This document shows positions 1 to 64,000 of a DNA stretch of 64,000 nucleotides, in pieces. Below the pieces are notes generated by a model that made no database searches, was not told the DNA's origin, and saw only the letters and a program-made list of their open reading frames with translations. Source of the stretch: Streptomyces sp. ALI-76-A (GTDB taxonomy: Bacteria; Actinomycetota; Actinomycetes; Streptomycetales; Streptomycetaceae); the NCBI RefSeq assembly GCF_030287445.1, contig NZ_JASVWB010000002.1:3472001-3536000 (forward strand), in the 5' to 3' direction. The translations under genes were made by a program, and so were the position numbers. Within the stretch, counting starts at the first letter, position 1, and every line of letters starts with the position of its first letter.

Positions 1-1157
<1,157 letters not shown>

Positions 1158-1171
1158 GACCGAGTACTCCT

Positions 1172-3055
1172 TCACAGATGGCGGCGTCGGGTGGAGACGT
1201 GCCGTTCGTACAGCTCACGTGCCTTGACCGCGGACGGTCGCGTCGCGGTCTCGGCCACAGGTACATCCCACCAGGCCTGCGCCGGAGGCGCGCCCGACAC
1301 TGTGTCTGCGGTTTCGGTCTCCACGTAGACACATGTGGGAGTGTCCGCGGCGCGCGCCTCGGCGAGGGCGGCGCGGAGGTCTCGTACGGTCTTGGCGCGC
1401 AGCACGCGCATGCCGAGGCTGGCCGCGTTGGCGGCGAGGTCCACCGGGAGCGGCGCCCCCGTGTAGGTGCCGTCGTCGGACCGGTAGCGGTACGCGGTGC
1501 CGAAGCGCTCGCCGCCCACCGACTCGGACAGGCCGCCGATGGACGCGTACCCGTGGTTCTGGAGGAGCAGGACCTTGATCGCGATGCCCTCCTGGACGGC
1601 CGTCACGATCTCCGTCGGCATCATCAGGTACGTGCCGTCGCCGACCAGCGCCCAGACGTTGCGCTCGGGAGCGGCCAGCTTGACGCCGATCGCCGCCGGG
1701 ATCTCGTAGCCCATGCAGGAGTAGCCGTACTCCAGGTGGTACTGGTCCCGCGAGCGCGCCCGCCACAGTTTGTGCAGGTCGCCGGGGAGGGAGCCGGCCG
1801 CGTTGATGATCACGTCCGACTCGTCGACCAGGGCGTCCAGGGCGCCGAGCACCTGCGGCTGCGTCGGGCGCACGTCGATCTCGTCGGCCTCGTAGCAGGC
1901 GTCGACGCGCTGTTCCCAGCGCTCCTTGTCGAGGAGGTACTCGCTGACGTACAGGTCCGCGACCCGGTGCCCGTGCGTGCCCAGGGACCGGGTCAGCTCC
2001 TGCAGACCGCTGCGGGCGTCCGCGACGAGCGGCAGGCCGCCGAGCTTGTGCCCGTCGTACGGGGCGATGTTGAGGTTGAGGAAGCGGACGCCCTCACCCG
2101 TGAACAGGGTCCCGGAGGCGGTGGTGAAGTCGCTGTAGCGGGTGCCGACGCCGATCACCAGGTCGGCCTGGCGGGCGAGTTCGTTGGCGGTGGCCGTGCC
2201 GGTGTGGCCGACGGCACCGACGTCCTGGGGGTGGTCGTGGCGCAGGGAGCCCTTGCCGGCCTGGGTGGAGGCGACCGGGATGCCGGTGGCCGCGGCGAAC
2301 TCGGCGAGGGCCTCCTCGGCGCGGCTGTGGTGCACACCGCCGCCGGCGATCAGCAGCGGCTTGGCCGCGTTCCTGATCGCCTGGACGGCCTCGGCCAGTT
2401 CGGTGGGGTCGGCGCCCGGACGGCGGACCGCCCAGGTGCGCTCGGCGAAGAACTCGTCGGGCCAGTCGTACGCCTCGGCCTGCACGTCCTGCGGCAGGGC
2501 GAGGGTGACCGCGCCCGTCTCGACCGGGTCGGTGAGCACGCGCATGGCCTGCAGGGCGGCGGGGATCAGGGCCTCGGGCCGCGTGACGCGGTCGAAGTAC
2601 CGGGACACCGGACGCAGACAGTCGTTGACGGACACATCGCCGGCGTAGGGCACTTCGAGCTGCTGGAGGACCGGGTCGGCGACGCGGGTGGCGAAGGTGT
2701 CGCCGGGGAGCAGCAGCACCGGGAGGTGGTTGATGGTCGCCAGGGCGGCTCCGGTGACCAGGTTGGTGGCGCCGGGGCCGATGGAGGTGGTGACCGCGTG
2801 GGTGGACAGGCGGTCGCACTGCCGCGCGTATCCCACCGCCGCGTGCACCATGGACTGCTCGTTGCGGCCCTGGTGGTACGGCATCTCGTCGGCGTACTCG
2901 ACGAGCGCCTGGCCGATCCCGGCCACGTTCCCGTGGCCGAAGATGCCCCAGGTGGCGCCGATCAGCCGCTGCCGTACGCCGTCGCGCTCCGTGTACTGGA
3001 CGGACAGGAAGCGCACCAGCGCCTGTGCGACCGTCAGCCTCGTCGTCGAGGTCAT
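1172..3055 (-). CDS. iolD: 3D-(3,5/4)-trihydroxycyclohexane-1,2-dione hydrolase
   Basis: Thiamine-diphosphate enzyme that opens the inositol-derived diketone ring to 5-deoxy-glucuronate. The product is 627 residues, normal for IolD. The ThDP-activating Glu is in GRNEQSMVHAA (about E66), and the metal-binding motif runs from GDG (about 472-474) to N500 in LLLQNHGYASIGG. The start chosen is the ATG at 3055 (MTSTTRLTVAQ), which overlaps the iolB stop as ATGA; an open frame continues 17 codons upstream but would run into iolB. The 4-base overlap implies translational coupling with iolB. The neighbours iolB and mmsA make IolD far likelier than acetolactate synthase, a relative with the same fold. 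Confidence 0.95.
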   Translation of the reverse strand: MTSTTRLTVAQALVRFLSVQYTERDGVRQRLIGATWGIFGHGNVAGIGQALVEYADEMPYHQGRNEQSMVHAAVGYARQCDRLSTHAVTTSIGPGATNLVTGAALATINHLPVLLLPGDTFATRVADPVLQQLEVPYAGDVSVNDCLRPVSRYFDRVTRPEALIPAALQAMRVLTDPVETGAVTLALPQDVQAEAYDWPDEFFAERTWAVRRPGADPTELAEAVQAIRNAAKPLLIAGGGVHHSRAEEALAEFAAATGIPVASTQAGKGSLRHDHPQDVGAVGHTGTATANELARQADLVIGVGTRYSDFTTASGTLFTGEGVRFLNLNIAPYDGHKLGGLPLVADARSGLQELTRSLGTHGHRVADLYVSEYLLDKERWEQRVDACYEADEIDVRPTQPQVLGALDALVDESDVIINAAGSLPGDLHKLWRARSRDQYHLEYGYSCMGYEIPAAIGVKLAAPERNVWALVGDGTYLMMPTEIVTAVQEGIAIKVLLLQNHGYASIGGLSESVGGERFGTAYRYRSDDGTYTGAPLPVDLAANAASLGMRVLRAKTVRDLRAALAEARAADTPTCVYVETETADTVSGAPPAQAWWDVPVAETATRPSAVKARELYERHVSTRRRHL

Positions 3056-3876
3056 CGGTAACCCCCTGTGCTCTCTACGTGGTCCGGGTGGAAGCAGATC
3101 CGCCATTCCCGGGTCGCGCCCGGGCCCGCCATGACGTTCAGGTAGTACATGTCGTGGCCGGGCTGGGCGATCGCCGGACCGTGCCAGCCGTCGGGGACGA
3201 GCACGGCGTCGCCGGAGCGGACCTCCGCGAGGACGTCCGCTCCGCCCTCACGGGAGGGGGACACGCGCTGATAGCCGAATCCGTTCGGGCCGTCGATCTC
3301 GAAGTAGTAGATCTCCTCCAGCTCCGCCTCCTCGCCCGGCCGGTGCTCGTCGTGCTTGTGGGGCGGGTACGAGGACCAGTTGCCGCCGGGTGTGATCACC
3401 TCGACCGCGATGAGTTTGTCGCAGTCGAAGGCGTCGGCGGAGGCGAAGTTGCGGACGTGGCGCGCGCAGCTCCCGCTGCCGCGCTGCTCCACGGGGACCT
3501 CCGGCGCGGGGCCGTAGCGGGCGGGGAGTTGTCGCTCGCACTTCGCTCCTGCCAAAGCAAAGCGGCCGCCCGCGCCGGAGGCGATCTGTGCCCGGGCGTC
3601 ACGGGGTACGTACGCGAAGTCGGAGACCCCCGCGAACACGCTTTCCCGGCCCAGGAGTTGGAACTCTTCGGTATCTGTTTGCACGGTACAGCCGCCTTGC
3701 AGCGGAAGCACGATCCACTCGCTGTCGCCGGTGGTGAAGGTGTGCGTGCCGCCCGGCTCCAGCTCGACGATCCGCAGGCTGCTGTGGGACCAGCCGGCCC
3801 GCTTGGGGTCGATGTCGACGACGTACTGGGCGTTGGCGGCGGTGCCCTTGGCGACGTACAGCTCGTTGCTGGTCAT
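3052..3876 (-). CDS. iolB: 5-deoxy-glucuronate isomerase
   Basis: Isomerises 5-deoxy-D-glucuronate, the IolD product, to 2-deoxy-5-keto-D-gluconate. The 274-residue product is typical of IolB, a bicupin. The metal site is recognisable as YPPHKHDE (about H173 and H175), followed by the acidic stretch EEAELEEIYYF. The start is ATG at 3876 (MTSNELYVAK), 7 bases after the aldolase stop at 3884. It sits between the aldolase and iolD in the inositol operon and overlaps iolD by four bases. Confidence 0.95.
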   Translation of the reverse strand: MTSNELYVAKGTAANAQYVVDIDPKRAGWSHSSLRIVELEPGGTHTFTTGDSEWIVLPLQGGCTVQTDTEEFQLLGRESVFAGVSDFAYVPRDARAQIASGAGGRFALAGAKCERQLPARYGPAPEVPVEQRGSGSCARHVRNFASADAFDCDKLIAVEVITPGGNWSSYPPHKHDEHRPGEEAELEEIYYFEIDGPNGFGYQRVSPSREGGADVLAEVRSGDAVLVPDGWHGPAIAQPGHDMYYLNVMAGPGATREWRICFHPDHVESTGGYR

Positions 3877-3883
3877 GCGGCCC

Positions 3884-4774
3884 TCACAGCAGTCCTACGG
3901 CGGTGTCCACGGCGGCGGCCACGTCGCCGTCCGCCGGGTACAGCAGTGAGCGGCCGACCACCAGGCCGCGCACGGTGGGCAGTTGCAGGGCGCCACGCCA
4001 CTTCTCGTACGCCCCGGCCTGTTCCTCGGCGGTGCCGCCGACCTCGCCGCCCAGCAGCACGGCGGGCAGCGTGGAGGTGGCCATGACCTCGGCCATGTCG
4101 TCGGGGTTCTCGGTGACCGGCACCTTCAGCCAGGTGTAGGCCGACGTGCCGCCGAGGCCGGAGGCGATGGCGATCGACTTGGTGACGGCTTCGGCGGAGA
4201 GGTCGTTGCGGAGCTTGCCCTGCGCCGTACGTCCGCTGATGAACGGCTCGACGAAGACGGGCAGCCGGCGTGCGGCCATGTCGTCGATGGCGCGGGCCGT
4301 GGACTCCAGGGTGGTCAGGGAGCCCGGGTCGTCGTAGTCGATCCGCAGCAGCAGTTTGCCGGCGTCGAAGCCGAGGCGCTCGATGTCCTCGGGGCGGTGG
4401 CCGGTGAAGCGGTCGTCGAGTTCGAAGCGGGCGCCCTGGAGTCCGCCGCGGTTCATCGAGCCCAGGACGACCTTGCCGTCGAGCGCGCCGAGCAGCAGCA
4501 GGTCGTCGAGGATGTCGGCGGTGGCGAGCACCCCGTCCACGCCGGGGCGGCTGAGCGCCAGGCAGAGGCGTCCGAGCAGGTCGGCGCGGTTGGCCATGGC
4601 GAACTTGCGGTCGCCGACGCCGAGGGCGCCGCGGGCCGGGTGGTCGGCGGCGACGATCATCAGGCGGCCGCTCGCGTCGATCAGCGGGCGGCGGGGGCGG
4701 CGGGCGGCGGCCTCGGCCACGGCCTCGGGGTGCAGGGTGCGGATGCGGACGAGTTCCGCGATGTCGACGCTCAC
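3884..4774 (-). CDS. LacD-like class I aldolase of inositol catabolism
   Basis: Predicted to cleave 2-deoxy-5-keto-D-gluconate 6-phosphate, the IolC product, into dihydroxyacetone phosphate and malonic semialdehyde; this is the IolJ step done by a different aldolase family. The 296-residue product resembles tagatose-bisphosphate/DeoC-type aldolases: GKLLLRIDYDD (K about 140) looks like the Schiff-base lysine strand of LacD. The start is GTG at 4774, overlapping the iolC stop as GTGA; the frame stays open for another 1.1 kb upstream, but that stretch is iolC in another frame. Position between iolC and iolB supports the role. The specific substrate is inferred from context. Confidence 0.82.
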   Translation of the reverse strand: MSVDIAELVRIRTLHPEAVAEAAARRPRRPLIDASGRLMIVAADHPARGALGVGDRKFAMANRADLLGRLCLALSRPGVDGVLATADILDDLLLLGALDGKVVLGSMNRGGLQGARFELDDRFTGHRPEDIERLGFDAGKLLLRIDYDDPGSLTTLESTARAIDDMAARRLPVFVEPFISGRTAQGKLRNDLSAEAVTKSIAIASGLGGTSAYTWLKVPVTENPDDMAEVMATSTLPAVLLGGEVGGTAEEQAGAYEKWRGALQLPTVRGLVVGRSLLYPADGDVAAAVDTAVGLL

Positions 4775-5721
4775 GTGACCGCTCCCGCCGCGAGCGCCGC
4801 CGTCACTTCGTCCGGCGTGGGCATCGCGGACGAGCACTCCAGCCGGGAGGCGACGATGGCGCCGGCCGCGTTGGCGTGCCGCATGATCCTCTCCAGGTCC
4901 CAGCCCGCGAGCAGGCCGTGGCACAGGGAGCCGCCGAAGGCGTCTCCGGCGCCGAGCCCGTTGAGGACGGTCACCGGCAGCGGCGGCACCTCGGCGGTCT
5001 CGCCCTTGCTGTCGACGGCGAGGACGCCCTTGGGTCCCTGCTTGACGACGGCGAGTTCGACGCCCGCCGCCAGCAGGGCGCGGGCGGCGGCGTGCGGTTC
5101 GCGTACCCCGGTCGCCACCTCCACCTCGTCGAGGTTTCCGACCGCGACGGTGGCGTGCTTCAGGGCCTCGGCGTAGAACGGGCGGGCCGCGTCCGGGTCG
5201 GTCCAGAACATGGGCCGCCAGTCGAGGTCGAACACCGTCGTGCCGGCCTTGGCGCGGTGGGCGAGCGCCGCCAGGGTCGCCGTGCGGCTGGGCTCCTCGC
5301 TCAGGCCGGTGCCGGTGACCCAGAAGATCTCGGCCTCGCGGACGGCGTCCAGGTCCAGTTCGTGGGCGTCGATCTCCAGGTCGGGTGCCTTGGGGCGGCG
5401 GTAGAAGTAGAGCGGGAAGTCGTCCGGCGGGAAGACCTCGCAGAAGGTGACCGGGGTCGGCAGTCCGGGGACCGGGGTGACCCAGCGGTCGTCGACGCCG
5501 AAGCCCTGGAGGGCCTCGTGCAGGTACGTCCCGAACGGGTCGTCGCCGGTGCGTGTGATCACCGCGGTCCGCCGTCCCAGGCGGGCGGCGGCGACGGCGA
5601 CGTTCGCGGCCGAACCGCCGAGGAACTTGCCGAAGGACTCCACCTGCGGCAACGGGACACCCGTCTGCAGCGGATAGAGGTCCACTCCGATCCGCCCCAT
5701 GGTGATCAGGTCGTACGCCAT
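4771..5721 (-). CDS. iolC: 5-dehydro-2-deoxygluconokinase
   Basis: PfkB-family kinase that phosphorylates 2-deoxy-5-keto-D-gluconate. The product is 316 residues, with PfkB signature 1 at about 35-49 (GGSAANVAVAAARLG) and signature 2 at about 253-266 (LNGLGAGDAFGGSL), D260 being the catalytic base. Start ATG at 5721 (MAYDLITMGRIGVD). It is the first gene of the minus-strand inositol operon iolC-aldolase-iolB-iolD-mmsA, whose members overlap or lie within 14 bases. A 143-base region separates it from the divergent IolE-like gene and carries the shared control signals. Confidence 0.93.
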   Translation of the reverse strand: MAYDLITMGRIGVDLYPLQTGVPLPQVESFGKFLGGSAANVAVAAARLGRRTAVITRTGDDPFGTYLHEALQGFGVDDRWVTPVPGLPTPVTFCEVFPPDDFPLYFYRRPKAPDLEIDAHELDLDAVREAEIFWVTGTGLSEEPSRTATLAALAHRAKAGTTVFDLDWRPMFWTDPDAARPFYAEALKHATVAVGNLDEVEVATGVREPHAAARALLAAGVELAVVKQGPKGVLAVDSKGETAEVPPLPVTVLNGLGAGDAFGGSLCHGLLAGWDLERIMRHANAAGAIVASRLECSSAMPTPDEVTAALAAGAVT

Positions 5722-5803
5722 CGACTTCCCTTCGGTGCCGCCGTGCCGGCTCGTATCGGCTCTCCCCGGTTTCTAGCCCCGCGCACGCGGCCCTGTCAAT
5801 GTT

Positions 5804-5857
5804 TTGTCCAGACATTCGGACCAGGCCTTGACACCCCGCACCGGGGAACCTCACGCT
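5804..5857. promoter_or_regulatory. divergent iol control region: inverted-repeat operator and promoter
   Basis: TTGTCCAGACA at 5804-5814 contains the perfect inverted repeat TGTC-CA-GACA, the shape of GntR-family operators in actinobacteria. Right beside it on the plus strand, TTGACA (5828-5833) is followed after 18 bases by CACGCT (5852-5857), a plausible housekeeping promoter. Start of transcription would fall at about 5864, next to the ATG at 5865. The operator could control both directions. No regulator gene lies next to it in the window. The sequences are seen; the function is inferred. Confidence 0.5.
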
Positions 5858-5864
5858 GGCGGCC

Positions 5865-6782
5865 ATGACGCTGTTGTCACCTCACTCCTCACTGTCCCGC
5901 ATCCGGATCGGATCGGCGCCCGACTCCTGGGGCGTCTGGTTCCCGGACGATCCCCGGCAGGTCCCCTGGCAGCGCTTCCTCGACGAGGTCGCCGCCTCCG
6001 GCTACGAGTGGATCGAGCTGGGCCCGTACGGGTACCTGCCGACCGATCCCGCCGTGCTCACCGAGGAGACGGCCAGACGTGGCCTGAAGGTGTCGGCCGG
6101 CACGGTGTTCACGGGCCTGCACCACGGCGAGTCGGTCTGGGAGAAGACCTGGGCGCACGTGGCGGACAACGCGGTGCTCGCCCAGGCGATGGGCGCGTCC
6201 CACCTCGTGGTCATCCCGTCGTTCTGGCGGGACGACAAGACCGGCGAGGTGCTGGAACCGGACACGCTGACGCCCGGACAGTGGCGCGATCTCACCTCGC
6301 TGACCGAGCGGTTGGGCAAGGAGGTGCGGGAGCGCTACGGCCTCCAGATCGTCGTCCACCCGCACGCCGACACCCATATCGACAGCGAGGAGAACGTCGC
6401 CCGCTTCCTCGACGGCACGGACTCCGACCTGGTGTCGCTGTGCCTGGACACCGGGCACTACGCGTACTGCGGCGGCGACAGCGTCAAGCTCATCGAGACC
6501 TACGGCGAGCGGATCGGCTATCTGCACCTCAAGCAGGTGGACCCGGAGATCCTGGCCGACGTGCGGGCGAACGGGGTCCCGTTCGGGCCGGCCGTCGCGC
6601 GCGGTGTGATGTGCGAGCCGCCCGCCGGAGTGCCGGCGCTCGAGCCCGTGCTGGAGGCCGCGCAGAAGCTGGACGTCGACCTGTTCGCGATCGTCGAGCA
6701 GGACATGTACCCCTGCGAGCCGGACAAGCCCCTGCCGATCGCCCAGCGGACCCGCGCCTTCCTGAGGTCGTGCGGGGCGTAA
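5865..6782 (+). CDS. IolE-like sugar isomerase/dehydratase (TIM barrel)
   Basis: Xylose-isomerase-like TIM-barrel protein of 305 residues. N-terminal IGSAPDSWGVWF and the later strands IVVHPHADTHID, SLCLDTGHYAYCGGD and YLHLKQVD are typical of 2-keto-myo-inositol dehydratase (IolE) and relatives. Divergent transcription from the inositol operon and the absence of another iolE suggest it supplies the inosose dehydratase step. It could instead be an IolI-type inosose isomerase; motifs alone do not separate the two. Start ATG at 5865 has no upstream ribosome binding site, and the promoter spacing predicts a leaderless transcript. It ends in a strong hairpin at 6842-6884. Confidence 0.75.
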   Translation: MTLLSPHSSLSRIRIGSAPDSWGVWFPDDPRQVPWQRFLDEVAASGYEWIELGPYGYLPTDPAVLTEETARRGLKVSAGTVFTGLHHGESVWEKTWAHVADNAVLAQAMGASHLVVIPSFWRDDKTGEVLEPDTLTPGQWRDLTSLTERLGKEVRERYGLQIVVHPHADTHIDSEENVARFLDGTDSDLVSLCLDTGHYAYCGGDSVKLIETYGERIGYLHLKQVDPEILADVRANGVPFGPAVARGVMCEPPAGVPALEPVLEAAQKLDVDLFAIVEQDMYPCEPDKPLPIAQRTRAFLRSCGA

Positions 6783-6841
6783 CCACCCGGCGCCTTCCGT
6801 CCCTTCCTGTGCCGCACCGGGGAGGGGCGCAGCGACTCGGC

Positions 6842-6884
6842 GCCTTCCGTCCCTCCCCGTGCCCTACCGGGAGGGACGGAAGGC
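6842..6884 (+). terminator. strong hairpin terminator after the IolE-like gene
   Basis: The left arm 6842-6857 (CCTTCCGTCCCTCCC core) pairs with 6869-6884 as a 16-bp perfect stem with an 11-base loop. No T-run follows, which is usual for Streptomyces terminators. The same right arm can also pair partly with the upstream direct repeat at 6788-6804. Confidence 0.75.
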
Positions 6885-6994
6885 CGGTGAGCGCGGCTGC
6901 GGCCGACTGCGGCACCGCCGGCCGGCGCGGGCACGGGCGCCGAAGCCCCGAGTCAACACGCCGCGCCCTTGGACCGGCGTACGCCTTTGCGGCA

Positions 6995-7056
6995 CTCGTG
7001 TCACAAACGCCCCCCTCGTGTCACACATGTCCCGTGTACGCGGGTCTTCCGTCACA
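6995..7056 (+). repeat. three GTCACA boxes upstream of the small HTH gene
   Basis: CTCGTGTCACA occurs at 6995-7005 and 7015-7025, 20 bases apart (two helical turns), and GTCACA again at 7051-7056. Same-face spacing is what tandem binding of a regulator would need. No binding protein is identified. Confidence 0.4.
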
Positions 7057-7193
7057 CCCGGCACACAGGCCCTGCCCCGCCTTCACTCGGCGTCGTTCAC
7101 CGGGCACAGGCTTGGTGATCACCAGCGCAGTGCCCGGTCCCCCCGACGGCCGCCTCCGGCCGCCGCCGCGGCACGCGCGGGGAGGTGCATGTC

Positions 7194-7394
7194 ATGACCG
7201 ACCGAAGGCTCTGGTCCTACAAGGAGATCGCGGCACACATCCGGGTGCAGCCGGACACCGTGCGCTCCTACCGCAAGCACGGACTGCTGCCACCGCCCGA
7301 CCACGTCGAGGGCGGCAAGCCCTTCTGGTACGCCGACACCGTCCGGGCATGGGTGGCGTCCCGGCCGGGCAACCGGGGCCGCAGAGAGACCTGA
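7194..7394 (+). CDS. small MerR/excisionase-type helix-turn-helix protein
   Basis: A 66-residue protein consisting almost only of a winged HTH: SYKEIAAHIRVQPDTVRSYRKHGLLPPPD forms the helix-turn-helix, followed by GGKPFWYADTVRAWVASRPG, the wing and third helix seen in HTH_17/MerR-like small regulators. It resembles BldC in size and fold but not in detail. The ATG at 7194 has GGGGAGG at 7179-7185 eight bases upstream; a GTG at 7185 lies inside that ribosome site and is rejected. It is convergent with the alcohol dehydrogenase, 60 bases away. Targets are unknown. Confidence 0.8.
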   Translation: MTDRRLWSYKEIAAHIRVQPDTVRSYRKHGLLPPPDHVEGGKPFWYADTVRAWVASRPGNRGRRET

Positions 7395-7454
7395 CCCCTG
7401 GGAAGGGAGCACGTGTCCCGCCTCCGCGCGGGGCAGACACGGTTCACGGCCCCG

Positions 7455-8498
7455 TCAGGTCCACGGCTCGATGACCGTGACGCCCGACCCCGGGGCCGTG
7501 CCCATCGCCGCCAGCGCGGCCGGTGCCGCGTCCAGGGTGATCGTGGACGTGACGAGGAGGTCGGGGCGGAGCAGACCGGCCCGGACCAGGTCCAGCATCG
7601 GCGGGTAGGCGTGGGCGGCCATGCCGTGGCTGCCCAGGAGTTCGAGTTCCAGGGCGACGGCGCGGGCCAGCGGGACCGGCGTGGTGCCGTCCGGGGAGGG
7701 CAGCAGGCCCACCTGGACGTGGCGGCCCCTGCGGCGCAGGCCGTTCACGGAGGCGGCGCAGGTGGCGGGCGAGCCGAGGGCGTCCAGGGAGAGGTGGGCG
7801 CCGCCGCCGGTCAGGTCGAGGACGGCCCGCGCGGTGTCCCCGGTGCGGGAGGCGTCCACGCACTCCACCGCGCCGAACGTCCGCGCCAGCTCCAGGGCGT
7901 GCGGCGACACGTCCACGGCCACCACCCGGGCGCCCGACGCCGCCGCGATCATCACCGCGGACAGGCCGACGCCTCCGCAGCCGTGCACCGCGACCCACTC
8001 CCCCGCCGCCACCCGTCCCTGCCGCACCACCGCACGGAACGCCGTGGCGAACCGGCAGCCGAGCGAGGCCGCGGTGGCGAAGGACAGGTCGTCGGGGAGG
8101 GCGATCAGGTTCACGTCGGCGTGGTCCAGCGCCACGTACTGGGCGAAGGAGCCCCAGTGGGTGAAGCCGGGCTGGGTCTGCCGCTCGCACACCTGCTGGT
8201 CGCCCGCCGCGCAGGAGGGGCAGGTTCCGCAGGCGCAGACGAACGGGACGGTGACCCGGTCGCCGGGGCGCCACCCGGTCACCCGGGCGCCCACCTCCTC
8301 GACGACACCGGCCAGTTCGTGCCCCGGCACGTGCGGCAGCGTGATGTCCGGGTCGTGTCCCTGCCAGCCGTGCCAGTCACTGCGGCACAGCCCGGTGGCC
8401 CCGACGCGCACCACGGCCCCGTGCTCCGCGGGCACCGGGTCCGCCACCTCCCGCACCTCGGCCGGCTCCCCGTACCGCTCGAACACCACAGCCCGCAT
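7455..8498 (-). CDS. zinc-dependent alcohol dehydrogenase
   Basis: Medium-chain dehydrogenase/reductase of 347 residues that would oxidise an alcohol with NAD(P). Catalytic zinc ligands: C38 (GLCRSDWHG) and H60-E61 (PGHELAGVVEEVG). A structural zinc site follows at C90, C93, C96 and C104 in the C-x2-C-x2-C-x7-C pattern. The Rossmann motif is GCGGVG at 173-178. Start ATG at 8498. It stands alone, with the HTH gene convergent downstream, so the substrate cannot be deduced; formaldehyde, aryl or secondary alcohols are all possible for this family. Confidence 0.9.
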   Translation of the reverse strand: MRAVVFERYGEPAEVREVADPVPAEHGAVVRVGATGLCRSDWHGWQGHDPDITLPHVPGHELAGVVEEVGARVTGWRPGDRVTVPFVCACGTCPSCAAGDQQVCERQTQPGFTHWGSFAQYVALDHADVNLIALPDDLSFATAASLGCRFATAFRAVVRQGRVAAGEWVAVHGCGGVGLSAVMIAAASGARVVAVDVSPHALELARTFGAVECVDASRTGDTARAVLDLTGGGAHLSLDALGSPATCAASVNGLRRRGRHVQVGLLPSPDGTTPVPLARAVALELELLGSHGMAAHAYPPMLDLVRAGLLRPDLLVTSTITLDAAPAALAAMGTAPGSGVTVIEPWT

Positions 8499-8669
8499 GG
8501 ACCGCCCTCGCCTTCCGGCAGATCACTCCGTCCGGCGGAACGCTATGCCCTGACCGCCGAGCCGGGCAGCCCAGCCTCCCCGGTCCGGGGCCCGCCCGCG
8601 TTCTCCCCGTGTCCACCGAAGTACGGACCAGGGTCCCTCTGGAGTCCTGCGCCAGCCTCACATAAGCTC

Positions 8670-8699
8670 TTCACAAGGCACGCGCATCTTCCTTACGCT
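8670..8699 (+). promoter_or_regulatory. promoter of the candidate RNA
   Basis: TTCACA at 8670-8675, 18 bases, then TACGCT at 8694-8699, a good match to a Streptomyces housekeeping promoter. The predicted start is about 8706. No ribosome binding site or convincing gene follows within the next 450 bases. Confidence 0.45.
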
Positions 8700-8705
8700 T
8701 GGGTC

Positions 8706-9141
8706 TCGCTCGCCGTATCCGGGCTCTTACGCACCTAACGGACATATGCAAGAGACGCAGATCACAGTGACGCGAACGTAACCATCGAAGGGGTTCGAAG
8801 GTCTAAGTTGACGATGTCAGGCAGCGTCTTGGGGGGCGTTTTCCTGACGTCTGAGGATGTCTTGGGGGACGTCCTCGGAGCTGCGTTGCCGGGGCACGTA
8901 CACCGGGGAGCTTTGAGCGGCCCTCCCAGCGTGCGCTGTCCCGGCAGGCCGCACACGGAGTAGTACGAGCGGTTTTGCTCGTTCTGCTCAACGGCAGCAC
9001 CCAGCAGTACCGCACAACAGCGATTCAGGCGCTGTTTTCTCACAGACGCCCGGCCGGATCCCGTGGGGGGAATCCGCACCGGGACATGGGAAGGCGCCCT
9101 GGACGCCGGCCCGTGGGGGGACCGGCGCCAGGGCGCCTTTT
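8706..9141 (+). ncRNA. candidate structured small RNA with twin UUGGGG loops
   Basis: Inferred transcript from the promoter at 8670-8699 to the terminator at 9091-9141. Hairpin 1: 8813-8821 pairs with 8843-8851 (9 bp), then after a small internal loop 8825-8828 pairs with 8835-8838, with loop UUGGGG at 8829-8834. Hairpin 2, one base later: 8853-8861 pairs with 8868-8876 (9 bp, one G-U), again with loop UUGGGG at 8862-8867. Further hairpins: 8917-8922 with 8947-8952 enclosing AGCG-TG-CGCT, and ACGAGC/GCUCGU at 8965-8982 with a 6-base loop. Two open frames inside (an 11-codon frame just upstream and a 49-codon frame from 8814) lack ribosome sites. A structured leader peptide region is the alternative; expression is untested. 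Confidence 0.5.
9091..9141 (+). terminator. 18-bp terminator with T-run, plus strand
   Basis: 9091-9102 pairs with 9128-9139 and 9104-9109 with 9122-9127, interrupted by one bulged A; the loop is 12 bases. A TTTTCTT tract follows on the plus strand, so this is a canonical intrinsic terminator for rightward transcription. It lies 26 bases beyond the citrate synthase stop and may also stop that gene leftward, but there the T-run is only two bases. Confidence 0.8.
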
Positions 9142-9166
9142 CTTATCGCCTACACCGCTACGGCGT

Positions 9167-10456
9167 TCAGCGCTCCTCGACCGGGACGAAGTCGCGCTCG
9201 ACGACGCCCGTGTAGATCTGGCGCGGGCGGCCGATGCGGGATCCCGGCTCCTTGATCATCTCGTGCCACTGGGCGATCCAGCCCGGCAGCCGGCCGAGGG
9301 CGAACAGGACCGTGAACATCTCGGTCGGGAAGCCCATGGCCCGGTAGATCAGGCCGGTGTAGAAGTCGACGTTCGGGTAGAGGCTGCGCGAGACGAAGTA
9401 GTCGTCGGAGAGCGCGTGCTCCTCCAGCTTGAGCGCGATGTCCAGCAGCTCGTCGGACTTGCCGAGGGCGGACAGCACGTCGTGCGCGGCGGCCTTGATG
9501 ATCTTGGCGCGCGGGTCGAAGTTCTTGTAGACCCGGTGCCCGAAGCCCATCAGGCGGACGCCGTCCTCCTTGTTCTTCACCTTGCGGATGAAGGAGTCGA
9601 CATCGCCGCCGGAGTCGCGGATGCCTTCCAGCATCTCCAGGACGGACTGGTTGGCGCCGCCGTGCAGCGGGCCCCACAGGGCGTTGATGCCGGCGGAGAT
9701 CGAGGCGAACATGTTCGCCTGCGAGGAGCCCACCAGGCGCACCGTGGAGGTCGAACAGTTCTGCTCGTGGTCCGCGTGCAGGATGAGCAGCTTGTCCAGG
9801 GCGGCGACGACGGTCGGGTCGAGGTCGTACTCCTGCGCGGGGACCGAGAAGGTCATGCGGAGGAAGTTCTCGACGTAGCCCAGGTCGTTGCGCGGGTAGA
9901 CGAACGGGTGACCGATCGACTTCTTGTACGCGTACGCCGCGATCGTCGGGAGCTTGGCGAGCAGCCGGATCGTGGAGAGGTTGCGCTGCTTCTCGTCGAA
10001 CGGGTTGTGGCTGTCCTGGTAGAAGGTGGACAGCGCCGAGACGACCGACGACAGCATGGCCATCGGGTGCGCGTCGCGCGGGAAGCCCCGGTAGAAGTTC
10101 TTGACGTCCTCGTGCAGCAGGGTGTGCTGCGTGATGTCGTTCCGGAACACGGTGAGCTCGTCGACGGTCGGCAGCTCGCCGTTGATCAGCAGGTAGGCGA
10201 CCTCCAGGAAGGTGGAACGCTCGGCCAGCTGCTCGATCGGGTAACCGCGGTAGCGGAGAATGCCCGCCTCGCCGTCGAGATAGGTGATGGCGGATTTGTA
10301 CGCGGCGGTGTTCCCGTAGCCGCTGTCCAGAGTCACCAGGCCGGTCTGGGCGCGGAGCTTCCCGATGTCGAAGCCCTTGTCACCGACGGTGCTGTCGACC
10401 ACCGGGTAGGTGTACTCGCCGTCGCCGTACCGCAGTACTACAGAGTTGTCGCTCAC
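9167..10456 (-). CDS. gltA: citrate synthase
   Basis: Condenses acetyl-CoA with oxaloacetate in the TCA cycle. The 429-residue product has the catalytic triad of type II citrate synthases: the His in PLHGGANQSV (about 265), the His in GFGHRVYKNFDPRA (about 307) and the Asp in NVDFYTG (about 364). The start is GTG at 10456 (SDNSVVLRYGDGEYTYP), preceded by GAGGG seven bases upstream; a GTG four codons earlier overlaps that site. It is called citA in S. coelicolor. The upstream region to 10711 is unusually rich in palindromes. Confidence 0.97.
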   Translation of the reverse strand: MSDNSVVLRYGDGEYTYPVVDSTVGDKGFDIGKLRAQTGLVTLDSGYGNTAAYKSAITYLDGEAGILRYRGYPIEQLAERSTFLEVAYLLINGELPTVDELTVFRNDITQHTLLHEDVKNFYRGFPRDAHPMAMLSSVVSALSTFYQDSHNPFDEKQRNLSTIRLLAKLPTIAAYAYKKSIGHPFVYPRNDLGYVENFLRMTFSVPAQEYDLDPTVVAALDKLLILHADHEQNCSTSTVRLVGSSQANMFASISAGINALWGPLHGGANQSVLEMLEGIRDSGGDVDSFIRKVKNKEDGVRLMGFGHRVYKNFDPRAKIIKAAAHDVLSALGKSDELLDIALKLEEHALSDDYFVSRSLYPNVDFYTGLIYRAMGFPTEMFTVLFALGRLPGWIAQWHEMIKEPGSRIGRPRQIYTGVVERDFVPVEER

Positions 10457-10565
10457 GTCATCCCTCACCGACGTTGTGCCTCTTCTTCGAGGTTGCCCTG
10501 ACTGTCTCTACCATCCCCCATTTGGCGCAGGAGAGTGCACTCGGGGTCGACCATTGGGCTTGCCT

Positions 10566-10657
10566 GCGGCACTCAGTGCCGCCAACTCGCTCATCCTGCC
10601 CCTCCGCCACCCCTTCCGGAAGTGCTGTGTGACCCATGTGACTCATTTGATCGATCA
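10566..10657. promoter_or_regulatory. palindromes upstream of citrate synthase
   Basis: GCGGCACTCAGTGCCGC (10566-10582) is a palindrome with 8-base arms about 110 bases before the citrate synthase start. Further upstream lie TGTGAC twice, 9 bases apart (10628-10633, 10637-10642), and the perfect palindrome TGATCGATCA (10648-10657), in an AT-rich patch. These are likely operators or part of the helicase 3' end; which is not decidable by eye. Confidence 0.4.
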
Positions 10658-10711
10658 TTTTTTACGCAACAGCCCCCTGGAAGCCCTTGAAACGGGCCCG
10701 TAGCCGTCGGG

Positions 10712-12961
10712 TCACCGGCCCGAGAGCCGGAAGTCCAGCGCCGTGCAGCGCCGCCCCGCGGACACCGTGCGCACCGCCTGGCCGATCGCCTTGCGCGAAC
10801 CGACGAGGACGACCAGCTTCTTCGCCCGGGTGACCGCCGTATACAGCAGGTTCCGCTGGAGCATCATCCAGGCGCTGGTGGTCACCGGGATCACCACGGC
10901 CGGGTACTCACTGCCCTGGGAACGGTGGATGGTCACCGCGTACGCGTGGGCCAGTTCGTCCAGTTCGTCGAACTCGTACGCGACCTCCTCGTCCTCGTCC
11001 GTCAGCACCGTCAGGCGCTGGTCGACCGGGTCGAGCGAGGTGACCACGCCCACGGTGCCGTTGAAGACACCGTTGGTGCCCTTCTCGTAATTGTTGCGGA
11101 TCTGGGTGACCTTGTCGCCGACGCGGAAGACCCGGCCGCCGAACCGCTTCTCGGGCAGCTCGGGGCGGCCGGGGGTGACGGCCTGCTGGAGCAGGCCGTT
11201 GAGGGTGCCCGCTCCCGCGGGGCCCCGGTGCATGGGCGCCAGCACCTGCACGTCCCGGCGCGGGTCGAGGCCGAACTTGGCCGGGATCCGCCGTGCCGCC
11301 ACGTCCACGACGAGCCGGCCGACCTCCTCCGTGTCGTCCTCGACGAAGAGGAAGAAGTCCTTCATGCCGTCGGTGAGCGGGTGCTGCCCGGAGTTGATCC
11401 GGTGCGCGTTCGTCACCACGCCCGACTGCTGGGCCTGCCGGAACACCCGGGTGAGGCGCACGGCCGGGATCGGGCTGCCGTCGGCGAGCAGATCGCGGAG
11501 CACCTCGCCGGCGCCGACGCTGGGGAGCTGGTCCACGTCCCCGACGAAGAGCAGGTGGGCTCCCGGGGGGACCGCCTTGACCAGTTTGTTGGCGAGCAAC
11601 AGGTCCAGCATGGACGCCTCGTCCACGACCACCAGGTCGGCGTCGAGGGGGCGGTCCTTGTCGTAGGCCGCGTCGCCGCCGGGCTTCAGCTCCAGCAGGC
11701 GGTGGACGGTGGACGCCTCGGCGCCGGTGAGCTCGGCCAGGCGCTTGGCGGCGCGGCCGGTCGGGGCGGCGAGCACGACCTTCGCCTTCTTCGCGCGGGC
11801 CAGCTCCACGATCGAGCGCACGGTGAAGGACTTGCCGCAGCCCGGGCCGCCGGTGAGGACGGCGACCTTCTCGGTGAGGGCGAGCCGGACGGCTGCCTCC
11901 TGCTCGGGGGCGAGGTCGGTCCCGGTGCGCGTGGCGAGCCAGGCCAGCGCCTTGTCCCAGGCCACGTCCCGGAAGGCGGGCATCCGGTCCGCGTCCGTAC
12001 GCAGGAGGCGCGACAACTGGGCGGCGAGGGAGAGTTCGGCCCGGTGGAAGGGGACGAGGTAGACCGCGGTGACGGGCTCCGCGCCGCCGTCGGGCCCCGG
12101 CACCTTCTCCCGTACGACGCCCGGCTCCTCCCCCTCCCCGGGGGGTGCCGCGAGTTCCGCGAGGCATTCGATGACCAGGCCGGTGTCGACCTGGAGGAGC
12201 TTGACCGCGTCCGCGATCAGCCGTTCCTCGGGGAGGTAGCAGTGCCCTTGGTCGGTGGACTGCGACAGGGCGTACTGGAGGCCCGCCTTGACGCGCTCCG
12301 GGCTGTCGTGCGGGATGCCGACGGACTGGGCGATCTTGTCGGCGGTGAGGAAGCCGATGCCCCAGACGTCGGAGGCCAGCCGGTAGGGCTGGTTCTTCAC
12401 GACCGAGATCGAGGCGTCGCCGTACTTCTTGTAGATGCGGACCGCGATCGACGTGGACACCTCGACGGTCTGGAGGAAGAGCATGACCTCCTTGATCGCC
12501 TTCTGCTCCTCCCAGGCGTCGGCGATCTTCCTGGTGCGCTTGGGGCCCAGGCCGGGCACCTCGACGAGACGCTTGGGCTCCTCCTCGATGATCTTCAGGG
12601 TGTCCAGGCCGAAGTGCTGGGTGATGCGGTCGGCGAAGACCGGGCCGATGCCCTTGACCAGGCCGGAGCCCAGGTAGCGGCGGATGCCCTGGACGGTGGC
12701 GGGAAGCAGGGTCGTGTAGTTCTCGACGGTGAACTGCTTGCCGTACTGGGGGTGCGAGCCCCAACGGCCCTCCATCCGCAGGGACTCGCCGACCTGGGCG
12801 CCGAGCAGCGCGCCGACGACCGTCAGCAGGTCTCCGGCACCGCGGCCGGTGTCGACCCGGGCGACCGTGTAGCCGTTGTCCTCGTTGGCGTACGTGATGC
12901 GCTCCAGGACACCTTCGAGCACGGCGAGCCGCCGCTCCCCGCTCCCCGTTTCTTGAGCCAT
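10712..12961 (-). CDS. recD: RecD2-like ATP-dependent DNA helicase
   Basis: Superfamily 1B 5'-3' helicase of 749 residues, the RecD2 type that acts without RecBC. The N-terminal region holds helix-hairpin-helix segments (GLVKGIGPVFADRI about 100-113; VPGLGPKRTRKI about 135-146). The motor has Walker A GGPGCGKS (about 371-378), Walker B VVDEAS (about 445-450), motif III LLFVGDVDQLPS, motif V VTIHRSQGSEYPAV and motif VI LLYTAVTRAKK. The start is ATG at 12961 (MAQETGSGERR); the frame is open 31 codons further upstream but reads like intergenic DNA. It is transcribed toward citrate synthase. Confidence 0.92.
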   Translation of the reverse strand: MAQETGSGERRLAVLEGVLERITYANEDNGYTVARVDTGRGAGDLLTVVGALLGAQVGESLRMEGRWGSHPQYGKQFTVENYTTLLPATVQGIRRYLGSGLVKGIGPVFADRITQHFGLDTLKIIEEEPKRLVEVPGLGPKRTRKIADAWEEQKAIKEVMLFLQTVEVSTSIAVRIYKKYGDASISVVKNQPYRLASDVWGIGFLTADKIAQSVGIPHDSPERVKAGLQYALSQSTDQGHCYLPEERLIADAVKLLQVDTGLVIECLAELAAPPGEGEEPGVVREKVPGPDGGAEPVTAVYLVPFHRAELSLAAQLSRLLRTDADRMPAFRDVAWDKALAWLATRTGTDLAPEQEAAVRLALTEKVAVLTGGPGCGKSFTVRSIVELARAKKAKVVLAAPTGRAAKRLAELTGAEASTVHRLLELKPGGDAAYDKDRPLDADLVVVDEASMLDLLLANKLVKAVPPGAHLLFVGDVDQLPSVGAGEVLRDLLADGSPIPAVRLTRVFRQAQQSGVVTNAHRINSGQHPLTDGMKDFFLFVEDDTEEVGRLVVDVAARRIPAKFGLDPRRDVQVLAPMHRGPAGAGTLNGLLQQAVTPGRPELPEKRFGGRVFRVGDKVTQIRNNYEKGTNGVFNGTVGVVTSLDPVDQRLTVLTDEDEEVAYEFDELDELAHAYAVTIHRSQGSEYPAVVIPVTTSAWMMLQRNLLYTAVTRAKKLVVLVGSRKAIGQAVRTVSAGRRCTALDFRLSGR

Positions 12962-13121
12962 GATCCGACGGTACCGCCGAGGTCCGACAGCGGGGGCGCC
13001 CTGGGGAGGAACCGCCCGGTCACCCCGCCTGGGCGGCCAGGTGGCCGTGAGCATCCCGGCCGGCCCGCCCCGGGCCGGCCCGTGACATCACGATCCGGTC
13101 TCGGGGTCTTGTGTCCGCGTG

Positions 13122-13135
13122 TGTAATCGATTCCA
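13122..13135. promoter_or_regulatory. LacI-type operator 1
   Basis: TGTAATCGATTCCA is a near-perfect palindrome centred on TCGA and matches the general LacI-family operator TGnAAnCGnTTnCA. It lies 78 bases upstream of the LacI gene. Confidence 0.7.
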
Positions 13136-13154
13136 ATCCTCCTGCGTACAGCGA

Positions 13155-13168
13155 TGTAATCGATTCCA
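13155..13168. promoter_or_regulatory. LacI-type operator 2
   Basis: An exact second copy of TGTAATCGATTCCA, 33 bases (about three helical turns) after the first, on the same DNA face. The pair predicts cooperative autoregulation of the downstream LacI-rbsK-rbsD unit. Confidence 0.7.
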
Positions 13169-13212
13169 GGCGTTCCGCGGGTCGAACGGGTTACACAAGG
13201 AGGTGGAGCGCG

Positions 13213-14259
13213 ATGGCGAGCATCAAGGACGTCGCCGCCGAGGCGGGGGTGTCCGTCGCCACGGTGTCACGCGTCCTGAACGACCACCCCTCGGTCAGCC
13301 CGGACGCCCGCGTGCGCGTACGGGCCGCCGTGGAGGCGCTGGGCTACCGCCCGAACGCCGTCGCCCGGTCGCTGCGGACCGACCAGACGCACACCCTCGG
13401 CCTGGTCATCAGCGACGTGCTGAACCCGTACTTCACGGAACTGGCCCGCTCCGTCGAGGAGGAGGCCCGCGCACTGGGCTACAGCGTGATCATCGGCAAC
13501 GCCGACGAGCGGCCGGACCTCCAGGACCACCACGTACGGACCCTGCTGGACCGCCGTATCGACGGCCTGCTCGTCTCCCCGACCGACGGCGGGTCGCCGC
13601 TGATCCTCGACGCCGCGCGCGCGGGGACGCCCATGGTCTTCGTGGACCGCTGGATCCCGGGCGTGGACGTGCCGGTCGTCCGGGCGGACGGGCTGGCGGC
13701 CGTGCGGGAGCTGGTCGCCCATCTGCACGGCCTCGGGCACCGGCGGCTGGCGATCATCGCCGGCCCGGCGGCGACCACCACGGGCCAGGAGCGGGTGACG
13801 GCCTTCGGGGAGGCGCTGCGTGCCCATGGTCTCGGGCTGCCCGACGTCTACACCGGCCAGGGCGACTTCCAGGCCGACAGCGGACGGCGGGTGACCGAGG
13901 GGTTCCTCGCCCTGCCCGAGCCGCCCGAGGTGGTCTTCGCCGCCGACAACCTGATGGCGCTGGGCGCACTGGACGCGATCCGCGCGCGCGGGCTGCGCGT
14001 GCCGGACGACATCGCGCTGGCCGCGTTCGACGACATCCGCTGGTTCGTGCACACCGATCCGCCGATCACCGCGATCGCCCAGCCCACCGGCGAACTGGGA
14101 CGCGCCGCCGTACGCGCGCTCGTCGACCGCATCGAGGGACGGCCCCCCGAGTCCGTCATCCTCCCCGCCCGTCTCGTCGTCCGCCGCTCCTGCGGCGAAC
14201 CGGCTCCGCCGGAGCCGCCCCCCGCTGCGCGCTCCCCCGTACGAGGGAGCCAGTCGTGA
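13213..14259 (+). CDS. LacI-family regulator of ribose genes (RbsR-like)
   Basis: A 348-residue LacI/GalR repressor. The N-terminal HTH MASIKDVAAEAGVSVATVSRVLNDHPSVSPDARVR and hinge helix YRPNAVARSLRT are canonical; the rest is a periplasmic-binding-like sugar sensor. The ATG at 13213 has a perfect AAGGAGGT at 13197-13204, eight bases away. Two identical operators upstream suggest it represses itself, and the ribokinase and ribose pyranase homologues downstream suggest ribose as the effector. The last 20 or so residues (PPEPPPAARSPVRGSQS) are a low-complexity tail. A hairpin at 14364-14394 separates it from rbsK. Confidence 0.9.
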   Translation: MASIKDVAAEAGVSVATVSRVLNDHPSVSPDARVRVRAAVEALGYRPNAVARSLRTDQTHTLGLVISDVLNPYFTELARSVEEEARALGYSVIIGNADERPDLQDHHVRTLLDRRIDGLLVSPTDGGSPLILDAARAGTPMVFVDRWIPGVDVPVVRADGLAAVRELVAHLHGLGHRRLAIIAGPAATTTGQERVTAFGEALRAHGLGLPDVYTGQGDFQADSGRRVTEGFLALPEPPEVVFAADNLMALGALDAIRARGLRVPDDIALAAFDDIRWFVHTDPPITAIAQPTGELGRAAVRALVDRIEGRPPESVILPARLVVRRSCGEPAPPEPPPAARSPVRGSQS

Positions 14260-14363
14260 GCGACGCGGAACGAGTTGCCTCGCGTCGAGGGCGTCGTCAA
14301 GGTGCCGGTGAAGGGCACCAGGAGAACGTGGCCGGCTTCAGCGGCTGACACCGGCGAGCGGCC

Positions 14364-14394
14364 GGGCGGCCGTACCCCTGGGTGACGGCCGCCC
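14364..14394 (+). terminator. hairpin between LacI gene and ribokinase
   Basis: GGGCGGCCGT (14364-14373) pairs perfectly with 14385-14394 over an 11-base loop; no T-run. It may attenuate readthrough from the regulator into rbsK, or just end the regulator message. Confidence 0.55.
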
Positions 14395-14452
14395 ACCCCA
14401 CCTCACGACAACACGTCACGGACGACACGTCACGGACAAGGGGAGCGACTGC

Positions 14453-15409
14453 ATGTACGACTACGACCTGCTGGTCGTGGGGTCGGCCAACGCCGACCTG
14501 GTGATCGGTGTCGAGCGGCGGCCGGGGGCCGGTGAGACGGTGCTCGGCTCGGACCTGGCCGTCCATCCGGGCGGCAAGGGCGCGAACCAGGCGGTCGCCG
14601 CCGCCCGGCTCGGGGCGCGGACGGCCCTGCTGGCCCGGGTCGGTGACGACGCCCACGGCCGGCTGCTGCTCGACGCGCAGGGGGCGGCCGGGGTCGACAC
14701 GGGGGGCGTGCGGGTGGGCGGGGCGCCGACCGGGGTCGCGCTGATCACGGTCGACCCGTCCGGGGACAACAGCATCGTCGTCTCGCCGGGCGCCAACGGG
14801 CGGCTGACGCCCGAGGACGTGCGGACGGCCGGGGACCTCCTGCGTGCCTCCCGGGTGGTGTCGACGCAGCTGGAGATCCCGCTGGAGACGGTCGTGGAGG
14901 TCGTACGGGGCCTGGCACCGGGCAGCCGCTTCGTCCTGAACCCGTCCCCGCCGCGGTCCCTGCCGCCGGAGGTGCTGGCGGCCTGCGACCCGCTGATCGT
15001 CAACGAGCACGAGGCGAGGGTGATCCTCGGGGAGGGCGGTGGTGGCGGGGTACCGGAGGACTGGGCCCGGCTGCTGCTGGCGAAGGGGCCGCGATCGGTG
15101 GTGGTGACGCTGGGCGCGGAAGGGGCGCTGGTGGCGTCGGAGGAGGGGGTGGTCCGGGTGCCGTCGGTGACGGTGGCCGCCGTGGACACGACGGGCGCGG
15201 GGGACGCGTTCACCGCGGCGCTCGCGTGGCGGCTGGGGGCGGGATCCTCGCTCGCGGAGGCGGCGGCGTACGCGTCCCGGGTCGGGGCGGCGGCGGTGAC
15301 GCGGGAGGGCGCGCAGGACTCCTTCCCGACGGCGGCGGAGGTCGAGGCGCTGGGCCGGCCCGGCCCGGGCGACGCGCCGGGGACGGCCGTACCGGGCGGG
15401 TCCCGGTGA
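14453..15409 (+). CDS. rbsK: ribokinase
   Basis: Phosphorylates D-ribose to ribose 5-phosphate. It is a PfkB-family kinase of 318 residues. The N-terminal motif VVGSANADLVIGV and signature 1 GGKGANQAVAAARLG (about 40-54) are ribokinase-like; signature 2 DTTGAGDAF (about 245-253) gives catalytic base D251. The start is ATG at 14453 with GGGGAG seven bases upstream. The C-terminal 15 residues are low-complexity. It overlaps the next gene by GTGA. No ribose ABC transporter genes are present in the window. Confidence 0.93.
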   Translation: MYDYDLLVVGSANADLVIGVERRPGAGETVLGSDLAVHPGGKGANQAVAAARLGARTALLARVGDDAHGRLLLDAQGAAGVDTGGVRVGGAPTGVALITVDPSGDNSIVVSPGANGRLTPEDVRTAGDLLRASRVVSTQLEIPLETVVEVVRGLAPGSRFVLNPSPPRSLPPEVLAACDPLIVNEHEARVILGEGGGGGVPEDWARLLLAKGPRSVVVTLGAEGALVASEEGVVRVPSVTVAAVDTTGAGDAFTAALAWRLGAGSSLAEAAAYASRVGAAAVTREGAQDSFPTAAEVEALGRPGPGDAPGTAVPGGSR

Positions 15410-15936
15410 AGAGGGCCGGAATCCCGATCCGGCATCTCGCCGGCACGCCGGCCGAGCCGGGAGACGGGGACGGGGCGCTGGTGTGCGAGACCGGCTTGCC
15501 GATACCCGGCGGTCCCCGGGGCGTGGACCTGGCCTACCGGGCCGGGGTGCCGCCGTTCGCCGACGTGCTGGACGAGCTGGTGGTGGAGGGTGCGACGGCG
15601 CCGACGGAGGTGCGGGGCGCCGATCCGGCCGCGTCGGCGCTGCTGGCCGGGCACTTTCCCGAGCCGGCCCTGGTGCCGCACGAGAGGCTCGAGGAGCTGT
15701 CGGCGGGCGCGCGGCTGGTTGTCCGCACCGGGGAGGTCCGGCCGTACGCGAACGTGCTGCCGAGGTGCGGGGTCTTCCGGGCCCGCCCTCGGGAGCCCGG
15801 CCGGGAGCGTCCGGCCCGGGTGCGTCAGGCGGCGGAAAACTTCGAGGGGGTCCGGTCTCAGACCGGGCCCCCTCGGGTTTTCCCTCCCCGTCAGAACCCC
15901 CGTGATCCCCCCAGATCCCCCTCCGAGAAGTCCTGA
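15406..15936 (+). CDS. rbsD: RbsD-like protein with altered active site and run-on C terminus
   Basis: Homologue of D-ribose pyranase, which interconverts ribopyranose and ribofuranose forms. The fold is recognisable without gaps: GLPIP at 30-34, GVDLAYRAGVPPFADVLD, LVPHERLEEL, VVRTGEVRPYANV. Compared with Bacillus RbsD, the catalytic His at position 20 is Asp here (EPGDGDG for LGHTD) and Asp28 is Glu. The family ends near residue 130; this frame continues to 176, and those extra codons read straight through a strong terminator hairpin (15834-15883). Start GTG at 15406 overlaps rbsK. It may be repurposed or decaying; a sequencing frameshift near 15780 could explain the tail but not the active-site changes. 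Confidence 0.75.
   Translation: MKRAGIPIRHLAGTPAEPGDGDGALVCETGLPIPGGPRGVDLAYRAGVPPFADVLDELVVEGATAPTEVRGADPAASALLAGHFPEPALVPHERLEELSAGARLVVRTGEVRPYANVLPRCGVFRARPREPGRERPARVRQAAENFEGVRSQTGPPRVFPPRQNPRDPPRSPSEKS
15834..15883. terminator. bidirectional terminator inside the rbsD reading frame
   Basis: 15844-15857 pairs with 15861-15874 (14 bp with one G-U, 3-base loop), and GGAAAAC (15834-15840) pairs with GTTTTCC (15877-15883), giving A- and T-runs on either side. It suits ending both the ribose unit and the leftward operon that stops at 16032. It lies within the open frame of the RbsD-like gene. Confidence 0.8.
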
Positions 15937-16031
15937 TGCCACGTATGACCCGCGAGGTGGGGGGAGGGTTGTACGGAACCTCGAAGTTTTTTCCGGCCCT
16001 TCGCGACTCCCCTCCCCTGCCCCTCACGTGG

Positions 16032-16865
16032 TCACGTGGTCACGTGCTCCACGAATCGCGCCGCGGTCTCGGCGAGCACCTCGCCGCCGTCCCGCGCCCA
16101 CAGCGCCTCGTTGAACAGCTCCACCTCGATCGGTCCGGTGTAGCCGGCCGCCTCCACGTACCCCTGCCACTCGCGCATGTCGATCGCGCCGTCGCCGATC
16201 TGGCCGCGGCCGTTGAGGACGCCCTCCGGGAGGGGGGTGGTCCAGTCGGCGAGCTGGAAGGTGTGGATGCGGGCGCCCGCGCCGGCCCGGGCGATCTGGG
16301 CCGGGGCCTGGTCGTCCCACCAGATGTGGTACGTGTCCACCGTGACGCCGACCTGGTGCGCGGGAAAGCGTTCCGCGAGGTCGAGCGCCTGGGTGAGGGT
16401 GGAGACGACGCAACGGTCGGAGGCGAACATGGGGTGCAGCGGCTCGATGGCCAGCTTCACGCCGTGCCGCTCCGTGTACGGGCCGAGTTCGGCGAGGGCG
16501 TCCGCGATCCGCTCCCGCGCGCCGTGCAGGTCCTTCGAGCCCGCCGGCAGGCCGCCGGAGACCAGGACCAGCACGTCGGTGCCGAGGGTGGCGGCCTCGT
16601 CGACCGCGCGGCGGTTGTCGTCCAGGGCGCGGGCACGCTCGTCCGGGTCGATCGCCGTGAGGAAGCCGCCCCGGCACAGCGTCGTCACCGTCAGGCCCGC
16701 GTCCCGGACCAGCTTCGCCGTCGCCTCCACGCCGTACGCCTGGACCGGCTCGCGCCACAGGCCCACGTTCGTGACGCCCAGCCGGCCGCAGGCGTCGGCC
16801 AGTTCCGGCAGCGACAGCTGCTTGACCGTCATCTGGTTGACGGAGAAACGCGCGAGGTCGGTCAC
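16032..16865 (-). CDS. sugar isomerase/epimerase-like TIM-barrel protein
   Basis: Xylose-isomerase-like protein of 277 residues. Strands with metal-binding character are visible: LVLVSGGL, KLAIEPLHPMFA, VGVTVDTYHIWWD, IHTFQLADW and IEVELFNEALW, giving the Glu/Asp/His/Glu metal set of this superfamily. GTG at 16865 overlaps the DUF993 gene as GTGA, so the two are coupled. It is the third gene of the operon starting at 19164. The family includes hydroxypyruvate isomerases, 3-epimerases and inosose enzymes; the actual substrate here is unknown. Confidence 0.8.
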   Translation of the reverse strand: MTDLARFSVNQMTVKQLSLPELADACGRLGVTNVGLWREPVQAYGVEATAKLVRDAGLTVTTLCRGGFLTAIDPDERARALDDNRRAVDEAATLGTDVLVLVSGGLPAGSKDLHGARERIADALAELGPYTERHGVKLAIEPLHPMFASDRCVVSTLTQALDLAERFPAHQVGVTVDTYHIWWDDQAPAQIARAGAGARIHTFQLADWTTPLPEGVLNGRGQIGDGAIDMREWQGYVEAAGYTGPIEVELFNEALWARDGGEVLAETAARFVEHVTT

Positions 16866-18016
16866 TGGGGCACTCCGTACAGGCTCAGCAGGGTCCGCAT
16901 CCGCTCCTCGGCCAGCTTGGGGTCCGGGAACAGGCCCAGACCGTCGGCCAGTTCGTACGCCCTCACGAAGTGCGGGAGGGAACGGGCCGACTGGAGGCCG
17001 CCGACCATCGTGAAGTGCGACTGGTGGCCGGCCAGCCAGGCCAGGAGGACCACGCCCGTCTTGTAGAAGCGGGTGGGGGGCTGGAAGAGGTGGCGGGAGA
17101 GCGCGACGGTCGGGTCCAGCAGCTCCCGGAAGCCCGTGACGTCGCCCGTGTCCAGGACCCGGACCGCCTGGGCCGCCAGGGGTCCCAGCGGGTCGAAGAC
17201 GCCGAGCAGCGCGTGGCTGAAGCCGCGCTCGTCGCCCGCGATCAGCTCGGGGTAGTTGAAGTCGTCGCCGGTGTAGCAGCGGACGCCCTTCGGGAGCCTG
17301 CGCCTGAGGTCGATCTCGCGCTGGGCGTCCAGCAGGGAGACCTTGATGCCGTCGACCTTGTCGGGGTGCGCGGCGATGACCTCCAGGAAGGTGTCGGTGG
17401 CCGCGTCCAGGTCGGACGAGCCCCAGTAGCCCTCCAGCGCCGGGTCGAACATCGGGCCCAGCCAGTGCAGGACCACCGGCTCGGCGGACTGCCGCAGGAG
17501 GTGGCCGTAGACCTCCAGGTAGTCCTCGGGGCCCGTGGCCGCCGCGGCCAGGGCGCGGGACGCCATCAGGATCGCCTGGGCGCCCGCCTCCTCGACCACC
17601 GCGAGCTGCTCCTCGTAGGCCGCGCGGACCTGGTCGAGGGTGGCCGGGCCGGTGAGCTGGTCGGTGCCGACACCGCAGGCGATGAGGCCGCCGACGGACC
17701 GCGCCTCGGCGGCGCTGCGGCGGATCAGCTCGGCCGCGCCCGCCCAGTCCAGGCCCATGCCGCGCTGGGCGGTGTCCATGGCCTCGGCGACGCCGAGCCC
17801 GTGGGACCACAGGTGGCGGCGGAAGGCGAGGGTGGCGTCCCAGTCGACGGCGGCGGGCGCGTCGGGCGAGACGTCCGCGTACGGGTCGGCCACCACGTGG
17901 GCCGCCGAGAAGACCGTACGGGAGGTGAAGGGGGCGCCGGGGGTGACGGCGAGGGGTTCCCGGCGGGGTTCGTACGCCCGCAGGCCGCCGTCGGTGCCGG
18001 GCAGGTTGATGGTCAC
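16862..18016 (-). CDS. DUF993 family protein, aldolase-like
   Basis: A 384-residue protein of the DUF993 family, related to dihydrodipicolinate synthase/N-acetylneuraminate lyase. The expected Schiff-base lysine is visible in KVDGIKVSLLD (K225), and YTGDDFNYPELIAGDERG (about 248 onward) occupies the place of the next strand. It would therefore cleave or condense a keto-sugar or sugar acid, but no substrate has been assigned from sequence. GTG start at 18016 overlaps the oxidoreductase stop; it is sandwiched between a sugar dehydrogenase and an isomerase-like protein, which argues for a shared pathway. Confidence 0.78.
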   Translation of the reverse strand: MTINLPGTDGGLRAYEPRREPLAVTPGAPFTSRTVFSAAHVVADPYADVSPDAPAAVDWDATLAFRRHLWSHGLGVAEAMDTAQRGMGLDWAGAAELIRRSAAEARSVGGLIACGVGTDQLTGPATLDQVRAAYEEQLAVVEEAGAQAILMASRALAAAATGPEDYLEVYGHLLRQSAEPVVLHWLGPMFDPALEGYWGSSDLDAATDTFLEVIAAHPDKVDGIKVSLLDAQREIDLRRRLPKGVRCYTGDDFNYPELIAGDERGFSHALLGVFDPLGPLAAQAVRVLDTGDVTGFRELLDPTVALSRHLFQPPTRFYKTGVVLLAWLAGHQSHFTMVGGLQSARSLPHFVRAYELADGLGLFPDPKLAEERMRTLLSLYGVPQ

Positions 18017-19164
18017 AGGGCGATCTCCGGTACGTCGAGACGGCGGCCCTCGGCCGACGACCTCAGGCCCAGTTCGGCGAGCTGGACGCCGCGGGCGCCG
18101 GCCAGCAGGTCCCAGTGGTAGGGGGCGTCGGCGTAGACGTGCCGCAGGAACAGCTCCCACTGGGCCTTGAAGCCGTTGTCGAAGTCGGCGTTGTCGGGGA
18201 CCTCCTGCCACTGGTCGCGGAACACCTCGGTGGCGGGGATGTCGGGGTTCCACACCGGCTTGGGCGTCGAACTGCGGTGCTGGACACGGCAGTTGCGCAG
18301 ACCGGCGACGGCCGAGCCCTCGGTGCCGTCGACCTGGAACTCCACCAGCTCGTCGCGGTTGACGCGGACGGCCCAGGAGGAGTTGATCTGGGCGATGGCG
18401 CCGCCGTCGAGCTCGAAGACGCCGTAGGCGGCGTCGTCGGCGGTGGCGTCGTAGGGCTTGCCGTTCTCGTCCCAGCGCTGCGGGATGTGGGTGGTGGCGA
18501 TGGCCTGGACGGTCTTCACCCGGCCGAACAGCTCGTGGAGCACGTACTCCCAGTGCGGGAACATGTCGACGACGATGCCGCCGCCGTCCTCCGCGCGGTA
18601 GTTCCAGGAGGGGCGCTGGGCGGCCTGCCAGTCGCCCTCGAAGACCCAGTAGCCGAACTCGCCGCGGACCGACAGGATCCGGCCGAAGAAGCCGCCGTCG
18701 ATGAGGCGCTTGAGCTTGAGCAGGCCCGGGAGGAAGAGCTTGTCCTGGACGACACCGTGCTTGATGCCGGCGCCGGCGGCCAGCCGGGCCAGCTCCAGGG
18801 CCCCGTCGAGACCGGTGGCCGTCGGCTTCTCGGTGTAGATGTGCTTGCCCGCGGCGATGGCCTTCCTGAGCGCCTCCTCGCGGGCGGAGGTGACCTGGGC
18901 GTCGAAGTAGATGTCGACGGTCGGGTCGGCGAGGACCGCGTCCACGTCCGTCGAGACGTGCTCCAGACCGTGCTGCTCGGCGAGCGCCCGCAGGGCGTGC
19001 TCGCGGCGGCCGAGCAGGATCGGCTCCGGCCACAGCACGGTGCCGTCGCCGAGGTCGAGGCCACCCTGTTCGCGGAGGGCCAGGATGGAGCGGACCAGGT
19101 GCTGGCGATAGCCCATGCGACCGGTCACGCCGTTCATGGCGATACGCACCGTCTTGCGTGTCAC
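18013..19164 (-). CDS. Gfo/Idh/MocA-family sugar dehydrogenase
   Basis: NAD(P)-dependent oxidoreductase of 383 residues, first gene of the operon. The N-terminal Rossmann strand is VRIAMNGVTGRMGYRQHLVRS, somewhat unusual in having GVTGRMG rather than GxGxxG. The catalytic lysine is in IYTEKPTATGLDGALELA (EKP motif); the second domain has SWNYRAEDGGGIVVDMFPHWEY with the usual acid/His pair. The start is GTG at 19164 with AAGGGA upstream. An open frame continues another 61 codons across the operator region and is rejected. Substrate unknown; sugars, inositols or glycosides are typical. Confidence 0.85.
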   Translation of the reverse strand: MTRKTVRIAMNGVTGRMGYRQHLVRSILALREQGGLDLGDGTVLWPEPILLGRREHALRALAEQHGLEHVSTDVDAVLADPTVDIYFDAQVTSAREEALRKAIAAGKHIYTEKPTATGLDGALELARLAAGAGIKHGVVQDKLFLPGLLKLKRLIDGGFFGRILSVRGEFGYWVFEGDWQAAQRPSWNYRAEDGGGIVVDMFPHWEYVLHELFGRVKTVQAIATTHIPQRWDENGKPYDATADDAAYGVFELDGGAIAQINSSWAVRVNRDELVEFQVDGTEGSAVAGLRNCRVQHRSSTPKPVWNPDIPATEVFRDQWQEVPDNADFDNGFKAQWELFLRHVYADAPYHWDLLAGARGVQLAELGLRSSAEGRRLDVPEIAL

Positions 19165-19533
19165 GTCATTCCCTTCGCAGGCGTCGTACGCAGCGTTCAT
19201 GCGCGTTTCGTACGCGGTTGTGCGCGCCGCGTACGCCTCTACTGATGAGCGGTACAGCAAGCGCTTTCTATCTGATGAGAAGCTAGCCTCTGAGCGGCGG
19301 TCCAGACAAGACCGTGACGGGGTTGAGTTGTTCGAGGTGGCGAACAACAGGGGGGCGGGGCTTTAGGGTCTGCTCGACACCATCGGAACCATGGCCGTGG
19401 GCGGCCTGTCCACACGGTTGGCGGCCCGGTCCGGCAGGACCACGGCCGGGTGACGAGGACCGCGGCCCACTCACGGGGACGGCGGCCCGTCCGAGAGGAC
19501 GTACGACGAGATGCGCGACCGGAGGACGACGAG
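19165..19533. other. divergent control region of the DUF993 operon
   Basis: 369 bases without a gene. It holds three CGTACGC boxes (19185-19191, 19209-19215, 19230-19236) in the leader of the dehydrogenase, the LacI-type operator at 19256-19269, and the leader of the LacI gene. Confidence 0.6.
19256..19269. promoter_or_regulatory. LacI-type operator of the DUF993 operon
   Basis: AGCAAGCGCTTTCT, with the palindromic core AAGCGCTT (19259-19266), fits the LacI-family consensus. It lies about 90 bases upstream of the dehydrogenase start, between it and the divergent LacI gene, and is the likely site of that regulator. Confidence 0.65.
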
Positions 19534-20580
19534 ATGACGGTGACCCTGGCGGACGTGGCGGCCCGCGCACAGGTCTCGCCCGCGACGGTGTCGCGCGTGC
19601 TGAACGGGAACTACCCCGTGGCCGCCTCGACCCGCGAGCGGGTCCTGCGGGCGGTGGACGAGCTGGACTACGTCCTCAACGGCCCGGCGAGCGCGCTGGC
19701 GGCGGCCACCTCGGACCTGGTCGGGATCCTGGTGAACGACATCGCCGACCCCTTCTTCGGGATCATGGCGAGCGCGATCCAGTCGGAGATCGGGGGGCCG
19801 GGCGGACGGGCGGGCGGGGAGAGACTCGCGGTGGTGTGCAACACCGGGGGCTCCCCGGAGCGCGAGCTGACCTACCTCACGCTGTTGCAGCGGCAGCGGG
19901 CGGCGGCGGTCGTGCTGACCGGCGGGGCCGTGGAGGACGTACCGCACGCGGCGGCGATGTCGGCGAAGCTGCGGAAGCTGGCGGAGGCGGGGACGCGGGT
20001 GGTGCTGTGCGGGCGGCCGCCGGCGCCGGAGACCCGGGCCATCGCGCTGACCTTCGACAACCGTGGCGGCGGGCGGGAGCTGACCGAGCACCTGATCGGG
20101 CTCGGGCACCGGCGGCTGGGGTACATCGCGGGACCCGAGGAACGGACGACGACCCGGCACCGGCTGGAGGGCCACCGGGCGGCGCTCGCGGCCCACGACA
20201 TCGCGGAGGACCCCCGCTGGACCGTCCACGGGCGGTACGACCGGCGCTCGGGGTACGAGGCCACGCTGGAACTGCTGCGCCGGGACCCGTCGCTGACGGC
20301 CGTGGTCGCCGCGAACGACTCCGTCGCGCTCGGGGCGTGCGCGGCGCTGCGCGAGTCCGGGCGGCGGATCCCGGAGGACGTCTCGGTGGCCGGGTTCGAC
20401 GACCTTCCGTTCAGCGTGGACACGGTGCCCTCGCTGACGACGGTACGGCTGCCGCTCGCGGAGGCGGGGGCGCGGGCCGGACGGATCGCGATGGGCCGCG
20501 AGGAGCCGCCGCCGGGCGGGATCACCATGATCCGGGGAGAGTTGATGGTGCGGGGGTCGTCCGGGGTGCCGCGGGGCTGA
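19534..20580 (+). CDS. LacI-family regulator of the DUF993 operon
   Basis: A 348-residue LacI/GalR repressor: HTH MTVTLADVAARAQVSPATVSRVLNGNYPVAASTRERV, hinge YVLNGPASALAAAT, then the sugar-sensing core with FGIMASAIQSEIGG and the C-terminal AGFDDLPFS. The hinge has Ala-Ala-Ala instead of the common leucine that intercalates at operator centres. The start is ATG at 19534 with GGAGG eight bases upstream. It faces away from the dehydrogenase-DUF993-isomerase operon and shares its control region, so it is the probable pathway-specific repressor. Confidence 0.88.
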   Translation: MTVTLADVAARAQVSPATVSRVLNGNYPVAASTRERVLRAVDELDYVLNGPASALAAATSDLVGILVNDIADPFFGIMASAIQSEIGGPGGRAGGERLAVVCNTGGSPERELTYLTLLQRQRAAAVVLTGGAVEDVPHAAAMSAKLRKLAEAGTRVVLCGRPPAPETRAIALTFDNRGGGRELTEHLIGLGHRRLGYIAGPEERTTTRHRLEGHRAALAAHDIAEDPRWTVHGRYDRRSGYEATLELLRRDPSLTAVVAANDSVALGACAALRESGRRIPEDVSVAGFDDLPFSVDTVPSLTTVRLPLAEAGARAGRIAMGREEPPPGGITMIRGELMVRGSSGVPRG

Positions 20581-21086
20581 GGGTCGGGGCTGAGGGGCTT
20601 TGGGGCGGGGGTGTGGGGCGGTGAGGGGGCGGCGGTCGGTCCTGGGAATCGGCTCCGGGCTCGGTCCGGCCTCGGGCTCGGTCCGGCCCCGGGCTCGGTC
20701 CGGCCTCGGGCTCGGTCCTGGGATCGGCTCAGACCTCCGACTCGGTCCTGGGGTCGGCTCCGACCTCCGACTCGGTCCTGGGGTCGGCTCCGACTCCGGG
20801 CTCGGTCCGGCCTCGGGCCAGGTCGGCGTACGACGGTTCACCGGTGCCCGTACGTGCCCCCGGCCGGTGGAGGACGCCGATCCGGTCTGGTCCGCGCGGG
20901 CGGCGGTGAGGCGCCGCGCCCGGGTCGCCGAGCGCGCCGTGCACGGACAAGGAACGAGCCACCGCCCGGCGGGATCCCGCTCTCGTGGCCGTGCCGTGCG
21001 GTCTTCGCGATGAGTTTCGGCCCGGGCCGCCGTCTACCTCGCTGTCACACCGACCACAGAGCACACGAGAGACCGGAGTGAGTTCC
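20581..21086. other. 506-base gap with a minisatellite
   Basis: Contains the tandem repeat at 20657-20819 and otherwise nothing gene-like. An open frame runs through the repeat on each strand, but codon use is that of repeat DNA and no ribosome site is present. Confidence 0.65.
20657..20819. repeat. two-tier minisatellite (17-bp and 30-bp units)
   Basis: Three copies of GGGCTCGGTCCGGCCTC (17 bases, at 20657, 20674 and 20691, one variant base) lead into three 30-base units beginning CTCGGTCCTGGGRTCGGCTC at 20711, 20741 and 20771, and a final partial copy of the short unit at 20801. All share the CTCGGTCC word, so the long unit probably grew from the short one. Slippage should make its length variable between strains. 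Confidence 0.85.
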
Positions 21087-21683
21087 ATGCGCATCATCAT
21101 CACCGCCTTCATCAGCCTGGACGGCGTCGTGCAGGCGCCCGGCGGTGCGGAGGAGGACACCGACGGCGGGTTCGCGCACGGCGGCTGGACCCACCCCTAC
21201 TTCGACCCGGAGGTCGTCGGCGGCGCTTTCGACGCGGCGGCGCGGGAGGCCGACGCGCTGCTGTTCGGGCGGCGGACGTGGCAGGCGATGGCGGGGGCGT
21301 GGCCGGAGCAGGCCGGGGATCCGTTCGCCGACCGGATGAACTCCCTGCCGAAGTACGTCGTCTCCCGCACGCTCACCGACGACTCGCTGACCTGGCACAA
21401 CACCACCCGTATCGCCGGTGACGAGGCCGTCGCCCACCTGCGCGAACTGCGCGAGAGCGACGGCGGCACCCTCGTGGTCATGGGCAGCTCCTCGCTCGCC
21501 CGCACCCTGCTGGCCGAGGGCCTGGTGGACGAGCTGCGGCTCATCGTGATGCCGGTGGTGCTCGGCGGCGGCAAGTCGATCTTCCCGGACGACGGCAGCA
21601 GGACGGCGTTCGAGCTGGTGTCCACGACGACCGCTCCGACGGGGGCGCAGGTGTGCGTGTACCGGACGGCGGCCGAGGCCTGA
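21087..21683 (+). CDS. dihydrofolate reductase/RibD-like reductase
   Basis: A 198-residue protein of the RibD C-terminal/DHFR-like family (NADPH-dependent reductases of unknown substrate). MRIIITAFISLDGVVQAPGG, ADALLFGRRTWQAMAGAW, KYVVSRTL and GTLVVMGSSSLARTLLAEGLVDELRLIVMPVVLGGGKSIF are the hallmark segments, including the G-S-S NADPH loop. The start is ATG at 21087 with GGAG nine bases upstream; the frame is open for another 34 codons upstream without a ribosome site. It stands alone before the MarR-GNAT gene. Housekeeping riboflavin synthesis is unlikely, as the deaminase half is absent. Confidence 0.85.
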   Translation: MRIIITAFISLDGVVQAPGGAEEDTDGGFAHGGWTHPYFDPEVVGGAFDAAAREADALLFGRRTWQAMAGAWPEQAGDPFADRMNSLPKYVVSRTLTDDSLTWHNTTRIAGDEAVAHLRELRESDGGTLVVMGSSSLARTLLAEGLVDELRLIVMPVVLGGGKSIFPDDGSRTAFELVSTTTAPTGAQVCVYRTAAEA

Positions 21684-21774
21684 GGAGGGCGCACCTCGGA
21701 CGCGTCACCGACGCGCCGCGGACGAGACCGCCGACGCACACCGACGCACCACCGAAGGCGGGCGCGCACAGACC

Positions 21775-21831
21775 TGGACGTGCGTCGCCCGCTCGCCCTA
21801 CGCTCGAACCGCAGTATCTCTGACTGAGTCA
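21775..21831 (+). promoter_or_regulatory. promoter and palindrome of the MarR-GNAT gene
   Basis: TGGACG (21775-21780), an 18-base spacer and TACGCT (21799-21804) form a plausible promoter with a start near 21811. Ten bases further lies TGACTGAGTCA (21821-21831), an 11-base perfect palindrome well placed to block transcription by the product's MarR domain. Confidence 0.45.
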
Positions 21832-21877
21832 ACGATCCGAGGGGATCACTCCCCGGGACGACGTGGGGGCGACGACC

Positions 21878-22810
21878 ATGACCGTGCAGGACATCCGTGC
21901 CTTCAACCGCTTCTACACGAATGTCATCGGCGCCCTCGACTACAGCCGCCACCTGTACGCCCCCTACACCCTCACCGAGTCCCGCGTGCTGTACGAGCTC
22001 GCGCACTCCCCTCGTACCGACGCGGCCGACCTGCGGGCCGAGCTCTCGCTGGACGCGGGCTATCTGAGCCGGATCCTGAACAGGTTCGAGCAGGACGGCC
22101 TGATCGAGCGCACGACCTCGCACCGCGATCCCCGGCGGCGGCACGTCACCCTCACCCCGCGCGGCCGGGAGACCGCCGCGCGGCTCGCCGAGCGGGCCGA
22201 CGAGTCCGTCGCCGCGCTGCTCGCCACCGTCCCCGCCCCCGGCCGGGCCCGGCTGACGCAGGCGCTGCGGACCGTCCGCGAGATCCTGTCCGACGGCCGC
22301 CCGCCGCGTCGCGAGGACGTCCTGCTGCGGGAACCAGGCCCCGGCGACCTCGGCTGGATCGTGCAGCGCAACGCCGCGCTGTACGCCGCCGAGTACGGCT
22401 GGAACGCCGACTACGAAGGGCTGGTGGCGAGGATCGTCGCCGACTTCGCGCAGGACCACGATCCGCATCTGGAGCGGGTGTGGATCGCCGAGCTGGACGG
22501 CCGGCCGGTGGGGTGCGTGATGTGCGTACGGGACGAGGCGCCCGCCACCGCCCGCCTGCGGCTCCTCCTCGTGGAGCCGGACGCGCGGGGTCTGGGCATC
22601 GGCGACCGGCTCGTGGGGGCCGTCGTCGACTTCGCCCGCGAGGTCGGCTACCGCGACCTCGTCCTGTGGACCAACGACGTCCTGGCCGGCGCCCGCCGGA
22701 TCTACCGGCGGCACGGTTTCGTCCTGACCGCCGAGACACCTCACCGCTCCTTCGGTCACGACCTCACCGGGCAGGACTGGCGGCTGGATCTCCAGGACAC
22801 GGGGGAGTGA
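21878..22810 (+). CDS. MarR-GNAT fusion: HTH regulator with acetyltransferase domain
   Basis: A 310-residue two-domain protein. Residues about 1-140 are a MarR winged helix (LTESRVLYELAHSPRTDAADLRAELSLDAGYLSRILNRFEQDGLIERTTSHRDPRRR); about 150-305 are a GNAT acetyltransferase with the acetyl-CoA loop LLVEPDARGLGIGDRLVGAVVDFARE and the C-terminal IYRRHGFVLT. ATG at 21878 is chosen; GTG five codons earlier (21863) is possible. Such fusions occur widely in bacteria, but what they acetylate is usually unknown. Confidence 0.87.
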   Translation: MTVQDIRAFNRFYTNVIGALDYSRHLYAPYTLTESRVLYELAHSPRTDAADLRAELSLDAGYLSRILNRFEQDGLIERTTSHRDPRRRHVTLTPRGRETAARLAERADESVAALLATVPAPGRARLTQALRTVREILSDGRPPRREDVLLREPGPGDLGWIVQRNAALYAAEYGWNADYEGLVARIVADFAQDHDPHLERVWIAELDGRPVGCVMCVRDEAPATARLRLLLVEPDARGLGIGDRLVGAVVDFAREVGYRDLVLWTNDVLAGARRIYRRHGFVLTAETPHRSFGHDLTGQDWRLDLQDTGE

Positions 22811-22906
22811 CGGACGGATCCGCAGGGCACGGGTGAGAGACGGACGGGACCGGCACGGACCGGCCCCGTCTGGACCCGAGCAGCTCCGCGAGTGACAGTA
22901 GGGACC

Positions 22907-23707
22907 ATGAAACTGGCGTTCTCCACCCTCGGCGTTCCCGGCCTCCCCCTCCCCGACGTGCTGCGGCTCGCGAGCACGTACGGCTACCACGGCGTGGAAC
23001 TGCGCGCCCACCCGGAGGAGCCGGTGCACCCCGGCCTCGACCTCACCCGGCGCGCCGACGTGGCGGCCGAGTTCAAGGCGGCGGGGGTGGAGCTGCTGGG
23101 CCTGGCCGGCTACGCCCGCGTGGCCGCGCCCGGGGACGACGAGGCGGTGATCGAGGAGGTCCGCCGGCTCCTCGACCTCGCCCGCGACCTCGGCGCGCCC
23201 TACGTCCGGGTGTTCCCGGGCGGCGGTACGGAGCAGAGCCGGGAGGAGGCGGACGCCACCGCCGCGCGGCGGCTGGGCACAGCCGCGGAGTACGCCGCCG
23301 ACCTCGGCGTCCGCATCCTGCTGGAGACCCACGACTCGCACCGCACCGGCGCCGACGCGATCCGTGTCCTCGGTCCGGTCGGCCACCGGCAGGTGGGCGC
23401 GCTGTGGGACGTCATGCACACCTGGCTGGGCGGCGAACAGCCCTCGGAGACCTACGCGGCCCTGTCCCCGTTCCTCGGCTACGTGCAGGTCAAGGACATC
23501 GCCTCCGCCGACGACACGACCCCGGTGGCACTCGGCACCGGTGTGCTGCCACTGGCGGAGTGCGTGGAGGTCCTGTCCCGGCACGGCTGGGACGGCTGGC
23601 TGTGCTGGGAGTACGAGAAGCGGTGGTACGAGGCGGCGGCACCGCTGCCCGACCTGCTGGAGGCCGGCCGGGAACACCTCGCCCGGCTCCTCAACGACTC
23701 CGCCTGA
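22907..23707 (+). CDS. sugar isomerase/epimerase-like TIM-barrel protein
   Basis: A 266-residue xylose-isomerase-like protein: MKLAFSTLGVPGLPLPDVLRLASTYGYHGVELRAHP at the start, then APYVRVFPGG, ILLETHDSH, GALWDVMHTWLGGEQPSETY, YVQVKDIAS and WLCWEYEKRW, supplying the metal ligands typical of the family. The ATG at 22907 begins the conserved part, although its AGGGA is only a few bases away; GTG at 22892 is the alternative. It is monocistronic, followed after 190 bases by a 20-bp hairpin. Substrate unknown; it is not close to the other two isomerase-like proteins in the window. Confidence 0.8.
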   Translation: MKLAFSTLGVPGLPLPDVLRLASTYGYHGVELRAHPEEPVHPGLDLTRRADVAAEFKAAGVELLGLAGYARVAAPGDDEAVIEEVRRLLDLARDLGAPYVRVFPGGGTEQSREEADATAARRLGTAAEYAADLGVRILLETHDSHRTGADAIRVLGPVGHRQVGALWDVMHTWLGGEQPSETYAALSPFLGYVQVKDIASADDTTPVALGTGVLPLAECVEVLSRHGWDGWLCWEYEKRWYEAAAPLPDLLEAGREHLARLLNDSA

Positions 23708-23895
23708 CGCCTCGGCGACCGTACCCGGGGCGGCCGGTCCACGTCCTCGACGTGTCCCGGCACCCGCCCTGCGCGAGCGGCCGCCGCGACGCACCACGGG
23801 AGGGGCTTCTCGCCGGTCGTCGGAGCCCCGGTCCCACCCGGCTGGGCAGCGCCTCGCTTCGGCCGGAGGGGAGCGGGAGCCTGTGAACGCCCCCC

Positions 23896-23943
23896 GACCG
23901 CAGGGCACCGCCGCCTGTCGTCCGGCGGCGGTGCCCTGCGGTC
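23896..23943 (+). terminator. 20-bp perfect hairpin
   Basis: 23896-23915 is the exact reverse complement of 23924-23943, with an 8-base loop and no T-run. It lies 190 bases after the isomerase-like gene and is the probable terminator for it. Confidence 0.7.
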
Positions 23944-24420
23944 CGCCTGGAGCCGGAGCTCGTGGTTCGAGTCCGCCGCCGCCCTGTGGAACGCCTCGCC
24001 GCAGGCCGTCATCGCCCCGGGCCGCGCCCCGCCCGCACTCCCCCGGCGGCGGACGCGTATGGCCGGACCCGCGAACAGGGCCAGGACAGAGCGCGGACGA
24101 CGGCGAGGGCACGAGCGGGTCAGGAGCGGCGGCATGCTCGACGCGCCGGCCCCCGAGCCCTGCGGCGGCCGTTCCGGAGGGCCTGGACGGACCGTCCGAG
24201 CGGCGGCCCGTACCGTCCGAGCGCCGGCCCGCCTGCCCCGTCCGCCTCTCCCGTCCCGTGCTCCCCGACTTCCGGGAATCGGGCCCCGGCCGGGAACCCG
24301 GGCCCCCTCCCGCTCGTCCAAGCCGCAAGCTGTCGGAGAGTCACCGTGGTGCGGTGTCGGCCTCGCTGCTGGCTGCGAACGCTGACCCTCCCTCTCCGCC
24401 GTACCGCGGCCGGCAGCACA

Positions 24421-24460
24421 CCGCCATCGGCGCGCCCCCCTCCAACAGCGCCGATGGCGG
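24421..24460. terminator. 13-bp hairpin upstream of the GH3 promoter
   Basis: CCGCCATCGGCGC (24421-24433) pairs with 24448-24460 over a 14-base loop, and ends 27 bases before the TTGACT of the GH3 gene. It could insulate that promoter from readthrough. Confidence 0.5.
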
Positions 24461-24486
24461 CCCTCCGCCGGTTACCGTGCATCCCC

Positions 24487-24533
24487 TTGACTGGCAGAAA
24501 CTTCCCGGATATTCGTGACTCCTCGGAAGTTTC
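24487..24533. promoter_or_regulatory. GH3 gene promoter framed by an inverted repeat
   Basis: GAAACTTCC (24497-24505) and GGAAGTTTC (24525-24533) are exact inverted repeats 19 bases apart. TTGACT (24487-24492) and TATTCG (24510-24515), 17 bases apart, form a promoter whose -10 lies between the arms. It looks like an operator for a dimeric repressor, not the DasR type. Confidence 0.5.
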
Positions 24534-24554
24534 CTTCAGAGGGAAGGAGCGCAC

Positions 24555-26399
24555 GTGCGCGACTCCGGCACCGGAAGCACGGGAAACACCGCACAGCCGT
24601 CCAGACGGACCCTCCTCGCCACCACCGCCGCCGCGGGCGTCACCGCCGCCCTGGCCGCCGGCGGGACCGCGTACGCCGCCACCTCCGACGACAGACGGCT
24701 GCGCGCCCTGATCTCCCGCATGTCCCTGGAGGAGAAGGTCGGCCAGCTCTTCGTGACGCGGGTGTACGGCCACTCGGCCACCGCCCCCGACCAGGCAGAC
24801 ATCGACGCCAACCTCAAGGAGCTGGGTGTCCGCACGGCCGCCGAGCTGATCGCGCGGTACCGGGTCGGCGGGATCATCTACTTCACCTGGGCGCACAACA
24901 CCCGCGACCCACACCAGATCGCGGACCTGTCGAACGGCATCCAGCAGGCGTCCCTGGAGCGGCCGCGCGGCCTGCCCGTGCTCATCTCCACCGACCAGGA
25001 ACACGGCGCCGTGTGCCGGATCGGCGAGCCCGCCACCCTGTTCCCGGGCGCGATGGCCCTCGGCGCCGGCCGGTCGCGGTCCGACGCCCGCGCCCTCGGC
25101 CGGATCGCCGGGCGGGAGCTGCGCGCGATGGGCGTGCGGCAGAACTACTCCCCGGTCGCCGACGTGAACGTCAACCCGGCCAACCCGGTCATCGGTGTGC
25201 GCTCCTTCGGCTCCGAACCGGAGGCGGTGGCCGCCCTGGTGGCCGCCGAGGTCGCCGGGTACCAGGGGGCGAAGGTCGCCGCGACGGCCAAGCACTTCCC
25301 CGGGCACGGCGACACCGCCGTGGACAGCCACTACGGCTTCCCGGTGATCACCCACAGCCGCGCGCAGTGGGAGGAGCTGGACGCCGTTCCCTTCCGGGCG
25401 GCGATCCGGGCCGGCATCGACTCGGTCATGACGGCGCACATCCAGTTCCCGGCCCTCGACGACTCCGGCGACCCGGCCACCCTCTCGCACCCGATCCTCA
25501 CCGGCATCCTGCGCGGCGAACTCGGCTACGACGGGGTCGTGGTGACCGACTCCCTCGGCATGGAGGGCGTCCGCACCAAGTACGGCGACGACCGCGTGCC
25601 CGTGCTCGCGCTCAAGGCCGGCGTGGACCAGCTCCTCAACCCGCCCTCCCTGGACGTCGCGTGGAACGCCGTGCTGAAGGCCGTGCGGGACGGCGAGCTG
25701 ACCGAGCGGCGGCTCGACGCGTCGGTGCTGCGGATCCTGCGGCTCAAGGCGAAGCTGCGGCTGTTCGAGGAGCCGTACGTCGGCCAGGGCGGGGTCACCC
25801 GCACGGTCGGCATCCCGGCGCACCTGGCGGCGGCCGACCGGATCGCCGGGCGGACGACCACGCTGCTGGTGAACGAGGGGAACCTGCTGCCGCTCTCCCG
25901 CCACCGGCACCCCCGGCTGCTCGTCGTCGGCGCGGATCCCGCCTCGCCGTCGGGGACGACCGGGCCGCCCACCGGCGTCCTCGCGGGCGCGCTCACCGAG
26001 CTGGGCTTCACGGCCACCGCCCTGTCGACCGGCACGGCGCCCTCGGCCGCCACCGTCGCCCGGGCCGTCGCGGCGGCGCGGGAGGTGGACGCGGTGGTGG
26101 TGGGAACGTACAACGTCACGGCGGCCGGTTCCCAGAAGACGCTGGTCGAGCAGCTGGTGGCGACGGGCAGGCCGGTGGTGGCGGTGGCGCTGCGCAACCC
26201 GTACGACGTGGCGCAGCTGCCGTCCGTGCCGGCCTGTCTGGCGGCGTACTCCTGGACCGACGTCGAACTGCGGGCGGCGGCCCGGGTGATCGCGGGACGG
26301 GTCGACCCGCGCGGGAGGCTGCCGGTGCCGGTGCAGCGGGCGGATGATCCGGCGAAGGTGCTGTATCCGGTCGGGCACGGGCTGTCTTACCAGACGTAG
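24555..26399 (+). CDS. nagZ: exported GH3 beta-N-acetylhexosaminidase (NagZ-like)
   Basis: Glycoside hydrolase family 3 enzyme of 614 residues that likely releases N-acetylglucosamine from chitin or peptidoglycan fragments. The NagZ signature KHFPGHGDTAVDSHYG is at about 246-261, with the Asp-Ser-His catalytic dyad at 257-259; the nucleophile is D332 in VVVTDSLGMEGV. The C-terminal alpha/beta domain of longer GH3 proteins is present. The N terminus has a Tat-like signal (SRRTLLATTAAAGVTAALAAGG, Ala-rich end TAYAA), so it is secreted. The start is GTG at 24555 with AAGGAG five bases upstream. An ordinary beta-glucosidase is less likely, because it lacks the DSH dyad. Confidence 0.88.
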   Translation: MRDSGTGSTGNTAQPSRRTLLATTAAAGVTAALAAGGTAYAATSDDRRLRALISRMSLEEKVGQLFVTRVYGHSATAPDQADIDANLKELGVRTAAELIARYRVGGIIYFTWAHNTRDPHQIADLSNGIQQASLERPRGLPVLISTDQEHGAVCRIGEPATLFPGAMALGAGRSRSDARALGRIAGRELRAMGVRQNYSPVADVNVNPANPVIGVRSFGSEPEAVAALVAAEVAGYQGAKVAATAKHFPGHGDTAVDSHYGFPVITHSRAQWEELDAVPFRAAIRAGIDSVMTAHIQFPALDDSGDPATLSHPILTGILRGELGYDGVVVTDSLGMEGVRTKYGDDRVPVLALKAGVDQLLNPPSLDVAWNAVLKAVRDGELTERRLDASVLRILRLKAKLRLFEEPYVGQGGVTRTVGIPAHLAAADRIAGRTTTLLVNEGNLLPLSRHRHPRLLVVGADPASPSGTTGPPTGVLAGALTELGFTATALSTGTAPSAATVARAVAAAREVDAVVVGTYNVTAAGSQKTLVEQLVATGRPVVAVALRNPYDVAQLPSVPACLAAYSWTDVELRAAARVIAGRVDPRGRLPVPVQRADDPAKVLYPVGHGLSYQT

Positions 26400-26461
26400 A
26401 CCTCATACGCCACACAATCGGCGTACCACCCCCAAAAGGCGCAAAGCACCCCGCGTGTCTG

Positions 26462-26488
26462 GCGTGACCCCGTCCCGGCGGGTCACGC
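26462..26488. terminator. 9-bp hairpin between GH3 and lipoprotein genes
   Basis: GCGTGACCC (26462-26470) pairs with 26480-26488 over 9 bases. It lies 21 bases before the lipoprotein start; it may end the GH3 message or act as an operator or translation control for the next gene. Confidence 0.45.
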
Positions 26489-26508
26489 TGGGCGGGGGTG
26501 TCGGGGGG

Positions 26509-27153
26509 ATGGCGATGTGGCAGAGATGGTCCGTGCGGGCGGTGTGCGCCCTGTCGGCGCTGCTCGTCGCCCTGCTGGCGGGCTGCCAGGGACCCGGTTC
26601 GGCGGGCGGCGGGGAGGACGGCCGGCTGGGGGGCTCGACATCGGCGGCACCGACCCGGCCCTCCGGGTACGGCGTGGTGTTCCTCGCGGTCGACGAGTGC
26701 AGCTCCTTCGGAACGACCAGCTTCACCGAGGTCGCCTGCACCAGCGAGCGGGCGGCGGCCCGGGTGGTGGCGCGGCACGACGGCGCGGTGGGCGACGGTC
26801 CGCCCTGCCCGGCGACCACGGACTTCGTCCTGCACATCAGCGAGCAGAGCCCGGCGTCGGACGAGGACGGCGACGGGGCCGTGCCGCGCGGCTACGCCTG
26901 TATGCGCAACCTGGCGCCGCCGCATCCCGGCGACCCGGGCGGCGGGGGCGGTCCCCGCACCATCGTCGGCGACTGCGTCTACGGCCTGGGCGACGGACAG
27001 GTGCGGGAGACCGCGTGCGACGGCACGGGCGTGAAGAAGCCGCAGTACAAGGTGACGAAGGCCGTCGACAGCCGGGCGAAGTGCCCGTTGTCGACGGCCC
27101 TGTACGTCCAGCTCGGCGGCGAACAGCCGGTGGGCTGCGCCCGGCCGGTGTGA
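26509..27153 (+). CDS. Cys-rich lipoprotein of unknown function
   Basis: A 214-residue predicted lipoprotein. After a charged N terminus and the hydrophobic stretch VCALSALLVALLAGCQG it has a lipobox LLAGC, so it should be cleaved and anchored to the outer face of the membrane. The mature part has a Gly/Ser/Pro linker and then a domain with six further cysteines (CSSFG, ACTSE, CPATT, YACMRN, DCVYGL and others), suggesting disulfides. I recognise no family. ATG at 26509 or 26515 both fit the G-rich ribosome site. It is convergent with the S37 peptidase, 37 bases apart. Confidence 0.8.
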   Translation: MAMWQRWSVRAVCALSALLVALLAGCQGPGSAGGGEDGRLGGSTSAAPTRPSGYGVVFLAVDECSSFGTTSFTEVACTSERAAARVVARHDGAVGDGPPCPATTDFVLHISEQSPASDEDGDGAVPRGYACMRNLAPPHPGDPGGGGGPRTIVGDCVYGLGDGQVRETACDGTGVKKPQYKVTKAVDSRAKCPLSTALYVQLGGEQPVGCARPV

Positions 27154-27190
27154 CCCCGAGGGGTGTCGACGGCCGGGCGCGGCGACGGGA

Positions 27191-28633
27191 TTACGGCCGC
27201 AGGGCGGGCTCCCGCTCCACGTCACGCTTGTCCAGCTTGGCGTCGTACCTCGCCAGCGGTCTCGCCACCGACGGGTCGGCCTGGACGGACGCGGGCGCCA
27301 CTCCGGCCCACTCCAGGATCCTGGCCGTGGCCAGCGCCTTCTGGCCGGGGACCAGACCGGCCACGTTCGCGCCGTGGTTGAGGCCGGGGGCGGTGAAGAC
27401 GTACGAGTCCTTCGCGCCCTTGCCCAGGCGGAACGGCTCCGCGCCCCAGGGGTCGTTCTCGCCGTAGACGAAGAGCATCCGCCGGGCGTTGTGCTTCACC
27501 CAGGTGTCCACGTCCCGCATGACGAACGGCTGGAACCTCATCGGGATGGAGCGCGGGACGAAGTTGCGGGGCGGCTGGTAGCCGTAGCGGATGTACTGCT
27601 TCTCGATGTGCGGGAAGCGGATCGTCGGCGCGCCCAGCTGGGTGCCCGCCTGGTAGTAGTACGGCGTGTACGGCGACAGCCCCTGGTCCGCGTAGAACGA
27701 GAACCCGGAGATGGTGTCGATCGAGGTCCAGATCTCGTCGTCGGTCGCGTTCTTCGCGTCCGCCGGGATCGAGTCGCAGTCGGAGAGCAGGCTGTACTGC
27801 CAGAAGCCCCAGACGTAGTCGAGGACGACCGCCTCGTAGGCCCGGTCCAGGCTGCCGACGGTGTCGAAGGTGAGGCCGTTCTCCGCCGCGTACGCCGCGT
27901 ACTTCTTCTCCAGGGGCTCGCGGCGCACCAGCGCCTCGCGCTGGACCGCGTTCAGCCGGTCGCGGCACTCCTTGGTGCCGACGGTGGCGAAGAAGCGGTC
28001 GTAGGCCGAGTCCTCGTCGTTCACGACGTCGTTGGGGGCGACGTAGGCGACGACGCCGTCCATGTCACGGGGGTGGAAGCGCTCGTAGTAGGTGGCGGTC
28101 ATGCCGCCCTTGGAGCCGCCCGTGGAGATCCACTTCTTGGGGTAGATCTTCTTCAGAGCCTTGAAGATGCGGTGCTGGTCAGTGGCGGCCTGCCAGATGT
28201 CCAGCTTGGTCCAGTCGGCCGGGGCCGGCCGGGACGGGGTGAAGAAGCGGTACTCCATGGAGACCTGGTTGCCGTCCACGATCTGGGTGGGTTCGCGGCG
28301 TCCGGGGTTCGTGGAGACGTTGTAGCCGCCGGTGTAGAAGACCGTCGGACGCGAGACGTCCTTGTGCAGCACGGTGATCCGCTGCTGGAACGTGCCCTGG
28401 GACGGCTTCCGGTGGTCGACCGGCTGGGTGTAGTTCAGGACGAAGAAGCGGTACCCGGGGTACGCCTTCTCCTCGATCAGGCTCATCCCCGGGACGGAGA
28501 GGAGCTGGTCCTTGATGTCCGTGGCCGCGGTGGTGCCGGTGGCCTCCGGCTCGGCGGCGGTGGCCGCTCCGGCCGTGCCCAGTGTGCTTATGAGCACCGT
28601 GAGCGTCAGCAGCCATCTGAGCGCCTTGCGCAT
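27191..28633 (-). CDS. secreted S37-family (PS-10) tripeptidyl peptidase
   Basis: Secreted serine peptidase of 480 residues. The signal peptide MRKALRWLLTLTVLISTLGTAGAATAA is clear. The alpha/beta-hydrolase nucleophile elbow is GGSKGGMT with S174, in ISTGGSKGGMTATYYERFHP, the pattern of the Streptomyces PS-10/S37 family; the Asp is probably in GENDPWGAEPF and the His in APGLNHGANV. It would trim tripeptides or proline-containing peptides outside the cell. The start is ATG at 28633 with GGGGAGG upstream; the stop is TAA. It is transcribed toward the lipoprotein gene. Confidence 0.88.
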   Translation of the reverse strand: MRKALRWLLTLTVLISTLGTAGAATAAEPEATGTTAATDIKDQLLSVPGMSLIEEKAYPGYRFFVLNYTQPVDHRKPSQGTFQQRITVLHKDVSRPTVFYTGGYNVSTNPGRREPTQIVDGNQVSMEYRFFTPSRPAPADWTKLDIWQAATDQHRIFKALKKIYPKKWISTGGSKGGMTATYYERFHPRDMDGVVAYVAPNDVVNDEDSAYDRFFATVGTKECRDRLNAVQREALVRREPLEKKYAAYAAENGLTFDTVGSLDRAYEAVVLDYVWGFWQYSLLSDCDSIPADAKNATDDEIWTSIDTISGFSFYADQGLSPYTPYYYQAGTQLGAPTIRFPHIEKQYIRYGYQPPRNFVPRSIPMRFQPFVMRDVDTWVKHNARRMLFVYGENDPWGAEPFRLGKGAKDSYVFTAPGLNHGANVAGLVPGQKALATARILEWAGVAPASVQADPSVARPLARYDAKLDKRDVEREPALRP

Positions 28634-28741
28634 GCACCCTCCCCTGTGAAGTACATATGTGCGCCGGAAGCTAGCGGAGCAAGTGGCCCCGGCACCAGGG
28701 GAACTGACGGGTCGATGGGGAAAACCCTCTGTGCGGACCGG

Positions 28742-29131
28742 TCACAGGCGGACCCAGCCGGAGTCGACGGACCGTCCGCCCACCGCGCCCTTCACCCGCA
28801 CGCGCCGCTGGCCGGCGTGCGTCTCCACCGGCCCCGCGCGGCGCTTGTACAGCCCCTCGTCGTCCACCGGGCGCAGACCTCGTGCCTGGACGCTGACCAT
28901 CATGTAGCGCCGGGTGCCCGGGTTCTTGGCCAGGGTGAGCGCGCAGACCCAGCCGCGCCGCTTGTAGACCTGCACGGAACCGGTCGAGAACGTGAGGGTC
29001 CTGACCTTGCGTCCGGCGCAGGACGAGGCGGCGGCCTGCGCCTCGCCCGGTGCGGCGACCGCGAGCAGGCCGGAGGCGGTCAGCACGGCCATCCCGAGCG
29101 CGAGCCGCCGCCGTATCGCACCACAGTCCAC
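28742..29131 (-). CDS. small secreted protein
   Basis: A 129-residue exported protein. From GTG at 29131 (GGGAGG seven bases upstream) it has a signal sequence, RRRLALGMAVLTASGLLAVAAPGEAQAA, and a mature part of about 95 residues with two cysteines (SSCAGRK, WVCALTL) that could form one disulfide. The rest is short beta-rich sequence (RTLTFSTGSVQVYKRRGWV). I do not recognise the family. It follows the ABC exporter by 100 bases in the same orientation and may be transcribed from its own promoter. Confidence 0.75.
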   Translation of the reverse strand: MDCGAIRRRLALGMAVLTASGLLAVAAPGEAQAAASSCAGRKVRTLTFSTGSVQVYKRRGWVCALTLAKNPGTRRYMMVSVQARGLRPVDDEGLYKRRAGPVETHAGQRRVRVKGAVGGRSVDSGWVRL

Positions 29132-29232
29132 TGTCGTCCCTCCCGCCACACCGACCGACGTACAGGTGTACGGACGCGACACGTGTGTCGGACGGTTGCG
29201 CGACCGTCACGCGGACTCGCGGCCCGGGGTGC

Positions 29233-32200
29233 TCACTGGGCGGCGCCGACCGGCTCCTCCGGCTCGGGGGCGCCCACGAACGTCCGCCACAGCTCGGCGT
29301 ACCGCCCGCCCCGGGCCAGCAGTTCGTCGTGCGTGCCGTCCTCGGCGACCCGGCCCCGGTCCATCAGCACCACCCGGTCCGCGCGGGCGGCGGTGGTGAG
29401 CCGGTGGGCGACCACGAGGGTCGTACGGCGGCCCGCGATGCGGTCGGTGGCCTGGTTGACCTGGGCCTCGGTGGCCAGGTCCAGGGCCGCGGTGGCCTCG
29501 TCGAGCAGCAGCACGTCCGGGTCGACGAGTTCGGCGCGGGCCAGGGCGATCAGCTGGCGCTGGCCCGCCGAGAGGTTGCGGCCGCGTTCGGCGACCTCGT
29601 GCAGGTAGCCGCCCTCCAGCGTGGCGATCATCTCGTGCGCGCCGACCGTGCGGGCCGCCGCCTCCACCTCGGCGTCGGTGGCGCCCGGCCGGCCGTAGGC
29701 GATGGCGTCGCGGACGGTGCCCTGGAAGAGGTACGCCTCCTGCGGGACGACCCCGAGGCGGTGGCGGTACGCGGTGAGGCCGAGGTCGCGCAGGTCCATG
29801 CCGTCGACGGTCACCCGGCCGCTCGTCGGGTCGTAGAAGCGGGCGACCAGCTTCACCAGGGTCGACTTGCCGGCGCCGGTCTCACCGACGAAGGCGACCG
29901 TCTGCCCGGCGGGGATGCGCAGGTCGATGCCGCCGAGCGCCTCCTCGTCGTCGCCGTACCGGAAGTGCACGTCCTCGAAGGCGATGTCGCCGCGCAGGGA
30001 GGTGACGTCCAGCGGCTTGTCCGGGGCCTTGGTGGAGGTGGGCTCCTGGAGCAGCTCCTGGATGCGGCCCAGCGAGACGCTCGCCTGCTGGTAGCCGTCG
30101 AAGACCTGGGAGAGCTGCTGGACGGGGGCGAAGAACAGGTCGATGTAGAGCAGGTACGCGACCAGCGCGCCGGTGGTGAGCGTCGCGTCGTCCACCCGGC
30201 CCGCGCCCGCGACCAGGACGGCCGCCGCGGCCACCGACGACAGGAACTGCACGAAGGGGAAGTAGACCGAGATCAGCCACTGGCCCCGGATACGCGCCTG
30301 GCGGTAGCTGTCGCTGCGCTCCGCGAACCGCGCCCCGCCGTCCCGCTCGCGCCGGAAGGCCTGCACGATCCGCAGCCCGGACACCGACTCCTGGAGGTCG
30401 GCGTTGACCACCGACACTCGCTCGCGGGCCAGTTCGTACGCCTTCACGCTCGCCCGGCGGAAGAAGAAGGTGCCGACGATCAGCGGGGGCAGGGTCGCGA
30501 ACACGACGAGCGCGAGTTCGACGTCGATCACCAGCAGGGCGCCCATGATGCCGAAGAACGTGACGACCGAGACGAACGCGGTGACCAGGCCGGTCTGCAG
30601 GAAGGTGGAGAGGGCGTCGACGTCCGTCGTCATCCGCGTCATGATCCGGCCGGTCAGCTCGCGCTCGTAGTAGTCGAGCCCGAGCCGCTGGAGCTGGGCG
30701 AAGATCTTCAGCCGCAGGGCGTACAGGACCCGCTCGCCGGTGCGGCCGGTCATCCGGGTCTCGCCGATCTGCGCGGCCCACTGGATCCCGACGGCGACCA
30801 GGGCGAGCAGGGACGCGGCCCAGACCGCGCCCAGCGCCATCCGGCTGACGCCGTCGTCGATGCCGTGCCTGATCATCACCGGGAGCAGGAGCCCCATGCC
30901 GGCGTCCACCGCGACCAGGCCGAGACTGACCAGGAGCGGGAGACCGAAGCCCCGCAGCAGCCGGCGCAGGCCGTACGACTCCTCGGGCATGACCGCCCGG
31001 GCCTCGTCGATGTCGGGGGTGTCGGCCGCCGGGGGCAGCGCCTCGACCTGGGCGAGGAGTTCGGGGGTGGCCGGGGTGCCGGCCAGCGCGAGGTCCTTCG
31101 GCTCGCGGTCACCGGTCCACAGCCGGGGCGTCACCCCGCGCTCGGCGTCGAACTCGGCGTCCAGTTCCTCCCGTACGGAGGTGTCCTCGGCCGGTGCCGC
31201 GGGCCGGGTGTGGCCCGGGGAGACGCCGCCCAGCTCGTCCGGGTCGGTGAGGAGACGGCGGTAGAGGGCGGAGCGCTGCTGGAGCTCCTCGTGCGTACCG
31301 ATGTCGGCGAGCCGGCCGGCGTCCAGGACGGCGATGCGGTCGGCGAGGTTGAGGGTGGAGCGGCGGTGGGCGATCAGCAGGGTCGTCCGGCCCCGCATGA
31401 CCTGCTGGAGGGCCTGGTGGATCTCGTGCTCGACGCGGGCGTCCACGGCGGAGGTGGCGTCGTCGAGCACCAGCAGGCGCGGGTCGGTGAGCAGGGCCCG
31501 GGCGAGCGCGATGCGCTGGCGCTGGCCGCCGGACAGGGTGAGTCCGTGCTCGCCGACCTTGGTGTCGTAGCCGTCGGGCAGCTCGGCGATGAAACGGTCC
31601 GCCTGGGCGGCGCGGGCGGCGCTCTCGATCTCCTCCTGGGAGGCGCCCGGGCGGCCGTACGCGATGTTCTCGCGGACCGTGTCGGAGAAGAGGAAGGAGT
31701 CCTCGGGGACCAGGCCGATCGCGGCGCGCAGCGAGTCGAGGGTGAGCTCGCGCACGTCGTGACCGCCGACGAGGACGGCGCCGTGCGTCACGTCGTAGAA
31801 GCGCGGCAGCAGCAGGGAGACGGTGGACTTGCCGGAGCCGGAGGAGCCGACGACGGCGAGGGTCTCGCCGGGGCGGATCTCGAAGCTCAGCCCGTCGAGG
31901 ACGGGGCGCTCGTGGTCGTAGCCGAAGGAGACGTCGTCGAACTCGACGCTCGCGGGGGCGTCGGCGGGGAGTTCCTTGGTGCCGTCCTTCATCGACGGCT
32001 CGGTGTCGATCAGCTCCAGGACGCGTTCGGTGCCCGCGCGGGCCTGCTGGCCGACCGTGAGGACCATGGCGAGCATGCGGACGGGGCCGACCAGCTGGGC
32101 GAGGTAGGTGGAGAAGGCGACGAACGTGCCGAGCGTGATGTGCCCGCGGACCGCGAGCCAGCCGCCGAGGGCGAGCATCGCGACCTGGCCGAGGGCCGGG

Positions 32201-32964
32201 ACCGCTTGGAGGGCCGGGGTGTACCGCGAGTTGAAGCGGATGGTGCGCAGGCGTCCGGCGAAGAGGCGGCGGCCGACCTCGCGGAGCTTGCCGGTCTCCT
32301 GGTCCTCCTGCCCGAACCCCTTCACCACGCGGACGCCGCTGACGGCGCCGTCGACCACGCCCGCGACGGCGGCGGCCTGGGCCTGGGCGTACCAGGTGGC
32401 GGGGTGCAGCCTCGTGCGGCTGCGCCGGGCGATCCACCACAGGGCGGGCGCGACGGCCACGGCGACCAGGGTGAGCGGCGGCGACAGCCAGGCCATGATC
32501 ACCAGGGACATCAGGAAGAGCAGGATGTTCCCGATGGTCATCGGGAGCATGAAGAGCAGGCCCTGGATCAGCTGGAGGTCGCTGGTGGCGCGGCCGACGA
32601 CCTGCCCGGTCGACAGCTCGTCCTGGCGGCGGCCGTCGAGGCGGGTGATCGTCCCGAACATCTCCGTGCGCAGGTCGTGCTGGACGTCGAGGGCGAGACG
32701 TCCGCCGTAGTAGCGGCGGACGAAGGTGAGGACGTACACGAGGAGGGCCGCGACGATCAGGGCGCCCGCCCAGGGAGCCATGCCCCGGCTGTGGTCGCCG
32801 ACCACGTCGTCGATGATCACCTTGGTGATCAGGGGGACCACCGCCATGACGGCCATGCCGGCGAGGCTGGAGCCGAGGGCGAGCACGACGTTGCGGGGAT
32901 GGCGCCACGCGTAGCCGGCCAGCCTGCGTGCCCAGCTCTGTGTCTCCCCCTGGTGCGGTGCCAC
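29233..32964 (-). CDS. fused four-domain ABC exporter with one degenerate ATP site
   Basis: A 1243-residue ABC exporter, TMD1-NBD1-linker-TMD2-NBD2. NBD1: Walker A GSSGSGKS (373-380), signature LSGGQ (478-482), Walker B ending in LVLDD so the catalytic Glu is Asp502. NBD2: Walker A GETGAGKS (1027-1034), signature LSAGQ (1131-1135), Walker B LLLDE with E1156. The weak Walker B of NBD1 and the altered signature of NBD2 would meet in one site, as in heterodimeric bacterial exporters (TM287/288 type), here in one chain. A long Asp/Glu/Pro-rich linker (575-665) joins the halves. GTG start at 32964 with GGAGGG. Likely a multidrug or lipid exporter; substrate unknown. Confidence 0.93.
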
Positions 32965-33054
32965 GCGGTGCCCTCCTCGCTACCTGATCTTCCAGAAGGC
33001 ACCAACGCGGCGGGAAGCGGATTTCATCCCTCCGCAACAATCGGGGGAGCGGAT

Positions 33055-34074
33055 TCAGACGCGTACCCGCAAGAAGAGGAACCGGGTCGTCTGCACGGCG
33101 TTCTGGTTGTCGTCGCTGACCAGCAGGACCTTCAGGCGGTCGCCCGCGCGGCCGGTGACCGTCATGCCCTCGATGTTGTCGAGCAGCGGGTTGGGCTGGG
33201 GCTGCTTCGCCGTGGCGCCGAGGGCCGGGCAGTCCGCGATGTCGGCGAGGAGGGTCTTGCTGACCGGGCGGACGCCGGCCTGGCCCGTCAGGTGCTCGAC
33301 GCCGCTGGTGTCCGTGGCGTGCCGGGGGTCGGCCAGGTACAGACGGACCGTGTTGCCGACGCCGGAGGTGAAACCGCGTTCCAGGACGAGCAGGCGGCCG
33401 TCGGGGGTGGCCCGCACCTCGGGGACGCCCAGGCCGGTGTCGGCCCGGTAGGCGTACTGGACGGCGAGCGCGAAGCGGCCGTTCCCGGTCCGCCGCCAGG
33501 TCTGGAAGCGGACGGTGTCCGCGCGGTCGCCGGAGAGGGCGTACTCCATGGACGCGAGCAGGGTGCGTCCGCCGGGGAGCAGCGTCAGCCCCTCGAAGGT
33601 GCCGTTGGGGACGGCTCGGCCGGCCGGGGCGACCCGGAGGGCGGGCGGGACCGGGAGGCGGTCCAGGATCGCGCCGTCGCGGCCGTACCGGCGGATCGAC
33701 GGCTCGCTCTCCGAGGTGATGAGCCGGGTGCCGTCCCGGTCGACCACCAGGCCCTCGGAGTCGAGCGCGGCGCCGTTCTCGTCGGCGAACGGGACGACCC
33801 GGCGGGGCTGGAGGGTCCTGGCGTCCAGGCCGAACAGGGACGACCGGTCGGAGAGGGCGGCCAGTGAGCCGTCCTCGTCCACCGCGAGCGCGGAGAGGTT
33901 GCCGACGAAGGTGCCCTCGTACGCCGTCTTGTCGAGCGCGTCCGAGAAGCGGTCGAGGGAGACGGCGGACGAGCAGGCATGGCCCTGTCCGGCACTGGCG
34001 GGCGTGGCGGCGGACAGGCACGTGGCCGCCGCCACGGCCGCGGTGGTGGTCGCGAGGACGGTTCTCAGTCGCAT
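33055..34074 (-). CDS. secreted phytase-like esterase (PF13449-type)
   Basis: A secreted protein of 339 residues with an esterase-like-of-phytase propeller domain: repeats such as NLSALAVDEDGSLAALSDRSSLFGLDA, GTFEGLTLLPGGRTLLASMEYAL and LLDNIEGMTVTG are typical. The signal peptide RLRTVLATTTAAVAAATCLSAATPASAG ends near residue 30. The ATG at 34074 is favoured; the frame is open 18 codons upstream to 34128 but no start there has a ribosome site. Hydrolytic function is annotated by family only; no catalytic residue set is established. It lies 61 bases from the beta-lactamase-fold gene in the same direction. Confidence 0.75.
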   Translation of the reverse strand: MRLRTVLATTTAAVAAATCLSAATPASAGQGHACSSAVSLDRFSDALDKTAYEGTFVGNLSALAVDEDGSLAALSDRSSLFGLDARTLQPRRVVPFADENGAALDSEGLVVDRDGTRLITSESEPSIRRYGRDGAILDRLPVPPALRVAPAGRAVPNGTFEGLTLLPGGRTLLASMEYALSGDRADTVRFQTWRRTGNGRFALAVQYAYRADTGLGVPEVRATPDGRLLVLERGFTSGVGNTVRLYLADPRHATDTSGVEHLTGQAGVRPVSKTLLADIADCPALGATAKQPQPNPLLDNIEGMTVTGRAGDRLKVLLVSDDNQNAVQTTRFLFLRVRV

Positions 34075-34135
34075 GGACGTCACCGTAGGAGGGGCCGGTG
34101 ACGTCCGGGAGACCGGCTGGTGAAGCATCGGGACG

Positions 34136-34993
34136 TCAGCTCGCGGCGAGGTCCCGGTGGATGACCTTGGCCACGCCCTGGATGGTCGTGATGCCGTAGT
34201 TCATGGTGCTGTTGCCGTGCGTGAGGACGGTGATCACATAGTCGTGGCCGTTGCCCTTGAACGCGCCGACGCTGTGCACCCGCCAGCCGTTGGTGGCCCG
34301 CTGGAGCCAGCCGTTCTTGACCGCCACGGAGACGCCGGACGGCACTCCGTACGGCGTTCCCCAGCGCTGGGAGGAGACCACCTGGCCCATCAGCTTGATG
34401 ATGTAGGCGCGGGAGTTGTCGCTCAGGACCGTGTTCTTCGCGGTGATCAGCTTGAGCAGCTTCTGCTGGTCGGTGACGGTGATCTGGGTCAGCCCCCAGT
34501 AGCCGTTCGCGCCGGGCTTGGTCTGGGTCATGCCGGCCGCGGTGAGGAAGCCCTTGATCTTGGTCATGCCCAGCTGCTTCCACAGCGTGCTGGTCGCGGC
34601 GTTGTCCGACTTGGTGATCATGGCCTTGGCGAGGGTGGTCTCGCGGTCGGTGAGATAGCGGTTGTGCTTCTTCGCGTCCCACAGCAGCGCGGCGAGGACG
34701 GTGACCTTGACGACGCTGGCGGAGTCGAAGGCGGTCGACGCGCGCAGGGTGCAGGTCGTGTTGGTGGTGCGGTCGTGGAGGCCGACGGCGATCGTGCCCT
34801 TGCGGGTGGCGAGGGCCGCGGTGATGTCCTTCTTCAGCTTGGCGGCGAGGCCCGCCTTGGCGGACGTGCAACTGACGGTCGGTGTGGCGGCGGCGGCCGG
34901 TGCGGCGGCGGCCACGAGGGGCAGCAGGAGGCCGGCACCCACGCCGGCCGCCACCACTCTCGCGCGTCTGGGTATCCCGTGAGTCATGTGCAT
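34136..34993 (-). CDS. exported beta-lactamase-fold serine hydrolase
   Basis: A 285-residue class A beta-lactamase/transpeptidase-fold protein with a signal peptide (ARVVAAGVGAGLLLPLVAAAAPAAAA). The three catalytic boxes are present as SVVK (93-96), SDN (129-131) and KNG (226-228); the last is KTG in true class A enzymes. The Glu-x-x-Leu-Asn omega loop of beta-lactamases is not obvious. It is thus more likely a peptidoglycan carboxypeptidase or other serine hydrolase than a resistance gene. ATG at 34993 or 34987; no ribosome site precedes either, and an inverted repeat TGAGTCA/TGACTCA (34980-35002) straddles the start. Confidence 0.83.
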   Translation of the reverse strand: MHMTHGIPRRARVVAAGVGAGLLLPLVAAAAPAAAATPTVSCTSAKAGLAAKLKKDITAALATRKGTIAVGLHDRTTNTTCTLRASTAFDSASVVKVTVLAALLWDAKKHNRYLTDRETTLAKAMITKSDNAATSTLWKQLGMTKIKGFLTAAGMTQTKPGANGYWGLTQITVTDQQKLLKLITAKNTVLSDNSRAYIIKLMGQVVSSQRWGTPYGVPSGVSVAVKNGWLQRATNGWRVHSVGAFKGNGHDYVITVLTHGNSTMNYGITTIQGVAKVIHRDLAAS

Positions 34994-35002
34994 GTTGACT
35001 CA
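34980..35002. promoter_or_regulatory. inverted repeat over the start codon of the beta-lactamase-fold gene
   Basis: TGAGTCA (34980-34986) and TGACTCA (34996-35002) are exact inverted repeats 9 bases apart, covering the ATG at 34993. They could be an operator or sequester the start in the mRNA. Confidence 0.4.
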
Positions 35003-35333
35003 TGAGTTCGAGGGAATGGTTGTACGGGTTCGTGTGCGCGTTGGGTAACGGCCGCCGAGCGCCATCGCGCGCCGTGCGCAGTCGCAGGCGGGGGCACGGT
35101 CCGCGCGGCGGTGGCACGCGGCGACTCCGGAGCCGGCGGCGAGGCCACGGAAGGGCGCGGAAGCACGGGACGGCGGTGCGGGCGGGCGAGCAGGGCCGCG
35201 ACTCGCGTGGACAAGGGGCAGATTGTCGGATCCGGTCACCTGATGGACACGTCCGGTTCATGGACAGGAATGCATGTTCATGTCACGCTCCCGATTGCCC
35301 GCTCAATCAACCCGCGTAGAACGGACACCCCCG
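34994..35333. other. divergent intergenic region
   Basis: 340 bases between the beta-lactamase-fold gene and the nuclease. Apart from the inverted repeat over 34980-35002 I see no gene and no clear promoter; it presumably drives both genes. Confidence 0.5.
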
Positions 35334-36143
35334 ATGCCCGTCAGCCCCATACGCGCCCGCCGCTGGAAGCCGCTGGCGCTCGCCGTCTCCGCCGTCCTGG
35401 TCGGCTTCTCCGCCCCCGCGCTGACCGCGACCCCGGCCGCCGCCACGACGACCGCGTACGACACGACGTACTACAAGAACGCGGTCGGCAAGACCGGGAC
35501 GAGCCTCAAGTCCTCGCTGCACACGATCATCAGCCCCCAGACGAAGCTGTCGTACTCGGCCGTCTGGGAGGCGCTGAAGGTCACCGACCAGGACCCGAAC
35601 AACACCGGCAACGTCAAGCTGCTCTACTCCGGGATCTCCCGCAGCAAGACCCTGAACGGCGGCAGCACCGGCAACTGGAACCGGGAGCACGTGTGGGCGC
35701 AGTCCCACGGCGACTTCGGCACCTCGGCCGGCCCCGGCACCGACCTGCACCATCTGCGCCCCGAGGACGTGCAGGTCAACAGCATCCGCGGCAACAAGGA
35801 CTTCGACAACGGCGGCAGCGGCTTCACCAACTCCGGCGGCAGCCTCACCGACTCGAACTCCTTCGAGCCCCGCGACGCCGTCAAGGGCGACGTGGCCCGC
35901 ATGATCCTCTACATGGCCGTCCGCTACGAGGGCGACGACAGCTGGCCCGACCTGGAGGCCAACGACGCCGTCACGAACAGCAGCGTCCCCCTGCACGGCC
36001 GTCTCTCGGTCCTGAAGCAGTGGAACGTCGAGGACCCGCCGGACGCCTTCGAGGAGCGCCGCAACCAGGTCATCTACGACACGTACCAGAAGAACCGCAA
36101 CCCGTTCATCGACCACCCGGAGTGGGTCGAGGCGATCTGGTGA
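35334..36143 (+). CDS. secreted endonuclease I (NucM/EndA-like)
   Basis: A non-specific secreted DNase of 269 residues. The signal sequence RRWKPLALAVSAVLVGFSAPALTATPAAA is followed by the endonuclease I core: REHVWAQSHGDFG, GTDLHHLRPEDVQVNSIRGNKDFD, i.e. the His-Asn-type metal site, and ARMILYMAVRY. Start ATG at 35334 gives a normal signal peptide; ATG at 35280 or 35274 (with AGGA upstream) would add 18-20 residues and cannot be excluded. It ends just before a 15-bp shared terminator. Likely roles are nutrient scavenging or DNA release from debris. Confidence 0.87.
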   Translation: MPVSPIRARRWKPLALAVSAVLVGFSAPALTATPAAATTTAYDTTYYKNAVGKTGTSLKSSLHTIISPQTKLSYSAVWEALKVTDQDPNNTGNVKLLYSGISRSKTLNGGSTGNWNREHVWAQSHGDFGTSAGPGTDLHHLRPEDVQVNSIRGNKDFDNGGSGFTNSGGSLTDSNSFEPRDAVKGDVARMILYMAVRYEGDDSWPDLEANDAVTNSSVPLHGRLSVLKQWNVEDPPDAFEERRNQVIYDTYQKNRNPFIDHPEWVEAIW

Positions 36144-36153
36144 CGGTCGGGGG

Positions 36154-36197
36154 CGCGCCGCGGCCGGGACACGGGGCGTGCCCCCGGTCGCGGCGCG
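36154..36197. terminator. 15-bp bidirectional terminator
   Basis: CGCGCCGCGGCCGGG (36154-36168) pairs with 36183-36197 with one G-U; loop 14 bases. It lies between the converging nuclease and ThDP enzyme genes. Confidence 0.65.
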
Positions 36198-36207
36198 GGG
36201 CGCGCCC

Positions 36208-37899
36208 TCAGTCCCGGTGCGTTGCCGCGAACATCCGCAGCACCGCCGGGAGCACCACCACCGAGGGACCCGGTGACGCCAGCGCCTTCGCCAGGTCGCT
36301 CCGCAGCGTCTCCGGGCTCGTCCGGATCCCTGGCACGCCGAACGACTCCGCGAGGGCCGCGTAGTCGGGCCGGGCCAGCTCGGTCGCCGACGCCGTCGTC
36401 TCGCCGAAGGTGTCCGTCATGTACGCGCGCAGGATGCCGTAGCCGCCGTCGTCGACGATCAGCCAGGTGACGTTCAGGTCGTACTGGCGGGCGGTGGCCA
36501 GTTCGGCGATCGAGTACAGGGCGCCGCCGTCGCCGGAGACCGCGAGGACCGGGCGGGTCGGGTCGGCGACCGCCGCGCCGAGCGCGGCCGGGAAGGCGTA
36601 GCCGAGGCCGCCGGCGCCCTGGGCCGAGTGCATCGTGTTCGGCCCCTTCGCGTCGAAGGCGGACCAGGCCCAGTACGCCAGGATCGTCATGTCCCAGAAG
36701 GACGGGGAGCCGGCCGGCAGTGCCCCGCGCACGGACGCCAGCACGTCCTGTTCCAGGGTGAGTTCCTGCGCGTCGAGGCGCTCGCGGACGCGGGACAGCA
36801 GGTCGCGTACGCGTTCCGGGGCGGACGGGTCCGCGCGCTCGGTCACCGTCTCCAGGAGTGCCTGGAGCGCGAGGCGCGCGTCCGCGTGGATACCCAGCGC
36901 CGGGTGGTTGGCCTCCAGTTTGCCGAGGTCCGCCTCGATGTGGACGACCCGGCCGCGCGGCGCGAACGTGTGGTAGTTGGAGGAGAGTTCGCCGAGCCCC
37001 GAGCCGACGACCAGAAGGACGTCCGCGTCCTCCAGGAAGTCCGTGGTGTGCCGGTCCTCCAGCCAGGACTGGAGCGACAGGGGGTGCGTCCAGGGGAACG
37101 CGCCCTTGCCGCCGAAGGTGGTCACCACCGGCGCCTGGAGCCGCTCGGCCAGCTGGCGCAGCTTCTTCGACGCGTCCGCCCGGACCACTCCCCCGCCGGC
37201 GATGATCGCGGGCCGGGCGGCGCGGGACAGCAGATCGGCCGCGACCGCCGTCAGTTCGGGGCGCGGGGGCAGCTCGTCGGGGAAGGCGTCGCCGCCGGTC
37301 ACCACCGGGATCGTCGTCGGGGCCAGCAGCACGTCCTGCGGGATCTCCACCCACACCGGGCCGTGCGGAGCCGTCAGCGCCGACTTCCAGGCGTCCGCGA
37401 GCGCGGAGGGGATCTGGGACGGGGCGCGGACCGTGTGGACCGACTTCACCACGCCCCGGAACGAGGCCGCCTGGTCGGGCAGTTCGTGCAGATAGCCGTG
37501 GCGGCCGCCGCCGAGGCCCGCCGTCGGGACCTGGCTGCTGACGGCCAGCACGGGGGCACTGGCGGCGGCGGCCTCCTGGAGCGCCGCCAGGGACGTCAGC
37601 GCGCCGGGACCCGTCGACAGCAGCAGCGGAGCCGCCTCGCCGGTGATCCGGCCGTAGGCGTCCGCCGCGAACCCCGCGTTGTTCTCCACCCGCAGACCGA
37701 CGTACCGCAGATCGGAGCGGCGCAGGGCGTCGAACACGCCGAGAGCGTGCTGCCCGGGCAGGCCGAAGACGGTCGTCGCGCCGAGAGCGGCCAGCGTCTC
37801 CACGACCAGGTCTCCGCCCAGCCGGCCGGGGGGCGGGTTCAGCGCGGCCTCCGTCTGGGCCGGCGTGGGGCGGAGCACCAGGTCGTGGTCGTGGGTCAC
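36208..37899 (-). CDS. thiamine-diphosphate-dependent enzyme (acetolactate synthase-like)
   Basis: A 563-residue ThDP enzyme of the acetolactate synthase/benzoylformate decarboxylase class. The activating Glu is in [19 protein letters not shown]. The metal motif starts [10 protein letters not shown] and ends [10 protein letters not shown], where most relatives have NN; Asp in place of the ligating Asn is uncommon but seen in some families. The catalytic reaction is unknown. GTG at 37899 overlaps the agmatinase stop as GTGA, so the pair is co-translated; this points to a role in guanidino or amino-aldehyde metabolism rather than branched-chain amino acid synthesis. Confidence 0.85.
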
Positions 37900-38876
37900 T
37901 TGCCCTCGTTCTCCTCGCGTGCCGCGGCGATCTGGCGGGACATGATCGTGGTCAGTTCGTACGCCGTGTGGGAGGCGGCCACCGACGTGATCTCCGCGTG
38001 ATCGTACGCGGGGGCCACCTCGACGACGTCCGCCGAGACCAGGTGGCAGGAGGCCAGCCCGCGCAGGATCTCCAGCAGCTCACGGGAGGTCATGCCGCCC
38101 GCCTCGGGGGTGCCGGTGCCGGGCGCGTGCGCCGGGTCCAGGCAGTCGATGTCGATGGAGATGTAGAGCGGGCGGTCGCCGACGCGCTGGCGGAGCTGGT
38201 CGGCGACCTCGTCGGCGCCGCGCCGGTACACGTCCGCCGAGGTGACGATGCCGAAGCCCATCTTCTCGTCGTCGGTGAGGTCCTGCCTGCCGTACAGCGG
38301 GCCGCGGGTGCCGACGTGGGAGAGCGCGGAGGTGTCGAGAATGCCCTCCTCCACCGCCCGGCGGAACGGGGTGCCGTGGGTGTACTCGGCACCGAAGTAC
38401 GTGTCCCAGGTGTCGAGGTGGGCGTCGAAGTGGAGCAGGGCCACCGGGCCGTGCCGCTTCGCCACCGAGCGCAGGAGGGGCAGCGCGATGGTGTGGTCGC
38501 CGCCGAGGGTCATCAGCCGCGCGCCGGTGCCGAGCAGGTCGTCGGCCGCCGCCTCGACGGTCTCCACCGCCTCGTGGATGTCGAAGGGGTTCACCGCGAT
38601 GTCGCCGCCGTCCGCGACCTGGGCGAGCGCGAAGGGGGACGCGTCCTGCGCCGGGTTGTACGGCCGCAGCAGCCGGGACGCCTCGCGGATCGCGTTGCCG
38701 CCGAAGCGGGCGCCCGGCCGGTACGAGACGCCCGAGTCGAACGGCACCCCGACCACGGCGACATCGGCGCGGCCGACCTCGTCCAGGCGGGGCAGCCGGG
38801 CGAAGGTCGCGGGACCGGCGTACCGCGGGACGCGGGAGGAGTCGACGGGGCCGCGGGGAGTCTGGTTGCCGCTCAT
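37896..38876 (-). CDS. speB: agmatinase-family ureohydrolase
   Basis: A 326-residue ureohydrolase that splits a guanidino compound into an amine and urea. The binuclear manganese ligands are all present: GGDHTI (H128), DAHLDTWD (D151, H153, D155) and [10 protein letters not shown] (D242, D244). Agmatine is the default substrate, but guanidinobutyrate or guanidinopropionate enzymes share these motifs. The start is ATG at 38876 with AAGAAGG seven bases upstream; the frame is open to 39074 but without a ribosome site. It faces a PucR regulator 172 bases away and overlaps the ThDP enzyme. Confidence 0.92.
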
Positions 38877-38983
38877 GAACTGCCTTCTTTCCTGCTTCGT
38901 GTCGCGTATGACCGCCGGTCGCCCCTGACCTCGTCCCGAGCGTCCTGCGGTCATGGCGGGTCGAGGTCCGACACTAGGTGGCC

Positions 38984-39011
38984 GGAAAGCGACCGCGAAG
39001 TGTACGTTTCC
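38984..39011. promoter_or_regulatory. inverted repeat in the agmatinase-PucR control region
   Basis: GGAAA (38984-38988) and TTTCC (39007-39011), flanked inside by CG on each side, form a spaced inverted repeat midway between the two divergent genes. It is a candidate PucR-type site, weakly supported. Confidence 0.35.
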
Positions 39012-39048
39012 TCCATTCGATCCGAGCACGACGGAGGAAAGGTCCACC

Positions 39049-40503
39049 ATGCCGGACCCCGTTGTCCCTCCCACCCCGCCGATACCACTGTCGGCCCTCC
39101 TGGCCCGTCAGGACCTGGCCCTGCGGCAGATCGCCGGGCCGTCGGATCCCGGCGTCGTCGTGCACGGGGCGCACACCTCCGAGATGGCGGACCCGTACCC
39201 CTATCTGCTGGGCGGTGAGCTGCTGCTGACGGCGGGCGTGCACATTCCGGGGGCGGCGGATTCGGGGACCTACTTCGACGACTACGTCTCCCGGATCGTC
39301 GCGGCGGGCGGCGCCGCCCTCGGCTTCGGGGTGGCGCCGGTGCACGACACGGTCCCGGCGGCGCTGGTCGCGGCCTGCGAGGCGTACCGGCTGCCGCTGG
39401 TCGAGGTCCCGCCGCGGACCACGTTCTCCGGCGTGGCCCGCGCGGTCTGGCAGCTGATGGCCCGGGCCCGGCACACCGAGCTGCGCCGGGTCACCGAGGC
39501 CCAGCAGAGCCTGGCCGCCGCGGCCTCCCGCCCCGACCCGGTCCCGTCGGTGCTGCGGCAGCTCGCCCGGCGGGTGGGCGGCCGGGCGGTGCTCTACGGG
39601 CCGGAGGGCACCGAGATCGCGGCGGCGGGGGACGAGCCGGCGGACGCGGTGCGGGAGGCGCTGGCGGAACTGGCGCGGGTGCCGGCCGGCCGCGCTCCGG
39701 CCACCGCGACCGACACCGTCGCCGGCACCCGTCTCGCCGCCTACGCCCTCGGCGCCGGGCAGGGGTTCGTGCTGGGGGTCGCGGCCCCGCGGCACGAGTC
39801 CGGCGACCACACCATCGCCTCCGTCGCCGCCGTGCTGCTGTCCCTGCTCACCGGCGAGCAGCAGAGCGGTACGGGGGCGGCCCGGTCCTCGGCGCTCGTC
39901 CGGCTGCTGCTGGGAGCCGCTCCGGAGACGGTCGCGCCGCTGCTCGGCGGGGAGCGGTGGGTCGTCGTGCACGCCCGGCCGGACGGCCGGGCACCCGACG
40001 CGGTGGCCGCCTCCGCGCTGGGCGCGGCACTCGGCTCCCCGCTGGTGGACCTCGCCGAGGACGTCGTACGGGTCCTCGTGCCGGACGGCCGGGAGGCCGC
40101 CCCGCAGCCCGGCTGGACGCTCGGTGCCAGCGCCGCCGTCGGCCCGCACGAGTGGGTCTTCGCCGACGCCCAGGCGGCCCGCGCCCTGGCCCGGGCGCGG
40201 GCGGTCCGCGCCCCGCTCGTCCGGCACGGCGCCCGCCCGGCCCTCGCCGACCTGGTCCCCGGGGACCAGGCCGAGGCATACGCCCGCACGCTGCTCGCGC
40301 CGGTCAGCGCCACCCCGGCGCTGACCGAGACGCTGCGCACCTGGCTGTCGCTGCACGGCAGCTGGGACCGTACGGCGGTGGCGCTGTCCGTGCACCGCAA
40401 CACCGTGCGGCAGCGGATCGCCCGGTGCGCGGCCCTGCTGGCGGCGGACCTGGACGACCCCGACGTACGGATGGAGCTGTGGTTCGCGCTGCGGCGGCCC
40501 TGA
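39049..40503 (+). CDS. PucR-family transcriptional regulator
   Basis: A 484-residue regulator. The N-terminal PucR domain ([50 protein letters not shown]) is followed by a central ligand/GAF-like region and the C-terminal CdaR/PucR HTH ([36 protein letters not shown]). The start is ATG at 39049 with GGAGGAAAGG upstream; the frame is open further upstream across the control region. Divergence from agmatinase suggests that it activates the agmatinase-ThDP operon in response to a nitrogen compound. Confidence 0.9.
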
Positions 40504-40575
40504 CCACGGCGTGACCCACGTCCCAGGGGGCGGGACGGCGGGTGAGCCGACAGGCGTCTGCTCCACAATGGGGGC

Positions 40576-41379
40576 ATGCCGATACCCGGGACACCCAGCC
40601 GCGCCGAGCTCGTCGACCACCTTGTGAAGACCCGTATCGCGGGCGAGGTCGCCACCCCGCGTGAGAACAACCTCTCCCACTACCGCCAGCTGGCCAACGG
40701 CGTCCGCAACTTCTGGCTCGGCCTGGAGCTCGGCGACCGCTGGACCGACGAACAGGACGTGCTCGCGGTGATGGCGGAACGGGTCGGGGTGAACGACGAC
40801 CCCGAGTACCGGTACGGGCAGGACACCATCGACCCCGGTCTGACGGTGACCGCCCTGGACCGCATGGCGGCCCGGCTGCGCAAGGCGGCCGACGGACAGC
40901 AGCGGGTCCTGTTCGCCACCGGTCACCCGGGCGGCCTGCTCGACGTGCACCGCGCCACGGCCGCCGCGCTGCGGACGGCGGGCTGCGAGATCGTGGTGAT
41001 CCCGGACGGGCTGCAGACGGACGAGGGATACGTCATGCAGTTCGCGGACGTGGCGGTGCTGGAGCACGGGGCCACGCTGTGGCACACGCACTCCGGTGAG
41101 CCGATGAAGGCGATCCTCACCACGCTGGAACAGGAGGGCCGCCCGCTGCCCGACCTGGTCGTCGCCGACCACGGCTGGGCGGGCTACGCCGGGCAGCACG
41201 GCGTCGACTCCGTCGGCTACGCGGACTGCAACGACCCGGCGCTCTTCCTCGCCGAGGCGGAGGGCACCGTGCAGGTGGCGGTCCCCCTCGACGACCACGT
41301 GGTCAGTCCGCGCTACTACGACCCGATGACGGCGTACCTGCTGGCGGAGGCGGGGCTGGCGCAGACGGACCGGCCGTAG
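40576..41379 (+). CDS. phosphatase-like protein (PF15698-type), possibly leaderless
   Basis: A 267-residue protein of an actinobacterial family annotated as phosphatase. Recognisable segments are VLFATGHPGGLLDVHRATAAALRTAGCEIVVIP, VMQFADVAVLEHGATLWHTHSGEPM and PDLVVADHGWAGYAGQHG, with Asp/His pairs that could bind metal. The family function is not well established. CACAAT at 40564-40569 puts the predicted transcription start at the ATG (40576), and there is no spaced ribosome site, so the message may be leaderless. Its last 77 bases overlap the convergent CDF gene on the other strand. Confidence 0.7.
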   Translation: MPIPGTPSRAELVDHLVKTRIAGEVATPRENNLSHYRQLANGVRNFWLGLELGDRWTDEQDVLAVMAERVGVNDDPEYRYGQDTIDPGLTVTALDRMAARLRKAADGQQRVLFATGHPGGLLDVHRATAAALRTAGCEIVVIPDGLQTDEGYVMQFADVAVLEHGATLWHTHSGEPMKAILTTLEQEGRPLPDLVVADHGWAGYAGQHGVDSVGYADCNDPALFLAEAEGTVQVAVPLDDHVVSPRYYDPMTAYLLAEAGLAQTDRP

Positions 41380-42334
41380 GCGTCGAGCCGGGCGCAGGCG
41401 TCGGACCGGGCGTGGGCGTCGGGTCCAGGTAGACCCGGCCGACCGCCGGGACCGCCGCCCGCAGCCGCCGTTCGGCCTCTTCGCAGGCCCGCTCGATCTG
41501 GGCGGCCGTCGACAGGTCCCGGAAGTCGACCTTCGCGGCCACCAGTGCCTCCCGCGGACCCTGTACGAGCGTCGTCAGCTCCAGTACGGCCTCGATGTGC
41601 TCGACCGCCAGCAGCTCGGCCCGGATCCGCTCCCGCGCGGGCCCGGGCAGCGGGCGGCCGATGAGCAGTTCGGCGTTGGAGCGGCCCAGCACCCAGGCGA
41701 CGTACAGCAGCAGCCCGCCGATCAGCAGGGACGCGAGGCCGTCCCACACGCCGGATCCGGTGAGCTGCCCGCCGAGCAGGCCGCCGGCCGCGAGGGCCAG
41801 GCCGGCCAGCGCCGCCGAGTCCTCCAGGACCACGGCCTTCACTGCGGTGTCGGGGGTGTGGCGCAGGTAGCGCCCGAAGGGCACCCTGGCACGGGCGGCC
41901 TCGCCGCGCGCCTGCCGCACCCCCGTGCGCAGGGAGTAGCCCTCCAGCAGGAAGGCGACGGCGAGAACGATGTACGACACCAGCGGGTCGCCGAGTTCCT
42001 CGCCCCGGACCAGGGTGTGGATGCCGTCGTAGAGCGAGAAGACGGCGCCGCCGACGAAGGTGGCGACCGCGGCGAGCAGGGCCCAGATGTAGCGCTCGGG
42101 GCCGTGGCCGAGGGGGTGGTCCTCGTCGGCGGGTTTCTCGCTGCGTTTGAGGGCGGTGAGCAGCAGCACCTCGGTGACCGTGTCGGCGACCGAGTGCGCG
42201 GCCTCGGAGAGCATCGCGCTGGAGCCGCTGACGACGCCGGCGACCGCCTTGGCGAGCGCGATCCCGAGATTGGCGAAGGCGGCGACGATCACCGTGAAGG
42301 TGCTCTCGCCGCCGCCCTGCGGTGCGGAGGTCAT
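41303..42334 (-). CDS. cation diffusion facilitator transporter
   Basis: A 343-residue CDF-family efflux protein. TM2 has the metal-binding HxxxD (AAHSVADTVTE, H47 and D51), followed by the family motif DHPLGHGPERY near residue 71. In TM5 the usual HxxxD is replaced by LEDSAALAGLAL, so the site is not the canonical zinc tetrad. A C-terminal cytoplasmic domain follows, then a proline-rich tail (PTPTPGPTPAPGSTP and on) read antisense to the phosphatase-like gene. The start is ATG at 42334, overlapping the tesB stop as ATGA. Metal specificity cannot be told. Confidence 0.88.
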   Translation of the reverse strand: MTSAPQGGGESTFTVIVAAFANLGIALAKAVAGVVSGSSAMLSEAAHSVADTVTEVLLLTALKRSEKPADEDHPLGHGPERYIWALLAAVATFVGGAVFSLYDGIHTLVRGEELGDPLVSYIVLAVAFLLEGYSLRTGVRQARGEAARARVPFGRYLRHTPDTAVKAVVLEDSAALAGLALAAGGLLGGQLTGSGVWDGLASLLIGGLLLYVAWVLGRSNAELLIGRPLPGPARERIRAELLAVEHIEAVLELTTLVQGPREALVAAKVDFRDLSTAAQIERACEEAERRLRAAVPAVGRVYLDPTPTPGPTPAPGSTPTAGPSAPAPPPPAGTPSSGRSSAD

Positions 42335-43212
42335 CCCCCTCGGTTGTCCCGCGGGGCGCGAACCACGCCTTCCTGGATCACCGAGATCGCCAGCCGGCCG
42401 TCCCGCGTGTAGATGCGGGCCTGGCCGAGGCCCCGGCCGCCGTGCGCCGACGGCGACTCCTGGTCGTAGAGCAGCCAGTCGTCGGCGCGGAACGGGCGGT
42501 GGAACCACATCGCGTGGTCCAGGGACGCGCCGACGACGTCACCGACCGCCCAGCCGCCCCGGCCGTGCGCGAGGAGCACCGAGTCGAGGAGTGTCATGTC
42601 GGAGACGTAGGTGGCGAGGACGACGTGCAGCAGCGGGTCGTCCGCGAGTTTGCCGTTGGTGCGGAACCAGACCTGGGAGTGCGGTTCGCGCGGCTCGCCG
42701 AACGCGCCGTACGGCGGCTCGTCCACGTAGCGCAGGTCGATCGCCTCGCGCGCCTCCAGGAACCGCTCGACGACCGACCCGCTGAGGTGGTCGTAGCCGC
42801 GCAGCCGCTCCTCGGAGGTGGGCAGCGTAACCGGGTCCGGGGCGGACGGCATGGCCGTCTGGTGCTCGAAGCCCTCCTCGTACCGCTGGAAGGAGGCGGA
42901 CAGGGCGAAGATCGGCTGTCCGTGCTGGATGGCGAGGACCCGGCGCGCGGTGAAGGAACGGCCGTCGTTCATCCGGTCGACGGTGTAGACGATGGGCGCG
43001 CCGGGGTCACCGGGGCGCAGGAAGTACGCGTGCAGCGAGTGGGCGAGCCGGTCCTCGGGGACCGTCCGCCCGGCGGCGACCAGCGCCTGGGCCGCGACCT
43101 GCCCGCCGAAGACACGGGGGACGACGGCGTACCGGGAATGGCCGCGGAAGATGTTCTCCTCGATCTGCTCGAGGTCGAGCAGATCGAGGAGATCCTGTAG
43201 TGCCTGACTCAT
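42331..43212 (-). CDS. tesB: acyl-CoA thioesterase II
   Basis: A 293-residue double-hotdog thioesterase that hydrolyses acyl-CoA to free acid and CoA. FRGHSRYAVVPRVFGGQVAAQALVAA is the first hotdog; ASLDHAMWFHRPFRADDWLLYDQES, with the Asp-His of the TesB active site, is the second. ATG at 43212. It is followed with a 4-base overlap by the CDF gene and preceded by an acyl-CoA dehydrogenase whose stop is 36 bases away, so it may belong with acyl-CoA breakdown. Confidence 0.92.
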   Translation of the reverse strand: MSQALQDLLDLLDLEQIEENIFRGHSRYAVVPRVFGGQVAAQALVAAGRTVPEDRLAHSLHAYFLRPGDPGAPIVYTVDRMNDGRSFTARRVLAIQHGQPIFALSASFQRYEEGFEHQTAMPSAPDPVTLPTSEERLRGYDHLSGSVVERFLEAREAIDLRYVDEPPYGAFGEPREPHSQVWFRTNGKLADDPLLHVVLATYVSDMTLLDSVLLAHGRGGWAVGDVVGASLDHAMWFHRPFRADDWLLYDQESPSAHGGRGLGQARIYTRDGRLAISVIQEGVVRAPRDNRGG

Positions 43213-43247
43213 GAGGTCCGTTCTACCCGCGAGTAATGTCGCCGGCC

Positions 43248-44405
43248 TTACAGACCCATGTCCTTCGCGATGATCGTCTTCATGATCTCGCTGGTGCCGC
43301 CGTAGATGCGGTTGACACGGTTGTCCGCGTACAGGCGGGCGATCGGGTACTCGTTCATGAAGCCGTAGCCGCCGTGCAGCTGGAGGCAGCGGTCGATCAC
43401 GCGGTGCGCGACCTCGGTGCAGAACAGCTTGGCGCTGGCGGCCTCGGCGGGGGTCAGCTCACCGGCGTCCAGGGCTTCGAGCGCGCGGTCGGCGACGGCC
43501 TCGGCGGCGTCCACCTCGGCCTGGCAGGCGGCCAGCTCGAACTTGGTGTTCTGGAAGGAGGCGACCGGCTTGCCGAAGACGGTGCGCTCCTGGACGTACT
43601 CCTTGGCGAACCGGACGGCGGCCTTGGCCTGCGCGTAGGCGCCGAAGGCGATGCCCCAGCGCTCGGAGGCCAGGTTGTGGCCGAGGTAGGAGAAGCCCTT
43701 GTTCTCCTCGCCGAGGAGGTCCTCGACGGGCACCTTGACGTCGACGAACGCCAGCTCGGCGGTGTCGGAGACCTTCAGGCCGAGCTTGTCCAGCTTGCGG
43801 CCGATGGAGTAGCCCTCGGACCTGGTGTCCACGGCGAACAGGGAGATGCCGTGGCGGCGGTCCTCGGCGGTCGGCGCGGCGGTGCGGGCGCAGACGATGA
43901 CGCGGTCGGCGTGGACGCCGCCGGTGATGAAGGTCTTGGAGCCGTTGAGGACGTAGTGCGTGCCGTCCTCGGAGAGCTTGGCGGTGGTCTTCATGCCCGC
44001 GAGGTCGGAGCCGGTGCCCGGCTCGGTCATCGCGAGGGCCCACATCTCCTCGCCGGAGACGAACTTCGGCAGGAAGCGCTTCTTCTGCTCGTCGGTGGCG
44101 AGCATCTTGATGTACGGCAGGCCGAGCAGCACGTGCACACCGGAGCCGCCGAAGGAGACGCCCGCGCGGGCGGTCTCCTCGTACATGACGGCCTCGAACT
44201 TGTACGAGTCGATACCGGCGCCGCCGTGCTCCTCGTCGACGCGGATGCCGAAGACGCCGAGCTCGGCGAGCTTGTAGTAGAAGTCGCGCGGCGCCTGGCC
44301 GGCCGCGAACCACTCGTCGTAGACCGGGACGACCTCGGCCTCGATGAAGGCCCGGAGGGTCTCCCGGAACGCCTCGTGATCCTCGTTGAACACCGTACGG
44401 CGCAC
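43248..44405 (-). CDS. acyl-CoA dehydrogenase
   Basis: FAD enzyme of 385 residues introducing an alpha-beta double bond into an acyl-CoA. LALTEPGTGS-like AMTEPGTGSDLAGMKTTA binds FAD. The C-terminal loop reads IYGGTSEIMK with Gly where MCAD has its catalytic Glu, while ASERWGIAFGAY supplies a Glu in the isovaleryl/long-chain position, so the enzyme should be of that subtype. GTG at 44405 is chosen as start; the frame is open a further 37 codons. Two inverted repeats lie upstream (44502-44519 and 44549-44564). It is co-directional with tesB. Confidence 0.9.
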   Translation of the reverse strand: MRRTVFNEDHEAFRETLRAFIEAEVVPVYDEWFAAGQAPRDFYYKLAELGVFGIRVDEEHGGAGIDSYKFEAVMYEETARAGVSFGGSGVHVLLGLPYIKMLATDEQKKRFLPKFVSGEEMWALAMTEPGTGSDLAGMKTTAKLSEDGTHYVLNGSKTFITGGVHADRVIVCARTAAPTAEDRRHGISLFAVDTRSEGYSIGRKLDKLGLKVSDTAELAFVDVKVPVEDLLGEENKGFSYLGHNLASERWGIAFGAYAQAKAAVRFAKEYVQERTVFGKPVASFQNTKFELAACQAEVDAAEAVADRALEALDAGELTPAEAASAKLFCTEVAHRVIDRCLQLHGGYGFMNEYPIARLYADNRVNRIYGGTSEIMKTIIAKDMGL

Positions 44406-44501
44406 CGCCGCCACCCTTCCTTGCGCCTGGACCGGCGCCGCTCTCGCGTACCTGGTTGCTCGCCGTCGGGGTTCCTCAATCGCTGGTTGCGGTCCCTCGG
44501 C

Positions 44502-44519
44502 TAAGCGCTTGCTCACTTA
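44502..44519. promoter_or_regulatory. TetR-type inverted repeat upstream of the acyl-CoA dehydrogenase
   Basis: TAAGCGCTTGCTCACTTA has outer arms TAAGCG/CACTTA with one mismatch, the layout of many TetR-family operators. It lies about 100 bases before the dehydrogenase start. Confidence 0.5.
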
Positions 44520-44548
44520 CGGTACCGGCGAGTAGGAAGGTCCGTCCA

Positions 44549-44564
44549 GGTAACGCTCGTCACG
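44549..44564. promoter_or_regulatory. third, weaker copy of the carboxylase operator
   Basis: GGTAACGCTCGTCACG matches 11 of 16 positions of GTTAACGCTCATTAAC, the operator at 45317-45332, including the core TAACGCTC. It may let the neighbouring TetR protein also control the dehydrogenase. Confidence 0.35.
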
Positions 44565-44654
44565 CCGGGCCGGTGCGGCGGCCAACGGGCCGGCCGCCCC
44601 GGAGCCCGCCCTCGGTCACCCCCCAGGAAAGCGCCCCGGCTCCAGGCCGGACGC

Positions 44655-45266
44655 CTACTCCCCCGCGGCCTCCGCCGCCCCCGCCGCCGCGAACGCCCCC
44701 CGCGCCATCCGGTGCAGCAGCTCCGCCATCGCCCCCCGGCCCGGCAGCGCCCCCGCGCGCCCCAGGTGCGGGGTCGAGTTCAGCAGGCCGAACACCGAGT
44801 GCACCGCCGACCGCGCCGCCGGCTCGGCCAGGTCCGGGTACACCTCCCGGACCACCCCCACCCACAGTTCCACGTACTGCCGCTGGAGCTGCCGCACGAG
44901 CTTGCGGTCCGTGTCCCGCAGCCGGTCCAGCTCACGGTCGTGCAGCGTGATCAGCGGCCGGTCGTCGAGGGCGAAGTCGATGTGGCCCTCGATGAGCGAG
45001 TCGAGGACCGCCTCGGAGGGCACCCCGTCGGCCTCCCGCAACCGCCGCTTCGCCCCCGTCAGCAGCTGCCCGCTGATCCCCACCAGCAGCTCGGCGAGCA
45101 TCGCGTCCTTGCCCGGGAAGTGGCGGTACAGGCCGGGTCCGCTGATCCCGACCGCTGCGCCTATCTCGTCCACGCCGACGCCGTGGAAGCCGCGATCGGC
45201 GAACAGCCGCGCGGCTTCCTTGAGGATCTGCTCGCGGCGGGTGGGGGCGTCGGTTCTGGTGGCCAT
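44655..45266 (-). CDS. TetR-family regulator of acyl-CoA catabolism
   Basis: A 203-residue TetR repressor. HTH: REQILKEAARLFADRGFHGVGVDEIGAAVGISGPGLYRHFPGKDAMLAELL. The C-terminal domain should bind an acyl-CoA or similar ligand. ATG at 45266; the coding end is Ala-rich. It is divergent from the carboxylase operon with two matched 16-base operators in between (45289-45304, 45317-45332), a classic autoregulatory arrangement. Orthologous regulators are expected to control leucine/isovalerate degradation. Confidence 0.9.
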   Translation of the reverse strand: MATRTDAPTRREQILKEAARLFADRGFHGVGVDEIGAAVGISGPGLYRHFPGKDAMLAELLVGISGQLLTGAKRRLREADGVPSEAVLDSLIEGHIDFALDDRPLITLHDRELDRLRDTDRKLVRQLQRQYVELWVGVVREVYPDLAEPAARSAVHSVFGLLNSTPHLGRAGALPGRGAMAELLHRMARGAFAAAGAAEAAGE

Positions 45267-45288
45267 GCGAGCAATTCTAGACAGGGAG

Positions 45289-45332
45289 GTTAGCGGTCGT
45301 TAACCTGAAGGAAATGGTTAACGCTCATTAAC
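45289..45332. promoter_or_regulatory. pair of TetR operators in the divergent promoter
   Basis: GTTAGCGGTCGTTAAC (45289-45304) and GTTAACGCTCATTAAC (45317-45332) are near-palindromic 16-base sites sharing GTTARCG-n2-CRTTAAC, with centres 28 bases apart. They sit between the TetR gene and the carboxylase beta gene and should repress both. Confidence 0.75.
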
Positions 45333-45361
45333 AGTCGATCGCTGGGTGAGGGGACCGAAGG

Positions 45362-46978
45362 ATGCAGGAGGCAGCAGAGCTGACGAGCGCGGCCGATCCC
45401 GCGTCGGAGGCCTGGCGGGCCAACGAACGGGGGCACCTCGCCCTCGTCGAGGAGCTGCGCGGCAAACTCGCCGCGGCCCGGCTCGGCGGAGGTGACAAGG
45501 CCCGCGCCCGGCACACCGCGCGCGGCAAGCTGCTGCCGCGGGACCGGGTCGACACCCTGCTCGACCCCGGCTCGCCGTTCCTGGAGCTGGCGCCCCTGGC
45601 AGCCGACGGGCTGTACGACGGACAGGCCCCGGCCGCCGGCGTCATCGCCGGGATCGGCCGGGTCAGCGGACGCGAGTGCGTGATCGTCGCCAACGACGCC
45701 ACCGTCAAGGGCGGGACGTACTACCCGATGACGGTGAAGAAGCACCTGCGGGCCCAGGAGGTGGCCCTGGAGAACCGTCTGCCGTGCGTCTACCTGGTCG
45801 ATTCCGGCGGCGCCTTCCTGCCCCTTCAGGACGAGGTCTTCCCGGACCGCGAGCACTTCGGGCGGATCTTCTACAACCAGGCACGGATGTCGGGGGCGGG
45901 GATCCCGCAGATCGCCGCCGTCCTCGGGTCGTGCACGGCCGGCGGCGCGTACGTGCCCGCCATGAGCGACGAGGCGGTGATCGTGCGGAACCAGGGCACG
46001 ATCTTCCTCGGCGGTCCCCCGCTCGTGAAGGCCGCCACCGGTGAGGTCGTCACCGCCGAGGAGCTCGGCGGCGGCGAGGTGCACGCCCGGGTGTCCGGCG
46101 TCACCGACCACCTCGCCGAGGACGACGCGCACGCCCTGCGGATCGTGCGGAACATCGCCGCCACCCTCCCCGCGCGCGGGCCGCTGCCCTGGGAGGTCCG
46201 GCCCGCCGTCGAGCCGAAGGTCGACCCGTACGGGCTGTACGGCGCCGTGCCCGTCGACTCCCGCACCCCCTACGACGTCCGCGAGGTCATCGCCCGGGTG
46301 GCCGACGGCTCCCGTTTCGCCGAGTTCAAGGCCGAGTTCGGGCAGACCCTGGTCACCGGCTTCGCCCGGATCCACGGCCACCCGGTCGGGATCGTCGCCA
46401 ACAACGGCATCCTGTTCTCCGAGTCCGCCCAGAAGGGCGCCCACTTCATCGAGCTGTGCGACCAGCGCGGCATCCCGCTGGTGTTCCTCCAGAACATCTC
46501 CGGCTTCATGGTCGGCAGGGACTACGAGGCCGGCGGCATCGCCAAGCACGGCGCCAAGATGGTGACCGCGGTGGCGTGCACGCGGGTGCCCAAGCTGACC
46601 GTGGTGATCGGCGGGTCGTACGGCGCGGGCAACTACTCGATGTGCGGCCGGGCCTACTCCCCGCGCTTCCTGTGGATGTGGCCGGGCGCCAAGATCTCGG
46701 TCATGGGCGGCGAACAGGCCGCGTCCGTCCTGGCGACGGTGAAGCGCGACCAGTTGGAGGCCCGGGGCGAGCAGTGGCCCGCCGCCGAGGAGGAGGCGTT
46801 CAAGGACCCGGTCCGCGCGCAGTACGAACGCCAGGGCAACGCCTACTACGCCACCGCCCGGCTCTGGGACGACGGGGTCATCGACCCGCTCGACACCCGG
46901 CAGGTGCTGGGTCTGGCCCTGACCGCCTGTGCCAACGCGCCCCTGGGTGACCCCCAGTTCGGCGTCTTCCGGATGTGA
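45362..46978 (+). CDS. acyl-CoA carboxylase beta subunit (methylcrotonyl-CoA type)
   Basis: Carboxyltransferase of 538 residues that moves CO2 from biotin to an acyl-CoA. Segments [28 protein letters not shown] and [41 protein letters not shown] are typical of methylcrotonyl-CoA carboxylase beta (LiuB/AccD-like). ATG at 45362 with GAGGGG eight bases upstream. It begins an operon with the biotin subunit, HMG-CoA lyase and an acyl-CoA dehydrogenase, which fixes the pathway as leucine/isovalerate degradation. Geranyl-CoA carboxylase is the less likely alternative. Confidence 0.9.
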
Positions 46979-46992
46979 GGGGGACTTCGCAG

Positions 46993-49005
46993 ATGCCTCA
47001 GCCGATGTTCGACACGGTCCTCGTGGCCAACCGGGGCGAGATCGCCGTCCGTGTCATCCGCACGCTGCGCTCGCTGGGCGTGCGCTCGGTGGCCGTCTTC
47101 TCCGACGCCGACGCCGACGCCCGGCACGTGCGCGAGGCCGACACCGCGGTACGGCTCGGCCCGGCGCCCGCCGCCGAGAGCTATCTGTCCGTCGAGCGGC
47201 TGCTGGCGGCGGCCGCCCGCACGGGCGCCCAGGCCGTCCACCCGGGCTACGGCTTCCTCGCGGAGAACGCCGGCTTCGCGCGCGCGTGCGCCGACGCCGG
47301 GCTCGTCTTCGTCGGACCGCCCGCCGAGGCGATCGCCCTCATGGGTGACAAGATCCGCGCCAAGGAGACGGTGCGGGCGGCCGGGGTGCCGGTCGTCCCC
47401 GGGTCCAGCGGCAGCGGCCTGACCGACGCCGAACTGGCCGACAGCGCCCTGGAGATCGGCCTGCCGGTGCTGCTGAAGCCCTCCGCGGGCGGGGGCGGCA
47501 AGGGGATGCGGCTGGTGCGCGACCCCGCCGTGCTGGCCGACGAGATCGCCGCGGCCCGCCGGGAGGCCCGCGCCTCCTTCGGGGACGACACCCTGCTCGT
47601 CGAGCGGTGGATCGACCGGCCCCGGCACATCGAGATCCAGGTCCTGGCCGACGACCACGGCCAGGTGATCCATCTGGGCGAGCGCGAGTGCTCCCTCCAG
47701 CGCCGGCACCAGAAGGTCGTCGAGGAGGCCCCGTCCGTCCTCCTGGACGAGCGGACCCGGGCGGCGATGGGCGAGGCCGCGGTCCAGGCGGCCCGCTCCT
47801 GCGGGTACGCGGGCGCGGGCACGGTCGAGTTCATCGTCCCGGGCAACGATCCGTCGTCGTACTACTTCATGGAGATGAACACCCGGCTCCAGGTCGAGCA
47901 TCCGGTCACCGAGCTGGTCACCGGCCTCGATCTGGTGGAGTGGCAGCTGCGGGTGGCCGCCGGTGAGCGGCTGCCGTACGGCCAGGACGACATCAGCCTC
48001 ACCGGGCACGCGATCGAGGCCCGCCTGTGCGCCGAGGACCCCACGCGCGGGTTCCTCCCCACCGGCGGCACGGTCCTGCGGCTCCACGAACCCCAGGGGG
48101 ACGGCGTACGCACCGACTCCGGGCTCAGCGAGGGCACCGAGGTGGGCAGTCTGTACGACCCGATGCTGTCCAAGGTGATCGCGTACGGGCCGGACCGGGC
48201 GACCGCGCTCAGGAAGCTGCGGGCCGCGCTCGCGCAGACGGTCACGCTGGGCGTGCAGACGAACGCCGGGTTCCTGCGGCGGCTGCTCGCGCATCCGGCG
48301 GTGGTGGCGGGCGAGTTGGACACCGGGCTGGTCGAGCGGGAGGCGGCGGGGCTCGTCACCACGGACGTACCGGAAGAGGTGTACGAGGCGGCGGCGGCCG
48401 TACGGCTCGACGCGCTGCGGCCGAGGGGCGAGGGCTGGACCGATCCCTTCTCGGTGCCGAACGGCTGGCGGATCGGGGGCCTGACCCGGCCCGTCGGCTT
48501 CTCCCTGCGCGTTCAGGACCCCGTGGCATACGTCCCGCGCGGCACCCACACCGTCACCGACGACCGGGTGTCGGTCACCCTGGACGGCGTCCGCCACACC
48601 TTCCACCGCGCCGCCGACTGGCTCGGCCGTGACGGCGACGCCTGGCAGGTGCGGGACCACGACCCGGTCGCCGCGTCGCTCAACCGGGCCGCGCACGGCG
48701 GCGCCGACTCGCTGACCGCCCCCATGCCCGGCACCGTCACGGTCGTGAAGGTGGCTGTCGGCGACGAGGTGAGCGCGGGCCAGAGCCTGCTGGTCGTCGA
48801 GGCGATGAAGATGGAGCACGTCATCTCCGCCCCGCACGCCGGCACGGTCGCCGAACTGGACGTCGTACCGGGGACGACGGTCGCCATGGACCAGGTGCTG
48901 GCGGTCATCACCCCGGCCGACGCGTCGGGCGACGCCCCGGCCGTCACCCCGGTGGACACACCGGCCGTCACCCCGGCGGTCCCGGCCGCGGAGGAGGAGA
49001 GATGA
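46993..49005 (+). CDS. acyl-CoA carboxylase alpha subunit (biotin carboxylase/carrier)
   Basis: A 670-residue protein: biotin carboxylase ([28 protein letters not shown]-grasp [24 protein letters not shown]) followed by a linker and the biotinyl domain with [15 protein letters not shown]606 biotinylated. It pairs with the beta subunit upstream. The ATG at 46993 has GAGGGGG nine bases upstream; GTG at 46975, overlapping the beta stop, is the alternative. The last 30 residues ([18 protein letters not shown]) are low-complexity. It overlaps the lyase gene by four bases. Confidence 0.92.
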
Positions 49006-49952
49006 CGCTGCCCATGGCCGTCCCGGCGCCCGGCCTGCCCGCCCGCGTCCGGATCCACGAGGTCGGCGCGCGCGACGGCCTGCAGAACGAGAAGGGCACC
49101 GTCCCGACGGAGGTCAAGGCGGAGTTCGTGAGCCGGCTCGCCGGCGCGGGCCTGACCACGATCGAGGCGACCAGCTTCGTCCACCCCCGATGGGTGCCCC
49201 AACTGGCCGACGCGGAGGAGTTGTTCCCGCTGGTGCGGGACCTGGCGGCGGACCTCCCGGTGCTCGTGCCGAACGAACGCGGCCTGGACCGCGCGCTCGC
49301 GCTGGGCGCCACCCGGGTGGCCGTCTTCGCCAGCGCCACCGAGTCCTTCGCCAGGGCCAACCTCAACCGCACGGTCGACGAGGCGCTGGCGATGTTCGAG
49401 TCGGTGGTCGCCCGGGCGAAGGCGGAGGGCGTGCACGTGCGCGGCTACCTCTCCATGTGCTTCGGCGACCCCTGGGAGGGCGCGGTGCCCGTCCCGCAGG
49501 TCGTCCGGGTCTGCCGGGCCCTGCTGGACATGGGCTGCGACGAACTGAGCCTCGGCGACACGATCGGCGTGGCCACGCCCGGTCACGTGCTGGCCCTGCT
49601 CACCGCCCTCACCGAACAGCGGGTCCCGGTCGGCGCGCTGGGCGTGCACTTCCACGACACGTACGGCCAGGCGCTCGCCAACACCCTGGCCGCGCTCCAG
49701 TACGGCGTCACCACCGTCGACGCCTCGGCGGGTGGCCTCGGCGGCTGCCCGTACGCCAAGTCCGCGACCGGCAACCTCGCCACCGAGGACCTCGTATGGA
49801 TGCTCCAGGGGCTCGGCGTCGACACCGGCGTCGACCTCGGCCGTCTCGTCGCCACAAGCGTCTGGATGGCCGGCCGGCTGGGCCGCCCCAGCCCTTCCCG
49901 CACCGTTCGCGCCCTGTCCCACGAGGACCCCGAAAGCCGCAAGGAGCAGTGA
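49002..49952 (+). CDS. hydroxymethylglutaryl-CoA lyase
   Basis: A 316-residue TIM-barrel lyase splitting HMG-CoA into acetyl-CoA and acetoacetate. [20 protein letters not shown] at the N terminus and the glycine-rich [15 protein letters not shown], with the catalytic Cys, are diagnostic; [12 protein letters not shown] holds metal ligands. ATG at 49002 overlaps the carboxylase stop. It is the terminal enzyme of leucine breakdown. The methylglutaconyl-CoA hydratase that should come between it and the carboxylase is not in the window. Confidence 0.94.
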
Positions 49953-49957
49953 CCGCC

Positions 49958-51118
49958 ATGGACCACCGACTCTCCCCCGAGCTGGACGAACTCCGCCGCA
50001 CGGTCGAGGAGTTCGCGCACGACGTCGTGGCGCCCAAGATCGGCGACTTCTACGAGCGGCACGAGTTCCCGTACGGGATCGTCCGCGAGATGGGCCGCAT
50101 GGGGCTGTTCGGGCTGCCGTTCCCGGAGGAGTACGGCGGCATGGGCGGGGACTACCTGGCGCTGGGCATCGTGCTGGAAGAACTGGCGCGCGTGGACTCC
50201 TCGGTGGCCATCACCCTGGAGGCGGGCGTCTCGCTGGGCGCGATGCCGATTCACCTGTTCGGCACCGAGGCGCAGAAGCGGGAGTGGCTGCCCCGGCTGT
50301 GTTCCGGCGAGATCCTCGGGGCGTTCGGCCTGACCGAGCCGGACGGCGGCTCGGACGCGGGCGCCACCCGGACCACGGCCCGGCTCGACCCGGAGACGGA
50401 CGAGTGGGTGATCAACGGCACCAAGTGCTTCATCACCAACTCGGGCACCGACATCACGGGCCTGGTCACGGTCACCGCGGTGACGGGCCGCACCCCGGAC
50501 GGCCGGCCGCTGATCTCCGCGATCATCGTGCCGTCGGGCACCCCCGGGTTCACGGTCGCGCCGCCCTACTCGAAGGTCGGCTGGAACGCCTCGGACACCC
50601 GTGAGCTGTCCTTCTCCGACGTGCGGGTCCCGGCGGCGAACCTGCTGGGCGAACAGGGCCGCGGCTACGCCCAGTTCCTGCGCATCCTCGACGAGGGCCG
50701 GATCGCCATCGCCGCCCTCGCCACCGGGCTCGCGCAGGGCTGTGTGGACGAGTCGGTGAAGTACGCGAAGCAGCGCGAGGCCTTCGGCCACCCGATCGGC
50801 GCCAACCAGGCCATCCAGTTCAAGATCGCCGACATGGAGATGAAGGCCCACACGGCCCGCCTCGCCTGGCGCGACGCGGCCTCGCGGCTGGTGTCCGGCG
50901 AGCCCTTCAAGAAGGAGGCGGCCCTGGCCAAGCTGTACTCCTCGACGATCGCCGTGGACAACGCCCGCGAGGCCACCCAGATCCACGGCGGCTACGGCTT
51001 CATGAACGAGTATCCGGTGGCCCGCATGTGGCGCGACTCCAAGATCCTGGAGATCGGCGAGGGCACGAGCGAGGTCCAGCGCATGCTGATCGCGCGGGAG
51101 TTGGGGCTGACCGGCTAG
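49958..51118 (+). CDS. acdH: branched-chain acyl-CoA dehydrogenase
   Basis: A 386-residue FAD-dependent acyl-CoA dehydrogenase. GLTEPDGGSDAGATRTTA binds FAD, WVINGTKCFITNSG is typical, and the C terminus ILEIGEGTSEVQRMLIARELGL holds the MCAD-type catalytic Glu. In S. coelicolor the gene in this position, after the HMG-CoA lyase and before the siderophore lipoprotein, is acdH, known for branched-chain acyl-CoA oxidation. ATG at 49958 with AAGGAG eleven bases upstream; GTG at 49949 is possible. It closes the operon before the terminator at 51178. Confidence 0.9.
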   Translation: MDHRLSPELDELRRTVEEFAHDVVAPKIGDFYERHEFPYGIVREMGRMGLFGLPFPEEYGGMGGDYLALGIVLEELARVDSSVAITLEAGVSLGAMPIHLFGTEAQKREWLPRLCSGEILGAFGLTEPDGGSDAGATRTTARLDPETDEWVINGTKCFITNSGTDITGLVTVTAVTGRTPDGRPLISAIIVPSGTPGFTVAPPYSKVGWNASDTRELSFSDVRVPAANLLGEQGRGYAQFLRILDEGRIAIAALATGLAQGCVDESVKYAKQREAFGHPIGANQAIQFKIADMEMKAHTARLAWRDAASRLVSGEPFKKEAALAKLYSSTIAVDNAREATQIHGGYGFMNEYPVARMWRDSKILEIGEGTSEVQRMLIARELGLTG

Positions 51119-51177
51119 CCCGGACGCGACCGGGCCACCCCGTCGTCGCGGGTGCGTGAGCCACCATCGGCCGGCAT

Positions 51178-51221
51178 GGGAAGCCGGGTTCCGGGGCACC
51201 CCCGTGCCGGGCCCGGTTCCC
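51178..51221 (+). terminator. hairpin after acdH
   Basis: GGGAAGCCGGG (51178-51188) pairs with CCCGGTTCCC (51212-51221) around an unpaired G, with GGCAC/GTGCC stacked inside. It separates the acyl-CoA operon from the iron-regulated genes. Confidence 0.65.
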
Positions 51222-51260
51222 GTGTGCGCGCCTCTCGGCATCCCCGCCTTGGCCGGGATC

Positions 51261-51279
51261 TGAGGTTAGGCTAACCTAA
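51261..51279. promoter_or_regulatory. iron box upstream of desE
   Basis: TGAGGTTAGGCTAACCTAA matches the DmdR/IdeR iron-box palindrome TTAGGTTAGGCTAACCTAA at 18 of 19 positions. It lies 69 bases before desE, so desE and desF should be repressed by iron-loaded DmdR1. Confidence 0.9.
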
Positions 51280-51348
51280 TCGCGATCAGCCACCCGCCGT
51301 AGGCGCACACCCCCCAGTGGCCCCGTACGCACGAAAGCAGACCCTTCC

Positions 51349-52395
51349 ATGTCGAACGCCAGAACCGCCCACTTCTCCCGCCGCGGCCTGCTCGCCACCG
51401 GTGGTGCGCTCGGCCTCGGCGCCTTCCTGGCCGCCTGCGGCGACAGCGACTCGGAGAGCGGCGGCTCGGACTCGACGGCGTCCGCCAAGGCCTCCGGCCC
51501 CTGGTCCTTCAAGGACGACCGCGGCACGACCGTGAAGCTGGACAAGGTCCCCACGAGGATAGTCGCCTTCACCGGTGTCGCCGCCGCCCTCCACGACTAC
51601 GGCATCGAGATCCAGGGCGTGTTCGGCCCGACCACGACGAAGGACGACAAGGCCGACGTCCAGGCCGGCGACATGGACGTCAGCAAGCTGACCGTCTTCG
51701 GGAACGTGTGGGACCAGTTCAACGTCGAGAAGTACGCGGCCTTCGCCCCCGAGGTCCTCATCAGCACGACCTTCGACAGCGCCGGCACCCTCTGGTACGT
51801 GCCCGAGGCCTCGAAGGACAAGATCGCCAAGCTGGCCCCGAGCGTGGCCGTCTCCGTCTTCGACCGTCAGCTGACCAAGCCGCTTGCGCGCATGTGGGAG
51901 CTGGCCGAGTCGCTCGGCGCGGACATGACGGCCGCCAAGGCCACCGACGCCAAGAAGCGTTTCGAGGCCGCCTCGGAGCGGCTGCGCAAGGCCGCCAAGG
52001 CCCGCCCGGAGATCAGGGTGCTGGCGGGTTCCGCCGCGGAGACCTCGTTCTACGTCTCCGGCACCGACCTCTCCGTCGACCTGGAGTACTTCAAGGCCCT
52101 CGGCGTGAACTTCGTCGAGCCCCCGGCGTCGGCCAAGAAGGCGACCGGCGGCTGGTTCGAGACGCTCAGCTGGGAGAACGTCGACAAGTACCCGGCCGAC
52201 ATCATCATGATGGACGACCGCACCGCGACCATCCAGCCGGCCGACATCACCGAGGCCACCTGGAAGAAGCTGCCCGCGGTCAAGGCCGGCCAGGTCATCT
52301 CCCGCTCCCCCGAGCCGATCCTGTCGTACGACAAGTGCGTGCCGATGGTCGAGAACCTCGCGAAGGCCATCGAGGACGCGAAGAAGGTCGGCTGA
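51349..52395 (+). CDS. desE: ferric-siderophore-binding lipoprotein
   Basis: Class III substrate-binding lipoprotein of 348 residues that captures ferrioxamines outside the cell. It has a twin-arginine stretch (FSRRGLLATGGALGLGAFLAACGD) and lipobox LAAC, then a Ser/Gly linker and a periplasmic-binding fold (RIVAFTGVAAALHDYG, EVLISTTFDSAGTLWYVPEA, PADIIMMDDRTA). The iron box upstream and position before desA match desE of S. coelicolor. ATG at 51349. No permease or ATPase is in the window, so transport partners are elsewhere. Confidence 0.92.
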   Translation: MSNARTAHFSRRGLLATGGALGLGAFLAACGDSDSESGGSDSTASAKASGPWSFKDDRGTTVKLDKVPTRIVAFTGVAAALHDYGIEIQGVFGPTTTKDDKADVQAGDMDVSKLTVFGNVWDQFNVEKYAAFAPEVLISTTFDSAGTLWYVPEASKDKIAKLAPSVAVSVFDRQLTKPLARMWELAESLGADMTAAKATDAKKRFEAASERLRKAAKARPEIRVLAGSAAETSFYVSGTDLSVDLEYFKALGVNFVEPPASAKKATGGWFETLSWENVDKYPADIIMMDDRTATIQPADITEATWKKLPAVKAGQVISRSPEPILSYDKCVPMVENLAKAIEDAKKVG

Positions 52396-52441
52396 CCCGC
52401 GCGCCCGCCCGACACACCTTCCTGACCGTCAGGAGCCGTAC

Positions 52442-53308
52442 GTGACCACCGCCGTAGCCGCCCCGTTCCGTTTCTTCTCCCTCCAGGTCGTACGGACGAG
52501 GCGGCTCGGCCCGTCCCTGGTCCGGGTCACCTTCGCCGGGGACGACCTCGGGGCGTTCCGTTCCGACGGGCGGGACCAGAGCCTGTCCCTGTTCCTGCCG
52601 CACCCGGGCCAGCCCGAGCCCCGCGTCCCCGTCGAGCTGGGCGACGGCTGGTGGCAGGGCTGGCGTGAACTCCCGGACGACGTACGGGCCGTGATGCGCT
52701 CGTACACACTGCGCGACCTGCGCCGGGACGACTCCGGGCACACCGCCGAGATCGACATCGACTTCGTCCTGCACGGAGTGGAGCCGGGCGCGCCCGTCGC
52801 CGCGGGCCCCGCCTCCCGGTGGGCCGCGCGCGCCACCGCCGGGGACAGGGTGCTGCTGCTCGGCCCGGCGGTCGCGGACAACCGGGCGATCCGTTTCCGG
52901 CCCCCCGAGGACGCCGACCTGGTGGTCGTCTGGGGCGACGAGACCGCCGTCCCGGCCGCCTGCGCCATCGTCGAGTCACTGCCGGCCGGCACCCCCGCCC
53001 GGGTCTGGCTGGAGGTGCCGCACGCCACCGACGTACAGGACCTGGTGACCGAGGCGGACGCCGAGATCACCTGGCTGGTGCGCGGTTCGGGGGGCGCCGA
53101 GTGCACCCCCATGGCCCTCGACCCGATCCGGGAGGCCCGGCTCCCGTCCGCCGAGCGGCCGTACGTGTGGATCGCGGGCGAGTCCGGCTGCGTGAAGGAG
53201 CTGCGCCGGCATTTCGTACGCGAGCGGGGGATCGACCGGCGCAGCGTCACCTTCGTCGGTTACTGGAGGCAGGGCCTGACCGAGGAACAGCTGCGCGAGC
53301 AGGAGTGA
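52442..53308 (+). CDS. desF: siderophore-interacting FAD protein, ferric-siderophore reductase
   Basis: A 288-residue ViuB/SIP-family flavoprotein that likely reduces ferric siderophores inside the cell to release iron. The FAD-binding segment VMRSYTLRDLR (RxYT) and the C-terminal NAD(P) part WGDETAVPAACAIVESL, WIAGESGCVKELRRHFV and SVTFVGYWRQG are typical. GTG at 52442 with AGGAG seven bases upstream. It follows desE by 46 bases and shares its iron-regulated promoter. Confidence 0.9.
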   Translation: MTTAVAAPFRFFSLQVVRTRRLGPSLVRVTFAGDDLGAFRSDGRDQSLSLFLPHPGQPEPRVPVELGDGWWQGWRELPDDVRAVMRSYTLRDLRRDDSGHTAEIDIDFVLHGVEPGAPVAAGPASRWAARATAGDRVLLLGPAVADNRAIRFRPPEDADLVVVWGDETAVPAACAIVESLPAGTPARVWLEVPHATDVQDLVTEADAEITWLVRGSGGAECTPMALDPIREARLPSAERPYVWIAGESGCVKELRRHFVRERGIDRRSVTFVGYWRQGLTEEQLREQE

Positions 53309-53393
53309 CGCGCCGGGCGCCCAACTCGCGTGGATCCGGTCCGAGTTCAGAGTGACGGCAGTCACGGCTGGGGCGGGTTCTCCGAGGTTTCAA

Positions 53394-53412
53394 TTAGGTT
53401 AGGCTTACCTAA
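53394..53412. promoter_or_regulatory. iron box upstream of desA
   Basis: TTAGGTTAGGCTTACCTAA matches the iron box at 18 of 19 positions. It lies 63 bases before desA and should control the whole desABCD operon. Confidence 0.92.
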
Positions 53413-53475
53413 GTTGAAGCCGAGCTTCCGCCCCGCTCCCCCGCCCCACGGACTGTCCCCACCGGAGGACCCGCA

Positions 53476-54942
53476 ATGCGCTCGCACCTGCTCAACGACA
53501 CGACCGCGGAGCACTACCGCCGCTCCGTGACCGAAGGAATAGAGCGGGTGGCGGCCAAACTCGCCACCACCTCCCGTCCGTTCACCGGCGTCACCGTCGA
53601 CGCCCTCTCCCCGCGCATCGACGAGATCGACCTCGACCGGCCGCTGTACGACACCGCCGCGGTGCTCGACGAACTGGAGGACGTCTACCTCCGGGACGCG
53701 GTCTACTTCCACCACCCCCGCTACCTCGCCCACCTCAACTGCCCGGTCGTCATCCCGGCAGTGCTCGGCGAGGCCATCCTCTCCGCCGTCAACTCCTCCC
53801 TGGACACCTGGGACCAGTCGGCCGGCGGCACCCTCATCGAGCGCAAGCTCGTCGACTGGACCACCGCCCGCATCGGCCTCGGCGAGAACGCCGACGGCGT
53901 GTTCACCTCCGGCGGCACCCAGTCCAACCTCCAGGCGCTGCTGCTGGCCCGCGAGGAGGCGAAGCCCGGACGGCCGGGACGGGAAGCGGCGGACTCCTTC
54001 TCCAAACTGCGCGTCTTCGCGTCCGAGGCCAGCCACTTCAGCGTGAAGAAGTCCGCGAAACTGCTCGGCCTGAGCCAGGACGCCGTGGTGTCGATCCCCG
54101 TCGGCGCCGACAAGCGCATGCGGACCGTGGCGCTCGCCCAGGAACTGGAGCGCTGCGAGCGGGACGGCCTCGTCCCCATGGCCGTCGTCGCCACCGCCGG
54201 CACCACCGACTTCGGCTCCATCGACCCGCTGCCCGAGATCGCCGAGCTGTGCGAGCGGTACGGCGTGTGGATGCACGTCGACGCCGCCTACGGCTGCGGA
54301 CTGCTCGCCTCCGTGAAGTACCGGGACCGCATCGACGGCATCGAGCGCGCCGACTCGGTCACCGTCGACTACCACAAGTCCTTCTTCCAGCCGGTGAGTT
54401 CGTCCGCCGTGCTGGTCCGGGACGCGACCACCCTGCGCCACGCCACCTACCACGCCGAGTACCTCAACCCGCGCCGGATGGTGCAGGAACGTATCCCCAA
54501 CCAGGTCGACAAGTCCCTGCAGACCACCCGCCGCTTCGACGCGCTCAAGCTGTGGATGACGCTGCGCGTGATGGGCGCCGACGGCATCGGACAGCTCTTC
54601 GACGAGGTCTGCGACCTGGCGGTGGAGGGCTGGAATCTGCTGGCCGCCGACCCCCGCTTCGACGTCGTGGTCGAGCCCACCCTCTCCACCCTCGTCTTCC
54701 GCTGGATCCCGGCCGCCGTCACCGACCCCGCCGAGATCGACCGCGCCAACCTGTACGCCCGCAAGGCCCTGTTCGCCTCCGGTGACGCGGTGGTCGCGGG
54801 CACCAAGGTGGACGGCCGCCACTACCTGAAGTTCACCCTGCTCAACCCCGAGACGACGACCGCCGACATGGCCGCCGTCCTCGACCTGATCGCCGGCCAC
54901 GCCGAGCAGTACCTGGGAGAGTCCCTTGACCGCGCTTCCTGA
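53476..54942 (+). CDS. desA: lysine decarboxylase of desferrioxamine synthesis
   Basis: PLP enzyme of 488 residues, group II decarboxylase, converting L-lysine to cadaverine. The cofactor lysine is K301 in [43 protein letters not shown] and [13 protein letters not shown] bind PLP. ATG at 53476, first gene of desABCD behind an iron box. The last 17 bases overlap the TTG start of desB. Order, regulation and motifs match the characterised S. coelicolor cluster. Confidence 0.95.
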
Positions 54943-56218
54943 GCCCACCGGGTCCACGAAAAGGACCTACGACTTCGTGGGGATCGGGCTCGGCCCGTTC
55001 AACCTGGGCCTGGCCTGCCTCACCGAGCCCATCGACGCACTCGACGGCGTCTTCCTGGACTCCAAGCCCGACTTCGAGTGGCACGCCGGCATGTTCCTGG
55101 AGGGCGCCCACCTCCAGACCCCGTTCATGTCGGACCTGGTCACCCTCGCCGACCCGACCTCGCCGTACTCCTTCCTCAACTACCTGAAGGAGAAGGGCCG
55201 GCTGTACTCGTTCTACATCCGCGAGAACTTCTACCCGCTCCGGGTCGAGTACGACGACTACTGCCGCTGGGCCGCGGGCAAACTGAGCAGCGTCCGCTTC
55301 AACACCACCGTCACGGACGTGCGGTACGACGAGGGCGACGAGCTGTACGTCGTACGGACCGAGGCCGGCGAGACCTTCCGCGCCCGCCGGCTGGTCCTCG
55401 GCACCGGCACCCCGCCCCACATCCCCGAGGCCTGCCGGGACCTGGGCGGCGACTTCCTGCACAACTCGCGGTACCTGCGGCACAAGGCGGAGCTGCAGAA
55501 GAAGGAGTCGATCACGCTGGTCGGCTCCGGCCAGTCCGCCGCCGAGATCTACTACGACCTGCTCAGCGAGATCGACGTCCACGGCTACCGGCTGAACTGG
55601 GTCACCCGCTCCCCGCGCTTCTTCCCGCTGGAGTACACGAAACTCACGCTGGAGATGACCTCCCCGGAGTACGTCGACTACTTCCACGCGCTGCCGGAGC
55701 AGACCCGCTACCGCCTCACCGCCGAGCAGAAGGGCCTGTTCAAGGGCATCGACGGCGACCTGATCAACGAGATCTTCGACCTGCTGTACCAGAAGAACCT
55801 CGGCGGCCCGGTGCCCACCCGCCTGCTCACCAACTCCGCGCTCACCGGCGCCCGGTACGAGAACGGAACGTACACCCTGTCCTTCCGCCAGGAGGAGCAG
55901 GGGAAGGACTACGAGCTGGCCTCCGAGGGCCTGGTGCTGGCCACCGGCTACAAGTACGCCGAACCGGAGTTCCTCAAGCCGGTCCGCGACCGCCTGCGCT
56001 ACGACTCCCGGGGCAACTACGACATCGCCCGCAACTACGCGATCGACGTGACCGGCCGGGGCGTCTTCCTGCAGAACGCCGGCGTCCACACCCACAGCAT
56101 CACCAGCCCCGACCTGGGCATGGGCGCGTACCGCAACAGCTGCATCATCCGCGAGCTGCTCGGCAGCGAGTACTACCCGGTCGAGAAGACGATCGCCTTC
56201 CAGGAGTTCGCCGTATGA
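54926..56218 (+). CDS. desB: cadaverine N-monooxygenase
   Basis: FAD/NADPH N-hydroxylase of 430 residues (lysine/ornithine N-monooxygenase family) making N-hydroxycadaverine. FAD motif [17 protein letters not shown] near the start, NADPH motif [16 protein letters not shown], and the C-terminal [14 protein letters not shown]. The predicted start is a TTG at 54926, with GGGAG six bases before it and inside desA; there is no ATG or GTG in frame before the conserved FAD motif. Coupled to desA by a 17-base overlap and to desC by ATGA. Confidence 0.95.
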
Positions 56219-56769
56219 ACACCACCACCACCGACCTGGGCGCCTTGACGCTCCGCCCCCTCGACCCCCTCAAGGACGCCGAGCTGGTGCACTCCTGGGT
56301 CACCCATCCCAAGGCGGCCTTCTGGATGATGCAGGACGCCGAACTGGAGGACGTCGAGCGGGCGTACATGGAGATCGCCGCCGACGAGCACTGGCACGCC
56401 CTGCTCGGCCTGCACGACGGCGAGCCCGCGTTCCTGATGGAGAAGTACGACCCCGCCCACCGCGAGCTGGTCGGCCTGTACGAGCCCGAGCCCGGGGACG
56501 TCGGCATGCACTTCCTGGTCGCCCCCACCGACCGGCCGGTGCACGGGTTCACCCGCGCGGTCATCACCGCCGTGATGGCCCACCTCTTCGAGGACCCGGC
56601 CACCGCCCGGGTGGTCGTCGAGCCGGACGTGTCCAACACGGCCGTCCACGCCCTGAACGCGGCCGTCGGGTTCGTGCCCGACCGCGAGATCCAGAAGCCG
56701 GAGAAGAAGGCGTTGCTGAGCTTCTGCACCCGGGACCGGTTCGTCGCGGCGACGGGGGTGACGGCATGA
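56215..56769 (+). CDS. desC: acyltransferase of desferrioxamine synthesis
   Basis: GNAT-type N-acyltransferase of 184 residues that adds succinyl or acetyl groups to N-hydroxycadaverine. [13 protein letters not shown] [32 protein letters not shown] and [50 protein letters not shown] are those of the IucB/RhbD family. ATG at 56215 overlaps the desB stop; its own stop overlaps desD by four bases. Confidence 0.95.
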
Positions 56770-58541
56770 CCCTCGCCGACTCCGTGGCCCACCTCACTCC
56801 CGAGCGCTGGGAGCAGGCCAACCGACAGCTGATCCGCAAGGCGCTCGCCGAGTTCGCGCACGAGCGGCTGATCACGCCGGAGAGGGACGGGGACACGGAC
56901 ACGTACGTCGTCCGCGGCGACGACGGCCTGAGCCGGTACCGCTTCACCGCCACCCGCCACGCCCTCGACCACTGGCAGGTGGACGCCGGCTCCATCACCC
57001 GCACCCGCGACGGCCAGGAACTCCCGCTCGCCGCACTGGACTTCTTCATCGAGCTGAAGAAGACACTGGGCCTGAGCGACGAGATCCTGCCGGTCTACCT
57101 GGAGGAGATCTCCTCCACCCTCTCCGGCACCTGCTACAAACTCACCAAACCGCAGATCCCGGTCGCCGAGCTGGTGGACAGCGGCTTCCAGGCCATCGAG
57201 ACCGGCATGACCGAGGGTCACCCCTGCTTCGTCGCCAACAACGGGCGGCTCGGCTTCGGCATCCACGACTACCTCTCGTACGCCCCCGAGACCGCGAGTC
57301 CGGTCCGCCTGGTGTGGCTGGCCGCGCACCGCTCGCGGGCCGCGTTCACCGCGGGCGTGGGCATCGAGTACGAGTCGTTCGTCCGGGAGGAGCTGGGCGA
57401 GGAGACGGTCGAGCGGTTCGACCAGGTGCTCCGGGACCAGGGCCGGGACCCGGCCGACTACCTCCTCATCCCCGTCCACCCCTGGCAGTGGTGGAACAAG
57501 CTCACCGTCACCTTCGCCGCCGAGGTCGCCCGCGGCCACCTCGTGTGCCTGGGCGAGGGCGACGACGAGTACCTGGCCCAGCAGTCCATCCGGACCTTCT
57601 TCAACAGCTCGCACCCCGGCAAGCACTACGTGAAGACGGCCCTGTCCGTCCTCAACATGGGCTTCATGCGCGGGCTGTCGGCCGCCTACATGGAGGCGAC
57701 CCCGGCGATCAACGACTGGCTGGCCCAACTGGTCGACAACGACCCGGTGCTCAAGGCCACGGGCCTGTCGGTCATCCGCGAGCGGGCGGCCGTCGGGTAC
57801 CGGCACCTGGAGTACGAGGCGGCGACCGACCGCTACTCGCCGTACCGCAAGATGCTCGCCGCGCTGTGGCGGGAGAGCCCGGTCCCCTCGCTCCAGGACG
57901 GCGAGTCCCTGGCCACCATGGCCTCCCTCGTCCACGTCGACCACGAGGGCGCGTCCTTCGCGGGCGCGCTGATCGAGCGGTCGGGCCTGGCTCCCCAGGA
58001 GTGGCTGCGCCGCTATCTGCGGGCGTACTACACCCCGCTGCTGCACAGCTTCTACGCCTACGACCTGGTCTTCATGCCGCACGGCGAGAACGTGATCCTG
58101 GTCCTGAGGGACGGCGTGGTGCAGCGGGCGATCTACAAGGACATCGCCGAGGAGATCGCGGTCATGGACCCGGAGGCGGTGCTGCCACCGACGGTCGAGC
58201 GGCTGCGCGTGGAGGTCCCCGAGGACAAGAAGCTCCTGTCGATCTTCACGGACGTCTTCGACTGCTTCTTCCGCTTCCTCGCCGCGAACCTCGCCGGCGA
58301 GGGGATCCTGGAGGAGGAGGACTTCTGGCGCACGGTCGCCGAGGTGACCCGCGACTACCAGCGCTCGGTGCCCGAACTCGCGGACAAGTTCGAGCGGTAC
58401 GACATGTTCGCCCCCGAGTTCGCGCTGTCCTGCCTCAACCGGCTCCAGCTGCGCAACAACAAGCAGATGGTGGACCTCGCGGATCCGTCCGGCGCGCTCC
58501 AACTGGTCGGCACCCTGGAGAACCCCCTCGCGGGGCGGTGA
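56766..58541 (+). CDS. desD: NIS siderophore synthetase, trimerises and cyclises desferrioxamine
   Basis: ATP-dependent IucA/IucC-family (NRPS-independent) synthetase of 591 residues that joins N-hydroxy-N-succinylcadaverine units into desferrioxamine. ATP-binding segments: GHPCFVANNGRLGFG, LLIPVHPWQWWNKLT, FNSSHPGKHYVKTALSVLNMGFMRG; C-terminal FhuF-like part VFMPHGENVILVLRDGVVQRAIYKDIAEE with the His and Asp of the family. ATG at 56766. Last gene of the operon; the terminator follows at 58561. Confidence 0.95.
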   Translation: MTLADSVAHLTPERWEQANRQLIRKALAEFAHERLITPERDGDTDTYVVRGDDGLSRYRFTATRHALDHWQVDAGSITRTRDGQELPLAALDFFIELKKTLGLSDEILPVYLEEISSTLSGTCYKLTKPQIPVAELVDSGFQAIETGMTEGHPCFVANNGRLGFGIHDYLSYAPETASPVRLVWLAAHRSRAAFTAGVGIEYESFVREELGEETVERFDQVLRDQGRDPADYLLIPVHPWQWWNKLTVTFAAEVARGHLVCLGEGDDEYLAQQSIRTFFNSSHPGKHYVKTALSVLNMGFMRGLSAAYMEATPAINDWLAQLVDNDPVLKATGLSVIRERAAVGYRHLEYEAATDRYSPYRKMLAALWRESPVPSLQDGESLATMASLVHVDHEGASFAGALIERSGLAPQEWLRRYLRAYYTPLLHSFYAYDLVFMPHGENVILVLRDGVVQRAIYKDIAEEIAVMDPEAVLPPTVERLRVEVPEDKKLLSIFTDVFDCFFRFLAANLAGEGILEEEDFWRTVAEVTRDYQRSVPELADKFERYDMFAPEFALSCLNRLQLRNNKQMVDLADPSGALQLVGTLENPLAGR

Positions 58542-58560
58542 GCACAGCCCCCACCGGACG

Positions 58561-58599
58561 GACGGGCACCCCGGAGTACGGTCCTCCGGGGTGCCCGTC
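58561..58599. terminator. 16-bp bidirectional terminator after desD
   Basis: GACGGGCACCCCGGAG (58561-58576) is the exact reverse complement of 58584-58599, loop 7 bases. It serves the converging desD and hexosaminidase genes. Confidence 0.8.
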
Positions 58600-58611
58600 G
58601 GCAGGTACGGA

Positions 58612-60201
58612 CTACCGCGCCGGCCAGGGCACTTCCGGCGCCCGGTGGTATCCGATCCCCAGCGCGTCCCACCGCGGCCCCTGCGCCGCGAGCCGCACCC
58701 GGTACGCCTCCCAGTCGTGGGTGGCGGCGGGGGACCAGCCCAGCTCGGCGGCGCCCGCGAGCCGCGGGAAGGCCATGTACTCGATGTGGGCGGAGTGCTC
58801 GATGGTCTCCGTCCACAGCGGCGCCTCGACGCCCCGCACGGCCGACGCGGGCGCCCCCGGCAGGTAGGTGGCGGGATCCCAGTCGTAGGACCGCCGTACG
58901 TCCACGTAGCCCGCCCAGGACAGCCCCAGCGGGGTGTCCTCGTCGTACTTCATGTCGAGGTAGATCCGGTCGGCGGGCGAGAGGATCAGCCCGGTCCCGC
59001 TCTGCGCGGCCTTGGCGACCTGGGCCTTCTCCTCGGCGCCGGTGGAGTCCAGACCCCAGTACTGGGCGAGCGCGCCCTTGACCGGGGTGGCACCGGTCAG
59101 CTGGTGCCAGCCGACCACCGTCTTGCCGTACTTGGCGACGACCGGCTGCACCCGGTCCATGAACTTGACGTAGTCCTCGTGGCTCGTGGAGTGCGCCTCG
59201 TCACCGCCGATGTGGAGATAGCGTCCGGGGGTGAGGGCGGCCAGCTCCCGGATGACGTCGTCCACGAAGTCGTACGTGATCTCCTTCTCGACGCACAGTG
59301 AGCTGAAGCCGACCTCGGTGCCGGTGTAGAGCGGGGGCGCCACGCCGTCGCAGTTCAGGTCGGCGTAGGAGGCGAGGGCCGCGTTGGTGTGGCCGGGCAT
59401 GTCTATCTCGGGGACGACCTCCAGGTAGCGGGACGCCGCGTGACCGACGATCTCCTGGTAGTCGGCCTTGGTGTAGAACCCTCCGGGCCCGCCGCCGACC
59501 TCGGTGGAGCCGCCGTAGGTGGTCAGGCGGGGCCAGGAGTCGACGGCGATGCGCCAGCCCTGGTCGTCGCTGAGGTGCAGGTGCAGCGTGTTCACCTTGT
59601 ACAGGGCGAGTTGGTCGATGTAGCGCTTGACCTGGTCGACGGTGAAGAAGTGCCGGGAGACGTCGAGCATCGCGCCGCGCCAGCCGTAGCGCGGGGCGTC
59701 CTGGATCGTGCCGCCCGCGACCAGCCAGGGCCCGGCCTGCACGGTGTCCTTCTCGACGGCCGCCGGGAGGAGTTGGCGCAGGGTCTGGACGCCGTGGAAG
59801 AGGCCGGCGGGCCGCGCGGCGGTGATGGTGACGCCCTTGCCGCCGCTGTCCAGGCGGTAGCCCTCCGCGCCGAACGGGCCCTTGCCCAGGCGCAGTCGGA
59901 TGCCGCCCTTGCCGTGCGTGGTGACCGGCAGGCGGTAACCGGTGGACGGCCGCAGGACGTCCGCGAGGTAGGCGCCGACCCGGCGGACCTCACGGGAGTC
60001 GTCGACGCGGATGTGGGTGTCGCGGGTGATGCGGTACGGCGATCCGCCCGGCGCGACCGAGGCGGGGGCCGGGACCACCCGGTCGAGCGGGGTCGCGGCC
60101 GGCGGGCCGGCGGCCGGGGCGGCGCCGACGGAGAAGGCGCTCGCCGAGGCGACGAGCAGCAGTGAACCGAACAGGCGGGTCGTTCTGTGGTGGTGTCTCA
60201 C
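58612..60201 (-). CDS. secreted GH20 beta-N-acetylhexosaminidase
   Basis: Family 20 hexosaminidase of 529 residues that removes terminal GlcNAc from chitooligosaccharides. Signal peptide (RLFGSLLLVASASAFSVGAAPAAG), N-terminal GH20b domain, then the catalytic barrel with GWRGAMLDVSRHFF, HLHLSDDQGW and the acid pair D334-E335 in HIGGDEAHS. GTG at 60201 with AGGAAGG eight bases upstream. A possible DasR site lies upstream (60237-60252). In S. coelicolor the gene after desD is hexA, of the same family. Confidence 0.93.
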   Translation of the reverse strand: MRHHHRTTRLFGSLLLVASASAFSVGAAPAAGPPAATPLDRVVPAPASVAPGGSPYRITRDTHIRVDDSREVRRVGAYLADVLRPSTGYRLPVTTHGKGGIRLRLGKGPFGAEGYRLDSGGKGVTITAARPAGLFHGVQTLRQLLPAAVEKDTVQAGPWLVAGGTIQDAPRYGWRGAMLDVSRHFFTVDQVKRYIDQLALYKVNTLHLHLSDDQGWRIAVDSWPRLTTYGGSTEVGGGPGGFYTKADYQEIVGHAASRYLEVVPEIDMPGHTNAALASYADLNCDGVAPPLYTGTEVGFSSLCVEKEITYDFVDDVIRELAALTPGRYLHIGGDEAHSTSHEDYVKFMDRVQPVVAKYGKTVVGWHQLTGATPVKGALAQYWGLDSTGAEEKAQVAKAAQSGTGLILSPADRIYLDMKYDEDTPLGLSWAGYVDVRRSYDWDPATYLPGAPASAVRGVEAPLWTETIEHSAHIEYMAFPRLAGAAELGWSPAATHDWEAYRVRLAAQGPRWDALGIGYHRAPEVPWPAR

Positions 60202-60236
60202 CGACGGTCCCTTCCTTGAGCCCGAGCAGAACCCGA

Positions 60237-60252
60237 ACAGGTATGGACCAAC
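60237..60252. promoter_or_regulatory. possible DasR-responsive element
   Basis: ACAGGTATGGACCAAC resembles the DasR consensus ACTGGTCTAGACCACT at 11 of 16 positions, including GGT and GACC in place. It lies between the divergent hexosaminidase and DUF4429 genes. The match is moderate. Confidence 0.4.
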
Positions 60253-60283
60253 TCTCCCTCAGGAGCGGTGAAACAATCCCCTC

Positions 60284-61156
60284 ATGGCGGAAATCCTCCA
60301 GAAGGACGGAACCTGGGTCTTCGACGGCGACGCCCTGCGGCTGACCCCGGGACGGGACAAGAACGTCGGCCTGCTCCGCAGGACTTTGGGCGAACTCGTC
60401 GTCCCCCTGGGCGCGTTGGCGGGCATCTCGTTCGAGCAGGGGAAGAAGAGCGGGCGGCTCAGGCTGCGGCTGCGCGACGGCTCGGATCCTTTGCTGCTCG
60501 CGACCGGCGGCCGGCTCACCGAACCGCACGACCCGTACCAGCTGGCCGTCGACGCCGACCGCTACGGCGTCGCCGAGTACCTCGTGGACGAGGTGCGCAA
60601 AGCCCTGGTCCTGGACCAGGTTCCGGCGGACCCGGTGGACGCCTACCTGCTGCCGGGTCCGGCCGTTCCGCTCTCCGTGTCCGCCGGTGACGGCACCGCG
60701 AGCTTCGACGGCGAGCAGGTCCGCCTGGAGTGGAACTGGAAGACCGAGGACGCCAAGTCGGCCGCCGGCCCCCGCACCGTCGCGGTCACCGATCTCACCG
60801 CCGTCGAGTGGCATCCGGCGGTCGGCCTGGAGAACGGCTACCTCCGCTTCACCGTGAGGAACGCCCCGCCGACCAAGGCCCCGCCCAAGTACGACCCGCA
60901 CGCCGTCGAGTTGTGGGGCTTCAAGAAGGACCCGCTGATGGCCCTGGTCGCGGCGGCCGTCCAGGCCCGGCTGCCGCATCCGGCCACTCAGGCGAAGGAC
61001 GCGCCCAAGGTGCTCACCGCGTCCGCGCCCGCCGCCGAGGACGACCACGACGCGCTGCTGCGGCGGCTGCGCGAGCTCGGGGAGCTGCGTCGCACGGGGG
61101 TGCTGACGGAGGAGGAGTTCGCGATGGCCAAGCAGGCGGTCCTCAGGAGGATGTAG
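60284..61156 (+). CDS. DUF4429-domain protein with C-terminal SHOCT motif
   Basis: A 290-residue cytoplasmic protein. Two DUF4429 modules are visible: MAEILQKDGTWVFDGDALRLTPGRDKNVGLLRRTLGELVVPLGALAGISFEQ and ASFDGEQVRLEWNWKTEDAKSAAGPRTVAVTDLTAVEWHP. The C-terminal 33 residues (LLRRLRELGELRRTGVLTEEEFAMAKQAVLRRM) are a SHOCT helix pair common on actinobacterial proteins. DUF4429 resembles PH-like and PepSY-related folds; no function is established. ATG at 60284; divergent from the hexosaminidase. Confidence 0.88.
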   Translation: MAEILQKDGTWVFDGDALRLTPGRDKNVGLLRRTLGELVVPLGALAGISFEQGKKSGRLRLRLRDGSDPLLLATGGRLTEPHDPYQLAVDADRYGVAEYLVDEVRKALVLDQVPADPVDAYLLPGPAVPLSVSAGDGTASFDGEQVRLEWNWKTEDAKSAAGPRTVAVTDLTAVEWHPAVGLENGYLRFTVRNAPPTKAPPKYDPHAVELWGFKKDPLMALVAAAVQARLPHPATQAKDAPKVLTASAPAAEDDHDALLRRLRELGELRRTGVLTEEEFAMAKQAVLRRM

Positions 61157-61225
61157 TCGTCCGGGAGTCGCGGACCGCCTGCCGCCGCACGGGCCGTGCG
61201 CCCGCCCGCCGGGCACACCGGCGGC

Positions 61226-62803
61226 CTACCCGGCCCGGCGCGCCACCGTGAAGTGGTCGACCTGCTCCCCGGTCTCGGCGATGCCCCGCACCGTCAGCGT
61301 GGCGGTGCGGCCCTTGGCGGCCGGGGTGACGTCCACCCGCAGGAAGGAGTAGTCGAGGTAGCGCACCCGGGACCAGGCGACGGTCTCCTGCTGCCGGGCG
61401 CCGTCCGCCAGGCAGACGAAGGAGGAGACGGCGTCGTCGTCCTTGACCCGGCCCTGGTAGGACTCGTCGGCGCTGAACGCGTACAGGCTGCGGCCGGCCG
61501 CGCCCGCCGTCACATAGACCACGCCGTCGGTCTCCGGGTGGGCGGTGCCGCCGATCGGGAGCTGCCGGGTGACCTCGCCGCCCTTGATGACGTCGGTGCG
61601 CTCGTAGACGTGGTTGTGGCCGTTGATGACGAGGTCCACGGTGTACTTCTCGAACAAAGGCACCCACTCCTGCCGCACACCCCCCTCCGAGGCGTGGGCG
61701 GTGGAGGTGCAGTAGGCGCAGTGGTGGAAGAAGACGACGATGAAGTCGACGCCGTGCGCGGTCCGGTACTGCCTGAGCCGCGACTCCAGCCAGCTGGTCT
61801 GGGTGCCGCCGGAGATGCCGAGGTTGGCCGGGATCTCGAAGGAGATGTCGTTGGCGTCCAGCGAGATGACCGCGGTGTTGCCGTGGACGAAGGAGTAGAC
61901 GCCCGGCAGGTTCTTCCTGTCGGGCCCGTTGTCGGGGAGCGTCCAGCGGGCCTCCTCGCCGCCGTAGCCGTTGGGCGAGTACCAGGCCTCCATGTCGTGG
62001 TTGCCGTACGAGACCATCCACGGCACCTGTTTGGCGACGGACTCGGTCTGGTGCAGGAACTGGTCCCACACCCGTGAGTCGAACCCGGTGTCGCCGCTCA
62101 GGCCCTGCCCGGCCGGGTCGCCGTAGGCGATGTCGCCGGCGTGCAGGTGGAAGGCGGGGTTCTGGGCGAGGATCAGGGCGTCGTTGGCGAGGCCGTGGTA
62201 GCTGACTCCCTGGTCGCCGAAGGCGGTGAAGGTGAAGGGTGCCCGGTGGGCGGGGGCGGTGGTGAAGGTGCCCAGGGTGCCCAGCAGACGGGGCTCGGCG
62301 GGGTCGAAGCCGGCGTGGCCGACGCCGTAGCAGTACGTCCGGCCCGGCCGCAGGTTGGCCAGCTTGGCGTGCACGTAGTACTGGGTGTGGTCGCCGCCGG
62401 CGCCGACACCGGCCGGGGTGTGCAGGGCGCGCACCTCGGCGTCGATCTTGTGGGAGAGGTCCCAGGGGTGGGCGCCGACGCGGAGGAAGGGCTTCTTGAC
62501 GGCGACCGGGACCTGCCAGGAGACGGTCATCTCGGTGCGCGGGTCGTTGCCGTAGGCGAGGTGGCGGCCGAAGGGGGCGACGAGGGCTCCGTCGACGGTC
62601 TCGGTGCGGGGCGCGGCGGCCGGGGTCGCCGCCTGTGCGGTGGCGCCCGGTACGAACGCGCCACCCGCGACGGCGCCCAGGGTGACCGCGCCGCCCCTGA
62701 TCATCGTGCGCCGGGAGAATCTGGTACGCAGGTAGGCGTGCTGTTCGGCCATGCTCATGCGCTCGGCGAGCCGCTCGGGTACGCCCATACGGGGAATGTC
62801 CAT
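61226..62803 (-). CDS. Tat-exported purple acid phosphatase
   Basis: A 525-residue exported metallophosphoesterase. The Tat signal SRRTMIRGGAVTLGAVAGGAFVPGA starts near residue 30. After an N-terminal beta domain come the five metal motifs FGDQG, HAGDIAYGD, YGNHDM, FFHHCAYC and NGHNHVYERTD of purple acid phosphatases. It would release phosphate from esters outside the cell. ATG at 62803 has no good ribosome site; ATG at 62758 would still keep the signal. It is convergent with the DUF4429 gene. Confidence 0.92.
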   Translation of the reverse strand: MDIPRMGVPERLAERMSMAEQHAYLRTRFSRRTMIRGGAVTLGAVAGGAFVPGATAQAATPAAAPRTETVDGALVAPFGRHLAYGNDPRTEMTVSWQVPVAVKKPFLRVGAHPWDLSHKIDAEVRALHTPAGVGAGGDHTQYYVHAKLANLRPGRTYCYGVGHAGFDPAEPRLLGTLGTFTTAPAHRAPFTFTAFGDQGVSYHGLANDALILAQNPAFHLHAGDIAYGDPAGQGLSGDTGFDSRVWDQFLHQTESVAKQVPWMVSYGNHDMEAWYSPNGYGGEEARWTLPDNGPDRKNLPGVYSFVHGNTAVISLDANDISFEIPANLGISGGTQTSWLESRLRQYRTAHGVDFIVVFFHHCAYCTSTAHASEGGVRQEWVPLFEKYTVDLVINGHNHVYERTDVIKGGEVTRQLPIGGTAHPETDGVVYVTAGAAGRSLYAFSADESYQGRVKDDDAVSSFVCLADGARQQETVAWSRVRYLDYSFLRVDVTPAAKGRTATLTVRGIAETGEQVDHFTVARRAG

Positions 62804-62911
62804 GGTGACTGAAACTCGTCTCCTCGGGCGACGAGTCGGCGGACGCCGGATGGACGAGTCACGAACAGGTCCTCATGACAGGTTCAACGTTCCCCCAAGG
62901 GCCCTCAACGC

Positions 62912-62932
62912 TACGCTGCCCGAAATCGGGCA
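62912..62932 (+). promoter_or_regulatory. -10 box followed by a palindrome upstream of the small gene
   Basis: TACGCT (62912-62917) is a -10 hexamer, and TGCCCGAAATCGGGCA (62917-62932) is an inverted repeat with 7-base arms that would overlap the start of transcription. A repressor there would block transcription of the 85-residue protein and perhaps glmS. Confidence 0.45.
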
Positions 62933-62974
62933 GAATTCTTGCGAAAAGGTCGCGAGTACTCCAGGATCTACCGG

Positions 62975-63232
62975 GTGCACGACGAACTCGTTGATCATCT
63001 GACGCGGTCCACGCCCCTCAGCAGGGGCGAGGCACTGCGCGTGATCCAGGACGTGCTCGCCTACTTCGACGAGACGACCGAGGAGTACGTCCGTCGCCGC
63101 CATCACGAGCTACAGGCCCAGGGCCTGGTGAACGCGACCATCTTCGAACGGATCGGGGCGGACCTGAAGTACCGGGCGGTGGCGCCACCGGAGCTCACGC
63201 TCCGCCAGCTGCGCCGCATGGTCTACGGCTGA
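62975..63232 (+). CDS. small protein of unknown function upstream of glmS
   Basis: An 85-residue acidic-and-basic helical protein (HDELVDHLTRSTPLSRGEALRVIQDVLAYFDETTEEYVRRRHHELQAQG then LRQLRRMVYG). Codon bias is good, and GTG at 62975 has AGGA eight bases upstream; a TTG at 62939 is an alternative. It precedes glmS by 36 bases and is probably in one transcript with it. I do not recognise a family; it looks like a small, possibly regulatory, helical protein. Confidence 0.75.
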   Translation: MHDELVDHLTRSTPLSRGEALRVIQDVLAYFDETTEEYVRRRHHELQAQGLVNATIFERIGADLKYRAVAPPELTLRQLRRMVYG

Positions 63233-63268
63233 TCCTCGAACACTGCGAACGCTGAGGAATACCCATAT

Positions 63269-64000
63269 ATGTGCGGAATCGTCGGTTACATCGGTAAGCG
63301 TGACGTGGCGCCCCTGCTGCTGGAGGGCCTCCAGCGGCTGGAGTACCGGGGATACGACTCGGCGGGCATCGTCGTGACGTCCCCGAAGACGTCCGGCCTG
63401 AAGATGGTCAAGGCCAAGGGCCGGGTCCGCGACCTGGAGGCCAGGGTCCCCGCCCGCTTCAAGGGCACGACCGGCATCGCCCACACCCGCTGGGCCACCC
63501 ACGGCGCCCCCTCCGACGTGAACGCCCACCCGCACCTGGACGCCGAGGGCAAGGTCGCCGTCGTCCACAACGGCATCATCGACAACGCCTCCGACCTGCG
63601 CCGCAAACTGGAGGCGGACGGCGTCGAGTTCCTCTCCGAGACCGACACCGAGGTCCTCGTCCACCTCATCGCCCGCGCCCAGGGCGAGAAGCTGGAGGAC
63701 AAGGTCCGCGAGACCCTGCGGGTCATCGAGGGCACGTACGGCATCGCCGTCCTGCACGCCGACTTCCCCGACCGGATCGTGGTGGCCCGTAACGGCTCCC
63801 CGGTCGTCCTCGGCATCGGCGAGAAGGAGATGTTCGTCGCCTCGGACATCGCCGCCCTGGTCGCGCACACCCGGCAGATAGTGACGCTGGACGACGGCGA
63901 GATGGCCACCCTCAAGGCCGACGACTTCCGCACGTACACCACCGAGGGCACCCGCACGACCGCCGAGCCGACCACCGTGGAGTGGGAGGCCGCCTCGTAC
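63269..64000 (+). CDS. glmS: glutamine-fructose-6-phosphate aminotransferase, 3' end cut by window edge
   Basis: First committed step to UDP-N-acetylglucosamine: glutamine plus fructose 6-phosphate gives glucosamine 6-phosphate. The glutaminase domain starts MCGIVGYIGKRDVAPLLLEGLQRLEYRGYDSAG with the catalytic Cys2; ARTRWATHG-like AHTRWATHGAPSDVNAHPHLD and VVHNGIIDN follow. About 244 of some 600 residues are visible. ATG at 63269 with GAGGAA upstream. In S. coelicolor a glmS lies in this position downstream of the des cluster. Confidence 0.96.
   Translation, partial: MCGIVGYIGKRDVAPLLLEGLQRLEYRGYDSAGIVVTSPKTSGLKMVKAKGRVRDLEARVPARFKGTTGIAHTRWATHGAPSDVNAHPHLDAEGKVAVVHNGIIDNASDLRRKLEADGVEFLSETDTEVLVHLIARAQGEKLEDKVRETLRVIEGTYGIAVLHADFPDRIVVARNGSPVVLGIGEKEMFVASDIAALVAHTRQIVTLDDGEMATLKADDFRTYTTEGTRTTAEPTTVEWEAASY

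Follow-up and report, generated by a model that had tools for sequence, protein, structure and literature searches.

CsrB/RsmZ-type RNAs titrate proteins via several hairpins that carry the same purine-rich loop, and the number of copies varies between species. EutX and Rli55 act as sponges for ANTAR regulators. Among the small RNAs of Streptomyces, scr2634 is also named s-SodF. According to the available text of PMC3765725, scr2634 lies downstream of sodF in Streptomyces. As given in the main text of PMC8388888, scr2736 was among 11 sRNAs whose expression in S. coelicolor was confirmed by Vockenhuber et al., is kept in more than half of the tested Streptomyces, and has a homologue in S. ambofaciens, sRNA 10, that was detected by RNA-seq; by the same text, few Streptomyces sRNAs have an assigned function. 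In the main texts of the literature searched, we found neither a longer RNA nor G-rich hairpins described for scr2736.

Here we describe the locus of an scr2736 homologue in a window of 64,000 nucleotides of Streptomyces sp. ALI-76-A DNA. The initial annotation of this window had proposed a small RNA on the plus strand and a comparison with known S. coelicolor sRNAs. The 3' part is that of scr2736: the covariance model of Scr2736 (RF02831) scored 95.2 bits on the plus strand, above its cut-off of 43 bits. Conservation, covariation and a strand test likewise agree with the proposed RNA. The 64-nt RF02831 model runs through hairpin 3 into the terminator hairpin, of which it covers the 5' half; since the model stops inside a hairpin, studies built on it address part of the molecule. 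Locus type and strand are those of Scr2736, but the conserved RNA extends ~340 nt further 5' and includes hairpins 1 and 2, a core hairpin and several 5' blocks. Our preferred reading, which we put forward tentatively, is that the locus encodes a stand-alone RNA, non-coding and ~435 nt long, of which scr2736 is the 3' piece, and that this RNA acts in trans through repeated G-rich hairpins that would titrate a common partner. The features are as follows.

7455..8498, minus strand: zinc-type alcohol dehydrogenase, divergent upstream neighbour (Pfam PF08240 and PF00107)
8670..8699, plus strand: putative promoter TTCACA-18-TACGCT (sequence match; partial conservation)
8706..9145, plus strand: predicted full-length RNA, ~435-440 nt (ends placed by the -10 element on the 5' side and by the terminator on the 3' side)
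8752..8766, plus strand: conserved block 1, GAGACGCAGATCACA (AGATCACA in 101/109 aligned rows)
8778..8785, plus strand: conserved block GTAACCAT (100/109 rows)
8801..8806, plus strand: conserved block GTCTAA (96/109 rows)
8813..8851, plus strand: hairpin 1, UUGGGG apical loop at 8829-8834 (-20.5 kcal/mol, z -4.8)
8853..8876, plus strand: hairpin 2, 9 bp, UUGGGG loop at 8862-8867 (-14.3 kcal/mol, z -4.4)
8882..8953, plus strand: core hairpin, apical GCUUUGAGCGGCC at 8910-8922 (z only -2.3; conservation)
8958..8990, plus strand: linker hairpin in a poorly conserved stretch (z -6.2)
9047..9110, plus strand: Rfam RF02831 Scr2736 (95.2 bits against a gathering score of 43)
9049..9083, plus strand: hairpin 3, CCCGUGGGGGGA at 9060-9071 (motif in 108/109 rows; z -1.4)
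9089..9141, plus strand: terminator hairpin (hairpin 4), second CCCGUGGGGGGA at 9110-9121 (-48.4 kcal/mol, z -6.5; motif in 109/109 rows)
9167..10468, minus strand: citA, citrate synthase, convergent neighbour (Pfam PF00285, 470 bits)

Ends and alignment of the RNA

The fold of the whole interval 8706-9145 gave a z of -5.9, and none of 100 shuffles reached an equally low energy. Conservation was read from 109 aligned rows, the window and 108 of the 115 other genomes that matched in a DNA search; because similarity was the criterion for including a row, the conservation displayed is conditional on it. One badly captured row, L107, was dropped from several alignment steps and from the strand and reading-frame tests and retained in the 109-row match counts, and L031, L033 and L056 (insertions or N) were excluded from alignment A3.

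The promoter elements are spelled and spaced as initially annotated: TTCACA at 8670-8675, an 18-nt spacer, and TACGCT at 8694-8699. The -35 sequence recurs in 51/109 aligned rows and the -10 sequence in 42/109, while many rows without them, including those of a clade in which a P-type ATPase gene lies upstream, show other sequence there. A strict sigma-70 scan found no promoter, and the putative promoter thus rests on a looser match and partial conservation. At the other end, the "textbook" terminator stood up in the window, where T-rich sequence follows the hairpin, but its T-run is unconserved: the commonest tails among the aligned homologues have short T-runs.

Repeated G-rich hairpins and the core hairpin

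Both G-loop hairpins were found at the initially annotated coordinates, as 9-bp stems one base apart with UUGGGG loops; the 9-bp outer stem of hairpin 1 contains one G-U pair and is followed by an internal loop. Most relatives have the same loop in both hairpins, but not equally often. The loop sequence CTTGGGGG was present in 107/109 rows in hairpin 2 and in 91/109 rows in hairpin 1, which is missing or has another loop in the remaining 18 (several clades). The suggestion that selection acts on the loop is supported for hairpin 2, in which 7 of 9 pairs were changed on both sides among 41 representative rows while the loop stayed constant except in L067. It is not supported for hairpin 1, where double-change cells showed no excess (10 versus 10.1 in shuffles) and a covariation of 0.112 versus 0.107 was matched by 113/500 shuffles; hairpin 1 was dropped as a covarying stem. 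For the interval 8853-8956 (41 rows), 87.0% of cells were paired compared to 82.2% in shuffles, and covariation was 0.198 versus 0.117 (0/500 shuffles); double-change pairs numbered 13 versus 11.0, a count reached by 106/500 shuffles.

The core hairpin, which was absent from the initial annotation, had five double-change pairs in its outer helix and none in its apical helix (41 rows). GCTTTGAGCGGCC was exact in 91/109 rows, and 12 more rows had one T fewer. As the folding energies of the core hairpin and of hairpin 3 are not exceptional, both rest on conservation. Gaps occur in the linker downstream (~8958-9030) in roughly half of the rows or more. In the window, the loop of the core hairpin could pair with GGCCGC (8947-8952) as a pseudoknot; its downstream side varies and the pairing is broken in relatives (by eye), and we rejected it.

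Two further G-rich hairpins, hairpins 3 and 4, also missed initially, carry the 12-mer CCCGUGGGGGGA. Its sequence CCCGTGGGGGGA was exact in 108/109 rows in hairpin 3 and in 109/109 rows in hairpin 4. Across 9043-9141 (44 rows), 97.7% of cells were paired versus 93.1% in shuffles, covariation was 0.231 versus 0.138 (0/500), and there were 10 double-change pairs versus 7.0 (8/500), all within the terminator hairpin. Because nearly all pairs of hairpin 3 are invariant, covariation neither supports nor contradicts it. The apical CCC/GGG pairs of hairpins 3 and 4 were invariant in 44/44 rows, which is more than a plain helix needs.

Most genomes have two copies of CCCGUGGGGGGA. A change in copy number was observed in six: L162, L164 and L166 have a single copy with one mismatch, L300 and L301 have three copies, and L302 has six, the hairpin pair being repeated three times in tandem. 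A separate occurrence of the 12-mer was seen in G317, on a contig other than that of the RNA, where a 15-base tandem repeat, CCCGTGGGGGGAACG, contains it (G317:C36:47394-47480); three of the four motif matches in G317 are this repeat and not the RNA.

In the titration mechanism that we favour, the G-rich hairpins would all be docking sites of a single type and titrate one partner, which may be an RNA-binding protein or else a C-rich RNA, and the RNA would act in trans; the 5' blocks and core hairpin may perform a second, older job. Judged from the aligned sequences, the fixed loops on variable stems (hairpin 2, terminator), the invariant 12-mer and its variable copy number all appear to point this way. 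On the other side, the change in copy number could be neutral tandem duplication, and the conserved 5' blocks resemble seeds for pairing rather than parts of a sponge. Titration is also not the ancestral role, as the G-loops are missing in family genera that keep the core hairpin. The repeated 12-mer offers a direct bait for a partner search.

The resemblance to CsrB/RsmZ-type RNAs lies in the multiple hairpins with the same loop and in their variable number (1, 2, 3 or 6 copies of the 12-mer, the singles with one mismatch). The RNA differs from them in having no ANGGA loop, and it has a core hairpin and long 5' blocks that are conserved. A search of its own genome for CsrA (PF02599) found none (0/1; the control was positive in 3/14 known genomes), and a CsrA sponge was rejected on this basis.

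Alternative readings and the citA neighbourhood

The most serious alternative, which we consider possible although somewhat unlikely, is an ordinary trans-acting antisense RNA, in which the 5' blocks AGAUCACA, GUAACCAU and GUCUAA are seeds for mRNA pairing and the G-rich hairpins stabilise or terminate the transcript. The near-invariance of the three blocks argues for it, as does the lack of a consensus helix: RNAalifold returned no consensus structure for 8744-8812. By reading, the reverse complements of two blocks contain start codons (AUGGUUAC and UGUGAUCU), and by eye shorter forms of the blocks are readable upstream in genera without G-loops. Against this reading, most of block 1 is base-paired when the window sequence is folded singly; also left unexplained are the fixed G-loops on freely changing stems and the invariant multi-copy 12-mer with its change in number. 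There is nevertheless a good case that the conserved 5' blocks have an antisense role, in addition to titration or instead of it. In L163, L165, L300 and L310 we noticed that the first block is a dyad, TGTGAC-GCAG-GTCACA or close to it; this dyad, seen in the tandem clade described below and in some other genera, might fold into a hairpin in the RNA or be bound by a protein as DNA.

An unlikely reading is that of a cis-acting element of citA, either a shared terminator or a convergent RNA that limits read-through or expression of citA. Position argues for it. The RNA lay on the 3' side of citA in 264/264 loci where the motif pair and citA were both present, in convergent orientation in 251 and in tandem in 13. 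The second motif was at most 600 nt from the citA end in 256 loci, 600-1000 nt in 6, and ~3 kb in 2 (L172, L275). These 264 loci come from pooled sets in which some genomes are counted more than once, and exclude loci with no citA on the fetched stretch (4/108 in one set, 9 of at least 118 in another) or no motif pair (1/30, 3/9); L182 has a partial citA only. In one clade the RNA stands directly behind citA, as the cis reading would have it, but the occurrence of both orientations argues against it, as do the two loci at ~3 kb. In addition, a terminator alone needs no 435-nt RNA with fixed blocks and loops, and the window shows no overlap with the citA coding sequence, since ~20 nt separate the end of the RNA from the citA stop.

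The tandem loci were L105, L108, L140, L158, L160, L161, L163, L165, L167, L224, L244, L253 and L263. In a tree built from citA (192 rows, 164 with labels), the 11 tandem loci that carry a label formed one clade and required one change, and the tandem placement is therefore most likely the result of one flip. By reading, the conserved block in L165, of this clade, begins within ~10 bases of the citA stop. In another Streptomyces clade (L173, L301), the first conserved block lies 12 bases past the stop of a P-type ATPase gene, which we take to be CopA; there the RNA would need an internal promoter or processing from the ATPase mRNA. Both clades indicate that the upstream neighbour, and probably with it the source of transcription, changes while the RNA and citA stay together. 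Like scr2634, as far as the latter is described in the available text, the RNA is a Streptomyces sRNA located where a metabolic gene ends, but it is mostly convergent to citA and on the other strand, and the tandem clade alone resembles a 3' UTR RNA. In the window itself the RNA is convergent, on the other strand than citA, and so is not a citA sRNA derived from the 3' UTR. The link to central metabolism raised in the initial annotation is drawn from the citA neighbourhood, which by itself does not show a functional link.

More improbable is an antagonist of 6C RNA, whose C-rich loops the G-rich loops would kiss and titrate. 6C RNA (RF01066) is also an actinobacterial RNA of paired hairpins with homopolymer loops; its loops are C-rich, whereas those of the RNA described here are G-rich on the transcribed strand, which sets it apart from 6C RNA. 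The 6C RNA of the same genome is a separate gene (G000:C2:4927412-4927487, 46.4 bits against a cut-off of 47). 6C RNA was found in 56/61 genus genomes at E 0.001, 29/61 being above the Rfam cut-off; the copies read have UCCCCCC in their loops, which allows 6-7 bp of pairing with GGGGGA, and the duplex energies were -14.3 and -20.3 kcal/mol, values that leave out the cost of opening the hairpins. However, runs of six C are frequent in this DNA (13 and 15 per 64 kb), which makes such pairing unspecific, hairpins 3 and 4 keep half of their G run in base pairs, and since both runs are fixed they cannot show co-variation.

A sponge for an ANTAR regulator is highly improbable. Hairpins 1 and 2 do recall ANTAR targets in being two adjacent stems with six-base loops and in having G at loop position 4. 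However, ANTAR-target sites require A at loop position 1, as stated in the available text of PMC8164766, and UUGGGG has U there; the linker is 1 nt rather than 2-25, and hairpin 1 is missing in several clades. On these grounds the RNA was rejected as an ANTAR target.

We give equally little credence to a functional RNA on the minus strand, which in the manner of 6C RNA would block Shine-Dalgarno sequences by means of C-rich loops, here placed in the 3' UTR of citA. The minus strand folds well too (z -6.2) and would present CCCCCC loops. But G-U outnumbered C-A by 174 to 10 when hairpin 2, the terminator and part of the core hairpin were counted together (44 representative rows), and hairpin 1 alone gave 61 to 30, which indicates that the RNA is the plus strand; the minus-strand candidate was rejected by this count. 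The Rfam match is also on the plus strand, and in the tandem clade the G-loops are on the citA strand.

Least likely of all is a small protein: the initial annotation had seen no gene with a ribosome site here, and although the window does hold a 51-aa open frame at 8808-8963 with an upstream GAAGG, this frame is not conserved, running from 8 to 53 codons from the aligned start with no stop in the translated stretch of 36/108 rows, and hairpin 1, inside it, is missing in several clades.

Distribution and a possibly older core

A DNA search matched 116 of 121 Streptomyces genomes (own genome included). We used two covariance models, R1 (8853-8956) and R2 (the 3' part of the RNA); the five genomes missed by the DNA search and four others all matched R2 (9/9, E at most 5e-4). 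An RNA so conserved, matched in 121/121 genus genomes and kept near citA, likely matters to a genus known for antibiotics. The exact motif pair occurred in 12/396 phylum genomes, all of the own genus, and in 81/150 family genomes from 9/17 genera. R1 matched 30/61 family genomes (8/17 genera) and, with strict filters, 26/296 class genomes, exclusively in the own genus. Three Streptomyces genomes were found by R2 where other searches missed them: G398 has no exact motif pair and was missed by R1, G861 has no exact motif pair, and G449 was missed by R1. The exact dual motif had no match in viral contigs, nor did 8740-9145 in plasmids, which gives no sign of a phage, mobile or plasmid origin.

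A scan of named genomes returned at least 118 stretches; among the matches listed were 110 from Streptomyces, three from Actinacidiphila, one from Kitasatospora, one from Microtetraspora and three from unrelated bacteria. The last three, L192 (Viridilinea), L198 (a bin of Anaerotruncus) and L241 (Sorangium), contain the repeated 12-mer or near-copies with no citA on the fetched stretch, and were set aside as unrelated. The Microtetraspora record, L203 (Microtetraspora glauca NRRL B-3735), has citA and, next to it, the complete RNA of the Streptomyces type, and is likely a misnamed Streptomyces. R2 also gave weak matches in family genomes without G-loops (best G122, E 4.9e-4; the rest E 0.006 to 0.4); those checked (L311, L313, L314, L315, L317) hold neither citA nor the 12-mer, and we regard these matches as chance.

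We then consider the citA loci of 12 family genomes, of which L355 was already positive and eleven were negative by R1 and the motif pair. Eight of these eleven (L356-L363) have TGAGCGGCC within the citA 3' flank on the antisense strand, where ~0.01 such 9-mers per flank are expected by composition; at the citA 3' flank of the other three (L364-L366) it was not found. In L356-L363, TGAGCGGCC caps a long hairpin with a different stem sequence, whose z against shuffled arms ranged from -1.1 to -5.3 and was thus partly exceptional. Unfiltered R1 covered the hairpin in 7 of the 8 loci at E 0.0006 to 0.14, the match in L362 lying beside it; as other matches begin at E 0.022, L356, L357, L360 and L363 (E <0.01) are the ones that exceed noise by R1 alone. 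The Rfam Scr2736 threshold was reached in 0/8 of these loci, and in 2 of the 17 loci scanned in all, which came from the tandem clade and from further genera (L124 and L132, both with G-loops).

The core hairpin, with apical UGAGCGGCC, was present in most family genera examined, including genera without G-loops. This suggests that the G-loops are a later addition, or that they were lost there. A more specific version of the titration reading, which we think rather unlikely as a whole, would combine an older Streptomycetaceae core (5' blocks and UGAGCGGCC hairpin) with an expandable G-rich array (CCCGUGGGGGGA, UUGGGG) gained in Streptomyces and allied genera; the array would bind a protein not known as titrated, in the manner of CsrB without CsrA. 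As a separate observation, a second hairpin, GGGGUUCCGGCGGACCCC or close to it, recurs upstream of the core hairpin across several of the genera without G-loops represented by L356-L363.
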